45,276 nt of DNA from a virus. A program made the position numbers and the translations under genes. Below are positions 1-45,276 of this stretch, piece by piece. Position 1 is the first letter of the stretch. Each line of letters begins with the position of its first letter. A model generated the notes under the pieces. The model saw only the letters and a program-made list of their open reading frames with translations, searched no databases and was not told the DNA's origin. The stretch spans positions 1 to 45,276 of the IMG/VR virus record IMGVR_UViG_3300034684_000064; one strand, 5' to 3'.

Positions 1-448
1 TTAACTCACTAACCTGAAGGTATATGAAATATTTCCCAGGATAGATGAAGTTAGGGGACAATACTCTAGCTTTTGCTTGTACTCCAACAGTACCGGTTTG
101 ATTGCTATATACGAGCTGAGTTCTATCTACATAGAAGTTCTGAAGGTACCATCCGACATCTATGAAAAAAGGGTTTATGATTGGGTCGGATAACACTGGG
201 GAGAAAAAAATTTTGTGAACTAATTGTTTAACGTCCGTAAATTCTCCATAGATCAGATCCTTAAGTCTACTTAAAGCATAACTTGTAGGTAACGACTTAG
301 TACTATTGGTTTCCGGATCGTTAGTGATATGATTGACATCATTACCACTTATATCAAGCATATCCGTACGAGTAACTTTAACATCCAACTGTTGTCCGGT
401 TATACTGGACGGTGTCATGGTGGAAGCAGGGAACGATTTATTTGACAT
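1..448 (-). CDS. Tail-fibre-like structural protein, N-terminal part (runs off the window)
   Basis: The frame opens with ATG at 448 and stays open to the window edge, giving about 149 residues. The first bases look like a stop but are in another frame. I see no catalytic motif. A short segment near residue 45 (NSTKSLPTSYALSRL) resembles a segment of the neighbouring long fibre-like protein (SNTTLATSLAVSVLRQYL), as in tail-fibre shafts where a 'set of known values then index' pattern recurs. A late-type promoter motif (482-489, minus strand) lies 34 nt upstream. This fits a late virion gene. The function is inferred from context and this weak similarity only. Confidence 0.6.
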   Translation of the reverse strand, partial: MSNKSFPASTMTPSSITGQQLDVKVTRTDMLDISGNDVNHITNDPETNSTKSLPTSYALSRLKDLIYGEFTDVKQLVHKIFFSPVLSDPIINPFFIDVGWYLQNFYVDRTQLVYSNQTGTVGVQAKARVLSPNFIYPGKYFIYLQVSEL

Positions 449-481
449 AAAAATTACCTCAAAAAATAAGGTTTTATAAAG

Positions 482-489
482 CATACTAT
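482..489 (-). promoter_or_regulatory. Late-type promoter motif ATAGTATG
   Basis: Minus strand reads CCATAGTATGCTTTATAAA, 34 nt before the start of the fibre-like gene. The same ATAGTATG occurs before three other minus-strand genes in the window. Confidence 0.45.
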
Positions 490-490
490 G

Positions 491-528
491 GATCTTAGAG
501 ACTGGTGTTAACACCAGTCTCTAAGATC
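491..528 (-). terminator. Perfect 38-bp palindrome, terminator
   Basis: Two 19-bp arms meet with no spacer (centre 509/510). It lies 23 nt past the stop of the 517-aa gene. No long U-tract follows on the minus strand. Confidence 0.6.
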
Positions 529-551
529 TCATGTACTATTACGTCGTTACA

Positions 552-2105
552 TTAAGAGATTGCTACTCGTATCGATTCGATATAGATTTCCTTTGCTTCA
601 TTAGTCAAATGGATCACGACTTCATCATCGATCATCTCCAGATGAACTTTGAGTGTACCTCCAGATCCATCATCTACGGAATCCATCGTATAGACGTGAC
701 CCGTATCGAGATTAGATTTTGTGATCGTTATGAGTGCTCCAGTTTTATTTTCCAATGAAAAGAATTCTTTGCTTTCAACCGAATAGGAGTAAGCTATCTC
801 CATGATTTTTATTTCATCGAATTCATTCCATGCGGTATCCATACCAACCGGACTTTTTCCTAACGAAAGTTTAGAAAGATCGTCAGGATATTTCATATCT
901 TCTGTTTTCAGATATTCTTTCTCGTAGTCCGGCTGGGTATTTGTCTGGACAGGAACATTTTCCGACTGGGGGGATTGTGTCTGTTCTGAATCGATATCCT
1001 CCACAAGAGAATCGTTAAGATTTTCGTTTGAAGGATTTTCGTTTGGACGGGTATAATAATAATCCGGATGCATAGTGCTCATCTTCCATTTGCACAACGA
1101 TCCGGACGCCTGTATAGTCGAATTCGTTCGACGTTTCATACGCTGAAGCATACCGTAGAATTCGAATATATTTTCTACTTGACCGAAAAGATTCTGCATC
1201 AAACCTACGCCATATCCATCAAGATAAGCTTGAATTTGATCAAAATCATCTCGAACAAAAGAGAACTCATACATCGTAGAGTCAAGTTCTACATCGTAGT
1301 CGTATCCTTTGTTGTTGTATGCGAGTGCGCATTGAAATTGCATCTGCTGTGTATCTGTCAACATTCCCACAAATACCGGCCAGATATATCTTCTGTCGTA
1401 TTTGTCAAAGAGTTCGTTACAACGTGTTTCGATACGTTTAAGAAACTTCTCGATTGTGGGCAAAACCACTCTGTTTGGAGTATTGACAGGATCGTAAAGC
1501 CCCATTTCAGGAGTCTGCTGATCTGACTGCAACTTAGCCAAGGAATCAAATACTTGCAGACGTTCCGTACGAAAGGTGGGTATAAATGACTCTACGTATA
1601 GGGCTTCTGTGCAGTTATACATGAAGACCTTCGTTTTGGCTGCCTTATACATCTCTCTGGCTTGAACTATGCCAAGTTCTTCAGCAGGTTGCACCCATGA
1701 GCTGTCTGTGATTTGATGGTTTCCGGAAGTTTCGCACACTTTTTCCAAAATAACTTCCTGAAAAACATTTTGCGTTCTTCTGGATTGTTGCGGGCGAAAA
1801 GACTTGACACGATACAATGCAAATTTTGCATTTCCTCTATCGTGAGTGGCAACCATCACGGTGCACTGAGGCCACACTTTAACAAGAGCATGGATCTCGT
1901 TCGGTCTCAAAGGATGCAATACTTTACTTGTGGGCAATCCTCCGGATGGGCTTCCGACCACTACAGCAATACCTTGGACTTCGTTAGCTCCTCCAAGTTC
2001 GAATAGATCTCCATCCTTCCCAGTAGGAAGAACTAAATGTTTCGGAAATCTTTGAGAAAGTTGGGATTTAGTCCAATTGAGCAACTCAATTTTCCAGTTA
2101 GCCAT
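552..2105 (-). CDS. Unknown protein, 517 aa, early promoter
   Basis: I do not recognise this protein. It starts at ATG 2105 behind a clear AAGGAG. An early-type promoter (2140-2147) lies 34 nt further up, so it is probably made early despite lying beside fibre genes. The first ~330 residues look globular. Residues ~365-405 form a polar linker rich in Ser, Asn, Gln and Glu, followed by a second compact, beta-rich C-terminal region that ends in acidic and hydrophobic stretches. No transmembrane segment or signal peptide is visible. The gene has its own promoter and its own terminator hairpin (491-528), so it is a single-gene unit. Confidence 0.85.
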   Translation of the reverse strand: MANWKIELLNWTKSQLSQRFPKHLVLPTGKDGDLFELGGANEVQGIAVVVGSPSGGLPTSKVLHPLRPNEIHALVKVWPQCTVMVATHDRGNAKFALYRVKSFRPQQSRRTQNVFQEVILEKVCETSGNHQITDSSWVQPAEELGIVQAREMYKAAKTKVFMYNCTEALYVESFIPTFRTERLQVFDSLAKLQSDQQTPEMGLYDPVNTPNRVVLPTIEKFLKRIETRCNELFDKYDRRYIWPVFVGMLTDTQQMQFQCALAYNNKGYDYDVELDSTMYEFSFVRDDFDQIQAYLDGYGVGLMQNLFGQVENIFEFYGMLQRMKRRTNSTIQASGSLCKWKMSTMHPDYYYTRPNENPSNENLNDSLVEDIDSEQTQSPQSENVPVQTNTQPDYEKEYLKTEDMKYPDDLSKLSLGKSPVGMDTAWNEFDEIKIMEIAYSYSVESKEFFSLENKTGALITITKSNLDTGHVYTMDSVDDGSGGTLKVHLEMIDDEVVIHLTNEAKEIYIESIRVAIS

Positions 2106-2139
2106 ATCCGACTCCTTTAAATTGTGAACGTTCGAATTA

Positions 2140-2147
2140 GTAATATA
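2140..2147 (-). promoter_or_regulatory. Early-type promoter TATATTAC
   Basis: Minus strand reads TATAGGTCTATATTACTAAT. This is an exact match to the TATATTAC element, upstream of the 517-aa gene. Confidence 0.6.
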
Positions 2148-2201
2148 GACCTATAAACACGATGAACCTGTATAGTACATGTTGTTAAAGTGAATTTATA
2201 T

Positions 2202-2238
2202 GTATATCTAGAGGACCAATACGGTCCTCTAGATATAC
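2202..2238 (-). terminator. Hairpin terminator
   Basis: 16-bp perfect arms (2202-2217 and 2223-2238) with a 5-nt loop, 6 nt past the stop of the long fibre gene. Confidence 0.75.
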
Positions 2239-2244
2239 GGTTAT

Positions 2245-5094
2245 TTACCAAAGTCGCTTAATCAAGACAACATATCTTCCTTTTAAGTACGTCGTGATTA
2301 CGATTTCTTTATCCGTGATCTCAGATATCTTAGCCGGAGGAACCGCACTATAGACATCTTGTATCTGGATCTGACAATCCACCAATTCTGTATTGAATGG
2401 ATTGGGGATTCTGTGAACTACTTCTTTGTCAGGTTGTACATTAAAATGATCGACTGGGATATAACCATAGCGACCTAATATAGGTCCATCATAAGTTAAT
2501 CCAGACCACATTTTATCATAGCTTTCTATGTACTTGATCGTTCCTAAGAATCCTTTAGGTGGAGACATTGTTCCAGACGCTATATTCAAGTATGGCGTAG
2601 CGAACCTTAAAATAAACTGTCCTAAACCTACACGTGTTTGAGATTGAGTTCCTTTTAAAGTTAACTTATACCCAAGTATATTTTCTTTAGGTATGGGATA
2701 TTTTTTCCTATACCAAATAGCAGGAGAATCTTTGCCAGATATCCCAGGATAAAAATGTGTCAGCAGTTCTATCTCAGTATACTCTTCTCCGATCAAATAT
2801 TCTAATTTGATCTGGTTAGGTATGGTATTTTCTAAAAGCATCCTCTTTTCAAACACATACGAGTGTTCAAGGATACTTAAAGGTTCTAAGAACGAATGTG
2901 TGATAGTTACTTCAGTAACTCCTTCGTTACTCAGATAGATATCGGGAACATTTTCTCCGTAGATATTTTCTACAGGATTTTGTGGATCTTCATCAGATAC
3001 AGACACATCTCCCCAATAAGGATTCGTTTTCTCTGCATATCCACCTGTCAATCCGTCATATCCTCTCGGACTAAGACTAAATTCAGGTTTCAATATACTT
3101 GTCTCAAGTACTACTTCTCCTTCTTCGTTTTCTGACATGAGTAAGTATAATGGAGATCTTGCACTAGTCAGATTAGGAGAGATAGAAAGTCCATCTTGAG
3201 CTATGATAGTAGATACACTTCCAGACGCATCTGCATATGTGAGTTCTGTACCTTCGATCACTGTAAGTTTATTTGGTTCTACATCTACAAAATCGAATTT
3301 GACTCGGAACATCCACTTGTTACTTCCGAGAAGATCTACTTTACGTATCAAGAATCCAAAAAACTTACCAGATTTAGACTCTGCCAGCGTAGACTTGTAT
3401 GGTGTGTATGTGGTATCCCATGGATCAGTGAAGGTCTTTGTTTCTACAAGCAAATTGTCTATGAGGAATTCCCAGGAACGAGGATATCCCATAACCCCAG
3501 CTTCAGGCTCGGGAAGTATCTCATAACCAGATATCTTCCTGTCAGTATGAAACATATACCCTACAAGTACAAAAGGATCTAGATCTTCTGTTTCACTTAA
3601 AAATGCAGTATATCCGATACTGGCATCTTCTTCAGTAAGAAGAACTTTAAATCCGTACTGTGCAGGATGTTCATCGATAGGAGGCACGCTTGTGACAGCT
3701 ACTCCTGATTTGTAATCATATTCAGATGAAGATGTGTGCAATATGTCACTAGTCAGTACCATGCTCACTGGAGCTGTGATCTGAGTATTTTCTAACTCGA
3801 TAGGAAGATACCCTTGTGGAGCATTTGTGAGTACATTAGGCGCAAGAAGTGTACTTCCGACTCCAGAAGCATCCAGGATCTCATTGATCACATTACGAAC
3901 TTGTGCTTCTCCCAGATATTCCGGATGTTCATGTACTTTTGGAGCTGCTCCAAGAGAATCCAAGGTGTGTGTATGTTCCGCATCTGCTTTATTGAGCAAT
4001 ATGTTCAACAGATACTGTCGCAATACACTCACAGCAAGTGATGTGGCCAAAGTCGTATTGCTATCCAGATCAACCGCATCGCTAATAGCGTTTGGGATAT
4101 TTTCTAATCCCACATCGGCTTTAGTGTGCGTGTGTCTTTCAGGAGCTGCTCCGATCTCTTCAGGTAAATGCGTATGATCTTTATCTGCAGCTCCAAGATC
4201 ATCGAGATCGTGGGTATGATCGACTGCTGCAGCTCCTATACTTTCTGGAGTGATCCGGTGAGGATTAGATTCAGACAAGTGGGCAGAAAGTTGATCTTTT
4301 ACTTCTTGGATATTTCTTTGGATATGTTCTTGTAGAGTTTCTGTCAGAGTTATAATAGCAGACTCTAACTCTTCGTGGGTAACTCCGGTACCTCCCCCAC
4401 TCTGGAACAGGTACTGAAGATAATTCTTTAAACGAGGAGTTATCCTGTGCATATTGATCGAACGAACAACTATCAGCTCTTCAGGAAACACATCCTTAGC
4501 TACAACTTGTAGAGTTTGAATTTCTGAATCATTTACTGAAAGCTCGAAAAAGTGTGAACCTACAGTAGAGATAGTTTTTAGTACGGTACCGTCAGTATCG
4601 ACTAACTCTAATCTTCCGGAATCCAATCTTGGAATATCTATTTTGAAAAAGTAATCTCCGTCGAAATGAAAGTTCTCGTTTTTAATTTCGATGAAATTGT
4701 TGTCTTGGTAATCTTTCCCAATATAGGAGATCTCACCATCCACTATATTCCAATTTAAGATTCCCCAAGTATCATCTATCTCAGAGAATATTTGAGGAAT
4801 TAAAGGAAGCGTGATTACTGTATTATCCAAAAAGAAATTGTGATGTGGATCAATCTGTTCCAACTGATCTGTTAATTTCTGATACGCTAATGCTAAAGCA
4901 TGAGAAGATGGTACAGAACGAATAGATCCTTCAGAAGGATCATGACTAAGATATTCTATTGATTCGTCGTGCAACATCAGACTATTGGTGATAACACGAA
5001 GTGCCATAGCTGCACCACCCAGAAGAGTTCCTCCGGGGTGGTTCTGGGTATCAACTAAAGAAGCCCCATCACTACCATTGACTTGTTGAGGCAT
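2245..5094 (-). CDS. Tail fibre / baseplate-associated structural protein, 949 aa
   Basis: Long fibre-like virion protein. Residues ~280-400 carry repeated units of the form DHTHxxxxxGAA (for example DHTHDLDDLGAA, DHTHLPEEIGAA, RHTHTKADVGLENIPNA, EHTHTLDSLGAA). These histidine-rich shaft repeats are typical of phage tail fibres and long fibre trimerisation regions. The N-terminal ~250 residues and C-terminal ~500 residues are beta-rich with no catalytic motif. The C-terminal part may bind the receptor or be a virion decoration. Start ATG 5094 follows GGAGG; a late-type motif (5125-5132) lies upstream. The family is known from repeats only; the exact position in the tail is not shown. Confidence 0.8.
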   Translation of the reverse strand: MPQQVNGSDGASLVDTQNHPGGTLLGGAAMALRVITNSLMLHDESIEYLSHDPSEGSIRSVPSSHALALAYQKLTDQLEQIDPHHNFFLDNTVITLPLIPQIFSEIDDTWGILNWNIVDGEISYIGKDYQDNNFIEIKNENFHFDGDYFFKIDIPRLDSGRLELVDTDGTVLKTISTVGSHFFELSVNDSEIQTLQVVAKDVFPEELIVVRSINMHRITPRLKNYLQYLFQSGGGTGVTHEELESAIITLTETLQEHIQRNIQEVKDQLSAHLSESNPHRITPESIGAAAVDHTHDLDDLGAADKDHTHLPEEIGAAPERHTHTKADVGLENIPNAISDAVDLDSNTTLATSLAVSVLRQYLLNILLNKADAEHTHTLDSLGAAPKVHEHPEYLGEAQVRNVINEILDASGVGSTLLAPNVLTNAPQGYLPIELENTQITAPVSMVLTSDILHTSSSEYDYKSGVAVTSVPPIDEHPAQYGFKVLLTEEDASIGYTAFLSETEDLDPFVLVGYMFHTDRKISGYEILPEPEAGVMGYPRSWEFLIDNLLVETKTFTDPWDTTYTPYKSTLAESKSGKFFGFLIRKVDLLGSNKWMFRVKFDFVDVEPNKLTVIEGTELTYADASGSVSTIIAQDGLSISPNLTSARSPLYLLMSENEEGEVVLETSILKPEFSLSPRGYDGLTGGYAEKTNPYWGDVSVSDEDPQNPVENIYGENVPDIYLSNEGVTEVTITHSFLEPLSILEHSYVFEKRMLLENTIPNQIKLEYLIGEEYTEIELLTHFYPGISGKDSPAIWYRKKYPIPKENILGYKLTLKGTQSQTRVGLGQFILRFATPYLNIASGTMSPPKGFLGTIKYIESYDKMWSGLTYDGPILGRYGYIPVDHFNVQPDKEVVHRIPNPFNTELVDCQIQIQDVYSAVPPAKISEITDKEIVITTYLKGRYVVLIKRLW

Positions 5095-5124
5095 AAAAAC
5101 ACCCTCCAGGTTAGTTAACTAAGT

Positions 5125-5132
5125 CATACTAT
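5125..5132 (-). promoter_or_regulatory. Late-type promoter motif ATAGTATG
   Basis: Minus strand reads CTGATAGTATGACTTAG, 31 nt upstream of the long fibre gene. Confidence 0.5.
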
Positions 5133-5140
5133 CAGAAAGG

Positions 5141-5166
5141 AAGAACCCCGCAGAAGCAGGGTTCTT
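5141..5166 (-). terminator. Hairpin terminator after the helicase gene
   Basis: 8-bp arms AAGAACCC/GGGTTCTT, 10-nt loop, 4 nt past the helicase stop. Confidence 0.6.
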
Positions 5167-5170
5167 CTCT

Positions 5171-6724
5171 TTACAATAAAATATCTATCGCAGCCATTTC
5201 TGTGGTGTTTTGAGCTTCTTCTTCATCCGAATAAATGTCTTCCACAAAGTCAGGAGTATCCTTAAGAATATCGTCTCCTATACCAGCAACTGTAAACGGA
5301 TAAGCACAATACTGATGACTTTCTGGGGTATCATCCACATATCTGTGTTTTCCACGTTGCATCGTTAAGAACTTTCTTCCTCTATGATTTTTCTCCAAAT
5401 GTACAAAGATCTCAAGGTCAACTTCTTGTGATGCACCTAAACTTCCAGCAGCTCCAGCAGCTGTAAAGTTTTTAACGTGGTTGGTCGAAGATTGGTTCAT
5501 GATGTTTTTCATAACATCACGATTGAGCTGATGTGGCGTTATGAATGTGATACCTTTCGATTTGGTATACGTACACATGTTGTTGAAAAGCGCAGTAATC
5601 AGAAGATCATCACGTTGGTTGCTAACACTAACGGTTTTGGAAGTTTTCTTCATTTTGAGTGCATAATCCACTGCAACAATAGCTAGTTCATATCCTTCAG
5701 CTTCGTACGCCTCTATAGTCTGAACGAACTCATCATAGCCAAACTCGTTACTTGACCACCTTTCAATGAAGAAATGCCATCCTTGTTGGAGATAGAATCG
5801 TTGTACAAATTCAACTATCTCGTCATCTGTCTTCCCTTCAGCGGACTCTCCCGAAGTAGTTTCGTATGCTACTTTGTAAAACCAGTAAAGATTCTTATTA
5901 GCTTCGTTCTCAAGACTAATGAAAAGTACAAGTGGTTTCCCTTTAAAATGTGCCGGTGGAAGGTTATAACAAAGTACCCCTCTAAGGATCGTCATAAGAA
6001 GACCCGATTTGAAATTATGTAATAGTGCGTAGATACACACAGATTCTCCAAGCGCCAGTCCTCCACGTTTACCGAACATTCGATTAAGTCCCTGTAAACC
6101 TGTACGAAGGATTCCTTTTTCTTCACGAGCTCTTCTTAATGCTAATGCATCAAGTAACGAATTTGTGTCATTCATATTGATCCTCTCTACAACACCTTTA
6201 GAAAGTCTATCGTTTAAACTTACACTTTCGGACAGATCCCTTGCCAGATTAGCTATAGTTGATAAGTGATCTTCTTGTTGCTGTGGGTCAGAACAAGAAT
6301 TAAAAGAGTTCAACTGATTCCATATCGATTTTATTTTTTGGGAATAGTAGTGACCAACTGCAACGTTTTTCAATTTCAATTTAAGTTCATTGGCTATTCT
6401 AGGATTTGACTCTTTATCTTTTTCGAAGATAGATTTTACTGCATCTGATAAAAGAGTATCTGCTTTAAGAATGGGGTCAGACAAAAAAGATATAGCCAAG
6501 CGTGCTCTTTCAGTAGATGCGTTATTATCGTTAGGAAGGTTACGTATTTTTTCTAAAAAATTAACGAACTTGTGTGTAAGTCCATTGTCGGTACTAGCGT
6601 TGTAGGTTTTGTCTGATTTATGAATATAAATCAAGTTATCAATTTTTTCTAGGTCTACATCTTCTTGATAATTTACAAGAAGATTAAGGGCATCCAACAC
6701 TATTTCTGTAGTTATGCTGCTCAT
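5171..6724 (-). CDS. DnaB-like replicative helicase (RecA-fold)
   Basis: Predicted hexameric DNA helicase that unwinds the replication fork. The N-terminal ~200 residues are helical. The C-terminal half follows the DnaB ATPase layout: a Walker A position near residues 232-241 (LLHNFKSG), a strand plus glutamate (VLFISLENE, motif H1a/H2 region), Walker B (LAIVAVDY, about residue 350), and the H3 sensor block (GITFITPHQLNRD). It ends with a basic segment and an acidic tail. The P-loop is not the usual GxxxxGKT, but the Lys-Ser pair is kept, as in some phage helicases. The start is set at ATG 6724 because the longer TTG-started frame includes the GAGGAT ribosome site. It is divergent from the acidic protein gene. 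Confidence 0.82.
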   Translation of the reverse strand: MSSITTEIVLDALNLLVNYQEDVDLEKIDNLIYIHKSDKTYNASTDNGLTHKFVNFLEKIRNLPNDNNASTERARLAISFLSDPILKADTLLSDAVKSIFEKDKESNPRIANELKLKLKNVAVGHYYSQKIKSIWNQLNSFNSCSDPQQQEDHLSTIANLARDLSESVSLNDRLSKGVVERINMNDTNSLLDALALRRAREEKGILRTGLQGLNRMFGKRGGLALGESVCIYALLHNFKSGLLMTILRGVLCYNLPPAHFKGKPLVLFISLENEANKNLYWFYKVAYETTSGESAEGKTDDEIVEFVQRFYLQQGWHFFIERWSSNEFGYDEFVQTIEAYEAEGYELAIVAVDYALKMKKTSKTVSVSNQRDDLLITALFNNMCTYTKSKGITFITPHQLNRDVMKNIMNQSSTNHVKNFTAAGAAGSLGASQEVDLEIFVHLEKNHRGRKFLTMQRGKHRYVDDTPESHQYCAYPFTVAGIGDDILKDTPDFVEDIYSDEEEAQNTTEMAAIDILL

Positions 6725-6766
6725 GGATATCCTCAAAAACGTTATTGATCTAGTTGTGCAAAATAT

Positions 6767-6774
6767 ATGGTATG
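6767..6774 (+). promoter_or_regulatory. Late-type promoter motif ATGGTATG
   Basis: Plus strand TATATGGTATGCCGG, 39 nt before ATG 6814. Three other plus-strand genes carry ATGGTAT(A/G) at 23-31 nt from their start. Confidence 0.5.
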
Positions 6775-6813
6775 CCGGTATAAAAATTCAACTCTGGTAA
6801 AGGAGTGTTCGTT

Positions 6814-8322
6814 ATGATCGCATTCACCATCCGAAAAGATGTTCCGACAAATATTAAAACTGACCTTTTGAAATACGAAGATCCCCAGATCTCTTCCCTA
6901 AAAGAAGACTGGAACAACTTTAAATCCCCGGTAGAACAATTACAATATCTTGCAGAACAGATCCTTCTTGCAAAATATACTAACGAAATGAACGATGGAC
7001 ACTCTGAAGAATGTGTCGAGTATTTGAATTCGTTGGAAGGATTTTTAAATATTGTTCCTGAAGATCATCCCAATTTTTCACAAGATAAATTAAAAGCATA
7101 CGCCTCCGCACTCAAAAACTTCTATTATGACAAACCGTTCGATGCTCTTGAACTGTATCTACTTTTGAGCGATGTGTTCCTGGGTCAAGGAACAACCCTC
7201 TCTAAGGGGTTTTATGGAACTTATCTTGGAATGCATGCCAAAGGTCAAAATCGTGGAGTAGTTCGAGAACACATGAAAAATGTGAATCCTTCTATTCTGC
7301 AGGTTGTTAAAGTTCCAGTACAAGAACTAGTTTTAATGGAAAACAAAGCTCTCCCAAATTCAGGACACTACTTAGTTGCATATACTACGGATTGTTCCAA
7401 ACCCACTGACTTTAAATACACAGATCTTTCGATAACTGCTAACAGTGCACAAGAGCACTTATTGAGTTACGATTGGGCTAAACGTGGAATTATTTCCTTT
7501 ATAGATACTTTCCAATCTTTCGGGTGTACTTACAGATATGGATTAGAATCCATATACTCTATGCCTGCACTTCTTAACAAAACAGTACACAGAAAAGTCA
7601 CTACGTTAGATAGAAATATCAAAGTAAGAAGTAATTTGGTGAAGTTACTTCACCGCGTTATTACCAAATATTCTATAGAGGTAGATCCGAGATCTGTATA
7701 CTTCGTGATCCGTGATCTTGGATATTATGGCGCAGAAACTTTATTGTGCCAAGATGTCAATAATCAAAAACTGGCCAGTTTAGAGTCCTACTCTGAATTA
7801 GCTTTCTTGAGTCGTGAAGTTCTTCGAGTCGCTCTCGAAGCTGCTCAAGATGAAGATACTGATGATGAAGAAGATAATGAGGAAGAAGATAATCAGGATA
7901 ATGAAGATGTAGATCCCATGGATGATGATCCTGAATCTGATCCTGATGCAGATGATGAATCTGACGAAGATCCGTCTGACGAAGATTCGGACGATACTGA
8001 TTTATCAGAAACAGACGATTCGTCTTCAGATACAGAAAGTGAAGATTCTGACGGGAGCGGTTCCCAAACGACAGACACAACAACAGAATCTGAAAAAACA
8101 CTTACTGAACTTGATGAATTGGTTATTTCTCGTAAACAAACATTGTCCGATTACTTCTATCAGAAAAAGATAGGACAAAAGATCAAAAATATCTTGAATA
8201 ATCCTCCGGCTCATCTTTCTTCGGAAACAGTAGCTTTTCTGGAGATATGGTATCTCCAGTGGTTGTTTTTAGTTAGTGCTGATACAACCAGATCTGTACT
8301 GAGTAATCTGCGACTTAAGTAG
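6814..8322 (+). CDS. Acidic protein upstream of the capsid gene, possible scaffold or inner head protein
   Basis: 502 aa, start ATG 6814 after AAGGAG (a GTG at 6805 would overlap the ribosome site). Residues ~1-345 look helical and globular. Residues ~345-430 are an extreme low-complexity run of Asp, Glu and Ser. The last ~75 residues return to a basic, hydrophobic segment with a helix. I do not recognise a family. It shares a transcription unit with the capsid gene (43-nt gap, no promoter or terminator between them). In many phages the gene just before the capsid gene encodes a scaffold, protease or core protein, and acidic charge is common among scaffolds. The role is therefore inferred from position and composition only. 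Confidence 0.85.
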   Translation: MIAFTIRKDVPTNIKTDLLKYEDPQISSLKEDWNNFKSPVEQLQYLAEQILLAKYTNEMNDGHSEECVEYLNSLEGFLNIVPEDHPNFSQDKLKAYASALKNFYYDKPFDALELYLLLSDVFLGQGTTLSKGFYGTYLGMHAKGQNRGVVREHMKNVNPSILQVVKVPVQELVLMENKALPNSGHYLVAYTTDCSKPTDFKYTDLSITANSAQEHLLSYDWAKRGIISFIDTFQSFGCTYRYGLESIYSMPALLNKTVHRKVTTLDRNIKVRSNLVKLLHRVITKYSIEVDPRSVYFVIRDLGYYGAETLLCQDVNNQKLASLESYSELAFLSREVLRVALEAAQDEDTDDEEDNEEEDNQDNEDVDPMDDDPESDPDADDESDEDPSDEDSDDTDLSETDDSSSDTESEDSDGSGSQTTDTTTESEKTLTELDELVISRKQTLSDYFYQKKIGQKIKNILNNPPAHLSSETVAFLEIWYLQWLFLVSADTTRSVLSNLRLK

Positions 8323-8365
8323 ACCCGGGCAACCAATAAACATTAACATGTACAAGGAATTCCTT

Positions 8366-10711
8366 ATGTCCACATTATTCTCGATTTTTGAAAAACAGGT
8401 AGATTCTGCGGCTGCTAAGCTCCAGACCACGTTCGGTCATCCTCTGACCGTAGGTGCAAACGAATCGCTTTCGCTGTATTCTGGAACTAAAGAACCTCAG
8501 GAAACTACTACTCCTTCGGACCGGACACACATCGGCATGTGTTACCGTAAGGTCACTGAGTTCCTTAACAGCATGCAGGTATCTCAGGTTCCTCTCGGAT
8601 TCGAAGCATTCGGTACTTTCCAGCGTGTAAAAGTAGATCCCAATGCAATGGCTTCTCTGAACATCGGTGATGATCTGATCACTCTTTGTAAAGAAACTGG
8701 AGTTCCCGATAACCAGATCACTGAAACCTGCAAGATGATGGCATCTATCCTGTCTCGATTCAGCACCAACGACGATTACGTCGAACACTGGAATTCTGTA
8801 CAGGGAAGTGAAAAGATGTCCGATAGCCGGTCGTCTATGCAGCAGCTCTATCCCAGTCACATCAGCAACGGTCTTCTTTTTGAAGGAACTCCTTCGAAAG
8901 AATCCTTCGGTGCTAACAGCGATACGATCCTCCCGGACATTCGTATGGCTCTGACTGTAGCTCTGATGAAGCCTCATACTGGCATCATGTCTCGTTTCAT
9001 GCACCGTAAAGCGTCGAATGCTATTGCAGTACAGTTCGTTGTGAACTACGATGAATTCTATCGTCTGGACCGTAGCCAGAACAAAGAATCTCGGGTTCGT
9101 AACGATCATGCGCACCGTATCCCCATGCTCGAACTGGAAACTCATCCTGAACCCACGGATATGACTCTGACTCGGTTCCGCTTGCTCAAGGCAAACGATC
9201 CGGAAGACAAGTTCCTTGTCGCTGACGATGTCATGAAGTTCGGTGCTAAGATCCATATGTTCGACATGGCAGTGGATGCAAGCAATCCCTCGACTATCAA
9301 TGCTAACTGGACGGACCTTGTTTCCGATCAGATCGTACTTGACTATGCTCTGGTAGAAATCTCTACCACTACTGCAGATGGTTCTGTTGACAAAAGTGAA
9401 GTATTCCAGGTAGACCTGTCTGCACAGCCGGATGCTCGTCTTCTGATGGTTACCAACACCCAGGAAAGCTCGGAACGTAACACTCGTTGTACTCCTTCGT
9501 TCTTCCTGAACAAAGAAACTAAAACTGTGGAAGATGTCGATAGTGAAATCTTCGAAAGTTTTGGTGTGAACGATAACGATCAGGCCATGCTGTCTCTGAC
9601 TCTGTCCCCGACTGCAGACATCCGTACTGGTATTGTACATTGCATCGGTGAAGGTAGCCTGTCGCATACTGTCCGTGATACCAACATCCCTGCAGTAGAA
9701 GCTCAGGTGACTGCTGTTGCCGGTATGAAAGTAAAACTTATCGGTTACAGTCTGGATGCTAAGTACAGCGAAGAGAACCTGCGTAAAGCCAACGTAGCTA
9801 TCCGTTCGCTCACTCATCCGGTTCAGTATGCACTGCCTCAGGGCAAGGCCATCGTAGTCGACTTCTCCATGCAGCAGACTCTGCCTGACCACGTTATGCA
9901 GGCAGGTCAGAAAGCACAGGCACTTGGTATCGACTACCGTGACATCCAGATCATCATCAAGACCATGCGTCAGGTACATGATCGTAATGTCATGGAAAGC
10001 AGTGAAAATACTACTACCCTTCGTAGTAATCTGGAAGGACGTACTCTTAACCGTACTTACCTTGCAGGACAGCACGTCAACCCCACGACGATCATCAAAA
10101 GTCTGAACCTGGTGAATATCGTAAGCATCAGATCTGCTGACCTGCTCGGCGATATCCGTATGTATGTTGAAGCATATCTGACTCGTCAGATCGCAGAACT
10201 GCATCAGCGTTCTTTGTATGTGCAGCAGCTGAATCCCGGTGAAAAACCTGTGTATAAGGTTCTCACCTCTCGTCTGCTTCTGGAAACCATCTTCGGTATC
10301 CCGCACATCCATAACCACCTGCACCCGAAGGGTATGGAAGGAGAACAGATCTACCAGGGTACTGATCCTTCTGCTGCCGTAGAGTACACTCGTGTGCTTC
10401 CCAGTGGTGTAGTACTTCAGTTCATCACTACCGCGTTCGCTTTCATGCGTGATACGGTACTGATCGTACCTTACCGTGAAGGTGATGCAGGTAACATCCT
10501 CAACTTCGGCCAGAACATCGACGGTGGACAGTTCGCATCGAACTACACCCCTGTTGATGGCAATCAGGTTAACCGTCGTATGTATCTGAACACCCGTGAA
10601 TACCCGATCATCACTAACCCCTCCGGTTTACTGATCCAGGTTAAGGGTCTTTCTCAGATCGCTCCGATCATCACTGATCCGGTAGATGGTAATTTCCTGC
10701 AGGGTGTCTAA
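8366..10711 (+). CDS. Probable major capsid protein, 781 aa
   Basis: Called from several indirect signs. Codon use differs sharply from every neighbour: CTG, CGT, ATC, AAC, GGT and CAG dominate, the pattern of a very highly expressed gene in a gammaproteobacterial cell. The size is close to the ~750-residue capsid protein of phiKZ. It is followed by a strong terminator and preceded by an acidic, scaffold-like gene. There are no enzyme motifs, and the sequence is a mix of beta segments throughout. ATG 8366 follows AAGGAAT; the frame also opens 18 nt earlier without a better ribosome site. The prohead protease is encoded far away (38081-38884). A sheath protein would be the main alternative. 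Confidence 0.72.
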   Translation: MSTLFSIFEKQVDSAAAKLQTTFGHPLTVGANESLSLYSGTKEPQETTTPSDRTHIGMCYRKVTEFLNSMQVSQVPLGFEAFGTFQRVKVDPNAMASLNIGDDLITLCKETGVPDNQITETCKMMASILSRFSTNDDYVEHWNSVQGSEKMSDSRSSMQQLYPSHISNGLLFEGTPSKESFGANSDTILPDIRMALTVALMKPHTGIMSRFMHRKASNAIAVQFVVNYDEFYRLDRSQNKESRVRNDHAHRIPMLELETHPEPTDMTLTRFRLLKANDPEDKFLVADDVMKFGAKIHMFDMAVDASNPSTINANWTDLVSDQIVLDYALVEISTTTADGSVDKSEVFQVDLSAQPDARLLMVTNTQESSERNTRCTPSFFLNKETKTVEDVDSEIFESFGVNDNDQAMLSLTLSPTADIRTGIVHCIGEGSLSHTVRDTNIPAVEAQVTAVAGMKVKLIGYSLDAKYSEENLRKANVAIRSLTHPVQYALPQGKAIVVDFSMQQTLPDHVMQAGQKAQALGIDYRDIQIIIKTMRQVHDRNVMESSENTTTLRSNLEGRTLNRTYLAGQHVNPTTIIKSLNLVNIVSIRSADLLGDIRMYVEAYLTRQIAELHQRSLYVQQLNPGEKPVYKVLTSRLLLETIFGIPHIHNHLHPKGMEGEQIYQGTDPSAAVEYTRVLPSGVVLQFITTAFAFMRDTVLIVPYREGDAGNILNFGQNIDGGQFASNYTPVDGNQVNRRMYLNTREYPIITNPSGLLIQVKGLSQIAPIITDPVDGNFLQGV

Positions 10712-10756
10712 TGTAACGTCAGTTCTTAATGTGAACCAACATCAACTGTACTAAAC

Positions 10757-10787
10757 GAGGAGTTCTCCCCAAAAGGGAGAACTCCTC
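10757..10787 (+). terminator. Rho-independent terminator after the capsid gene
   Basis: 13-bp perfect arms (10757-10769, 10775-10787), 5-nt loop, followed by TTTAT. Confidence 0.85.
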
Positions 10788-10818
10788 TTTATCCTGTATA
10801 TATTTACGATAAAACGTT

Positions 10819-10826
10819 ATGGTATA
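10819..10826 (+). promoter_or_regulatory. Late/middle-type promoter motif ATGGTATA
   Basis: Plus strand GTTATGGTATAGC, 31 nt before the polymerase start codon. Confidence 0.45.
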
Positions 10827-10857
10827 GCTATCGATAAATCAATCTTTGGAGTTTGAT

Positions 10858-12603
10858 ATGGCTACAAGTGAACGAGCTACTTTGACAAACAGACAATGGA
10901 CTCATGGGTGTTATGTAAGAACTCCCATAGGGAACAAAATGATAGTCAAAGAAAAGACCGTTGTCATAGATAAAGAGACTAATGAAGTTCTATCGACAAA
11001 AAATCGACTGACTATAAATGATCCTAATCTTACCAATCCCAAACGAAGAATATATATAACTAAACCTGCATGTCGTAATCATAAGCTTAAGAAAGAAACT
11101 GAGCTTATAGAGAATACGGATATGTATATCGTAGACGATCGTTATGTAGGTCAAGAAATAAAGCGTATCTTAGGGTATCCTGAATATAAACGTATACCTT
11201 TACGAGAACTGTACAACTCACCCTACATATACAACGCAGATATTAAAATGGAAACCCTGGTACGCATGGCATACCAGAAGAAAGAACAACATCCTGTATA
11301 TGTTTTTGAAAAAGGATATCTTGACATCGAACAATCTGTGCTTGGGTGTGATAGAATCAATGCGGTCACGTATATACACGAAAACCAGATATTCACGTAT
11401 ATTTTAAATGACTTTATGAAGGTATTTTCCGATAAAAAATACGTACGTAAAGCTACAGAAAAAGATATACGTAAAGCGATCGCTACAGATTTGGGTACTT
11501 TAGATGGTGATGAACTTCACATCAAAATTGATAAATCTGACAAATATAAAGTAGACATAGATCAAAGATTCAAATTACATCTCAAATTTTTTGATAGAGA
11601 AGATGATCTTCTTAAAGAGTTATTTCAAGACATACATCGGATGGAATCTGATTATATTAGTATATGGAACATAGATTATGATGTTCCTCAGATCGCAAAA
11701 AGACTAGAATATTACAATCTGGAACCTAAAGATATATTCAGTCATCCGGATGTTCCTGAAGAATGGAGATACTGGAGTTATAAACCAGATAAGAAAAAGA
11801 CCCAGCACATAACCGACAAGTGGCACTGGCTTTCATGCACATCCATGTCACAATGGATAGACCAGATGTTACTTTATTCTAGAGTAAGAAAACACAAACG
11901 TAAACAACCCACATATTCACTAGACCATATCTGTAACGTAGAGTTAGGATTTGGTAAACTGATGATGCATAAAGAAGATGTTCCTCCTGGAAAAGAATGG
12001 CACATCCACATGCAATCTTACGAATTTGTGGATTATGTTGTATACAACATCCAAGACGTTCTTCTCTTGAAATTCTTGGAGGATAAGAATAACGATATAA
12101 GTGCTCTCTTTGGACTTTCCGAGCATAGTCAACTTGCAGACTTTTCAAAACAAGCGGCTATGCTTAAAGATAGTTACTATAAATTCGCAACTGACCACGG
12201 TCGAGTACTGGCTACTACTGGTAACAATATGCATGGTCCTTATGATCATTATATTGGTAAACAAGGAGGAGCAGTACTCAAAGCAGATCTTACCAAAGAT
12301 ATCGGTATGAAATGTATAGTCGAAAAGCCAGACTACGAATCCATGATATTAGTCATGTGTTCTGACCTAGACTATAAAGCAATCTATCCTTCATACAAAT
12401 CAGGATACGGTATCTCGAAGGAAACAAAAATTGCAACGACTGTGGAAATTGAAGGACAACCTACAACAGAAATAGAACCTCTGTATGGAGCTCTCGCTAA
12501 CCCTGAGGAAAATGCTGTTTGGGTAGGTCACCAATATTTTAATCTTCCTTCTTATGAAGAAATGGAAGAATCCTTAAAATCTATTTTGGAACAATATGCT
12601 TAA
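10858..12603 (+). CDS. Family B DNA polymerase, N-terminal fragment (exonuclease plus motif A)
   Basis: 581 aa. It holds the 3'-5' proofreading exonuclease: Exo I YLDIE (D156, E158), Exo II NIDYDVP (residues 271-277), Exo III YNIQD (Y396, D400). It then reads into the polymerase domain with a GGAVLKA loop (~470) and motif A DYKAIYPS (D505, Y510). It stops 69 residues after motif A. Motif B (KxxxNxxYG) and motif C (DTD) are absent here and nowhere else in this window. No frame-shifted continuation follows; the stop overlaps the RuvC-like gene. A catalytic C-terminal subunit must lie elsewhere if the enzyme is active, as for split polymerases of some T4-like phages. Start ATG 10858 follows GGAG; a TTG-started extension would include that site. 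Confidence 0.85.
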   Translation: MATSERATLTNRQWTHGCYVRTPIGNKMIVKEKTVVIDKETNEVLSTKNRLTINDPNLTNPKRRIYITKPACRNHKLKKETELIENTDMYIVDDRYVGQEIKRILGYPEYKRIPLRELYNSPYIYNADIKMETLVRMAYQKKEQHPVYVFEKGYLDIEQSVLGCDRINAVTYIHENQIFTYILNDFMKVFSDKKYVRKATEKDIRKAIATDLGTLDGDELHIKIDKSDKYKVDIDQRFKLHLKFFDREDDLLKELFQDIHRMESDYISIWNIDYDVPQIAKRLEYYNLEPKDIFSHPDVPEEWRYWSYKPDKKKTQHITDKWHWLSCTSMSQWIDQMLLYSRVRKHKRKQPTYSLDHICNVELGFGKLMMHKEDVPPGKEWHIHMQSYEFVDYVVYNIQDVLLLKFLEDKNNDISALFGLSEHSQLADFSKQAAMLKDSYYKFATDHGRVLATTGNNMHGPYDHYIGKQGGAVLKADLTKDIGMKCIVEKPDYESMILVMCSDLDYKAIYPSYKSGYGISKETKIATTVEIEGQPTTEIEPLYGALANPEENAVWVGHQYFNLPSYEEMEESLKSILEQYA

Positions 12604-13201
12604 AGGCAACACTGTCAGGATCTTATCTTTCGATCCAGGATTAACGAACTTGGGATGGGGGTTCTCGGAGTATACGCTTGGGGAACCTTCACATCTCAAG
12701 GTTATTGACTATGGCCGTATCGAAGCTATTCGACAAGCAAAGAAACGACGTCCGGACTCCAAGGAATTTCCTCCAGGAGTAATAACTCTAAAAGAAGTGT
12801 ATCTGGGTACAAAACACTTACACACTAAGTTTGATCCCGACTATGTCGTAACTGAAGATACATTTTACAATCCCAGAAGACCTAATGCATATCGAGCATT
12901 ACTGTTATGTATCTCGTCAATAGAGAACTTTTTATATGACGCATGGATAGAACTAGATCGGCCCATGCCAGTTTACGATAAATTCAAACTTAGAAAATAT
13001 GCTCCAAAATTCATCAAATCAATATTTGCGGAAAATGGTGGAGCAAGCAAACAACAGATGATCGATACTTTGCAATTACACGATATCGTATTTCCTAAAA
13101 CCAAATATATCGATGGTCAGTTGGAAATCATTGAGCATGAGGCAGATGCAATAGCTGCAGCATATACTCTTGTATCGACTGAACTCAGTAAACTCATTTA
13201 A
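12596..13201 (+). CDS. RuvC-like Holliday-junction resolvase
   Basis: 201 aa, RNase H fold nuclease that cuts four-way DNA junctions before packaging. The RuvC active-site order is present: FDPG with D13, VVTED with E87, and a C-terminal HEADAIAAAY block with H181 and D184. The segment GGASKQQM (~148-155) matches the conserved 'G-x-A-x-K-x-Q' helix of RuvC. It is about 30 residues longer than E. coli RuvC. The start overlaps the polymerase stop by 8 nt, so translation is probably coupled. Co-location with the polymerase and with an SbcC-like gene nearby fits recombination-linked replication. Confidence 0.85.
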   Translation: MLKGNTVRILSFDPGLTNLGWGFSEYTLGEPSHLKVIDYGRIEAIRQAKKRRPDSKEFPPGVITLKEVYLGTKHLHTKFDPDYVVTEDTFYNPRRPNAYRALLLCISSIENFLYDAWIELDRPMPVYDKFKLRKYAPKFIKSIFAENGGASKQQMIDTLQLHDIVFPKTKYIDGQLEIIEHEADAIAAAYTLVSTELSKLI

Positions 13202-13210
13202 AAAAAATAA

Positions 13211-13218
13211 ATGGTATA
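13211..13218 (+). promoter_or_regulatory. Orphan ATGGTATA motif after the resolvase gene
   Basis: Same octamer as the plus-strand promoters, but followed 14 nt later by a two-way terminator and no plus-strand gene. It may be fortuitous. Confidence 0.15.
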
Positions 13219-13231
13219 TCGTTCTATACTG

Positions 13232-13268
13232 CATAAGAGTCTACCCCATCAAGGGGTAGACTCTTATG
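13232..13268. terminator. Bidirectional terminator between convergent genes
   Basis: 16-bp perfect arms (13232-13247, 13253-13268), 5-nt loop. A-rich DNA flanks the left side (U-tract for the minus strand). Confidence 0.8.
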
Positions 13269-13276
13269 TGCCACAA

Positions 13277-14116
13277 TCAATTTTCGGGACAATCGATCGC
13301 GTCGTTGATAATGAAGTTGGGTCTTTTTTCGGACACGGGAGGGACTTCCGGAACGGTAGGACTTTTCTCAGAATCTTCGGTAGATTGTTCAGTAGATTGT
13401 TCGGTCGATTTTTCTGGAAGGTAAACAATAGGAATACAATCAGGATCCTTAGGATCTTCATGTGCCGATGCTTCTTCTTCTTCTTTCACTCCTCTCACTT
13501 CCAGCTCTATTCGAGAATACGTCGTCCTGGGAAGAGGTACGACATCTGAACTTTTGTACCATTCGAAAGACTCTTCCTTGGGGAATTCCAATCCTTCCTG
13601 CAGAAGTTGGTCGATAGTTTTTTGGACGTTAAACAACTTAGACATCTGGTACTTTGACTTGAACTTTCTGGACGGTTCCAGTCTGTACTGAGGAATACCT
13701 TCATGATCCGTAACTTCAACCGTTCCAACAGTAACGAAATGTTTCAACTGGTCTTCCCGTAAACGGATCAGGGGAGCAGAAAGAATCGCAGAATTTATAC
13801 GTTCAACTTCGATCTGACATTCGACCAAGTCGATCACAGTTTTGGCACAAATGTACATCGTCCAGTACAGAACCTTACCAGAGAAAACCACTTCATTCCC
13901 GGAAATGGACAGTAGACCTGCCGATAGAGTGCCCGTCAGGTGTACTGTGTTTGCTGACAAGTAAAGTCGATCCAAAGATGTCATCTCTGTTATTTGAACG
14001 AACTCAGAATCAGAGACTTTCAATACGTGGGTGTTCGGAGAAATCAGACCCTTGTCCGAAAGGACAATGTGTTTTCCGCCAAGGTGCAAAGCTTCGTGAT
14101 TACTTTCCTGATGCAT
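13277..14116 (-). CDS. Unknown protein, 279 aa, with STEQ repeats
   Basis: I do not recognise a family. The N-terminal ~130 residues are beta-rich with alternating Gly, Ser and hydrophobic residues. Around residue 150 is the segment GIPQYRL, which recurs in the unknown early protein at 23348-24157. The C-terminal ~70 residues are acidic and disordered with two STEQ repeats and a STED, encoded by three 12-bp DNA repeats (13377-13412). Start ATG 14116 follows GGAGG; a TTG-started extension would include that site. The terminator at 14167-14199 lies just upstream, so either read-through or a promoter inside the short leader drives it; none is obvious. Confidence 0.75.
   Translation of the reverse strand: MHQESNHEALHLGGKHIVLSDKGLISPNTHVLKVSDSEFVQITEMTSLDRLYLSANTVHLTGTLSAGLLSISGNEVVFSGKVLYWTMYICAKTVIDLVECQIEVERINSAILSAPLIRLREDQLKHFVTVGTVEVTDHEGIPQYRLEPSRKFKSKYQMSKLFNVQKTIDQLLQEGLEFPKEESFEWYKSSDVVPLPRTTYSRIELEVRGVKEEEEASAHEDPKDPDCIPIVYLPEKSTEQSTEQSTEDSEKSPTVPEVPPVSEKRPNFIINDAIDCPEN
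13377..13412. repeat. Three 12-bp tandem repeats within the coding region
   Basis: Units TCGGTAGATTGT, TCAGTAGATTGT and TCGGTCGATTTT encode the (STEQ)2-STED tail. They probably arose by slippage. Confidence 0.7.
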
Positions 14117-14166
14117 AAATAACCTCCATACATAAAAGCTAATCAATTAGCTCAAGTTAAAGATTC

Positions 14167-14199
14167 CAAGGCTATTCGGAAATAACCCGAATAGCCTTG
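14167..14199 (-). terminator. Hairpin terminator inside a 325-nt gene-free gap
   Basis: 13-bp perfect arms (14167-14179, 14187-14199), 7-nt loop. It has no upstream protein gene of its own before the next terminator at 14396. Confidence 0.7.
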
Positions 14200-14395
14200 T
14201 AAATACTTGTCCAGATAGACTCTACTGATACCTATGTATTTTCTGCTCACCGAAATATATTTGCTTAGAATTCTCGAAGAATTATCGTACAACCACACGA
14301 CACTATACCAACTACACAAAAGTGCATAAGAGCTCTCAAGTTCATCGTTGTAGTGATACTTGAGATAGTAACTTAAGAGGTAAGATAACAGTAGA
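14200..14395 (-). other. Gene-free segment between two terminators, possible small RNA gene
   Basis: About 200 nt with no credible reading frame, bounded on the minus strand by the terminator of the 160-aa gene (14396-14429) upstream and its own hairpin (14167-14199) downstream. It contains a short hairpin (AATTCT/AGAATT near 14270) and a 20-bp element (14210-14229) that recurs before another terminator at 36606. A terminator with no gene suggests a short transcript. I do not find a convincing promoter or a tRNA fold. Confidence 0.3.
14210..14229 (-). repeat. 20-bp element repeated at 36606-36625
   Basis: Minus strand ATCAGTAGAGTCTATCTGGA, identical to the copy at 36606-36625. Here it is 10 nt before a terminator stem; there it runs straight into one. 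Confidence 0.8.
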
Positions 14396-14429
14396 TAAGG
14401 ATCTCTGCACACGTGTGCAGAGATCCTTA
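14396..14429 (-). terminator. Perfect 34-bp palindrome, terminator
   Basis: 17-bp arms with no spacer (centre 14412/14413), 12 nt past the stop of the 160-aa gene. Confidence 0.65.
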
Positions 14430-14441
14430 CAAGAGACAACG

Positions 14442-14924
14442 TTACTTTTCAAACAGTGCTTTAAAGTCTGCCACAGCAGATTTCAGTGTTGCTTTGGGAA
14501 TGAGTTTGGTTGACGAAATCGTTACCCGCTGAGTTCCATATTCGTCTGCTTTCGGTTTTCCGGTGAGTGCGACGATTTCACCCTGGTGATTTCGGTAATC
14601 AGTTCCGGTGAACGTCGCCTTACCTTCAAGGGTTTCGACTTTGGTCACGAATGTTTTAGGGTTACTTTTAACATCTTCCCCAGCAGAGAGACGTTTCTGG
14701 ATATCAGCGCGATGATCATTTACATGTTTGGAAAACAAAGTTCCAAACAGAGACTTGCCGGTTTCAATGAATGCTTTCTGGGCACTGACATCAATGCCGC
14801 TTTTTTCGTAGAACTCTACGACAGCGGCTCGCGGGAAAGTGCGAACACCCTGTTCGTTGGTAACCAGTGCTTCGTTGACAAATTTAACTTTTTCTTCATC
14901 GTTTTGAAAAGGAACATTAGACAT
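14442..14924 (-). CDS. Unknown small early protein, 160 aa
   Basis: I do not recognise it. It is soluble and charged, with a helical N-terminal half (residues ~1-80) and a more beta, Lys/Thr-rich C-terminal half, and no membrane segment. Start ATG 14924 follows GAGGAG; the longer TTG-started frame would include this site. Third codon positions are richer in G and C than in most neighbours, hinting at strong expression. An early promoter (15052-15059) lies ~128 nt upstream, leaving a long leader with a 10-bp direct repeat. An early, abundant host-takeover or DNA-associated protein is possible but not shown. Confidence 0.85.
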   Translation of the reverse strand: MSNVPFQNDEEKVKFVNEALVTNEQGVRTFPRAAVVEFYEKSGIDVSAQKAFIETGKSLFGTLFSKHVNDHRADIQKRLSAGEDVKSNPKTFVTKVETLEGKATFTGTDYRNHQGEIVALTGKPKADEYGTQRVTISSTKLIPKATLKSAVADFKALFEK

Positions 14925-14943
14925 ACGGGAACTCCTCAATTTG

Positions 14944-14971
14944 AGATGTGGTTTAAAGGTTAGATGTGGTT
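14944..14971. repeat. 10-bp direct repeat in an early leader
   Basis: AGATGTGGTT at 14944-14953 and 14962-14971, spaced 18 bp start to start, 20 nt upstream of the 160-aa gene. Possible protein or RNA binding site. Confidence 0.4.
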
Positions 14972-15051
14972 AGCTATACGACATTTCTTTTGCACAGTAT
15001 AGATGTCGTGTATAAAAATTAATCTGACTTTTATACCGAGCATTCATTAGT

Positions 15052-15059
15052 GTAATATA
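15052..15059 (-). promoter_or_regulatory. Early-type promoter TATATTAC
   Basis: Minus strand reads GCGGATATATTACACTAA, upstream of the 160-aa gene. Confidence 0.6.
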
Positions 15060-15081
15060 TCCGCATTTTTAGTATGAGCTT

Positions 15082-15972
15082 CTAGTTCAAAACTCCTATG
15101 GTTTCTAACTCGATCAAACTTTCAAAATTTTCAGGTATAGAAAGAATAAGAGAAATGATTTCGTATGTTTCTTTATTCATATATCTATCAACCGGGATCT
15201 CGTGTTCAGATGAATATACTGCAGATTGCCAATCTAAAAATCCCATGACATCAAAATCCGTCTGAAGTTCTTTGTGATGGAGTACCCAGGGTACATCTTT
15301 AGGGAATAACCTGCCTTCCGAAGTATTCAAAAATACACGGATAAGATATTCCAAATACTGAGAATACTTCAAAGCTTTCTTTTTAGTCTTCATCCATTTT
15401 AGAAACGTTTGAGCTTCATCTGGTTCCAATCCGTAAGCCATAAGGATAGATAAATCGCACTTGAATATATCCGATATCTTTTGGACAGTTCCGTGTGTTA
15501 CCATGGAGGGCAATATTTTCGTAAACTTTGTACCTACCCAATCGAAATTAAGGAAGGACAAAAACAATCCTAAACTAACGATAAGTTTTGCAGGGCATCT
15601 AGTATTGATACAGTAAATACCGGTTTCATCATCGTACAGAACACTCTTACACGAAGGACAGAGTTTTGGAGGATCGTTTAAAGTAACACTATTTTCGTCC
15701 TTAGGAAATTGAAAACTAGGTTTCCAGATCTCCACTTCTCCGTCTTGATCTTTCCTTAGATGCACATCAAAACTATCTCCGACACTTATGTGTTCACAAA
15801 GAAATTCTCTTTTCCTGGAATTTTCCTTAGTAGGAAACAGTTTTGGAAATCTTGCTGCTGGTTTAGATTTAATGATTGTAGCAATTTCTCCAGAAGGACC
15901 CACAGATACAGCCACAGATTTAACTATTACAGTTCCTAAATGATTTTTAGAATTACATTGAAATTTTGACAT
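15082..15972 (-). CDS. C-terminal half of an NAD-dependent DNA ligase (OB-fold, zinc finger, HhH-type)
   Basis: 296 aa. Residues ~10-90 match the LigA OB-fold (VGPSGEIATI, then a HISVGDSFDVHL strand like the 'DIRIGDTV' of LigA). Residues 100-130 carry the ligase C4 zinc finger: C105, C108, C121 and C126, in the context CPSC...YCINTRCPAKL. The helical segment after it (~135-210) looks like the helix-hairpin-helix part. The NAD-binding Ia and adenylation domains with the KxDG lysine are missing here and in the rest of the window. T5 carries a comparable two-gene ligase, so the partner is probably encoded elsewhere. Start ATG 15972 was chosen over GTG 15987 because of the TAGGT site. It has an early promoter at 16008. 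Confidence 0.75.
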   Translation of the reverse strand: MSKFQCNSKNHLGTVIVKSVAVSVGPSGEIATIIKSKPAARFPKLFPTKENSRKREFLCEHISVGDSFDVHLRKDQDGEVEIWKPSFQFPKDENSVTLNDPPKLCPSCKSVLYDDETGIYCINTRCPAKLIVSLGLFLSFLNFDWVGTKFTKILPSMVTHGTVQKISDIFKCDLSILMAYGLEPDEAQTFLKWMKTKKKALKYSQYLEYLIRVFLNTSEGRLFPKDVPWVLHHKELQTDFDVMGFLDWQSAVYSSEHEIPVDRYMNKETYEIISLILSIPENFESLIELETIGVLN

Positions 15973-16007
15973 GATTTTACCTACCACGAAATTTGAAATA
16001 TGAATTC

Positions 16008-16015
16008 GTAATATA
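16008..16015 (-). promoter_or_regulatory. Early-type promoter TATATTAC
   Basis: Minus strand reads CGTATATATTACGAATTC, 35 nt before the ligase-fragment start. Confidence 0.6.
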
Positions 16016-16086
16016 TACGATTTGTTTTCGATTGGTCATAATAACATATAGTGGTGGTATTAAGCTACCAGTCAAAAATATAAATT

Positions 16087-16120
16087 TACAGTACTGCTCT
16101 CCGAAGAGAGCAATACTGTA
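16087..16120 (-). terminator. Hairpin terminator with UUCG loop
   Basis: 15-bp arms with one wobble pair. On the minus strand the loop is UUCG closed by C-G. It lies directly at the stop of the 340-aa gene. Confidence 0.8.
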
Positions 16121-16121
16121 G

Positions 16122-17144
16122 TTATGAATTGTAAATAAGATCGATTTGCTGTTTTACCATTTCTATGAATTTTGAAATACTACCAAATGTAGCTTTGGCA
16201 TCTATCTTTTTCATATGTAAGAGCACAAGCTGTACTTGGTTCAATTTGCGGATACGTATCTTTTCGATGGCCGAAAACTTTTCAAAGTCTTCAACGAATT
16301 TACGAATGTACGGATCAACGGTTTCTTCATACTTAAGTTCCTTCACTTTCGGGAACTTAAGATATTCCAGTATAGGATCAATAGAAGTTATCTCATCTCC
16401 AAACATGTACATAAGTTCTCGATAATACTCCGCATCTGTGAAGGTCTTTTCGATTTGTCCGTTGTATTTCAGATGTGCTTCTGAGGAATACTGATCCAGC
16501 TCTGTATAGATTTCAAGCATTTTATCTTCTTCAGAACGATTGTCTATAATGCAATCGTGAACAAAATCATACTTGAACCATGCTCTATGGAGATTTTTAG
16601 GAAGATCACTTTTCGATACTAAATCGTCCCATTGTTCCTTAGTATAGAAAAACACATGGTTAGGACGAACATCGGCTGGGGAAAACTGGATAGAACCGTT
16701 TTCGAAAATACCCACATGCGCAGGATGGAAAGTTTTATTGTCAGTATCGTAGAGATGAGGTCTTGTGGACGACGGGTATTGACCCAAAGAATCTATGACT
16801 CTGAGTTTTTCTTCTTTGATTGTTTTAGAATCTACAACCCCCATCCAAAGATTTCCTAAATCAGGATCGATCGCCGGTTGAGGAAGATCTAAGAGGTCAG
16901 AGAGTTTGTTGTCGACAAATTCCTGCATCATAGCGATTTGGTCATCCGTCATTGGTGTTTGGTCATGCGAGATGTAGAACCGTTCCATACGGGGTTCAAA
17001 GTGAATGAATCCATCTACACTAATAGGAAAATCAGATTCTGAAAATTTAGCTTGAAATTCCAGAGCATCCTCGACGATTACTCGGATCTCTCCCTCGGTT
17101 GTATTTTTAGGTGCAAAATAGTTGACAGCTAAAATTTTTAACAT
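16122..17144 (-). CDS. Unknown protein, 340 aa
   Basis: I do not recognise it. It is soluble and acidic in the first half, with a helical, Lys/Glu-rich C-terminal ~90 residues. A segment near residue 145 (HVGIFENGSIQF) resembles HVGVFPDGTIEY in the ParB-fold protein at 40941-41378, hinting at a shared small beta module. Start ATG 17144 follows AGGAG with 8-nt spacing (GTG 17150 is too close). It is the second gene after the small fibre-like gene 17167-17499 (22-nt gap) and probably shares its transcript. A virion or assembly role is possible from that neighbour only. Confidence 0.82.
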   Translation of the reverse strand: MLKILAVNYFAPKNTTEGEIRVIVEDALEFQAKFSESDFPISVDGFIHFEPRMERFYISHDQTPMTDDQIAMMQEFVDNKLSDLLDLPQPAIDPDLGNLWMGVVDSKTIKEEKLRVIDSLGQYPSSTRPHLYDTDNKTFHPAHVGIFENGSIQFSPADVRPNHVFFYTKEQWDDLVSKSDLPKNLHRAWFKYDFVHDCIIDNRSEEDKMLEIYTELDQYSSEAHLKYNGQIEKTFTDAEYYRELMYMFGDEITSIDPILEYLKFPKVKELKYEETVDPYIRKFVEDFEKFSAIEKIRIRKLNQVQLVLLHMKKIDAKATFGSISKFIEMVKQQIDLIYNS

Positions 17145-17166
17145 AGACACATCTCCTAAATAGATA

Positions 17167-17499
17167 TCAATCTAATGTTTGAATCCATGCATCCCCAGTT
17201 CTTCCTTGTACATTTGTAGGAGGAAGACTACTAACGGTAGCGGTCTGTGTAAGTTTTACCACATGGGGATTGTTTCGACGTGAAGCATGCGCATCATGTT
17301 TAGCTTCCACGTTTTGGATTTCGTTGCTGAGATTTTGTTCAACACTACTGATATGGGCATTGGTATCTGCTATATCTTTATCAACAGCATTAAATTTTTC
17401 TCGTATCCAATCCACATTAGATTTTAACATATCCCGCAGGTTGACGATATACGGATGTACCACATTTTTGATATACTTAGACATGTTGTCATAGGCCAT
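17167..17499 (-). CDS. Small tail-fibre-type structural protein, 110 aa
   Basis: Residues ~1-70 are a heptad-rich coiled coil. Residues ~75-85 read HASRRNNPHVVKLTQ, the 'NPHxVTxxQ' motif common in phage tail-fibre proteins where a shaft begins. The tail ends with a Gly-Asp-Ala-Trp segment. The length is far below that of a full fibre, so it may be a fibre connector, chaperone or base unit. Start ATG 17499 follows GGAG. It heads a two-gene minus-strand unit with the 340-aa protein and is divergent from the SbcC-like gene. Confidence 0.75.
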   Translation of the reverse strand: MAYDNMSKYIKNVVHPYIVNLRDMLKSNVDWIREKFNAVDKDIADTNAHISSVEQNLSNEIQNVEAKHDAHASRRNNPHVVKLTQTATVSSLPPTNVQGRTGDAWIQTLD

Positions 17500-17587
17500 A
17501 ATTTTATCTCCATACTTGAAGGTTAATAAGCATATGATGAGAATACTTCTACCTAGAATTATCGGTTATTTCCAGTCACCAAGACAC

Positions 17588-17595
17588 ATGGTATA
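17588..17595 (+). promoter_or_regulatory. Promoter motif ATGGTATA before the SbcC-like gene
   Basis: Plus strand ACACATGGTATAGACC, 23 nt before ATG 17619. Confidence 0.45.
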
Positions 17596-17618
17596 GACCT
17601 TAACTGGAGACTACATCG

Positions 17619-20165
17619 ATGAAAATTTTAAATGCAGAAGTTCGAGACTTTATGCCATTTCGGTTTTCGGGCATCAAACGACTTACTATGGAATGTGGGT
17701 CAGATATACAGATATTTATAGGTGACAATGGTAGTGGTAAAAGTTCGTTACTTGAAGAACTCACACCATTTGCTGCAAGTCGCCCTACCTACGGCAAGAA
17801 AGGATATAAAAAACTTGTTATCCATCACGACAAAAGTGAATATGTTCTAATTTCAGACTTCACCACATCTAAAGGAGCACATTCATTTTTAAAAGATGGA
17901 GAAGAGCTCAATATATCTGGAACTAGTGGTATACAAAATGAATTAGTAGAACAGCATCTGGGGTATACTCAACAGATAGAAAATATCCTCAAGTATAAAT
18001 TGCACATGACTAAGATGGGCAAGACTGAAAGAAAGAATTTTTTACTTGGTATCAATCCAGTCAATCTAGAACTTGTATTGTCTAAGCACAAACAGATCTG
18101 TGCCAAGATCAAAGATCTTCGTGCGACTATAAAACATCTCCAACAAAAGAAAATACAAACTGAAAATCAAGTGCTTTCTGAAGATTTACTTGCTGAACTT
18201 AGAAAAACCCACAAAACAAAGAATACTCAACTCATCAACATTTTGTCAGATATAAACAGATTCAAAACTATCATAGATGAAGTCAATGAGAGATTGGGCG
18301 ACCATAAACATGTAGCGATAGAAGATGACCTAGCTATTGTTAATCAGCTACACTCTCGTACCAGAAAGATCTGTAAGTCATTACTTAATCTTGTAGACAT
18401 AGATAAAACGATCACAGAAGAAGAACGAGAAGAGATATACTTGAAATTGAAAAGAAGGGAAGAAGAGCTTACTACGAGAATACATGAAACTTCAAAGCGT
18501 GCTGAAGATATTGTATCTGAGATACGAAAGTATCAAGATTACTTAAAATCTGAAGAAAGCAATCTTACTTCTGAACTCATACATGATGAGTTATTGCGAT
18601 TAGAATCTAAAACGTATAAGTATCATGATGAGTTTGTACCTATTCCCAAACACGATTATAAACGACAAGTTTCTCAATTAGAAAAAGCTCAGTGTAGTAT
18701 TTTAGAGTATATATCTCAAAACCCAAAATTTGTTATAACAAGAAATGTACTTTTCAAAATACAACGTAAATACGAACATTATGTTAAGAAAACTGAAGAT
18801 ATCTTCAATCGGGAATTGTCTCTTGGAAAAAACATAGAAGAGTTAGAAAAAGAGAAGTTCCAAATAACCATGAGTAAACCATGCAACGATGAAACTTCTT
18901 CTAACTGTGAATACTACAACAGCTACTACTCCAGAGTTGTCTTGCTTGATGAAAAGTTAAAAACCTACCGTGAAGAATTGGCACGACTTGGTCCATACAA
19001 ACTCCGAGTTATGAAAGCAAGAGATGCTCTTCAATGTTTCAGTATGCGTTATGAATATGTGATGCATCTAAAAAATGAAATAGCAAAACATTTGAGGACC
19101 ACAGTACTTGAGAAAGATGAATACTACTTAACCGAGAAATTGGTATACCCTCAGAGATTTCATACACTCATACGTAGCATCATAGAAGATTCTCTTCTTC
19201 ATTATGAAGAACTTGAAAATAAAGAAATGATCTTGAAGTTGAAATCTCAACTAAAAGGGATGACGGAATCAAATACGTCCAGTACATTCATTCAAGACTT
19301 ACTTGTTCAAAAGAAAAACGAATATACTGTAGCTTTGAAGAGTATTGCTGGCTATGAAGAAGAACTTCATGCGTATCAGTATAAATCTACAAAATATTTT
19401 CATCTGGGACAGATGCAAAAGGCGTTTAATCAAATACAATCTGATTTTGAAAAAATAACTGACATCATCGAATTAAAGATTGTAGGTCGTTTCTCTAAAA
19501 AGATGTTAGTGGATCTTGAAAAATCAAGTACAGAACTAACTCAAGATCTACGAACGATAGATGAAACTCTACAAATTCAAACCGGACATCTAGCAAGACT
19601 GAAAGACACAATAGAGGACATAACAAAATTAGAACTTCTCAGGAAGGATTATCAGACGATAGAAAAAAGTCTCTCTCCGTATACTGGATTCCCACACAGA
19701 CACTTGGTAGAATATACCAACACCTTGATACACAACGTCAACTGTGTTCTTGCACAGGTGTGGAGTTATCCTTTACAGATAGAAGAACTAACGTACGATT
19801 CTCCTTTTGATGGAACATTTGCTATTTCTGTGGATGGACTTATCGTTTCCGACATATCAAGACTAAGTAAAGGTCAGCAAGCTATCGTCAATCTTGCATG
19901 GATGCTTGCATTCGTGATAGGTAAGAGATTGCTAGATTATCCTATATTCCTAGACGAATGCGACGAAGGACTTGATCCTGTTCACAAACAAAGTCTATTG
20001 GAATGGTTACGCTCGCTCATAGACCAGCGTCTTGTGAGTCAGCTGTGGATGATCCATCACGAAGCAGTTTTGTTTGAAGGTTTTGTAGATAGTGAAGTCT
20101 TATGTCTTATGGATGGGAATATCATCCGACCAGAAAAAATGAATACTCACGTAACTTTTAGTTAA
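17619..20165 (+). CDS. SbcC/Rad50/gp46-like recombination ATPase
   Basis: 848 aa SMC-family ATPase that, with an SbcD/gp47 nuclease, processes DNA ends for recombination and replication. Walker A is GDNGSGKSS (35-43). Two long coiled-coil arms span ~160-700. The ABC signature LSKGQQ and Walker B YPIFLDECDEGLD occur near residues 750-790. At the tip of the coil, in place of the usual CxxC zinc hook, there is a wider cysteine pair (C422 and C430). Start ATG 17619 follows GGAG. No nuclease partner is present in the window. It stands alone on the plus strand between two divergent or convergent minus-strand units, ending in a two-way terminator. Confidence 0.88.
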   Translation: MKILNAEVRDFMPFRFSGIKRLTMECGSDIQIFIGDNGSGKSSLLEELTPFAASRPTYGKKGYKKLVIHHDKSEYVLISDFTTSKGAHSFLKDGEELNISGTSGIQNELVEQHLGYTQQIENILKYKLHMTKMGKTERKNFLLGINPVNLELVLSKHKQICAKIKDLRATIKHLQQKKIQTENQVLSEDLLAELRKTHKTKNTQLINILSDINRFKTIIDEVNERLGDHKHVAIEDDLAIVNQLHSRTRKICKSLLNLVDIDKTITEEEREEIYLKLKRREEELTTRIHETSKRAEDIVSEIRKYQDYLKSEESNLTSELIHDELLRLESKTYKYHDEFVPIPKHDYKRQVSQLEKAQCSILEYISQNPKFVITRNVLFKIQRKYEHYVKKTEDIFNRELSLGKNIEELEKEKFQITMSKPCNDETSSNCEYYNSYYSRVVLLDEKLKTYREELARLGPYKLRVMKARDALQCFSMRYEYVMHLKNEIAKHLRTTVLEKDEYYLTEKLVYPQRFHTLIRSIIEDSLLHYEELENKEMILKLKSQLKGMTESNTSSTFIQDLLVQKKNEYTVALKSIAGYEEELHAYQYKSTKYFHLGQMQKAFNQIQSDFEKITDIIELKIVGRFSKKMLVDLEKSSTELTQDLRTIDETLQIQTGHLARLKDTIEDITKLELLRKDYQTIEKSLSPYTGFPHRHLVEYTNTLIHNVNCVLAQVWSYPLQIEELTYDSPFDGTFAISVDGLIVSDISRLSKGQQAIVNLAWMLAFVIGKRLLDYPIFLDECDEGLDPVHKQSLLEWLRSLIDQRLVSQLWMIHHEAVLFEGFVDSEVLCLMDGNIIRPEKMNTHVTFS

Positions 20166-20166
20166 C

Positions 20167-20200
20167 ATCGAGGAGATAGCCATAGGGCTATCTCCTCGAT
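20167..20200. terminator. Bidirectional terminator
   Basis: 15-bp perfect arms (20167-20181, 20186-20200), loop ATAG. It starts 2 nt after the SbcC stop and ends 2 nt before the stop of the opposite gene. Confidence 0.85.
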
Positions 20201-20201
20201 A

Positions 20202-20513
20202 CTACTGATGGATCCACTCCACTGTCATGGAGAATATTCCTACATCAACAGTCGGCTGCAATTTATCGTCGACCATCAAAAAACTTTCCGGCAGGAATTG
20301 TGGAAAGTAGACTACCTCGTATTGTTTTTGAACAGGTATAGGAAGTTTCGAAGTCCAGTCTTGTCCATTGTTGTCGTAGACTTGAACTTCAACCACATTC
20401 TGGTCTTCTTCCGTAAAGGGAATCCCAAAACGTCTCCATGCCTCATGAACATCTGCAACCACCCACTTCTTGAGTTGGTCTTTCTGAAGAACGTCCACTA
20501 CAATAATCTTCAT
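20202..20513 (-). CDS. Unknown small protein, 103 aa
   Basis: I do not recognise it. A single small alpha/beta domain: it opens with a beta strand (MKIIVVDVL) and has no membrane or catalytic motif. The ATG overlaps the TGA of the upstream 184-aa gene by 4 nt (ATGA), so the two are translationally coupled and expressed from one early promoter. The job is probably tied to that partner. Confidence 0.8.
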   Translation of the reverse strand: MKIIVVDVLQKDQLKKWVVADVHEAWRRFGIPFTEEDQNVVEVQVYDNNGQDWTSKLPIPVQKQYEVVYFPQFLPESFLMVDDKLQPTVDVGIFSMTVEWIHQ

Positions 20514-21064
20514 TTGGTCACCTCTTTTGTTAGGAATTCGTAGCAGTAGCGATGAGCTCTGTCGTCCAAGTCCTTCAGTTGCTGATAACTGTTGAAACTA
20601 CTTTCAACAGTCAGGGATGCTTGGGTATCGCAGACCATCTGGTACAGCATATCGCACAATGAGGAAATGCACTCAGCCTCCTTGGAAACATATGCACACT
20701 CAATAGTGAGCTGATTCACGTACGGATGGTTGTGTACGTAGGTTTCAATGACGTGTTTGTGGATAAGGATCTTAGCCCATTCTTCGTACTTTGTGTGATC
20801 CGAGAAAGTCTCTTCGAAACTGAACGGGATTTCCAAATCCAAGTCAATTAAGTTTCCGTGTGCACGAAATAGGACGTCTTCCCGATCAGTACAGAGAACT
20901 TGACGATTCTGATACACAGGAAACGTCAAATATAGGACCAATGCAAAGCTTCTGGCCTGCGGATTGTTCGGATACTCGATAATCGTGGTGGCATCGATAA
21001 AACTCATCTCTGCATCGTAACGATGGTGCTCAATAAAACTTAGATGTTCTGGAAATGGAAACAT
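20510..21064 (-). CDS. Unknown early protein, 184 aa
   Basis: I do not recognise it. It is rich in His, Tyr and Cys, with helical segments in the C-terminal half (residues ~95-180) and a beta-rich N-terminal half; no signal or membrane segment. Start ATG 21064 follows GGAG. An early promoter (21117-21124) lies ~50 nt upstream. It is the first gene of a two-gene unit ending at the two-way terminator 20167-20200. Like its neighbours to 26693, it belongs to the early block, where host-takeover proteins are usual. Confidence 0.82.
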   Translation of the reverse strand: MFPFPEHLSFIEHHRYDAEMSFIDATTIIEYPNNPQARSFALVLYLTFPVYQNRQVLCTDREDVLFRAHGNLIDLDLEIPFSFEETFSDHTKYEEWAKILIHKHVIETYVHNHPYVNQLTIECAYVSKEAECISSLCDMLYQMVCDTQASLTVESSFNSYQQLKDLDDRAHRYCYEFLTKEVTK

Positions 21065-21116
21065 AAAACGATTCTCCTTAGTTAAATGTACTTAGAATAA
21101 GTTCTAATTTAAAAAT

Positions 21117-21124
21117 GTAATATA
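21117..21124 (-). promoter_or_regulatory. Early-type promoter TATATTAC
   Basis: Minus strand reads TTCAGGGATATATTACATTTTT; the extended GGGATATATTAC is shared with 34337-34344. Confidence 0.65.
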
Positions 21125-21145
21125 TCCCTGAAAAATGTCGAATAA

Positions 21146-21179
21146 TAACAAGTGTGAGAGTCTTCTCTCACACTTGTTA
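21146..21179 (-). terminator. Hairpin terminator
   Basis: 15-bp perfect arms, loop TCTT, 17 nt past the stop of the 216-aa gene. Confidence 0.8.
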
Positions 21180-21196
21180 GATAAATGACCTATGTT

Positions 21197-21847
21197 CTAC
21201 TGCATTCTGATTCCGGTAGAGACAATGGATACTTGCTCACGACGAAACGGAATATGATACTGTACCCCTATCTCGGGAGAGAATCCGGGTCCGTGACGGT
21301 ATTGGATACTGTCTGGATTTGTGAAATATTCCGAAGTCTGCTCGAGCTTCACGAGCACTTCATCTTGCAACTGCCCGAATGGAGTGTCACGAACCTGCTC
21401 TTCAGACACTGATGTCCAGATAGTTACTCTACATGTTTGACTATCTTTTACACTCTCGTTCTTTTCCGGAACTACGGATACAAAGCTGGTATCCGGATAT
21501 TGAAAAAGTTTCGTCAGTGTACCTTCTTCCATATATGGAAGTCCTGAAAAATTCTCTGTCTCACATATCAACATAAGGACTCTTTCTGCAGGCATGTACT
21601 GCAATCGGATGTGAGGGAAACTATTTTCAGGAAGATCCTGTTGGAAGTCGGTTTTGACTTGCTCCAGATCAACACATGTGTCAGTAACTTTTGGATCACT
21701 GACATATCTGTAATGAATAGTGAGCTTCCGCTGATCAGTTCTCGTGATTACCCAATCGAGAACGATACAACCTTTTTTGGTAAGTTCATGACTGAACCAA
21801 GAAATGTATTCTAAAACTTGTTGTTGTGTGAACTCAGTATCTGTCAT
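21197..21847 (-). CDS. Unknown early protein, 216 aa, paralogue of the next gene
   Basis: Unknown function, but clearly homologous to the 215-aa protein at 21959-22606. Shared blocks include LPENSFPHIRL versus LPENSFPKIRM and CETENFSGLPYMEEGTL versus CETPDFTGFPYMEADIL, in the same order and spacing. The N-terminal ~35 residues form a helix, then come alternating strands. No enzyme motif is visible. Start ATG 21847 follows AGGAG. The pair looks like a tandem duplication that has diverged. No clear early promoter is seen in its 111-nt leader. Confidence 0.85.
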   Translation of the reverse strand: MTDTEFTQQQVLEYISWFSHELTKKGCIVLDWVITRTDQRKLTIHYRYVSDPKVTDTCVDLEQVKTDFQQDLPENSFPHIRLQYMPAERVLMLICETENFSGLPYMEEGTLTKLFQYPDTSFVSVVPEKNESVKDSQTCRVTIWTSVSEEQVRDTPFGQLQDEVLVKLEQTSEYFTNPDSIQYRHGPGFSPEIGVQYHIPFRREQVSIVSTGIRMQ

Positions 21848-21958
21848 AGATTTTTTCTCCTATCCACACTACTTGAAAGTGGGGAGTCTTACAAACGCGT
21901 GCTGTTTGATTCTTGGAAAATAACTAAGGATTCGGTTTTCTGCTGTATTTAGCACTTT

Positions 21959-22606
21959 TTATTGAAAATATCCTTGGTTGTCTTTGGGCAAAGACAACTC
22001 CCATCCAAATGCTGTCTGGTACAGAATAGCGATGTCGTGATAGTCCTTTCCGGAGCGACATATTGTTCGTATCGGTGAAGTAAACCGTTTAGAAACTTTG
22101 GCGTATTCGGATGCCACTTTTTCTCGGAGATCTTTCAGTGGGGTTGTAGTCATCTGTTCTTCGTCCAGATGTTTACGAATAAATACGTCACAATTTCTCC
22201 GGTTTAAGCTATCGTAAGTTCCACCGGGATAGACTGAAACATCACGCAAAGCAGGGTCCTTGAATAGTTCATTCAGGATGTCGGCCTCCATGTACGGAAA
22301 ACCTGTAAAATCTGGAGTTTCACAAGTTAAGACAACACTACGATCTGTCGAGCAGAATGCCATGCGGATCTTAGGAAAGCTGTTCTCCGGTAAGGTGTCC
22401 AAAAGATCATGTTTGATACGGTCCAGGTTAACCCAGTGATCTCTGTCAGTTGGGTCACTGATGATCTTGTACGTTATACAAAGAACTCCACGAAAGTCAC
22501 GGCAAATTTCCCAGCTTAAAAGTACACAGTTATTTGCTTTGAATTCTTCGATAAGTTTAAATACATATTCTCGAACTTCTGTAAACTCAGGTTCAAATTC
22601 AGACAC
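21959..22606 (-). CDS. Unknown early protein, 215 aa, paralogue of the previous gene, GTG start
   Basis: Tandem paralogue of the 216-aa protein, aligned over nearly its whole length (see the LPENSFP and CET-x-F-x-G-x-PYME blocks, residues ~75-125). It starts with GTG 22606 directly after GGAGGAG, which decides the start. There is no recognisable family or motif. The leader of 140 nt lacks an early-type element; it may be transcribed from the macro-domain unit upstream. Confidence 0.85.
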   Translation of the reverse strand: MSEFEPEFTEVREYVFKLIEEFKANNCVLLSWEICRDFRGVLCITYKIISDPTDRDHWVNLDRIKHDLLDTLPENSFPKIRMAFCSTDRSVVLTCETPDFTGFPYMEADILNELFKDPALRDVSVYPGGTYDSLNRRNCDVFIRKHLDEEQMTTTPLKDLREKVASEYAKVSKRFTSPIRTICRSGKDYHDIAILYQTAFGWELSLPKDNQGYFQ

Positions 22607-22746
22607 AAGCTCCTCCTTTAAAGTATCTCAGTGTGAGAGTTTATTCGACAGATTGTCGTGAGGTATTTTTGTACATGTGTGCTAGCAGGTATCCTTCCAT
22701 GCGGGTTAAATATGAGTACGTGTATTTGGAACTAGTATCATGTGAC

Positions 22747-23274
22747 TCAATAACGATTATTAGCACATTCGTCATGCAACATCCTTAGAGCGTACTGTTT
22801 CCTGATACTGGTACTGGAAGGGATAATGAGGTCCCATTTACACACCAGTGTGTTGTGATAGATCTCCATGAGTTTATCAACTTCTCCCCCAGCAAGTCCT
22901 CCCCCGATTAGAGGGATAACCAAAAGAGTTTCTTCATCCATTCTATCGCCGTAAATAGAATACAAGTGATCTTGCATCTTTTCAAGAGAGCTTCGGACTG
23001 CGGAGTATCTGACATGTCTACGAGTTTGTCCGTAAGTGAACTGAGTGTACAAATTGTAGATCAGCACTCCATTTACCTTAGCAAAGGTGAACTTGCCCAA
23101 CTTGGATTTGTCTCCTTTTCTGGTGTTCTGGTCGGCAAGGTAAACTTCCGGATATTTTTCTTTTATTGTTGCAGCAAGTCCTTTACCGAAAGTACAAAAA
23201 CAATTGCATCCATGTGCTGTTGCTTTATACTTTACTTCATTCAAATAGGTAAAAAGATCTCCGATTACTAACAT
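22747..23274 (-). CDS. Macro-domain protein (ADP-ribose binding or hydrolysing), TARG1/Poa1-like
   Basis: 175 aa, a single macro domain. Signs: VIGDLFTY at the N-terminus (strand 1 with the ligand-binding Asp), ATAHGCNCFCTFGKGLAATIK (residues ~18-38, first phosphate loop), a NLYTQ strand, and IPLIGGGLAGG (residues ~120-130, second phosphate loop). This arrangement suits the TARG1/DarG and Appr-1''-p phosphatase group, which removes ADP-ribose from proteins or DNA or from small metabolites. In an early phage gene this could reverse host ADP-ribosylation defence, or process the phage's own; that is inference. Start ATG 23274 was chosen over the preceding TTG. The ribosome site is weak. Confidence 0.82.
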   Translation of the reverse strand: MLVIGDLFTYLNEVKYKATAHGCNCFCTFGKGLAATIKEKYPEVYLADQNTRKGDKSKLGKFTFAKVNGVLIYNLYTQFTYGQTRRHVRYSAVRSSLEKMQDHLYSIYGDRMDEETLLVIPLIGGGLAGGEVDKLMEIYHNTLVCKWDLIIPSSTSIRKQYALRMLHDECANNRY

Positions 23275-23295
23275 CAATATACTCTTTTAAGTTTC

Positions 23296-23333
23296 TAGAA
23301 GAAGAGAGGTACGGATGTACCTCTCTTCTTCTA
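23296..23333 (-). terminator. Hairpin terminator
   Basis: 17-bp perfect arms (23296-23312, 23317-23333), loop GGAT, 14 nt past the stop of the 269-aa gene. Confidence 0.8.
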
Positions 23334-23347
23334 CAATATTAGAAAGT

Positions 23348-24157
23348 TCATATCCACCTGAAACCATATGTTTCAAAATTGTCTTCAGTTTCGTCTTCTT
23401 TGGATGCACAAGTACAATATCGGTACCCGTGCTCGAATTTCAAACCCTCTTCGGGAATTTCTTGTAGACGGTATTGCGGTATGCCTCCAATAGTACGTAC
23501 TTGAACTTGGTACAATTCACACAGATATTTCAGAATACTCGTCCAATGTTCGCTGTTCTTGACATTGGATCGAGCAGTTATATACCGTGCTAGAATGTCC
23601 ACATTTATTAGAATGTACTGTTTAGGGTCGCGTGTGGCTACCCGGGATATTGTAGTTCGTTCTCCAACTTCTCGCAAGAATTCATTGATAAACTCACAAC
23701 TCATTACAATATATTCGGAAAGAACCTCATCATCAAAATATTCTATCGTACCTACGGAAAAGAATTCTGCAGGAAACATGTTGCGAGGGGGACAAGAAAA
23801 CGCGAAGCACAGAGCGTTCACAATTTGATATTCTTCATCAATCTGTGTCTCACGAACATTTTTCGAATCCTGAGGAATGAAGGACTCTTCGGTATCTCCT
23901 TCGATGATATATGCCAGGTTAGATTTTTCGATCTGAAAGATACCTACTTCAGAATATACGTCGCTTTCTCCAGAAGTCGGGCACGTGATACGAAGTTTCG
24001 TTCCAGGTTTCACACGATAGTAATACCAATTTTCTGTTTCTCTTTCTTGTAAGTATTTGAGAGGTCCTTCGACCTCTGTATTGTCGGCGAGCCGAAGTAT
24101 AGTCCACTTGTACTTGGATACGGGTTTAGTCTTAGGGGACACAGTCGATTTAGCCAT
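23348..24157 (-). CDS. Unknown early protein, 269 aa, paralogue of the 216-aa protein at 24349
   Basis: Unknown function. It is homologous to the protein at 24349-24999: both share an N-terminal small beta module (VEGPLKYLQERETENWYYY versus VAGELRHLPKKETTNWHYY) and a C-terminal helix plus PQYRL/PQYQI block. The segment GIPQYRL also occurs in the protein at 13277-14116. The leading MAKSTVSPKTKP is a basic, flexible tail. Start ATG 24157 follows AAGGAG; the longer frame includes it. An early-type element (TATATAAC variant) lies at 24193-24200. Confidence 0.85.
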   Translation of the reverse strand: MAKSTVSPKTKPVSKYKWTILRLADNTEVEGPLKYLQERETENWYYYRVKPGTKLRITCPTSGESDVYSEVGIFQIEKSNLAYIIEGDTEESFIPQDSKNVRETQIDEEYQIVNALCFAFSCPPRNMFPAEFFSVGTIEYFDDEVLSEYIVMSCEFINEFLREVGERTTISRVATRDPKQYILINVDILARYITARSNVKNSEHWTSILKYLCELYQVQVRTIGGIPQYRLQEIPEEGLKFEHGYRYCTCASKEDETEDNFETYGFRWI

Positions 24158-24192
24158 AATTATCTCCTTTGGAGTTAAGATCAATTACTTAT

Positions 24193-24200
24193 GTTATATA
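24193..24200 (-). promoter_or_regulatory. Early-type promoter, variant TATATAAC
   Basis: Minus strand reads GCAGATATATAACATAAG, one base from TATATTAC, 36 nt before the 269-aa gene. Confidence 0.4.
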
Positions 24201-24306
24201 TCTGCCCTAGAAGTGGGCATTCTTCTTCTAGTAGGTCTATAGTGAACGGTGTCTTTTCAGACCGAGCAACGTATCGTAAAATAAACCCTCATCTAGTAAA
24301 CTAAGA

Positions 24307-24336
24307 GAAGAGAAGCGTCATGCGACGCTTCTCTTC
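24307..24336 (-). terminator. Hairpin terminator
   Basis: 13-bp perfect arms, loop ATGC, 12 nt past the stop of the 216-aa paralogue gene. Confidence 0.8.
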
Positions 24337-24348
24337 CTTAACACTCAA

Positions 24349-24999
24349 CTATTCTAACCTAAAGGGACCGCAACCGTCGCACTCCTCTTTTGTAATTTGA
24401 TACTGCGGAAAATCGTCACATCCAAAAGCAAAAGATATATCGTACTTTTCGATGATAATCTTCAGTGCGGTCTTCCAGTAATCCAGATGGTCCTCATCCG
24501 ACAGATCGAAGTATCTGCAATTTTCAGCCAGGTACTCCGCGAAGGTGTCCATGTGCTGGTAAAAACTGAAGCATGCAGGAATGTCGCGCTGTATTTTCTG
24601 TGAGGGATTTGAGTTATCAAATCCCCAATCCTTGATCAGGACATTGATTCGCTCAACTCCCAGATACAAAGTACTTTCATAGATACACCAATCCCTGTAG
24701 ATTTCTTCGGAGAATTCGTCTGGATCATCTACCCAATCTCCGATAGTAGGAAGACTCGTAACATGGTCAAAAACCATCATCAACTGTTCTTTTCTGATGT
24801 GCAACATGTCGGAGCAGTGGAGATTAGTCCTCTGCAGATTTATTGCATCATACACATACACAGGACTGTCCGGTTTAACCTGATAATAGTGCCAGTTAGT
24901 TGTTTCTTTTTTGGGGAGATGTCTGAGTTCTCCAGCCACGATGGTGTTGTTGTTTAAGTATATCAGCGTAAGAGTGAAGTTAGTATTTGCCTTAGACAT
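24349..24999 (-). CDS. Unknown early protein, 216 aa, paralogue of 23348-24157
   Basis: Homologous to the 269-aa protein (N-terminal beta module with KETTNWHYYQVKP, C-terminal helix and PQYQI block). It is shorter and has an acidic middle section and a Cys pair at the end (CDGCG). Start ATG 24999 follows AAGGAG; the frame extends 48 codons upstream through a structured leader, so that extension is rejected. Its leader contains two hairpins (25031-25079), possibly regulatory. Confidence 0.85.
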   Translation of the reverse strand: MSKANTNFTLTLIYLNNNTIVAGELRHLPKKETTNWHYYQVKPDSPVYVYDAINLQRTNLHCSDMLHIRKEQLMMVFDHVTSLPTIGDWVDDPDEFSEEIYRDWCIYESTLYLGVERINVLIKDWGFDNSNPSQKIQRDIPACFSFYQHMDTFAEYLAENCRYFDLSDEDHLDYWKTALKIIIEKYDISFAFGCDDFPQYQITKEECDGCGPFRLE

Positions 25000-25030
25000 A
25001 GGTAACTCCTTTATGTTATGTGTAATGTCC

Positions 25031-25079
25031 CTAGAGACAAGTAGTAACTTATCTCTAGTTGGATGCCCTACGGGTAGGG
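25031..25079 (-). promoter_or_regulatory. Structured leader with two hairpins
   Basis: CTAGAGA/TCTCTAG with an inner AAGT/ACTT helix (25031-25058), then CCCTA/TAGGG (25066-25079). It sits between a terminator and the start of the 216-aa gene. It could be a translational control element or an mRNA stability element. Confidence 0.35.
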
Positions 25080-25113
25080 AACACCGGATTAAGGGTGAGT
25101 GTGTTTGGCCTAT

Positions 25114-25141
25114 GAGAGAACTGACTTCGGTCAGTTCTCTC
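25114..25141 (-). terminator. Hairpin terminator overlapping a stop codon, UUCG-type loop
   Basis: 12-bp perfect arms around TTCG; on the minus strand the loop reads CGAA. The TGA of the 106-aa gene (25140-25142) lies inside the stem. Confidence 0.8.
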
Positions 25142-25460
25142 ACTGGGGGAAATTTTCAGGTATATCTTCAAATAGGAACTTTTCGTGCACTACGTGTTTT
25201 TTGGATGGTTTAGATTTGAATTTACGTAACTCAACTCCGATAACATATTCCGTCAGGTTTTGCGAGATTGCGGAAATATACAATATACTCCACTTACCAT
25301 CTGTGAGAATGTGTAAGATTGTATTCGTAAGTGACAACATGGATTCAAGATTATGTCCTTCATGCTCCATATTGAAACCGGAAGGAACCGCAAGCTGATG
25401 ACGTTTTAAATGTTTAGCAAATTCAAATGTAATTTTTCGTATTTGTTCAATATCTGACAT
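25140..25460 (-). CDS. Unknown early protein, 106 aa
   Basis: I do not recognise it. A small alpha/beta protein: N-terminal helix, a central beta hairpin around residue 60, and a basic Lys-rich segment (~80-90) before an acidic end. Start ATG 25460 follows GGAG. It sits 28 nt after the 112-aa gene with no terminator between, so the two probably form an operon. Confidence 0.8.
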   Translation of the reverse strand: MSDIEQIRKITFEFAKHLKRHQLAVPSGFNMEHEGHNLESMLSLTNTILHILTDGKWSILYISAISQNLTEYVIGVELRKFKSKPSKKHVVHEKFLFEDIPENFPQ

Positions 25461-25488
25461 CAGAAGATTCTCCTTTTAAGTAGCTAAT

Positions 25489-25827
25489 TTAGGCCATAGA
25501 AGCCTCGATTCGGTTATACACCAAAAGATGGATGTGTGTATGTTTAGAAATCATTTTTTGAATCATAGGATACTCTTCTAACGCAGCCAGCGGTGTCAAC
25601 CAAACTTGAATACGAGTCAACAACTCAGGTAATGAGTTTTTATACTCAACAAGTGGGAGAGGCAAATATATTTCTGTATTCAAATCAGTTGGTACTCCAA
25701 GTGCAGCGTACATGCCGAGTTCAGTTTCATCGATATGGTCAATGATTTCGTGTGCAGCAGTTAATATAGATACCTTGGTTTGCTCCGCCCAAAACCGGTA
25801 TATCTCATTCAGAGTAACAACTATCAT
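25489..25827 (-). CDS. Unknown early protein, 112 aa
   Basis: I do not recognise it. Mostly helical, with a central segment rich in Leu and Pro (residues ~50-85) and no membrane span long enough to be certain. Start ATG 25827 follows GAGGGGAG; the longer frame starts 11 codons up without a better site. An AT-rich run (TATATATTTTT) lies ~25 nt upstream but lacks a full TATATTAC. It heads a unit with the 106-aa gene. Confidence 0.75.
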   Translation of the reverse strand: MIVVTLNEIYRFWAEQTKVSILTAAHEIIDHIDETELGMYAALGVPTDLNTEIYLPLPLVEYKNSLPELLTRIQVWLTPLAALEEYPMIQKMISKHTHIHLLVYNRIEASMA

Positions 25828-25878
25828 CTCTCCCCTCTTATAAAAATATATAGTTATCACATGGAGTTGATTGAAGAA

Positions 25879-25907
25879 GAGGAGATGCCTGAATAAGGCA
25901 TCTCCTC
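25879..25907 (-). terminator. Hairpin terminator
   Basis: 12-bp perfect arms, 5-nt loop. It lies upstream of the 112-aa gene and 88 nt past the stop of the small 63-aa gene. Confidence 0.7.
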
Positions 25908-25994
25908 AAAACAGCTAGCTTTATTTAAAACAAACTAAATCGTATCGACAAAACAGCTAACGCTTATATGAAACAAAGTTATATCATCCAGACA

Positions 25995-26186
25995 CTATCC
26001 CTTATAATGCGGATGACTTTTGCCGAAACCCAAACCCGGTATACGTTTGGGTATGACAACAACAATGTTAACGTACGTTTCTTGGGGTAATCGAGACACG
26101 CTCGAAGTTGTACGCATATACGACATCCGTGGTGAGATAAGTTTATCCCAAATACACAATATCGAACAAGTTGTCACAATGGTCAT
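25995..26186 (-). CDS. Possible small protein, 63 aa
   Basis: A short frame with a strong AAGGAGG, but only 2 nt before ATG 26186 (GTG 26189 is even closer), so translation may begin at a later codon. The N-terminal 18 residues are mildly hydrophobic (TIVTTCSILCIW), and the C-terminus is basic with Gly and His. It occupies the only possible coding space between a terminator and the 129-aa gene. No homology is recognised. It may be real or a relic. Confidence 0.45.
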   Translation of the reverse strand: MTIVTTCSILCIWDKLISPRMSYMRTTSSVSRLPQETYVNIVVVIPKRIPGLGFGKSHPHYKG

Positions 26187-26303
26187 CACCTCCTTATAGA
26201 TTTTGCCTTATTGGTAGTTTCCACACATCGCCCATCAAAGATACTTCCGGCATCTGGTATATCGTAGATATCCCGACAAACTTTGTGTGCGTTCAATATG
26301 TTC

Positions 26304-26693
26304 TCAAAGACACCTTAGACATCCTGGTAGTTGTTCATAAGTTAGGATATCTATATCCACGAGTGGACACCAGACTTCCCCCAATATAGCAATGTCATGA
26401 GAGTCTGTAGGTTTCCAGAAGCCTAAGAGAACATTATGAAATATGTGGAAGAAAAGAATCTTCTCGGACTCAATTGTTGTCGCAACGATTCCGAATACCT
26501 TTATGTTAGTGACCAAAGATAATACTTCTTTTTTCCAAATTTGTTTGTAAGAGTGGGAAGAGATCTCGACAACTTCGCTGCAGAGGAGAATCGGAAACAC
26601 CCACAACGAATATTCATCGAAATCTCTTCCCTGTAGTTCCTGAACCGTGATCGAAAGGAGGCAACCAGATTCAGAAACAATGTTCAGATTCAT
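26304..26693 (-). CDS. Unknown early protein, 129 aa
   Basis: I do not recognise it. Hydrophobic strands alternate with charged turns, and several Cys are present (~5). The predicted strands around residues 30-45 and 60-85 are compatible with a small beta fold or weak membrane contact. Start ATG 26693 has only a weak TGAAG site. An early-type promoter variant (TATATCAC) lies at 26761-26768. The end has no obvious hairpin before the 63-aa gene, so the two may share a transcript. Confidence 0.7.
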   Translation of the reverse strand: MNLNIVSESGCLLSITVQELQGRDFDEYSLWVFPILLCSEVVEISSHSYKQIWKKEVLSLVTNIKVFGIVATTIESEKILFFHIFHNVLLGFWKPTDSHDIAILGEVWCPLVDIDILTYEQLPGCLRCL

Positions 26694-26760
26694 CGAACTT
26701 CAGGACATAGTACATGTATCACAACTAAAATTTTACCTGTAGTAACAGGTTATCGTATAT

Positions 26761-26768
26761 GTGATATA
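26761..26768 (-). promoter_or_regulatory. Early-type promoter, variant TATATCAC
   Basis: Minus strand reads TATAAGGATATATCACATATA, 68 nt before the 129-aa gene. It differs by one base from TATATTAC but shares the extended GGATATAT. Confidence 0.5.
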
Positions 26769-26797
26769 TCCTTATAAAATTGATGACATGTACAATG

Positions 26798-26805
26798 ATG
26801 GTATG
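26798..26805 (+). promoter_or_regulatory. Late-type promoter motif ATGGTATG
   Basis: Plus strand ATGATGGTATGCAAACC, 26 nt before ATG 26832. Confidence 0.5.
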
Positions 26806-26831
26806 CAAACCAACCACTAGTGAGGTGAGTT

Positions 26832-27656
26832 ATGTACAATCCAATACAAATCTGTCTTAACTCGGTATACGCCGACATACCAAGTCATATTCTTAGACTA
26901 GCATTTCCCACAGTACACAACGAATCTATGGATGATCGAATCCGAGACGAAGTCATAACTTCTCGAGTATTGCAAGACTGCAGTATGCTTGGAGGACGAC
27001 CTAAGAAGATAATGCTCAGTCCTGACTGGGTAGAAGAAAGCGTCATCGAAGACGGACATTATTACGGCGGATTTAACACTTATGCATTATATCGCATCCC
27101 TCCTGAAGCTAGAGATTTTCGAAGTATCTCATCTGTAGAACATGTCGAATTCCCATATTCAGCATATTCCGGATTAGCTGCTCCCACTATAACTGGATAT
27201 CCTAATAGTCAGATGAGTACACTGTATGGTCTGGCTAACCAGGCGCTGGATAGTCAAACCGGAAGATCAAAACCTGTTCTTCCTGATCCTATATTACGTT
27301 CTGGGGATATCGTTCTTCTTACTCCATTTTATCATGTCCCAACTATGAATTTAAGTTGGATATTAAAATGTAGATTGCACTACGATGAAGAATTCACAAA
27401 CATCAACGATCAAGCTCTGCAGGTACTGCGAAAACTTGTAGTGATGGCTACCAAAGCTAGGATCTATTTGAAACTAGCAATACAGATGGATCTAAGTGAG
27501 CTTCAAGGTGGTCAGGAAATAGGAAGGGTAAGAGAAATCATAGATTCCTATTCGGATCAAAATGAACAGTATTCTGAAGAGTTAAAATCTTTTGTCAAAG
27601 TAGCTAAAGTATTAGATCCGGAATCCAGATCTAACATCATGTACTACATGCTTTAG
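26832..27656 (+). CDS. Unknown, probably structural protein, 274 aa
   Basis: I do not recognise a family. The first ~180 residues mix short strands and Pro/Tyr/Gly-rich loops. The last ~90 are helical with a heptad-like pattern, a layout common in neck or baseplate components. Start ATG 26832 follows GAGGTGAG. A late-type motif precedes it. It forms an operon with the ParB-fold gene (14-nt gap, its own AGGAGG). Confidence 0.82.
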   Translation: MYNPIQICLNSVYADIPSHILRLAFPTVHNESMDDRIRDEVITSRVLQDCSMLGGRPKKIMLSPDWVEESVIEDGHYYGGFNTYALYRIPPEARDFRSISSVEHVEFPYSAYSGLAAPTITGYPNSQMSTLYGLANQALDSQTGRSKPVLPDPILRSGDIVLLTPFYHVPTMNLSWILKCRLHYDEEFTNINDQALQVLRKLVVMATKARIYLKLAIQMDLSELQGGQEIGRVREIIDSYSDQNEQYSEELKSFVKVAKVLDPESRSNIMYYML

Positions 27657-27670
27657 GAGGTACTGAAGAT

Positions 27671-28072
27671 ATGTTCAAATCAGTACAAAAAGTTCTTAAT
27701 GGGAACGAATCGTTTCAACCTCCCAGTATAGACCGTCAGTTCCATAGGTATGAAGGGAACGAATGGCGAGTTACAAGTCTTATAGAAAAATCTAAAGAAC
27801 TTGAAACATTCGAAAAACCTGTAGAAGAATTACGAGCATTGCAATTAGATTCTAATTTCCCCGGACTTTCTAGAGATGCAACATATGCCAACGTAGCTCA
27901 CCATGTGAAGATAGCTCTAGCTGCAGATCTATCGTATCCTATTTTACTTGGAGAAAACGGAAGAATCATGGATGGGCATCATAGAGTCCTCAAAGCGTTG
28001 ATAACCGGAGTTCCTACACTTCCGGTTAAACAATTCAGCATAGATCCAGATCCTGACTGCATTGTCAAATAA
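27671..28072 (+). CDS. ParB/sulfiredoxin-fold protein, 133 aa
   Basis: The C-terminal half holds the ParB N-terminal-domain signature: a strand, LGENGRIMDGHHRVLKAL (residues 93-110, DGHHR at 101-105), then a strand ending VPTLPVKQF. This fold binds nucleotides (CTP or ATP) in ParB, Noc, sulfiredoxin and many phage proteins. It lacks the helix-turn-helix of true ParB, so DNA partition is unlikely. In phages it is often a small nucleotide-dependent enzyme or nuclease; the reaction cannot be fixed from sequence. A second protein with DGRHR is at 40941-41378. It ends at a bidirectional terminator. Confidence 0.78.
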   Translation: MFKSVQKVLNGNESFQPPSIDRQFHRYEGNEWRVTSLIEKSKELETFEKPVEELRALQLDSNFPGLSRDATYANVAHHVKIALAADLSYPILLGENGRIMDGHHRVLKALITGVPTLPVKQFSIDPDPDCIVK

Positions 28073-28084
28073 AACTTACAATAA

Positions 28085-28116
28085 GATAAGACACACCTAG
28101 AAAGGTGTGTCTTATC
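28085..28116. terminator. Bidirectional terminator
   Basis: 14-bp perfect arms, loop AGAA, between convergent genes (12 nt after one stop and 9 nt before the other). Confidence 0.82.
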
Positions 28117-28125
28117 GTCTGGACA

Positions 28126-28617
28126 TTACGGAAGTTGTTTTAAAAACCTATGTATCTGTACCATCTGAGGATACTGTAGTCCGTAATCTGGAAGACACCA
28201 TGCAGGGGGATAAAAATTACGAACATTCTGATCAAGATAGTACGGATCTTTAACGTCTACGATTAGTCCCATCTTTAACGGAATGTTGTGGTTATTCATC
28301 CAGTTGATAATCGTAAGACATCTTGGGGTTTTATTAACTCCCAACTTTAATGATTTAGCATCGACATGTAACAAGTTAGAAAGGTTGGTTCGAAGTGAAC
28401 TCTCATTGCACCAATCTAACGGATGGTGTGACAATTGTACAAGTGGCACGATGCGAACTTTTCTAGAGTATTCTTGACACAATTCAATCAACGCTTGAAC
28501 TATCGCAACTTGATAAGTATAAGAATTTCTCTGACCAAAAAGTCCAGGTTGGTAATACTTTATAACTTTGTCTATGCCCAGAAAAACTATTCCGTAGGGG
28601 GTTACCTTCACAGACAT
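28126..28617 (-). CDS. Unknown protein, 163 aa
   Basis: I do not recognise it. Compact alpha/beta: an N-terminal beta hairpin (VKVTPYGIVFLGIDKVI), a helix, then a block rich in Asn and Leu (~100-125) and a Tyr/Pro-rich tail. Start ATG 28617 follows AGAGGT. It is second in an operon with the 217-aa gene (9-nt gap) and ends at the bidirectional terminator. Confidence 0.8.
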   Translation of the reverse strand: MSVKVTPYGIVFLGIDKVIKYYQPGLFGQRNSYTYQVAIVQALIELCQEYSRKVRIVPLVQLSHHPLDWCNESSLRTNLSNLLHVDAKSLKLGVNKTPRCLTIINWMNNHNIPLKMGLIVDVKDPYYLDQNVRNFYPPAWCLPDYGLQYPQMVQIHRFLKQLP

Positions 28618-28626
28618 AAATGACCT

Positions 28627-29280
28627 CTATTGTACATCATGAAAAAATGGAAGAATATGAAGAACAATCTCCCCATTTAAGTGATCCCGGGAATACCCTG
28701 CGTAGCTATACTCCGCATTAGATTTATTTTTAGATCTATTTACAGTATCGTGAATGACTGAATGATAAAAATCGTCAATCAATACATTGGTGTAAGACAA
28801 TACTGTCATAGTCTGCATGTTCTTTGTATATTTACATCTCCAACGAACAAGGTATTTGTTGATCCCTTGTATAGTAGTAGAGACATCCTCAGGCACGAAG
28901 ATGGGACTTGTTACCGTTACGCCTTCGTCATTAGCCCCACTACATGCATGATGCAATAATTCAGCAAAGTTCGCATAGAACTCACGAGCATTCCAAGCGT
29001 GACAAGTTTTAGAATTTCCTGACATTAAGATCGAATGTCGTATACTCTCTATACATTTATTTTCCAAAAGAACCATTTGTTCAGGTTCCAGAGTATCTCT
29101 TCTATACATAGATGTACTACAAGTACAAGACGAGTTTTCAAAATCTAACCATATTCTGGTATTAAAGTGGTTTGGGATTTCAAGATCGATACGATACGCA
29201 TCGTCTTTCTTTACAATACAACAAGTGTGTTGGGTTTTGTTAGGGTATTTCATTTTTTCAGAATAAATAATCTCACTCAT
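28627..29280 (-). CDS. Unknown protein, 217 aa
   Basis: I do not recognise it. It contains seven Cys and eight or more His residues, including a CTCSTS segment near residue 52 and a CHAWN segment near 91, so metal binding is possible. The N-terminal part is beta-rich and the end carries a helix. Start ATG 29280 follows GGAGG. Only 49 nt separate it from the next gene's stop, and this space is filled by a terminator; no early-type motif is visible, so its transcription may depend on leakage through the hairpin or on a promoter in the TATTATGG stretch. Confidence 0.8.
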   Translation of the reverse strand: MSEIIYSEKMKYPNKTQHTCCIVKKDDAYRIDLEIPNHFNTRIWLDFENSSCTCSTSMYRRDTLEPEQMVLLENKCIESIRHSILMSGNSKTCHAWNAREFYANFAELLHHACSGANDEGVTVTSPIFVPEDVSTTIQGINKYLVRWRCKYTKNMQTMTVLSYTNVLIDDFYHSVIHDTVNRSKNKSNAEYSYAGYSRDHLNGEIVLHILPFFHDVQ

Positions 29281-29295
29281 ATTTGACCTCCATTG

Positions 29296-29324
29296 CTATA
29301 GTGACCCATAATAGGTCACTATAG
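29296..29324 (-). terminator. Hairpin terminator
   Basis: 11-bp perfect arms, 7-nt loop, 5 nt past the stop of the 416-aa gene. Confidence 0.7.
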
Positions 29325-29329
29325 AGTAT

Positions 29330-30580
29330 TTAAATATAATCGAAAGATTTGATAAGGATATACAAAATGAAGATGAGAACAAATGATGCATTTGTATTCT
29401 CTCTTGAAGACAAATCACACTCTTCCACGAACTTAAGTACAGATCGTTTAATAGTAAGTACTCCACTGTCGGATATTCGTGAACTAGAATACATATTCAT
29501 AGCTTTAATTACGATAGCTTGTTTGGAATTCATATTCACGTTATCCATGACACATGCACGATACGTAACTCTAAGGATCTCTTGTACGATCTTACCTAAT
29601 CCGACGTAGTAGGGAGTATCGTTCTTTGGGGTTTTGATTGTGTCAAATGTACCAGAATCTACCTGCTCTGCAGATTTTTCAGCTACCATGATCAAGAACT
29701 TTTTCATAGCCTCAGGATGAACATATCTGAACTTATTACAAAGAACATTCACAAGTTCCATATCTATAAGTCTAGAAGAATTCTGGATCATAGCTCGCAT
29801 ACTTTGCTCCATGGTATCTAACGTATCGGTTTGCGACACTATGATCTTTTGTCCATCAAGACTATCTACCGACGAGTATGTGGAGATCTTATTTCCTTCT
29901 TCAAAGTTGTCGTAGTACAATTGAGTAACTCGGATCAATAATTTTTTCAATCCAGTCTGAGTGTCGCTTATGACACGACATACTCTGTAGTCAGGAGAAT
30001 AATCTCTGAGTGCTTCGTAGTAGTTAGAATCCGGTTGACTCATACGTACTGCACGACTAGTTATCAAGTTCTTCCATGTTTTAGCTGCCACAAGATCAAA
30101 CTTATTAGAAAGCCCATCTATAGTTGCTTGCATGACCTCTCGGTTAGCATGAAACTCATATGCTTGATGTACGTAAGAAGTAAAGAACTTATATTGTAAC
30201 AACTTGAACAAATTGACTATACCCAAAGTTACAGTATCCGAAGGAAGTTTGGAACTGTGTATCCTGTGAGCGATATATACTACCAGGTGGTTATACGGAT
30301 CATTAAGTACTTTCCAACTAGGATCAATATAATCACACGTACGTATAGCCCGACTTATATCTTTAGGATCTACTTGAAAAATATCATACATGTTCTGATA
30401 ATCGGATTTAACAAAAAATGCTTTCTCAACCCCCAGTAGTGGGGAGTTGAATACTGCTCCATGGTTTTGTTTCGTTTCAAATGTGACACACAGCACATTG
30501 AGCTTAGAAATGAGCTCAATAGTTACTGGCTGATTAAGTTCAGGTATATCTGAGAATGCATATTTTAATTGACTAGACAT
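29330..30580 (-). CDS. Unknown protein with hydrophobic C-terminal tail, 416 aa
   Basis: I do not recognise it. Mostly helical across residues ~90-400. The last ~20 residues are strongly hydrophobic (SFVLIFILYILIKSFDYI), which could anchor the protein in a membrane or pack inside a virion. Start ATG 30580 follows AGGAGG; a TTG-started extension would include that site. An early-type element (ATTATAT variant, 30653-30660) is ~70 nt upstream. A structural or a membrane-associated early role are both possible. Confidence 0.82.
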   Translation of the reverse strand: MSSQLKYAFSDIPELNQPVTIELISKLNVLCVTFETKQNHGAVFNSPLLGVEKAFFVKSDYQNMYDIFQVDPKDISRAIRTCDYIDPSWKVLNDPYNHLVVYIAHRIHSSKLPSDTVTLGIVNLFKLLQYKFFTSYVHQAYEFHANREVMQATIDGLSNKFDLVAAKTWKNLITSRAVRMSQPDSNYYEALRDYSPDYRVCRVISDTQTGLKKLLIRVTQLYYDNFEEGNKISTYSSVDSLDGQKIIVSQTDTLDTMEQSMRAMIQNSSRLIDMELVNVLCNKFRYVHPEAMKKFLIMVAEKSAEQVDSGTFDTIKTPKNDTPYYVGLGKIVQEILRVTYRACVMDNVNMNSKQAIVIKAMNMYSSSRISDSGVLTIKRSVLKFVEECDLSSRENTNASFVLIFILYILIKSFDYI

Positions 30581-30652
30581 CAAAGTCCTCCTAATTAGCG
30601 ACTTGCTCATAGCATAACACTATACATATTTAAGACAGATTTAGTTATATGA

Positions 30653-30660
30653 ATAATATA
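30653..30660 (-). promoter_or_regulatory. Early-type promoter, variant TATATTAT
   Basis: Minus strand reads ACAAATATATTATTCATAT, one base from TATATTAC; the same variant occurs at 43765-43772. Confidence 0.45.
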
Positions 30661-31371
30661 TTTGTATTGTGGTAAAAACTTCACATAAATGTGATAAAAA
30701 ATAATTTGCACAATATACTATACAGGGACCAACTCTTCTCCAATGGGGAAGGGTAGGGATGGGGCACTATGGAACTGTATATATATAAAGAGAAATACAT
30801 AAGTAGAGGATAGATACACTGAGAGAGAAGTGTATCTATACGTGAGATGTGAGTACAACACATACATACAGGTAAGTAGAGAAGAGTGAACGTAAGTGAA
30901 CGAGACTCTACGCATCTTGTCTTGATAGACAAGAACGAGAAGCATGTGTGTGTCGAGTGTAGGACACACACATGTGCTAGACTCCGTATCCTCCCCCCAT
31001 AGGGGGTAGAGAACAAGAAGACGAACACTCTCCCCCCAAGAGGAGAGTGTGACGTTGATAGTCTAAGAACACAGTAGAGGATCTATCGGATGGTACCGTA
31101 AGAACAAGGATATGGATCCTTCCTGATACGAACATGTCCCAAGAGGACATGGGATCTTCGAGCGAAATATGAACGATGTGTGGAAAAGGAACGAATACGA
31201 GAGATAAGACTAACTCCTCCATCAAGGAAGGAGTTAGTTAAAGTCAACACTCGTGTTACTACTAGATATACGACAAGGTAACTTTTGTTCTCTTCATAAG
31301 GGATCGATCGTTGGTTCTTAACAATCGATAGAGTATATGCAGATCACATCGAAACATCACTTATTTCCTTT
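30661..31371. other. Gene-free 0.7-kb region with serial hairpins, candidate large structured RNA
   Basis: No reading frame here has a ribosome site or normal composition. The plus strand is purine-rich (42 of 60 bases in 30841-30900), opposite to the flanking minus-strand genes, which suggests a plus-strand transcript. Successive stems: 30810-30839 (11 bp), 30915-30934 (7 bp), 30943-30974 (12 bp), 30994-31006 (5 bp, all C/G), 31025-31050 (9 bp), 31106-31121 (6 bp), 31133-31151 (7 bp), 31209-31238 (10 bp). Such density is unlike the single terminators elsewhere. It may be a large ornate RNA, a cluster of small RNAs, or a packaging/replication site. No tRNA is recognisable. No clear plus-strand promoter is seen. 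Confidence 0.5.
31209..31238. terminator. Hairpin at the right end of the structured region
   Basis: 10-bp arms ACTAACTCCT/AGGAGTTAGT. It could end a plus-strand transcript of the structured region or a minus-strand one from the adhesin gene. Confidence 0.35.
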
Positions 31372-32331
31372 TTAAAATTTAGTTATTCTTATTGAACCTG
31401 CTCCACCGGCTCCTCCACCATACATACGAGCTCCACCATTAGCTCTAATAATTCCATTATTTTCTATGACACTCTTATGATAAATATCAATACAGCCACC
31501 TCCAGATGAGCCGCCGCCACCAGATGAACCTGCACCACCATTTACACCATTACTTACAATCAATCCAGTGGAACCTAATATTAAATTTCCATGAACTATC
31601 AAAATTAATAATCCCCCTGTTCCTGACTGACCTGTGCTACCCTGACCAGTTCCACCTGAACCTGGATTACCTGCTCCACCACCTTGTGGATATCCACTCC
31701 CATGTCCATTATAAAAATATCCACCTCTACCACCATTTGCTTGTGCAACACTATATGTTGTTCCATTTCCTGATGCGTTTCTTGAACCGCCACCAGAACC
31801 ACCTGAAAACGATGTTCCTGCTGATCCAGCAGAACTACCACCAGTGGCTTTAGCTCCAGCTCCACCGCCGCCGCATGAAATTCCTCCTTGTGACATTTGA
31901 CCATTAGCACCAGCAGTGGTACCAGCTGCGCCACCATCTTTTAATATAAATGGAATATTATCAATAAAAATATTTGTTTCATTAAAATAAATTTTAAGTT
32001 GTCTATAATCAATTCCAACATATTTTCCAACAGCATGAGCTCCTCTTGCACCCATCGATAATGTTCCATTAATAATACAATCCCCAAGAATGTTGAGATA
32101 TAATCCTTTACACCGATGCGTAGGACGAACGAGATGTCCTTCGTTGATGGTGAAGTTGTTATACGTTCTAACTACAGGATCACCATCAACTACACTGACA
32201 AACTCATCATGATCAGATGACCCTGTTGATATAAAATCTCCTGTTGTAGAAGGAAACTCAAATGTTTGCTCTGCTGAAAAATGATAATAGTCTTTAGTAG
32301 TCTGAGCATTTATAGAATCGATCACTAACAT
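31372..32331 (-). CDS. Glycine-rich adhesin-like tail protein, 319 aa
   Basis: The N-terminal ~130 residues form a beta-rich head. Residues ~133-245 are a low-complexity region dominated by Gly, Ser, Ala and Asn (GGGGAGAK, GGSGGGSRN and similar), and a shorter Gly-rich stretch ends the protein (YGGGAGGAGSIRITKF). Tail-tip adhesins of the T2/S16 gp38 type use glycine-rich segments to build polyglycine helices that carry receptor-binding loops, so receptor recognition is a fair inference. Base composition is more AT-rich than its neighbours. Start ATG 32331 follows AAGGAG. It lies next to the gene-free structured region. Alternatives are a fibre tip or a host-type surface protein. Confidence 0.7.
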   Translation of the reverse strand: MLVIDSINAQTTKDYYHFSAEQTFEFPSTTGDFISTGSSDHDEFVSVVDGDPVVRTYNNFTINEGHLVRPTHRCKGLYLNILGDCIINGTLSMGARGAHAVGKYVGIDYRQLKIYFNETNIFIDNIPFILKDGGAAGTTAGANGQMSQGGISCGGGGAGAKATGGSSAGSAGTSFSGGSGGGSRNASGNGTTYSVAQANGGRGGYFYNGHGSGYPQGGGAGNPGSGGTGQGSTGQSGTGGLLILIVHGNLILGSTGLIVSNGVNGGAGSSGGGGSSGGGCIDIYHKSVIENNGIIRANGGARMYGGGAGGAGSIRITKF

Positions 32332-32425
32332 CAGTATTCTCCTTAAAGATCTAATTTACATATCATTTTGTGTGAAAAATAACCATTCTACTTCACAATA
32401 AAAAAAATAATCAACGATACTCAAA

Positions 32426-32457
32426 TAAGAGAGGACAGTTGATACTGTCCTCTCTTA
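32426..32457 (-). terminator. Hairpin terminator
   Basis: 14-bp perfect arms, loop TGAT, 1 nt from the stop of the metallopeptidase-like gene. Confidence 0.82.
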
Positions 32458-32458
32458 C

Positions 32459-33595
32459 TTAATTAGACAAACGTTCAATGATTTTTTCCGGATCTATTTT
32501 TTGAAGAATGATTTCCGGGGACACTGCACCTCCATAAGAGTGGTTGTCATTGAAGTCAAGTACTTGTTTAGCGTATTCTACTACAAGACCGATAACCCCT
32601 TCTGTAAGTTCTTCCGAATCGAAGTACATGAGTTCTGTTTCCAGATATTCCTGGAAGATCAGATATTCCGTGAAGCCGTTGTCCTCGAATGTCTTTTGTA
32701 TTTCAGGACTATACATTGTGAACTTATTTGCATTGTATCGGAGTCCACAAGGCATCTGATCCATCGAGTGAAAAACACCGGTACCAGTAGATCCTTCCCA
32801 GGAAATGCACTTCATCTTCTCACCGTAGAGCTTGTTCGCTACCTTGGTGATTGTTTCAGGAGTGAGTCTTTTGACTCTATTGCTGGGATACTTTTTGAAC
32901 GCCGAGTGCATGCGCTTTGCGTACTGTGAGGTTATTTCCGAAGTTCGCGTTTCGAGAAATCTTGAGATCTCGTCACCAAGCACCTCCTGCATATGGGCAT
33001 ATCCGAATTCATCTGCTTCCACTTCTGATGGAAGGTTGATGTATTCGTTGAAGCTGTCAATATTGGTTGCATCCGGGGCATCGCGTAACGCCCCGGAAAG
33101 TTCCACATTCCTTCCTTCCATAATGAATTCTTCAGATTGCGTCGTGTGACAACGCTCGTGCCCCATCGCAAATGAAAGAAAGGCTTTGACTGTGAGTTCA
33201 GTCAGTTTGCCGTCAGTTACTCGTTTCACTGCGGCGACGATAGACTCGAAGTAGTAATAGATATTACCACGAACAGTATGGCACAAATTTTTCAGTACCT
33301 TGTCGGTGCTTGGATCAGCGATGACATTATCCAGATTGACTACGGCTGTACCGTCGAAATTCTGTGCCATGTATCCGTAGTCTCCGATATTCTCGAGCGA
33401 GTCGACATCGGAAATTTCAGCATCGACGACCATGTCCAAGATGTCGTATGTTGTAAACAAATACTCGTTCGACTTCCGGTGCATTTGAAAATAGGACTTC
33501 ATCAGTTTTAAAGCTTCACCTTCGGAGATTTCGGTGGAGCTGATTTCTGCCAGACGCACCATTAAGCTTCCGAGATTAGGTCTTACTGTATTCAT
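32459..33595 (-). CDS. Predicted zinc metallopeptidase (HExxH), 378 aa
   Basis: Carries HERCH (H146-E147-H150), the HExxH zinc-binding pair, on a helix (SFAMGHERCHTT). About 43 residues later is the segment SEVEADEFGYA (E191/E193, D195), matching the third ligand of gluzincin-type enzymes. No signal peptide is present, so it would act in the cytosol. The family is not fixed. It has its own early promoter (33642-33649) and terminator, so it is an early single-gene unit. A protease acting on host proteins is a natural guess, not shown. Start ATG 33595 follows GGAG. Confidence 0.72.
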   Translation of the reverse strand: MNTVRPNLGSLMVRLAEISSTEISEGEALKLMKSYFQMHRKSNEYLFTTYDILDMVVDAEISDVDSLENIGDYGYMAQNFDGTAVVNLDNVIADPSTDKVLKNLCHTVRGNIYYYFESIVAAVKRVTDGKLTELTVKAFLSFAMGHERCHTTQSEEFIMEGRNVELSGALRDAPDATNIDSFNEYINLPSEVEADEFGYAHMQEVLGDEISRFLETRTSEITSQYAKRMHSAFKKYPSNRVKRLTPETITKVANKLYGEKMKCISWEGSTGTGVFHSMDQMPCGLRYNANKFTMYSPEIQKTFEDNGFTEYLIFQEYLETELMYFDSEELTEGVIGLVVEYAKQVLDFNDNHSYGGAVSPEIILQKIDPEKIIERLSN

Positions 33596-33641
33596 AGCGA
33601 TTCTCCATTGTTTGAATAGTTATGTTGTCCTGATCAAAGAA

Positions 33642-33649
33642 GTAATATA
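33642..33649 (-). promoter_or_regulatory. Early-type promoter TATATTAC
   Basis: Minus strand reads TTGAAGGATATATTACTTC, 46 nt before the metallopeptidase-like gene. GGATATATTAC is shared with other copies. Confidence 0.65.
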
Positions 33650-33706
33650 TCCTTCAAACAAATCGAGATACACCCATAAAAAATAATCTACACAGTTCAA
33701 TAAATA

Positions 33707-33738
33707 GAGAGTGAGAACCACTAAGGGTTCTCACTCTC
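33707..33738 (-). terminator. Hairpin terminator
   Basis: 13-bp perfect arms, 6-nt loop, 5 nt past the stop of the BspA-repeat gene. Confidence 0.82.
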
Positions 33739-33743
33739 AGGTA

Positions 33744-34295
33744 TTAGCTTACACGATACCATTTTGGAGGATCGTATTCCAGAGGAGATCCTACAAACAT
33801 AAAGGCCATATCCTCTACGTTACTCACGTCCCAGTCTGATATGTCGTTGTTGAATACTGCTTCATAGAACATGCACGACATATCGTTTACATTAGAGACA
33901 TTCCACTTGGAGATGTCTCCATTGAACTGGGATGCAGCGAACATGGCATACATGTCTACTGCGTTGCTGACATCCCAGTGTGATATGTCACCGTAGAACT
34001 GGGAGCTGTCGAACGTGTGGGACAGCTTCTTTACATTACTGACATCCCATTTAGAGAGGTCACCGTTGAATGACGACAATCTAAACATCCAGTTCATATT
34101 TACTACGTTACTGACATCCCATTTAGAGATGTCCAGCTCGACTGAAACCCCACAAAATAAGCCGGACATATCCGTTACTTGCGATACGTCGATGTGGTTA
34201 AGATCGGCGTTATCGCCAAGTCTGGCGATCTCAGTTCTCACAACGCTGTGTACGTTCTCGTTCGTAACAACGATGATGTCAGTTGATTTAGGCAT
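33744..34295 (-). CDS. BspA-type leucine-rich repeat protein (DUF285-like), 183 aa
   Basis: Five or more repeats of ~24 residues with the signature 'F-x-G-D-I-S-x-W-D-V-S-N-V-x-x-M-x-x-M-F' (for example FYGDISHWDVSNAVDMYAMF). These repeats form a curved solenoid and are best known from surface proteins of Bacteroides, Brachyspira, mycoplasmas and others. The N-terminal ~30 residues read IIVVTNENVHSVVRTEI and have no signal peptide. A longer paralogue sits at 43861-44553. It is early-promoter driven (34337-34344) and a single-gene unit. A binding or decoy role is likely; the partner is unknown. Start ATG 34295 follows AAGGAG. Confidence 0.85.
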   Translation of the reverse strand: MPKSTDIIVVTNENVHSVVRTEIARLGDNADLNHIDVSQVTDMSGLFCGVSVELDISKWDVSNVVNMNWMFRLSSFNGDLSKWDVSNVKKLSHTFDSSQFYGDISHWDVSNAVDMYAMFAASQFNGDISKWNVSNVNDMSCMFYEAVFNNDISDWDVSNVEDMAFMFVGSPLEYDPPKWYRVS

Positions 34296-34336
34296 GGCGA
34301 TTCTCCTTTGGAGTGAAAAGGTTATTCTCTAACTTA

Positions 34337-34344
34337 GTAATATA
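34337..34344 (-). promoter_or_regulatory. Early-type promoter TATATTAC
   Basis: Minus strand reads TTCAGGGATATATTACTAAG, 41 nt before the BspA-repeat gene; nearly identical to 21117-21124. Confidence 0.65.
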
Positions 34345-34403
34345 TCCCTGAAATTAATTGAAATACTTGAGAGGCAATTAACTTGTGTGTAACATAGCAA
34401 AAG

Positions 34404-34439
34404 GATAAGACTAGTGTCCATATGGACACTAGTCTTATC
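34404..34439 (-). terminator. Perfect 36-bp palindrome, terminator
   Basis: 18-bp arms with no spacer (centre 34421/34422), 6 nt past the terminase stop. Confidence 0.75.
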
Positions 34440-34445
34440 TTTATA

Positions 34446-36548
34446 TTAGAATCGTATTTTTGCAAATGCTTGCGTTATGTATTCTGGTGTGTGGATAGTC
34501 TTCTGTTGAGTAATGTCATCACTACGGATAGGAGTGATATCGTATTCCATAGGGGATATGAGTTCTTTGAGATCTGCAAGTTCTGATTCGTATGCTTTGA
34601 GTACTCCTGGGTGAGTGACTGTCCGTACTAACATATTGAGTTCAGCTATACGTTCTGTAACTTGAGAATACAGAACTTTATCTTTAGCTGTCAGTTTTGT
34701 ACCAGAATTATCTACTTCCGAACAAAAGATACTTTTATCCAGATTGTACATACGCAAATTCTTACCAAAATAAATGAACCAGCAAGCAAGAAGATAAGCT
34801 ATGACCAGATCGTCATGTCCTTTATTGCTGTGATCCATACGTCCACTTTTGACAGATAACGAACAAAATTCATTGATCAGTCCAGAATCCGATATCTTAG
34901 ATGCGTTCATGCTAAGAGCTTTGTTTAAAGTAACTTTATAAAGAACATCTCTAGAGTTACTTCCAGTTCCCGCAGTACTATACCCCAAGTACTTTTTGTT
35001 GGGACCTTGTTCTAAGTTATCCCAAGTATCGAGATGACAGAAAGGTTCTTCTTGGATGTTCTGAAATACTTGGTTATATATTCGAGTAAATGGGTTGATA
35101 CCATTTTTTCTTAAGATTTCACAGATCAGACCCACGATCATACTGGCAGTACTCTTTCTTTCAGGAACGAGTATTACTTTAGGATGATCTACCAGATACT
35201 TTCCAAGAAATCTTGCAAACAGTATCAGGTCAGATTCGTTACATTTTGTAGTAGCTATAACGTCCATGTTCTTCGGATCGAGAAATACTAACGATGTAAA
35301 GTCTTTACCTACGTTGTCGGATGTGTCAAGCCCTGCTATGATAACTCTGTTAGGATCTTTGAATACTTTGTCAGGATGTTCGTACCACCGGAACATGTAC
35401 CCAGATTCAAAAGTAATCTGGACAGGTTCTTTCTCTGAAGCTTTTATTTTGTCTAAAATAGTACGATCTATAGCAGAACTATCCGTACCTGCTTGTCGTA
35501 AGTTCAAATAATCGCGTGCTATGTCTTCAGGAGTACCGCCTGTACGTACTGAAGTTTCTCTAAACCATTTGTGGGTGTAACCTAACTGCAAGTATGAAAA
35601 TACTGCGTACACCATTTTTCTAGTTGAATGTTTATCCACAATAGCATGGAATTCATCGTAATCTTTACAATCGTATAATTTTTCCGAAAAAGGTAATGCT
35701 TCACTTATCAACTTAAGAGCAAATTGACATTCTTCAGTATCAAGGTTACCTGCAGTTGAAGTTATAATGTTCGTGTGGGGTAATCCGTTGTCTTTAGCGG
35801 ACTCTCGTGCTGCGTTAGTTGCAGAGGTGGCAGCAGGATAAGTAATGTAATTGTATTTGAAAAATTCGAGTTCGTCCCAGTGTAAAAAAGGAGAAGACAA
35901 ACCACGACCTAAGTTGTTGGCCGAAAAAGGATCGTTACTTTTAGTTTGTGTACTGTATTTATTTTCAAGTGCACTGTAGGTAAGTCCTTCCTTATTGTCT
36001 GTATCTGAACTAGAAGAAAACAGTAAAAACTGAGGAAGAGCTTTTTTGATCGCACGAAGACGATCAACCATTTCTTGAACAAGAGCGGTATCTTTAGTCA
36101 GTAAAATGGTTTTAAAGTTACATGCTAAAAAATACATCACGTAAGCTACGATAGCTTGTGATGATACAGACTTACCAGTCTGACGAGGCATGACCAGATA
36201 AAAATCTACATTGGCTAGGAAACAATAAATGAGTGCCAAGTTGCCGCGATTAAATTTGAATGGTATCGGTCGACCACCTTGGATAGGTATCCGAACAATT
36301 TCTCGAAAGAAATACCAAGGATTGATCTTTATCTCGTACGCTATACGTTCAGCAAGTTCTTTAGACGGATCTTTAAGGTTGTGCACGTCGAGACCTATGA
36401 GATCTTTTTGCGTAGTCACAAGCATGAACTTATTGTTTCGAACTCCGAGTTTTTCAAGAACTCGGGATAACCTAAATGCTGAAACATTTGTACTTAAAGT
36501 ATCAAAGTATACTTTTTCTTTTTCATAATCACTTTCAAACAAAATCAC
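34446..36548 (-). CDS. Large terminase subunit (DNA packaging ATPase/nuclease)
   Basis: 700 aa. Cuts concatemeric phage DNA and pumps it into proheads. Walker A is MPRQTGKS (about residue 120), Walker B is FLHWDE (about residue 225), and a TSTAGN segment (~275) is the coupling motif. The C-terminal RNase H nuclease shows IAGLDTSD (~410), VPERK (~470) and GHDDLVIAYLL (~610). The usual start ATG 36569 has no ribosome site; GTG 36548 follows AGGAG with 7-nt spacing and is preferred. The longer protein is possible. It is upstream of no other gene on its transcript, but the head protease genes lie just beyond a terminator. Confidence 0.9.
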   Translation of the reverse strand: MILFESDYEKEKVYFDTLSTNVSAFRLSRVLEKLGVRNNKFMLVTTQKDLIGLDVHNLKDPSKELAERIAYEIKINPWYFFREIVRIPIQGGRPIPFKFNRGNLALIYCFLANVDFYLVMPRQTGKSVSSQAIVAYVMYFLACNFKTILLTKDTALVQEMVDRLRAIKKALPQFLLFSSSSDTDNKEGLTYSALENKYSTQTKSNDPFSANNLGRGLSSPFLHWDELEFFKYNYITYPAATSATNAARESAKDNGLPHTNIITSTAGNLDTEECQFALKLISEALPFSEKLYDCKDYDEFHAIVDKHSTRKMVYAVFSYLQLGYTHKWFRETSVRTGGTPEDIARDYLNLRQAGTDSSAIDRTILDKIKASEKEPVQITFESGYMFRWYEHPDKVFKDPNRVIIAGLDTSDNVGKDFTSLVFLDPKNMDVIATTKCNESDLILFARFLGKYLVDHPKVILVPERKSTASMIVGLICEILRKNGINPFTRIYNQVFQNIQEEPFCHLDTWDNLEQGPNKKYLGYSTAGTGSNSRDVLYKVTLNKALSMNASKISDSGLINEFCSLSVKSGRMDHSNKGHDDLVIAYLLACWFIYFGKNLRMYNLDKSIFCSEVDNSGTKLTAKDKVLYSQVTERIAELNMLVRTVTHPGVLKAYESELADLKELISPMEYDITPIRSDDITQQKTIHTPEYITQAFAKIRF

Positions 36549-36583
36549 ATCGGATCTCCTAGTAAACATAGGGTATACAATTT

Positions 36584-36608
36584 GGAGAGGGGCAAATTGC
36601 CCCTCTCC
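36584..36608 (-). terminator. Hairpin terminator
   Basis: 12-bp perfect arms, 1-nt spacer, beginning right at the 20-bp element (36606-36625). Confidence 0.8.
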
Positions 36609-36625
36609 AGATAGACTCTACTGAT
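36606..36625 (-). repeat. 20-bp element repeated at 14210-14229
   Basis: Minus strand ATCAGTAGAGTCTATCTGGA, placed between the stop of the ClpP-like paralogue and its terminator. Confidence 0.8.
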
Positions 36626-36635
36626 GACCATTAAA

Positions 36636-37361
36636 CTACACTTTTTCAGTACTATGTCCAATGAAGGAAAAGATCTTTTGTGAAGTCAAAAGATCTTCTA
36701 ATTCTTCTTGTGAGATAAATCCCAATTCCACAAATCGTTGATACAGAACACGGAAGTACTGTGTATACGACGGCATGGCGTCCGTGATTCCTCTACACCC
36801 TTCTACAACGATGACCGAAAATTCCGATCTGTGCCGTTCGTGTCCGTATGCCCAGAGTATGGATTCTTCAGAAGAACACATTCCATCTGCGTGAGTTACG
36901 ACTTTTCCTCTACAAGTTTCGACTGCATGAAGCATAGGCCCAAGGTTGTACATATCAACAAGTCCAGATGCTCCAGATCCAGTTCCTAGATAGAAATGAC
37001 ATTCTTCATCCGATTTGAGTTTCAGAAGATTGGACATGAAGATGTTCTGAAAATCGCACTTGCTCCAACTTATATCGTGAGCTATGTATATACGGATGAT
37101 CTTGTCTTCTCGAAAACAAAAGAACTTCTGGGGGTTCGACTGCATCGCTCTTGATGCATTAAACTGATTTATCATATTGATTTGTTCAATATGACTTCGA
37201 TTAATGGACCCTGGTCCAAATACATCTTCTTCACTTAATTGGATGTGTGATTGCAGATCCGGTATTTTGAATTTTTCTGTACCTGCTACAATATCTTTAT
37301 CTTCAAGATCAGAATTCACATCTGGAACGTTGTCGAAATCGAGAAATGGGAAATAACTCAT
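36636..37361 (-). CDS. ClpP-like protein with degenerate active site, 241 aa
   Basis: It aligns with the next gene without gaps around the catalytic core: GKVVTHADGMCSSEESILWAYGHE (in part) against GTVTTVATSICASAGSLIWSSGHI. Ser164 keeps the nucleophile position, but the catalytic His is Glu (E187 where the neighbour has H160), the oxyanion Gly-Gly is lost and the C-terminal Asp region is not conserved. It also carries an extra ~50 N-terminal residues. It is probably a pseudo-protease that joins the active ring, as ClpR does in plastids, or a scaffold. It follows the active gene by 2 nt and ends at a terminator. Start ATG 37361 follows GGAG. Confidence 0.75.
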   Translation of the reverse strand: MSYFPFLDFDNVPDVNSDLEDKDIVAGTEKFKIPDLQSHIQLSEEDVFGPGSINRSHIEQINMINQFNASRAMQSNPQKFFCFREDKIIRIYIAHDISWSKCDFQNIFMSNLLKLKSDEECHFYLGTGSGASGLVDMYNLGPMLHAVETCRGKVVTHADGMCSSEESILWAYGHERHRSEFSVIVVEGCRGITDAMPSYTQYFRVLYQRFVELGFISQEELEDLLTSQKIFSFIGHSTEKV

Positions 37362-37363
37362 AT

Positions 37364-38068
37364 TTATTTCTCCCCAGAAGCGATGTGGTTAGCGATACGC
37401 TCCATCATTTTCTTTGCATCTATCCATACACATTTGTCGGGATCTTTACATATAAGGTCGACTTCTGCTTCGGTTATATGCCCTTTGTTTTTAGCAAGAT
37501 CCAGCAATACTTCTTGTACATATTTAACCTGAACATTAGCTGAATCTCGGATACGTACCGAGTTTCCTACCGACATCTGACTACTCATATGGTACATGAA
37601 CTGTGCAGTAGGATGCGCTTTGCAGATATGTCCGGAACTCCAGATCAAAGATCCTGCAGATGCACAGATAGAAGTTGCTACCGTGGTTACTGTTCCTTTG
37701 CATCTATAGATAGAACTGGCTATAAATGTAGCAGAACACACATATCCTCCAGGAGACGATATATTTAAGATCATATCGTCTCCTTCCTGCATCCGGTTGA
37801 TTATTTCCACTAGTCCGAAATACTCAGTAGGAGAAGTGATAGTCGAGTTGATAAGTGCGGTATACTCTTTAGTGCCGTTGTCTCTAGGAACAACAAATAT
37901 AGGACAATATGGCAGCTTCATTTCTGTCGGATTGTAGAGTCCGTATACGTCGACTCCCTCTGGACTTGGCGGAGAACTTGGGATCTCATCATTGCTAAGG
38001 TGAGACGTGTCCAAGGTTTCTAGTGCGGGTATACTCGCTTCGAGTTTCATAAGTCTTTTAGAGAACAT
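37364..38068 (-). CDS. ClpP-like serine protease, probable head maturation protease
   Basis: 234 aa. Clp-family fold: LNISSPGGYV (oxyanion Gly-Gly, ~102-110), ICASAGSLIW with Ser137 as nucleophile, and AQFMYHMSSQM with His160. The acid residue is less certain, but DPDKCVWIDA (~209-218) matches the ClpP Asp region. Phages often use ClpP-like (S14) proteases to mature the capsid. It lies between the gp21-type prohead protease and the pseudo-ClpP and follows them in one operon. Start ATG 38068 follows GGGAGAAG. Confidence 0.82.
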   Translation of the reverse strand: MFSKRLMKLEASIPALETLDTSHLSNDEIPSSPPSPEGVDVYGLYNPTEMKLPYCPIFVVPRDNGTKEYTALINSTITSPTEYFGLVEIINRMQEGDDMILNISSPGGYVCSATFIASSIYRCKGTVTTVATSICASAGSLIWSSGHICKAHPTAQFMYHMSSQMSVGNSVRIRDSANVQVKYVQEVLLDLAKNKGHITEAEVDLICKDPDKCVWIDAKKMMERIANHIASGEK

Positions 38069-38080
38069 ATGAGCTTCTCC

Positions 38081-38884
38081 CTAGTTTTGCTTTAAAAAAG
38101 CATGAACTATACTTTTCTTTCTTCCTTCCGAGAGGTAGTTGGTTGTTCCTGGGATATAATTCTCCAAAGTACAACCATTAACCTGTGCATGTTTTAAATC
38201 AAACAGTTTGCACATTTCTTCTGAAGAGAAATTTTCTAATCCTGCTACTCTTAATTGTTCTTGTTTATATATTTCTTCAACAGTGATGGGTCTTGAAAAA
38301 TCTTCATGCCCCACGTACCACTTGGAAGCTTCAGCATATCCCGGCATAGTGACATAGTCAAAGGTCACAAGACGCTTGACTATACGATATTCGTATTCTC
38401 TTGTACTCTTATTTGGATCAGGTACCATAAGAGATCTGAGAGAAAATGTCGTATTTTCGTAAGGGTTAAGTATAGATTCTTCCAAGTATTTGCCATATAC
38501 TCCAGTAGGACGGATTTCAGCAAATAAGATAACTCCACGATCAGTCGCTTTTCCAGTCCATACTCTACGGATGTGATGAGATCTACGATCTTCAGATACT
38601 TCAACAAGTCTTTCCAAAGATACGTCTGACGAAGGATGCCCATGTTCTCCATAAAGATTGCCCTGAGTAAGCATCATATTGAACACAGTATTCGGATCGT
38701 TTATCTGCTGAACTATAGATTCAATATCGTAAAACGCCCGATTTCTGGAAGGAGCTCCAAGAAGAGCGATAGGCATCTCGTAATACCCGTAGTCGTTCAA
38801 TTTCGGAACTTTGAGTTTCTGTCCCTGGAACTGATCGAGCACCGACACATTGAAATGTAAATTATTCGGAAGTCTAGTTTCCAT
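38081..38884 (-). CDS. Prohead protease, T4 gp21 / phiKZ gp175-like
   Basis: 267 aa. Cleaves capsid and inner head proteins during prohead maturation. Motifs of the family: GEHGHP (catalytic His81 or His83), then SHHIRRVW, and TTFSLRSL (Ser148 with the following Arg), in the right order and spacing; the 'SRG' of T4 gp21 reads 'SLR' here. It precedes two ClpP-like genes in the same operon and is near the terminase. Start ATG 38884 follows GGGGATA. The gene ends 12 nt before the ClpP-like start. Confidence 0.82.
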   Translation of the reverse strand: METRLPNNLHFNVSVLDQFQGQKLKVPKLNDYGYYEMPIALLGAPSRNRAFYDIESIVQQINDPNTVFNMMLTQGNLYGEHGHPSSDVSLERLVEVSEDRRSHHIRRVWTGKATDRGVILFAEIRPTGVYGKYLEESILNPYENTTFSLRSLMVPDPNKSTREYEYRIVKRLVTFDYVTMPGYAEASKWYVGHEDFSRPITVEEIYKQEQLRVAGLENFSSEEMCKLFDLKHAQVNGCTLENYIPGTTNYLSEGRKKSIVHAFLKQN

Positions 38885-38910
38885 GAAAATATCCCCTTTT
38901 TAAGTTTACA

Positions 38911-39591
38911 CTATCGTCTCAACATATCTTCGACACGACTTCTCTCAGTCGAAGGATTGACGATAGCTGAATTAAAGTTGTCTTGCATATACGAACCCAC
39001 AAGTTTAGCAGTAGTACTGTCCGTAGCATATGCAGTATCTCTTAAAGATAAAAACACCGCAGGAGCTGTCATTGATGTGAGTCTGTAAGGTTTAGAAAGA
39101 TCTTTAGGATCTCTATACAAATGTGCATACAGGATCTCAAAAATGTTTTTAGGAACTCTAAGGTTAATACCACATACCTTTTGGGCATGATCGAATAACT
39201 TTGGGATATCCCAGTAACGTATAAACTTAGGTAAGTTACCGTTAGCTAAAAATTCAACAAACATGACGTATACTAAGTTTGCTTTTTGAACTATAGTTTT
39301 TGATTGCATGAAAACATCTCCTTTATGCAATTCCAAAACTGTATAGTCTACGTCGTCTTTGTTTTCTTTGTAGATTTTTGATGGATGTATTTGTATAGTT
39401 GTAGGAAGTATAAGTCCTATCTCTTCGTTATCGTTCACTATGATCTCGAATACACCAAGTACTTCCACATGACTTGTGATTTTAAGAACTCCTTGTGCGG
39501 AGTATCTTTCAGGAACATATATTTTAGCTTTTTCACCAGTAAAAATATATGAATTATTGACTGTTTTTAAATACTTTCCTAGTTTCCCCAT
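38911..39591 (-). CDS. Unknown, probably virion or assembly protein, 226 aa
   Basis: I do not recognise it. A basic beta-rich N-terminal domain (~1-110) is followed by a helical domain; a final ~40 residues are disordered and polar. Start ATG 39591 follows AAGGAGG. It leads the head-protease operon (26-nt gap to the gp21-type gene), so a role in head assembly is possible from position only. A TATGCC stretch lies ~30 nt upstream and could be a promoter. Confidence 0.8.
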   Translation of the reverse strand: MGKLGKYLKTVNNSYIFTGEKAKIYVPERYSAQGVLKITSHVEVLGVFEIIVNDNEEIGLILPTTIQIHPSKIYKENKDDVDYTVLELHKGDVFMQSKTIVQKANLVYVMFVEFLANGNLPKFIRYWDIPKLFDHAQKVCGINLRVPKNIFEILYAHLYRDPKDLSKPYRLTSMTAPAVFLSLRDTAYATDSTTAKLVGSYMQDNFNSAIVNPSTERSRVEDMLRR

Positions 39592-39623
39592 GGAAACCTC
39601 CTTTATACGTGGTTTGGCATAGA

Positions 39624-39656
39624 ATAAGATAGCTCCCTAAAAAGGAGCTATCTTAT
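39624..39656 (-). terminator. Hairpin terminator
   Basis: 13-bp perfect arms, 7-nt loop, 2 nt past the stop of the 423-aa gene. Confidence 0.82.
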
Positions 39657-39657
39657 C

Positions 39658-40929
39658 TTAAAGACTCATTATCTTGAGAAAAACAAATTGATTATCTTTA
39701 TAGTCTTTAACACAATCAACATGTCTGCACTTTAATTTGTCAGGGTACAGTTGAAGTTGTGTCTTTTCTTCAGTGTATACATCAAGGTTAGTCATTGTAG
39801 GATAACTGTAAACCGCGTTTCTAGAAAGATATTCTATTTGAGTGTAATCCATGAATGACTGACTAGTTAGATCGTGTGGGATGTAGTCCGGGTATTGAGT
39901 AAACTTTACATTTCCAGCAAAAGAAACTCCATATTTTGTATCTATCCAAAGATCTTCGGAATTTATGAGAACTAAGAATGCTCCATAATGATCTTTAGAA
40001 GAAAGATGTTCTTTGACATAGGTTTCTTCTGAAATGGGAGTTTCTATTAAATGAGTATTGTGTTTGTAATTGTCTTTGGCATAAGCACTCTTTGCTAACG
40101 ACATACGGATACGTAACTGTGCAAGATTAATTAAAAGACTATTTTCAGACTTTACCTTCACTGAATTTGGTAGAAATAAAGAATGCGCCATCACAATACA
40201 TGCAGTTTTACCATGCAGGTCTTTTCCATCAGGAAGTGTGATAGTTAAAAATACATCAGGACACGGTTCGTTGTTTTGGTTATGATAACGTAATTTACAC
40301 TCGGATAAAGGAACTATTTCCATACCACCAAGAAGTTCGAAATCCATAAGAAGAAGATTCGGATGTGTCGTATGTGTAGTGCACCTTAGGAAATTCATAC
40401 CTTCAGGAACAAAATATTCTCGTTTACCCGTTTTTTCATTAGGACGTATGATAGGTCGAGATACAAGTCCATTCACTGAAAGAAGAGAATTTTCTAATTT
40501 TATAGGACAATCGTTTCCTGTTTTAGTTATAACTAGATCTGGTAAATGATCGATAAAGGTTTTGACATCTCTTCTGTCAGGTATATCTTTATCTGTGTAC
40601 TCTATCAAAAAATCATTACTTGATAAAGGACTTACTGTACGTAAAACCTTTTTAGGAGAGTCCAGATCCGGCATATGTATACGATACGCTTCGAGTTCTA
40701 TGTCAGTCAACGTATCTCGAAACGTATCCCAAGTTTCAAATCTAGAAATAGGTGTTTCTAAAAACATATGTCCAAGGTCTAAAAAGTATGTAAGATCCTC
40801 ATTTTGGATTTTTACTATGTATTTCGTGTTATTACTTTCAATACTACTCATGTGCTCCCAAGGACTATTTCCTAATGCAAATTCTTCCAATACTGTACGA
40901 GTTTTGCGATAGAGCTTTTCGATGATCAT
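39658..40929 (-). CDS. Unknown, probably structural protein, 423 aa
   Basis: I do not recognise it. It is a beta-rich protein with mixed helices and no transmembrane span; the C-terminus has a pair of Cys (CRHVDC). It does not resemble an RNA polymerase subunit. Start ATG 40929 follows GGAGAGG. It follows the ParB-fold gene by 11 nt in one transcript. Confidence 0.82.
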   Translation of the reverse strand: MIIEKLYRKTRTVLEEFALGNSPWEHMSSIESNNTKYIVKIQNEDLTYFLDLGHMFLETPISRFETWDTFRDTLTDIELEAYRIHMPDLDSPKKVLRTVSPLSSNDFLIEYTDKDIPDRRDVKTFIDHLPDLVITKTGNDCPIKLENSLLSVNGLVSRPIIRPNEKTGKREYFVPEGMNFLRCTTHTTHPNLLLMDFELLGGMEIVPLSECKLRYHNQNNEPCPDVFLTITLPDGKDLHGKTACIVMAHSLFLPNSVKVKSENSLLINLAQLRIRMSLAKSAYAKDNYKHNTHLIETPISEETYVKEHLSSKDHYGAFLVLINSEDLWIDTKYGVSFAGNVKFTQYPDYIPHDLTSQSFMDYTQIEYLSRNAVYSYPTMTNLDVYTEEKTQLQLYPDKLKCRHVDCVKDYKDNQFVFLKIMSL

Positions 40930-40940
40930 GACCCCTCTCC

Positions 40941-41378
40941 TTACCTGAGTTTAGCCCAGGTAGAATACTGTTGTGTGAACTCCCGCATTTCAGATAAATT
41001 TAAGATATGCGATTGTATACAAGTCTGTTTGTCGATGTATGCATGTAGATATCTGTGTCTTCCATCCAGAATCTGGTAAGTTCCCTTAGGGGTTATATGA
41101 GTAATGATGGGAAACTGCACATAATCCGCTTTTAAGATCCGTGGAATATGTTTGGCAAGATCCGCCATGGTGATGTCACGGTACTCGATAGTCCCATCAG
41201 GAAACACCCCAACATGTCCCCATGCTTGTTCCACTGTAGTAGAGCTAAAATATTTTGGATCCACGTATATTTCAGAAGTGTCCTTACCTTCACAGAACTT
41301 GATAAGTTTTTCAGCAGGATAGAACTTTCCGTCAAAATAAAAGTAACCCTGGATGGGGTTTTCGTGATTCTGTATCAT
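40941..41378 (-). CDS. ParB/sulfiredoxin-fold protein, 145 aa
   Basis: Second ParB-like protein: a strand, then GTYQILDGRHRYLHAYI (residues 99-115, DGRHR at 105-109), as in the nucleotide-binding loop of the ParB N-domain. The N-terminal part (HVGVFPDGTIEY, ~55-66) is an extra small beta module resembling part of the 340-aa protein at 16122. No helix-turn-helix is present. Start ATG 41378 follows AAGGAG; the longer frame includes the site. A late-type motif lies at 41403-41410. Confidence 0.75.
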   Translation of the reverse strand: MIQNHENPIQGYFYFDGKFYPAEKLIKFCEGKDTSEIYVDPKYFSSTTVEQAWGHVGVFPDGTIEYRDITMADLAKHIPRILKADYVQFPIITHITPKGTYQILDGRHRYLHAYIDKQTCIQSHILNLSEMREFTQQYSTWAKLR

Positions 41379-41402
41379 GATAGCTTTCTCCTTAGCGTAA
41401 AT

Positions 41403-41410
41403 CATACTAT
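41403..41410 (-). promoter_or_regulatory. Late-type promoter motif ATAGTATG
   Basis: Minus strand reads TTTCAGATAGTATGATTT, 25 nt before the ParB-fold gene. Confidence 0.5.
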
Positions 41411-41448
41411 CTGAAAAATCTTAGACCAAGAAAATAAGAATGTTATTG

Positions 41449-41480
41449 AACTAGAGCTTGGGACATCCCAAGCTCTAGTT
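41449..41480 (-). terminator. Hairpin terminator
   Basis: 15-bp perfect arms, 2-nt spacer, about 50 nt past the stop of the 558-aa gene. Confidence 0.78.
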
Positions 41481-41529
41481 ATTGTTAGATCGATTTGGTT
41501 AATGAGAGAATATGGCTATCACGTATGCA

Positions 41530-43206
41530 TTAGGGATTCAGTTCAGTATTGTAACCAGTCGGACTTTGGTAGATATCGACAGGAACTCCGTATAAGATCA
41601 GGTATGTATCTCCGACTTTCTGCAAGAACTCTACAATAAAGCTAGATCCAACGTAACTTTCAGGAGTTTGTCGGTTGATATTCCAGAATTGGGTATACTC
41701 TTCCACAGGGATAGGTGAGGTAATGATCGTGTGAAGATCATTAATGTCCCTGATGGTAAAGTGTGTAGGAACAATAGCACTGATCTCTGTTTCTGGGTCG
41801 TATGGGGGTCTTGCAACCGTGTAGAATGCTTCGATGAATGCTTCCTTATTTTCGAACCTGGAAGTAGGAATAAAGAAGACTTTTAAGAGATGATCATAGT
41901 GGATAACAGGCCGACGTCTATTCGGTGCTTCCACACCGTATGCGTAGTTGTCCGTTTCTGAATCCTTCATGACCCACCTTTCGAATTCGTTGTAGTGTTT
42001 GAATTTTACAAAACACTTCTGACGATGTTCTACGGTAGCAGCCGTACCAAGTGCTTCGGTCAGATCGACAGAAAAAGTAATATCCTGGAATGTGTTAAAC
42101 ATCCCGGTACTCCATTCTGATAACGGAGTGACTTTATTTGTCAGATCATAGATCTTATCCCTTCTATCCGAATATCCAATGAATTTGAGATCATATTTAT
42201 TCTCAAGAGCATTCCAGATAGGAACAATGGATATTTTGAGTCCTGCTAACGACTCGTTGGCAAGTACAGTTACCCATCTTTCGATGGAAATAAATCTTTC
42301 TATACCATCCGTCTTTTGTAGAGGGGACGTTTGTTTTCTTCCAAGGAATTTCTTGATAAGTACTTTTTGTTTTTGTCCAGGGAATATAGGGATGAACTCA
42401 TCCAACCCATAACAAAAACAGCTTTCATTATCTATAGAAAGACGTTCTTGATTTCCGTCAGAATACGACACTATCGGAGATATCACAAGTTCATCTGGTT
42501 GTTGTCTCTGATAGAGATAAAAATCATCTCCATCCATCTGGTTAGCGGTTGCAGTCATGCCAGTGATGATGGTGTTAGTATTCAATAAATCATTGAGAAA
42601 TACTGCACGTTTGACGAACAGTATAACAGACACCATAAGGATGCCTTCATTGTTGAAGACTTCGAGAACTATCTGTTCCCCATCTTGTAAAGTATGTAAA
42701 GTGTGACAATTAGTACAATACTTGATAGGACTTCCAGGAGATAGAGATGCTACAGGAACTCTCTCTCCTTTGATGTGATCACTGGCATCTACATAAGTCG
42801 ATATGTAGTCAACCGATCCGTCAAGATTCTTTCTGCTTAATCGGTATTCTGCAAGTGAAGATCCAAACAGTCGAAGTTTACCATCAATATGAAGTTGTGT
42901 TGGTTCCACTCTGTCGTCATAATAGAGCATGAACAGATCGTTACCATAAGACACAATACCGACTTCATTATCTATTTCGTTTTTTACAAGTCTAGTCGGT
43001 TCTAATGTCGTAGCAAATGTGATAGGATCAATGTATACCGCACAATACAACGAATAGTCATCGTCTCTATCTACTACGATTGCCCCTTCTGCTGGGATAA
43101 GTTTGGGCATATCCAGATGGGCTTCTCCATCGACAGCAGGATCGTAAATCTGATCTCGAAAACACGCATTCGGTCTTCTGTCTTTGAATAAAAATATAGA
43201 AGTCAT
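41530..43206 (-). CDS. Unknown, probably virion structural protein, 558 aa
   Basis: I do not recognise a family. Beta-rich throughout, many Asp and Tyr, one CxxC pair (YCTNCHT, about residue 170), no transmembrane or signal segment. Such long beta-rich late proteins are mostly tail or baseplate components. Start ATG 43206 follows GGAGAGC. A late-type motif precedes it (43240-43247). Confidence 0.8.
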   Translation of the reverse strand: MTSIFLFKDRRPNACFRDQIYDPAVDGEAHLDMPKLIPAEGAIVVDRDDDYSLYCAVYIDPITFATTLEPTRLVKNEIDNEVGIVSYGNDLFMLYYDDRVEPTQLHIDGKLRLFGSSLAEYRLSRKNLDGSVDYISTYVDASDHIKGERVPVASLSPGSPIKYCTNCHTLHTLQDGEQIVLEVFNNEGILMVSVILFVKRAVFLNDLLNTNTIITGMTATANQMDGDDFYLYQRQQPDELVISPIVSYSDGNQERLSIDNESCFCYGLDEFIPIFPGQKQKVLIKKFLGRKQTSPLQKTDGIERFISIERWVTVLANESLAGLKISIVPIWNALENKYDLKFIGYSDRRDKIYDLTNKVTPLSEWSTGMFNTFQDITFSVDLTEALGTAATVEHRQKCFVKFKHYNEFERWVMKDSETDNYAYGVEAPNRRRPVIHYDHLLKVFFIPTSRFENKEAFIEAFYTVARPPYDPETEISAIVPTHFTIRDINDLHTIITSPIPVEEYTQFWNINRQTPESYVGSSFIVEFLQKVGDTYLILYGVPVDIYQSPTGYNTELNP

Positions 43207-43239
43207 AGGGAGAGCTCTCCTTTTAGGTTACAGCTATAG

Positions 43240-43247
43240 CATACTAT
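43240..43247 (-). promoter_or_regulatory. Late-type promoter motif ATAGTATG
   Basis: Minus strand reads TTCCAGATAGTATGCTAT, 34 nt before the 558-aa gene. The flanks repeat those at 41403. Confidence 0.5.
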
Positions 43248-43296
43248 CTGGAAAATCTCAGTGTAAAAAAATAAGAAAAGTAGTTTGAAAGTTATA

Positions 43297-43330
43297 TGAC
43301 TAGAGCTCAGGGTATCCTGAGCTCTAGTCA
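43297..43330 (-). terminator. Hairpin terminator
   Basis: 15-bp perfect arms, loop GTAT, 3 nt past the stop of the 127-aa gene. Confidence 0.8.
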
Positions 43331-43333
43331 CTG

Positions 43334-43717
43334 TTATTCACGCGACCAATTTTCCTGTTGGTCGATGATGGTTAACAATTGGACACCAAACGGAACCATA
43401 ATTTTCGAGTAGGGTAAGGTTATGTGTAGCGCATCCTGGGTATTTTGACCGTTGCGAATTTGTTCGACCACGGTCTTAGGATCGACATCAGTGTATACTG
43501 CAATGTCGAGATAAGTTCCGTAGTCCACAATAGACGCACAGCCATTGTCAGCTCCATTACGATTACCACAGAAATACACGGGACGATTGTCCACTTGTAC
43601 ACCTTTGATTGGGGCCAGTTTCCAGTTAGCCATACGGGTGTTAGGATATCCGCCAAACTGCCAATTTTCGAACCAGAAGGGACGAGTACCAGTACGGAAA
43701 GCTTTAGGATCAAACAT
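43334..43717 (-). CDS. Unknown early protein, 127 aa
   Basis: I do not recognise it. Rich in aromatic and Gly residues at the N-terminus (FWFENWQFGGYPNTRMANW), Asn-rich in the middle, beta strands in the second half. Start ATG 43717 follows GGAGATAG. The longer frame begins inside the early promoter region (43765-43772) and is rejected. It is a single-gene early unit between two hairpins. Confidence 0.8.
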   Translation of the reverse strand: MFDPKAFRTGTRPFWFENWQFGGYPNTRMANWKLAPIKGVQVDNRPVYFCGNRNGADNGCASIVDYGTYLDIAVYTDVDPKTVVEQIRNGQNTQDALHITLPYSKIMVPFGVQLLTIIDQQENWSRE

Positions 43718-43764
43718 GTAACTATCTCCATGTTTAAAGTTCACGAAGGGATGATTCAAAAAAA

Positions 43765-43772
43765 ATAATATA
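43765..43772 (-). promoter_or_regulatory. Early-type promoter, variant TATATTAT
   Basis: Minus strand reads TTGAAGGATATATTATTTTT, 47 nt before ATG 43717. The upstream GAAGGATATATTA equals that at 33642. Confidence 0.6.
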
Positions 43773-43804
43773 TCCTTCAAATAAATCGAATGTCATATCT
43801 TGAT

Positions 43805-43843
43805 ATAAGAGAGTTCCTCCTTGACCGGGAGGAACTCTCTTAT
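43805..43843 (-). terminator. Hairpin terminator
   Basis: 16-bp perfect arms, 7-nt loop, about 17 nt past the stop of the second BspA-repeat gene. Confidence 0.8.
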
Positions 43844-43860
43844 CGTACATACTAACGTTT

Positions 43861-44553
43861 CTAGTTTCGTTTACTCCACAACGGAGGATGTTGTTCCATG
43901 GGTGATTTCTGGAACATCAGATTTGTATTTGTATCGAGACCTACATTCCAGCTGGAGAGATCTCCTTCAAACTCAGAACGCGAAAACATCCCATACATAT
44001 CTACCACGTTACTTACATTCCAAGTCGATATGTCTCCGTCGAAATCCGATTTTCGGAACATAAACGCCATATTCTCTACGTTACTTACGTCCCACTTCGA
44101 AATATCGCCATTGAAAGCCGACATGAGAAACATGCCGGACATATCTTTAACATTACTTACATTCCATTGTGATATGTCTCTGTCGAATTCAGATGCTTGG
44201 AACATAAACGCCATATTCTCAACCTTCCCCACATTCCATTTGGAAATGTTTCGGTTGAAGTCGGCCTTACAGAACATACCACCCATGTTTTTAACGTTAC
44301 TTACATCCCATTGGGATATGTCTCCGTTGAACCGAGAGTTCTCGAACATCCCATACATATCTACCACGTTACTTACATCCCACTTGGAGATGTTTCCACA
44401 AAAGTGGACGAATGCAAACAGATACGACATGTCAGTCACTTGACTGACGTCGATGTGGTTAAGGTCGGCTTCGTAGCCGTATTGGTTGATTTCCGACTTG
44501 ACAATTTGACGAATAGTGTCGTCAGTAACAATAATTTTGTGTCCCGTAGTCAC
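43861..44553 (-). CDS. BspA-type leucine-rich repeat protein (DUF285-like), 230 aa, GTG start
   Basis: About seven consecutive repeats of the 'F-x-x-D-I-S-x-W-x-V-S-N-V-x-x-M-x-x-M-F' type fill residues ~50-215. The N-terminus (TGHKIIVTDDTIRQIVKSEI, then ADLNHIDVSQVTDMS) matches the paralogue at 33744-34295, so they arose from one gene; this copy has about two more repeats. No signal peptide. It begins with GTG 44553 after AAGGAG. It has an early promoter (44594-44601) and its own terminator. A protein-binding role in infection is likely, partner unknown. Confidence 0.87.
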   Translation of the reverse strand: MTTGHKIIVTDDTIRQIVKSEINQYGYEADLNHIDVSQVTDMSYLFAFVHFCGNISKWDVSNVVDMYGMFENSRFNGDISQWDVSNVKNMGGMFCKADFNRNISKWNVGKVENMAFMFQASEFDRDISQWNVSNVKDMSGMFLMSAFNGDISKWDVSNVENMAFMFRKSDFDGDISTWNVSNVVDMYGMFSRSEFEGDLSSWNVGLDTNTNLMFQKSPMEQHPPLWSKRN

Positions 44554-44593
44554 GATGATTCTCCTTAAATGTTACAAGTATTCAACTCACAAT

Positions 44594-44601
44594 GTAATAT
44601 A
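44594..44601 (-). promoter_or_regulatory. Early-type promoter TATATTAC
   Basis: Minus strand reads TTTTAACACTATATTACATTG, 40 nt before the BspA-repeat gene. Confidence 0.6.
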
Positions 44602-44619
44602 GTGTTAAAATTTGGATGA

Positions 44620-44652
44620 GATAAGATGGACACACGAAGTGTCCATCTTATC
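44620..44652 (-). terminator. Hairpin terminator
   Basis: 14-bp perfect arms, 5-nt loop, 9 nt past the stop of the edge gene. Confidence 0.8.
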
Positions 44653-44661
44653 AGGCTATAT

Positions 44662-45276
44662 TTAGTAAGAGATACGTCCAGACGTTTGCATATCTTCCGG
44701 CATAATCATCTGAATGAATGCCTGAAGAAGTCTGTACTTTTCCGGATCGGGAACTACAATCTGAGCATAGTGAGGATAAACGTCAATATATGTCAGATCA
44801 AGTTTTTGCTGCATGACTATATCGAGAGCATGAATGTAGTCGTAGTCTTGGAACTGACTACGCATTCTATCAAGGTCAGCATCAACACTGATTCCCGAAA
44901 GAGTACCGTTGAGGATATCCCGGATAATCACGATAGAGTAGTTCGAAAGACACTTATGTGAATTCTCGATTACCACCTGCTCAGGTATTGTCGGCTGTTT
45001 ACCATAGAAGTACTCATGAAGAACCTCAAGTCTATCTACGATTTGTGCAGAATAGTACGGTTCAAGATACTTCGAGAGAACTTTAGGTACGGAGGTTTGG
45101 ATTTCAAATGGAGTTGCATCTAGATACTTTCCATCTTTGAAGATAAGCATATTCCCGACTGAAGTCACTTCAGAGTCGAACATGCCTCCAGCATGTACTA
45201 CGGACATGTCGGGGAAGTACAGAGGAACTTCTAGACTCGATCCGCCTTGGTTGTCTACGATGTGTCCGGAAATATC
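44662..45276 (-). CDS. Unknown protein, C-terminal part (starts outside the window)
   Basis: The frame stays open to the right window edge (at least 204 residues); the ATG at 45207 has no ribosome site, so the true start is beyond the window. I do not recognise it. The visible part has an N-terminal beta region with Gly and Ser, then helices (residues ~80-160) and a mixed end. No catalytic motif. It ends at a terminator before the second BspA unit. Confidence 0.75.
   Translation of the reverse strand, partial: DISGHIVDNQGGSSLEVPLYFPDMSVVHAGGMFDSEVTSVGNMLIFKDGKYLDATPFEIQTSVPKVLSKYLEPYYSAQIVDRLEVLHEYFYGKQPTIPEQVVIENSHKCLSNYSIVIIRDILNGTLSGISVDADLDRMRSQFQDYDYIHALDIVMQQKLDLTYIDVYPHYAQIVVPDPEKYRLLQAFIQMIMPEDMQTSGRISY

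Follow-up and report, generated by a model that had tools for sequence, protein, structure and literature searches.

What does a phage genome keep in a gap of several hundred nucleotides in which hairpin follows hairpin? This question is raised by a stretch of 45,276 nucleotides of viral DNA (hereafter called the window). Judged by its gene content (PhiKZ-family major capsid protein, DnaB-like helicase, DNA polymerase, large terminase TerL, and the phrog_2921 gene adjoining the hairpin region), the window is part of the genome of a phiKZ-like jumbo phage that has not been cultured and whose closest cultured relatives share only ~23-36% protein identity with it. Two IMG/VR contigs from sample 3300034683 represent the same species (99.94% identity to window positions 1-30289 and 99.75% to 34421-45276). 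As these contigs end either side of the hairpin region, the sequence of the gap, which we call copy A, is known from the window alone.

Hairpins of copy A

An earlier, sequence-only reading had pointed to this gap, and its position was confirmed: ~760 nt without a plausible gene extend from the phrog_2921 gene to a Gly-rich gene, with TerL ~3 kb away (Table 1). The same reading had described hairpins in series, and by folding these are real and exceed chance. Against shuffled sequence, positions 30701-31330 reach a z-score of -7.8 on the + strand and -7.2 on the - strand, and 30701-31340 (+) a z-score of -8.2, equalled by 0 of 20 shuffles. In copy A, 5 stems pair perfectly over 8 bp or more, as opposed to 0.15 +/- 0.36 (maximum 1) in dinucleotide shuffles. 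The 12-bp CATGTGTGTGTC stem singled out earlier is indeed present (H7), and so are the "at least eight stems", except that they were placed within ~430 nt, while in fact about 13 stems extend from ~30680 to 31340. The predicted shape is that of local hairpins in a row, long-range closure being weak at most. Plus-strand purine richness was found as well: purines make up 62% of positions 30761-31240, and such asymmetry occurs in only 0.05% of 480-nt windows. Counts of the repeated linker motifs GTAGAG and GAACGA are only about as high as those of the top k-mers in shuffled sequence.

It had also been stated that other gaps contain a single terminator. This is broadly true for the window phage, in which many other gaps fold well too, mostly with one terminator-like hairpin, but it does not extend to several related phages, some of whose gaps contain 4-5 hairpins. 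Within the window phage, only the copy A region and a second copy described below have five or six perfect stems clustered together.

Table 1. Position, strand and basis of assignment of features in and around the two hairpin-rich gaps (window coordinates unless marked L112)
Feature	Position	Strand	Basis
phrog_2921 gene, flanks copy A gap	29330-30610	-	
Copy A, whole intergenic gap with hairpin array	30611-31371	+ favoured as RNA strand	ORF list, fold z-scores, stem counts
AT-rich block common to copy B (TATATGAATAATATATTTGTATTGTGGTAA)	30641-30680		alignment with copy B, promoter matrix scan
ORFs of at least 60 aa in copy A gap	30681-31028, 30718-30969, 30977-31225	all -	ORF list
H2 hairpin and G-rich run GGGGAAGGGTAGGGATGGGG	30726-30764	+	sequence, alignment, folds
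H3 stem-loop, 11 bp; copy B identical and 2 bp longer	30810-30839	+	stem search, A/B alignment
H5 stem-loop GTAGAG/CTCTAC; few flanking bases in span	30873-30912	+	A/B alignment
H6 stem-loop, 8 bp, same sequence in copy B	30915-30934	+	A/B alignment
H7 stem-loop CATGTGTGTGTC/GACACACACATG, 12 bp, 8-nt loop	30943-30974	+	stem search, A/B alignment
H9 stem-loop, 9 bp	31025-31050	+	A/B alignment
H11 stem-loop CATGTCC/GGACATG	31133-31151	+	sequence and fold
H12 stem-loop ACTAACTCCT/AGGAGTTAGT, 10 bp	31209-31238	+	stem search
H13 stem-loop ATCGATCGTTG/AACAATCGAT, final hairpin of array	31302-31330	+	sequence and fold
Gly-rich gene, flanks copy A gap on the other side	31372-32331	-	
Copy B gap, 731 nt, gene-free	L112:2964-3694	-	

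A second copy and its comparison with the first

A search of the same phage's other contigs gave a match (E 7e-85) at G002:73284-73507, on a contig of 118 kb that belongs to the same species as the window. The gap which contains this second copy, copy B, has thyX (PF02511) on one side and, on the other, a 342-aa gene, after which comes an RNA-polymerase subunit gene (phrog_2962); the gap sits exactly where a leftward gene block switches to a rightward one. Copy B folds with a z-score of -8.7 and has 6 perfect stems of at least 8 bp, versus 0.21 in shuffles.

The two copies are near-identical from H3 to H8 and similar in the AT-rich block, with a core of ~250 nt, and they diverge elsewhere. Outside the core their sequences differ, but hairpins persist in both; at the position of H2, for example, copy B has a hairpin of different sequence and GGCAGGGCTGGGG. 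When the cores were aligned (two sequences only, 254 columns), all 56 of 56 stem pairs were kept, 53 being identical, 3 changed on both sides and 0 broken. The three both-sided changes all lie in H9, whose register between the copies was fixed by the flanking GGGGGTAGAGAAC. Most changes are in loops and linkers, at 37 of 142 unpaired columns versus 6 of 112 paired ones. The corresponding Fisher p-values (7e-6 with gap columns counted singly, 0.014 with substitutions only) lean towards structure, because the manual alignment was made with knowledge of the stems. Indels in the core measure 10, 1 and 2 nt; the 10-nt one is in the H5 loop and the 1-nt one beside H8.

The H7 arms are the same in both copies, and the 8-nt loop between them is reverse-complemented (GAGTGTAG in A, CTACACTT in B). 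A kept stem with a flipped loop (window 30943-30974, L112:3324-3355) looks like the trace of an inversion or of template switching at a short palindrome, and template-switch mutation at imperfect palindromes is known from yeast (PMC3820800). This process could flip a loop and keep the arms complementary without selection. As template switching at palindromes could also make paired changes, those seen between A and B are suggestive and not proof.

One may go further and assume that both copies are selfish or drifting sequence, that is a hairpin-rich, recently duplicated non-gene whose stems are maintained by template-switch mutation and not by selection. On one hand, a core so nearly identical points to recent copying or gene conversion, A and B differ in their 3' halves, and both the restriction to one lineage and the inverted H7 loop fit. 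On the other hand, intergenic space is scarce in phages, yet ~1.5 kb is retained here at two places; strong hairpins are formed even by the outer parts that have diverged, and ends of a mobile element are not visible in the A/B alignment. We regard this explanation as quite improbable. The earlier claim of a large structured noncoding element was strengthened by copy B with its conserved stems: since this partly rewritten copy keeps the paired bases intact, copy A is probably a new structured RNA, and a DNA hairpin element is less likely.

Copy B also bears on whether a protein gene might have been overlooked by mechanical calling. Three - strand ORFs of 82-115 aa do span copy A (Table 1). None of them has a credible protein family match (best E 0.027), a usable ribosome site was not seen, and none has a counterpart in copy B, across the core of which no ORF runs. 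The indels, which shift the frame, and the H7 loop inversion mean that there is no conserved reading frame between the copies. An overlooked gene is thus extremely unlikely. Coding is excluded as far as present data go, and the claim that the region contains no gene stands.

Strand, transcription and competing explanations

Unpaired bases of the + strand are 73% purine and 50% A in copy A (65% and 46% in copy B). The + strand also folds more stably than the - strand (-200 versus -183 kcal/mol in copy A, -210 versus -196 kcal/mol in copy B), with G-U pairs commoner on the + fold in both copies. By its purine-rich linkers and lower folding energy, and in copy A also by the extreme purine asymmetry, + is favoured as the RNA strand; promoters and terminators do not settle the matter.

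As to promoters, the TATATTAC motif has 17 upstream occurrences in the window and G002 versus 1 on the reverse strand; it is listed as a phiKZ promoter, with variants in related jumbo phages (PMC7058600). A rarer motif, CAGATAGTATG, is also found upstream of genes in the window and G002, and together the two form a promoter set for the window phage. A promoter matrix scan gave no clear TATATTAC-type promoter reading into the array on the + strand in copy A or B. The nearest variant, TATATTAT near 30660, is on the - strand and fits phrog_2921. The phrog_2921 promoter is thus probably located in the AT-rich block, where a + strand start may perhaps lie as well.

An intrinsic terminator was not seen on the + strand of the array, and the - strand has four terminator-like sites versus 0.3 expected. 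Such sites would suit the idea that the hairpins are cis-acting parts of transcripts, serving in A as tandem terminator and 3' UTR on the - strand, or in B as a structured leader, a long one, of thyX. The Gly-rich gene does lack the single terminator found after other genes, and the + direction in copy B leads into thyX. However, the U-tracts of these sites are interrupted by C and are themselves a consequence of the purine-rich + linkers, and no terminator is needed at copy B because its two flanking genes diverge. Moreover, one homologous core is unlikely to serve both as a 3' UTR in A and as a 5' leader in B. We find this explanation rather improbable.

It is also conceivable that the element acts as DNA, A and B being replication origins or strand-exchange sites, either with an AT-rich unwinding block beside extruded hairpins or with a G-rich transcript as R-loop primer. 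The R-loop primer at the ColE1 origin, RNA II, is a structured RNA of ~550 nt with a G-rich stretch, and copy A resembles it in size and in such a stretch, its run GGGGAAGGGTAGGGATGGGG being suited to an R-loop. Furthermore, the AT-rich block is common to both copies and located at one end, copy B is exactly between long divergent gene blocks, and the flipped H7 loop speaks for DNA-level events. Skew gives no support for an origin at A or B (among genes on the same strand, GC3 skew does not switch at either copy). Strand-asymmetric purine linkers are unexpected for a cruciform, copy A is not at a divergent switch, and iterons were not found in the copy A region. We consider a DNA-level role unlikely.

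The reading that we prefer, with a probability of about 0.5, is that A and B are paralogous loci, each encoding a long (~600-nt) structured noncoding RNA of serial stem-loops, read on the + strand. We infer that both copies are transcribed, that + is the strand used and that they function at the RNA level; one further point against an RNA is that in copy A its direction would be antisense to the flanking genes. Such an RNA would consist of stem-loops in series, with purine-rich, A-rich linkers between them. Its transcription might start in or near the AT-rich block (~30640-30680) and would proceed from H1 to H13. During infection, the row of exposed loops and purine linkers could then serve as a platform to which a protein or RNA binds, or as a decoy for it, and our guess is that a role of this kind in trans fits the modular turnover of hairpins. 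A more ambitious proposal, possible though doubtful, is that the two paralogues are noncoding phage RNAs of a new class, modular arrays of ~13 stem-loops whose hairpins are exchanged, rewritten or loop-flipped with the architecture kept, and which would act during infection as a multivalent decoy or scaffold in trans. The two diverged copies in one phage provide an internal comparison, in which stem pairing is kept and loops, linkers and flanking hairpins are free. Should they be transcribed, the group of phiKZ-like jumbo phages would gain a new class of RNA; otherwise, they would point to a DNA hairpin element common to two intergenic sites.

Distribution and comparison with known systems

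In relatives with 36-45% identity in TerL and 31-35% in phrog_2921, the two genes adjoin, and the syntenic gap in nine relatives contains short gaps or small genes and no comparable array. Compared with these nine, the window has an insertion between TerL and phrog_2921 (31372-34295), made up of a DUF285 gene, a 378-aa gene and the Gly-rich gene, plus the hairpin array. At L014:2035-2700 there is a relative of the DUF285 gene (56%/41% identity). Copy A gave no blastn match among 50,697 phages; a covariance model of the core (R1), run over 1.4 Mb from the nearest relatives and over another 36 records of jumbo phages, found A and B only; and an exact scan of viral contigs with three 18-19-mers matched only the copy B contig. 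Four unrelated matches of the H6 18-mer in bacterial genome contigs were taken as chance. Since relatives lack the array and the model and pattern searches gave no further member, the element is lineage-specific within the data at hand.

Other hairpin clusters were met on the way. In a relative, a gap of 746 nt without genes contains four perfect stems, each 11-18 bp long (L130:12192-12937, i.e. G005 72192-72937). This gap is unrelated in sequence to A and B, and its hairpin cluster (L130:12244-12630) was rejected as a homologue, the gap being similar but without sequence relation. In Klebsiella phage Eowyn and Serratia phage KpGz_1, four perfect hairpins cluster directly after the phrog_2921 homologue (L005:5120-5523, L004:5261-5521), in Eowyn within a ~400-nt gap. 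A related jumbo phage has serial perfect hairpins within ORFs of 186 and 138 aa (L018:631-1191 and L018:10914-11330; at corresponding positions on the other strand in L144), with 8-15 bp stems, 6-9 in a row; the 186-aa ORF has a ribosome site and a HEAGH metal-binding motif. Hairpin arrays inside coding sequence are unusual.

To our knowledge, phages have few large structured RNAs, whose functions are unknown. A homo-oligomeric RNA cage is characteristic of ROOL and GOLLD, which are often, though not obligatorily, located near a tRNA island. The window has no tRNA, and the 118-kb contig has a single tRNA-Leu, at a distance of ~40 kb from copy B. Copy A matched no Rfam model, either at the gathering threshold or at E up to 10, and the copy B contig matched only a tRNA, elsewhere. 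The suggestion of another ROOL/GOLLD-like RNA hence survives as an analogy only, given the lack of an Rfam match and of a nearby tRNA, and the local hairpins in series; A and B are not filed under any known family, and they are not ROOL or GOLLD. Like A and B, these RNAs are phage-encoded, gene-free and several hundred nt long, with extensive predicted structure and unknown function, but they have a covarying multi-junction fold with pseudoknots (PMC12286853), in contrast to the serial local hairpins predicted from sequence for A and B. The presence of two paralogues in one phage is another difference.

A hairpin-rich phage RNA of ~400 nt is the CBASS-activating cabRNA, which originates from the coding sequence of terminase genes (PMC10686824). 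Copy A is also hairpin-rich, but it is gene-free, and its position ~3 kb from TerL is only a weak parallel. The UTR-derived noncoding RNAs of phiKZ come from the 3' UTR of PHIKZ298 and the 5' UTR of p40; they have about two stem-loops and were reported as fragments of ~100 nt and ~180 nt besides a longer species of ~880 nt (PMC8545117). As in our reading of A and B, these are structured noncoding RNAs of a jumbo phage from the same broad group; the differences are that copy A carries ~13 hairpins in ~600 nt and has no sequence match in the phage collection.
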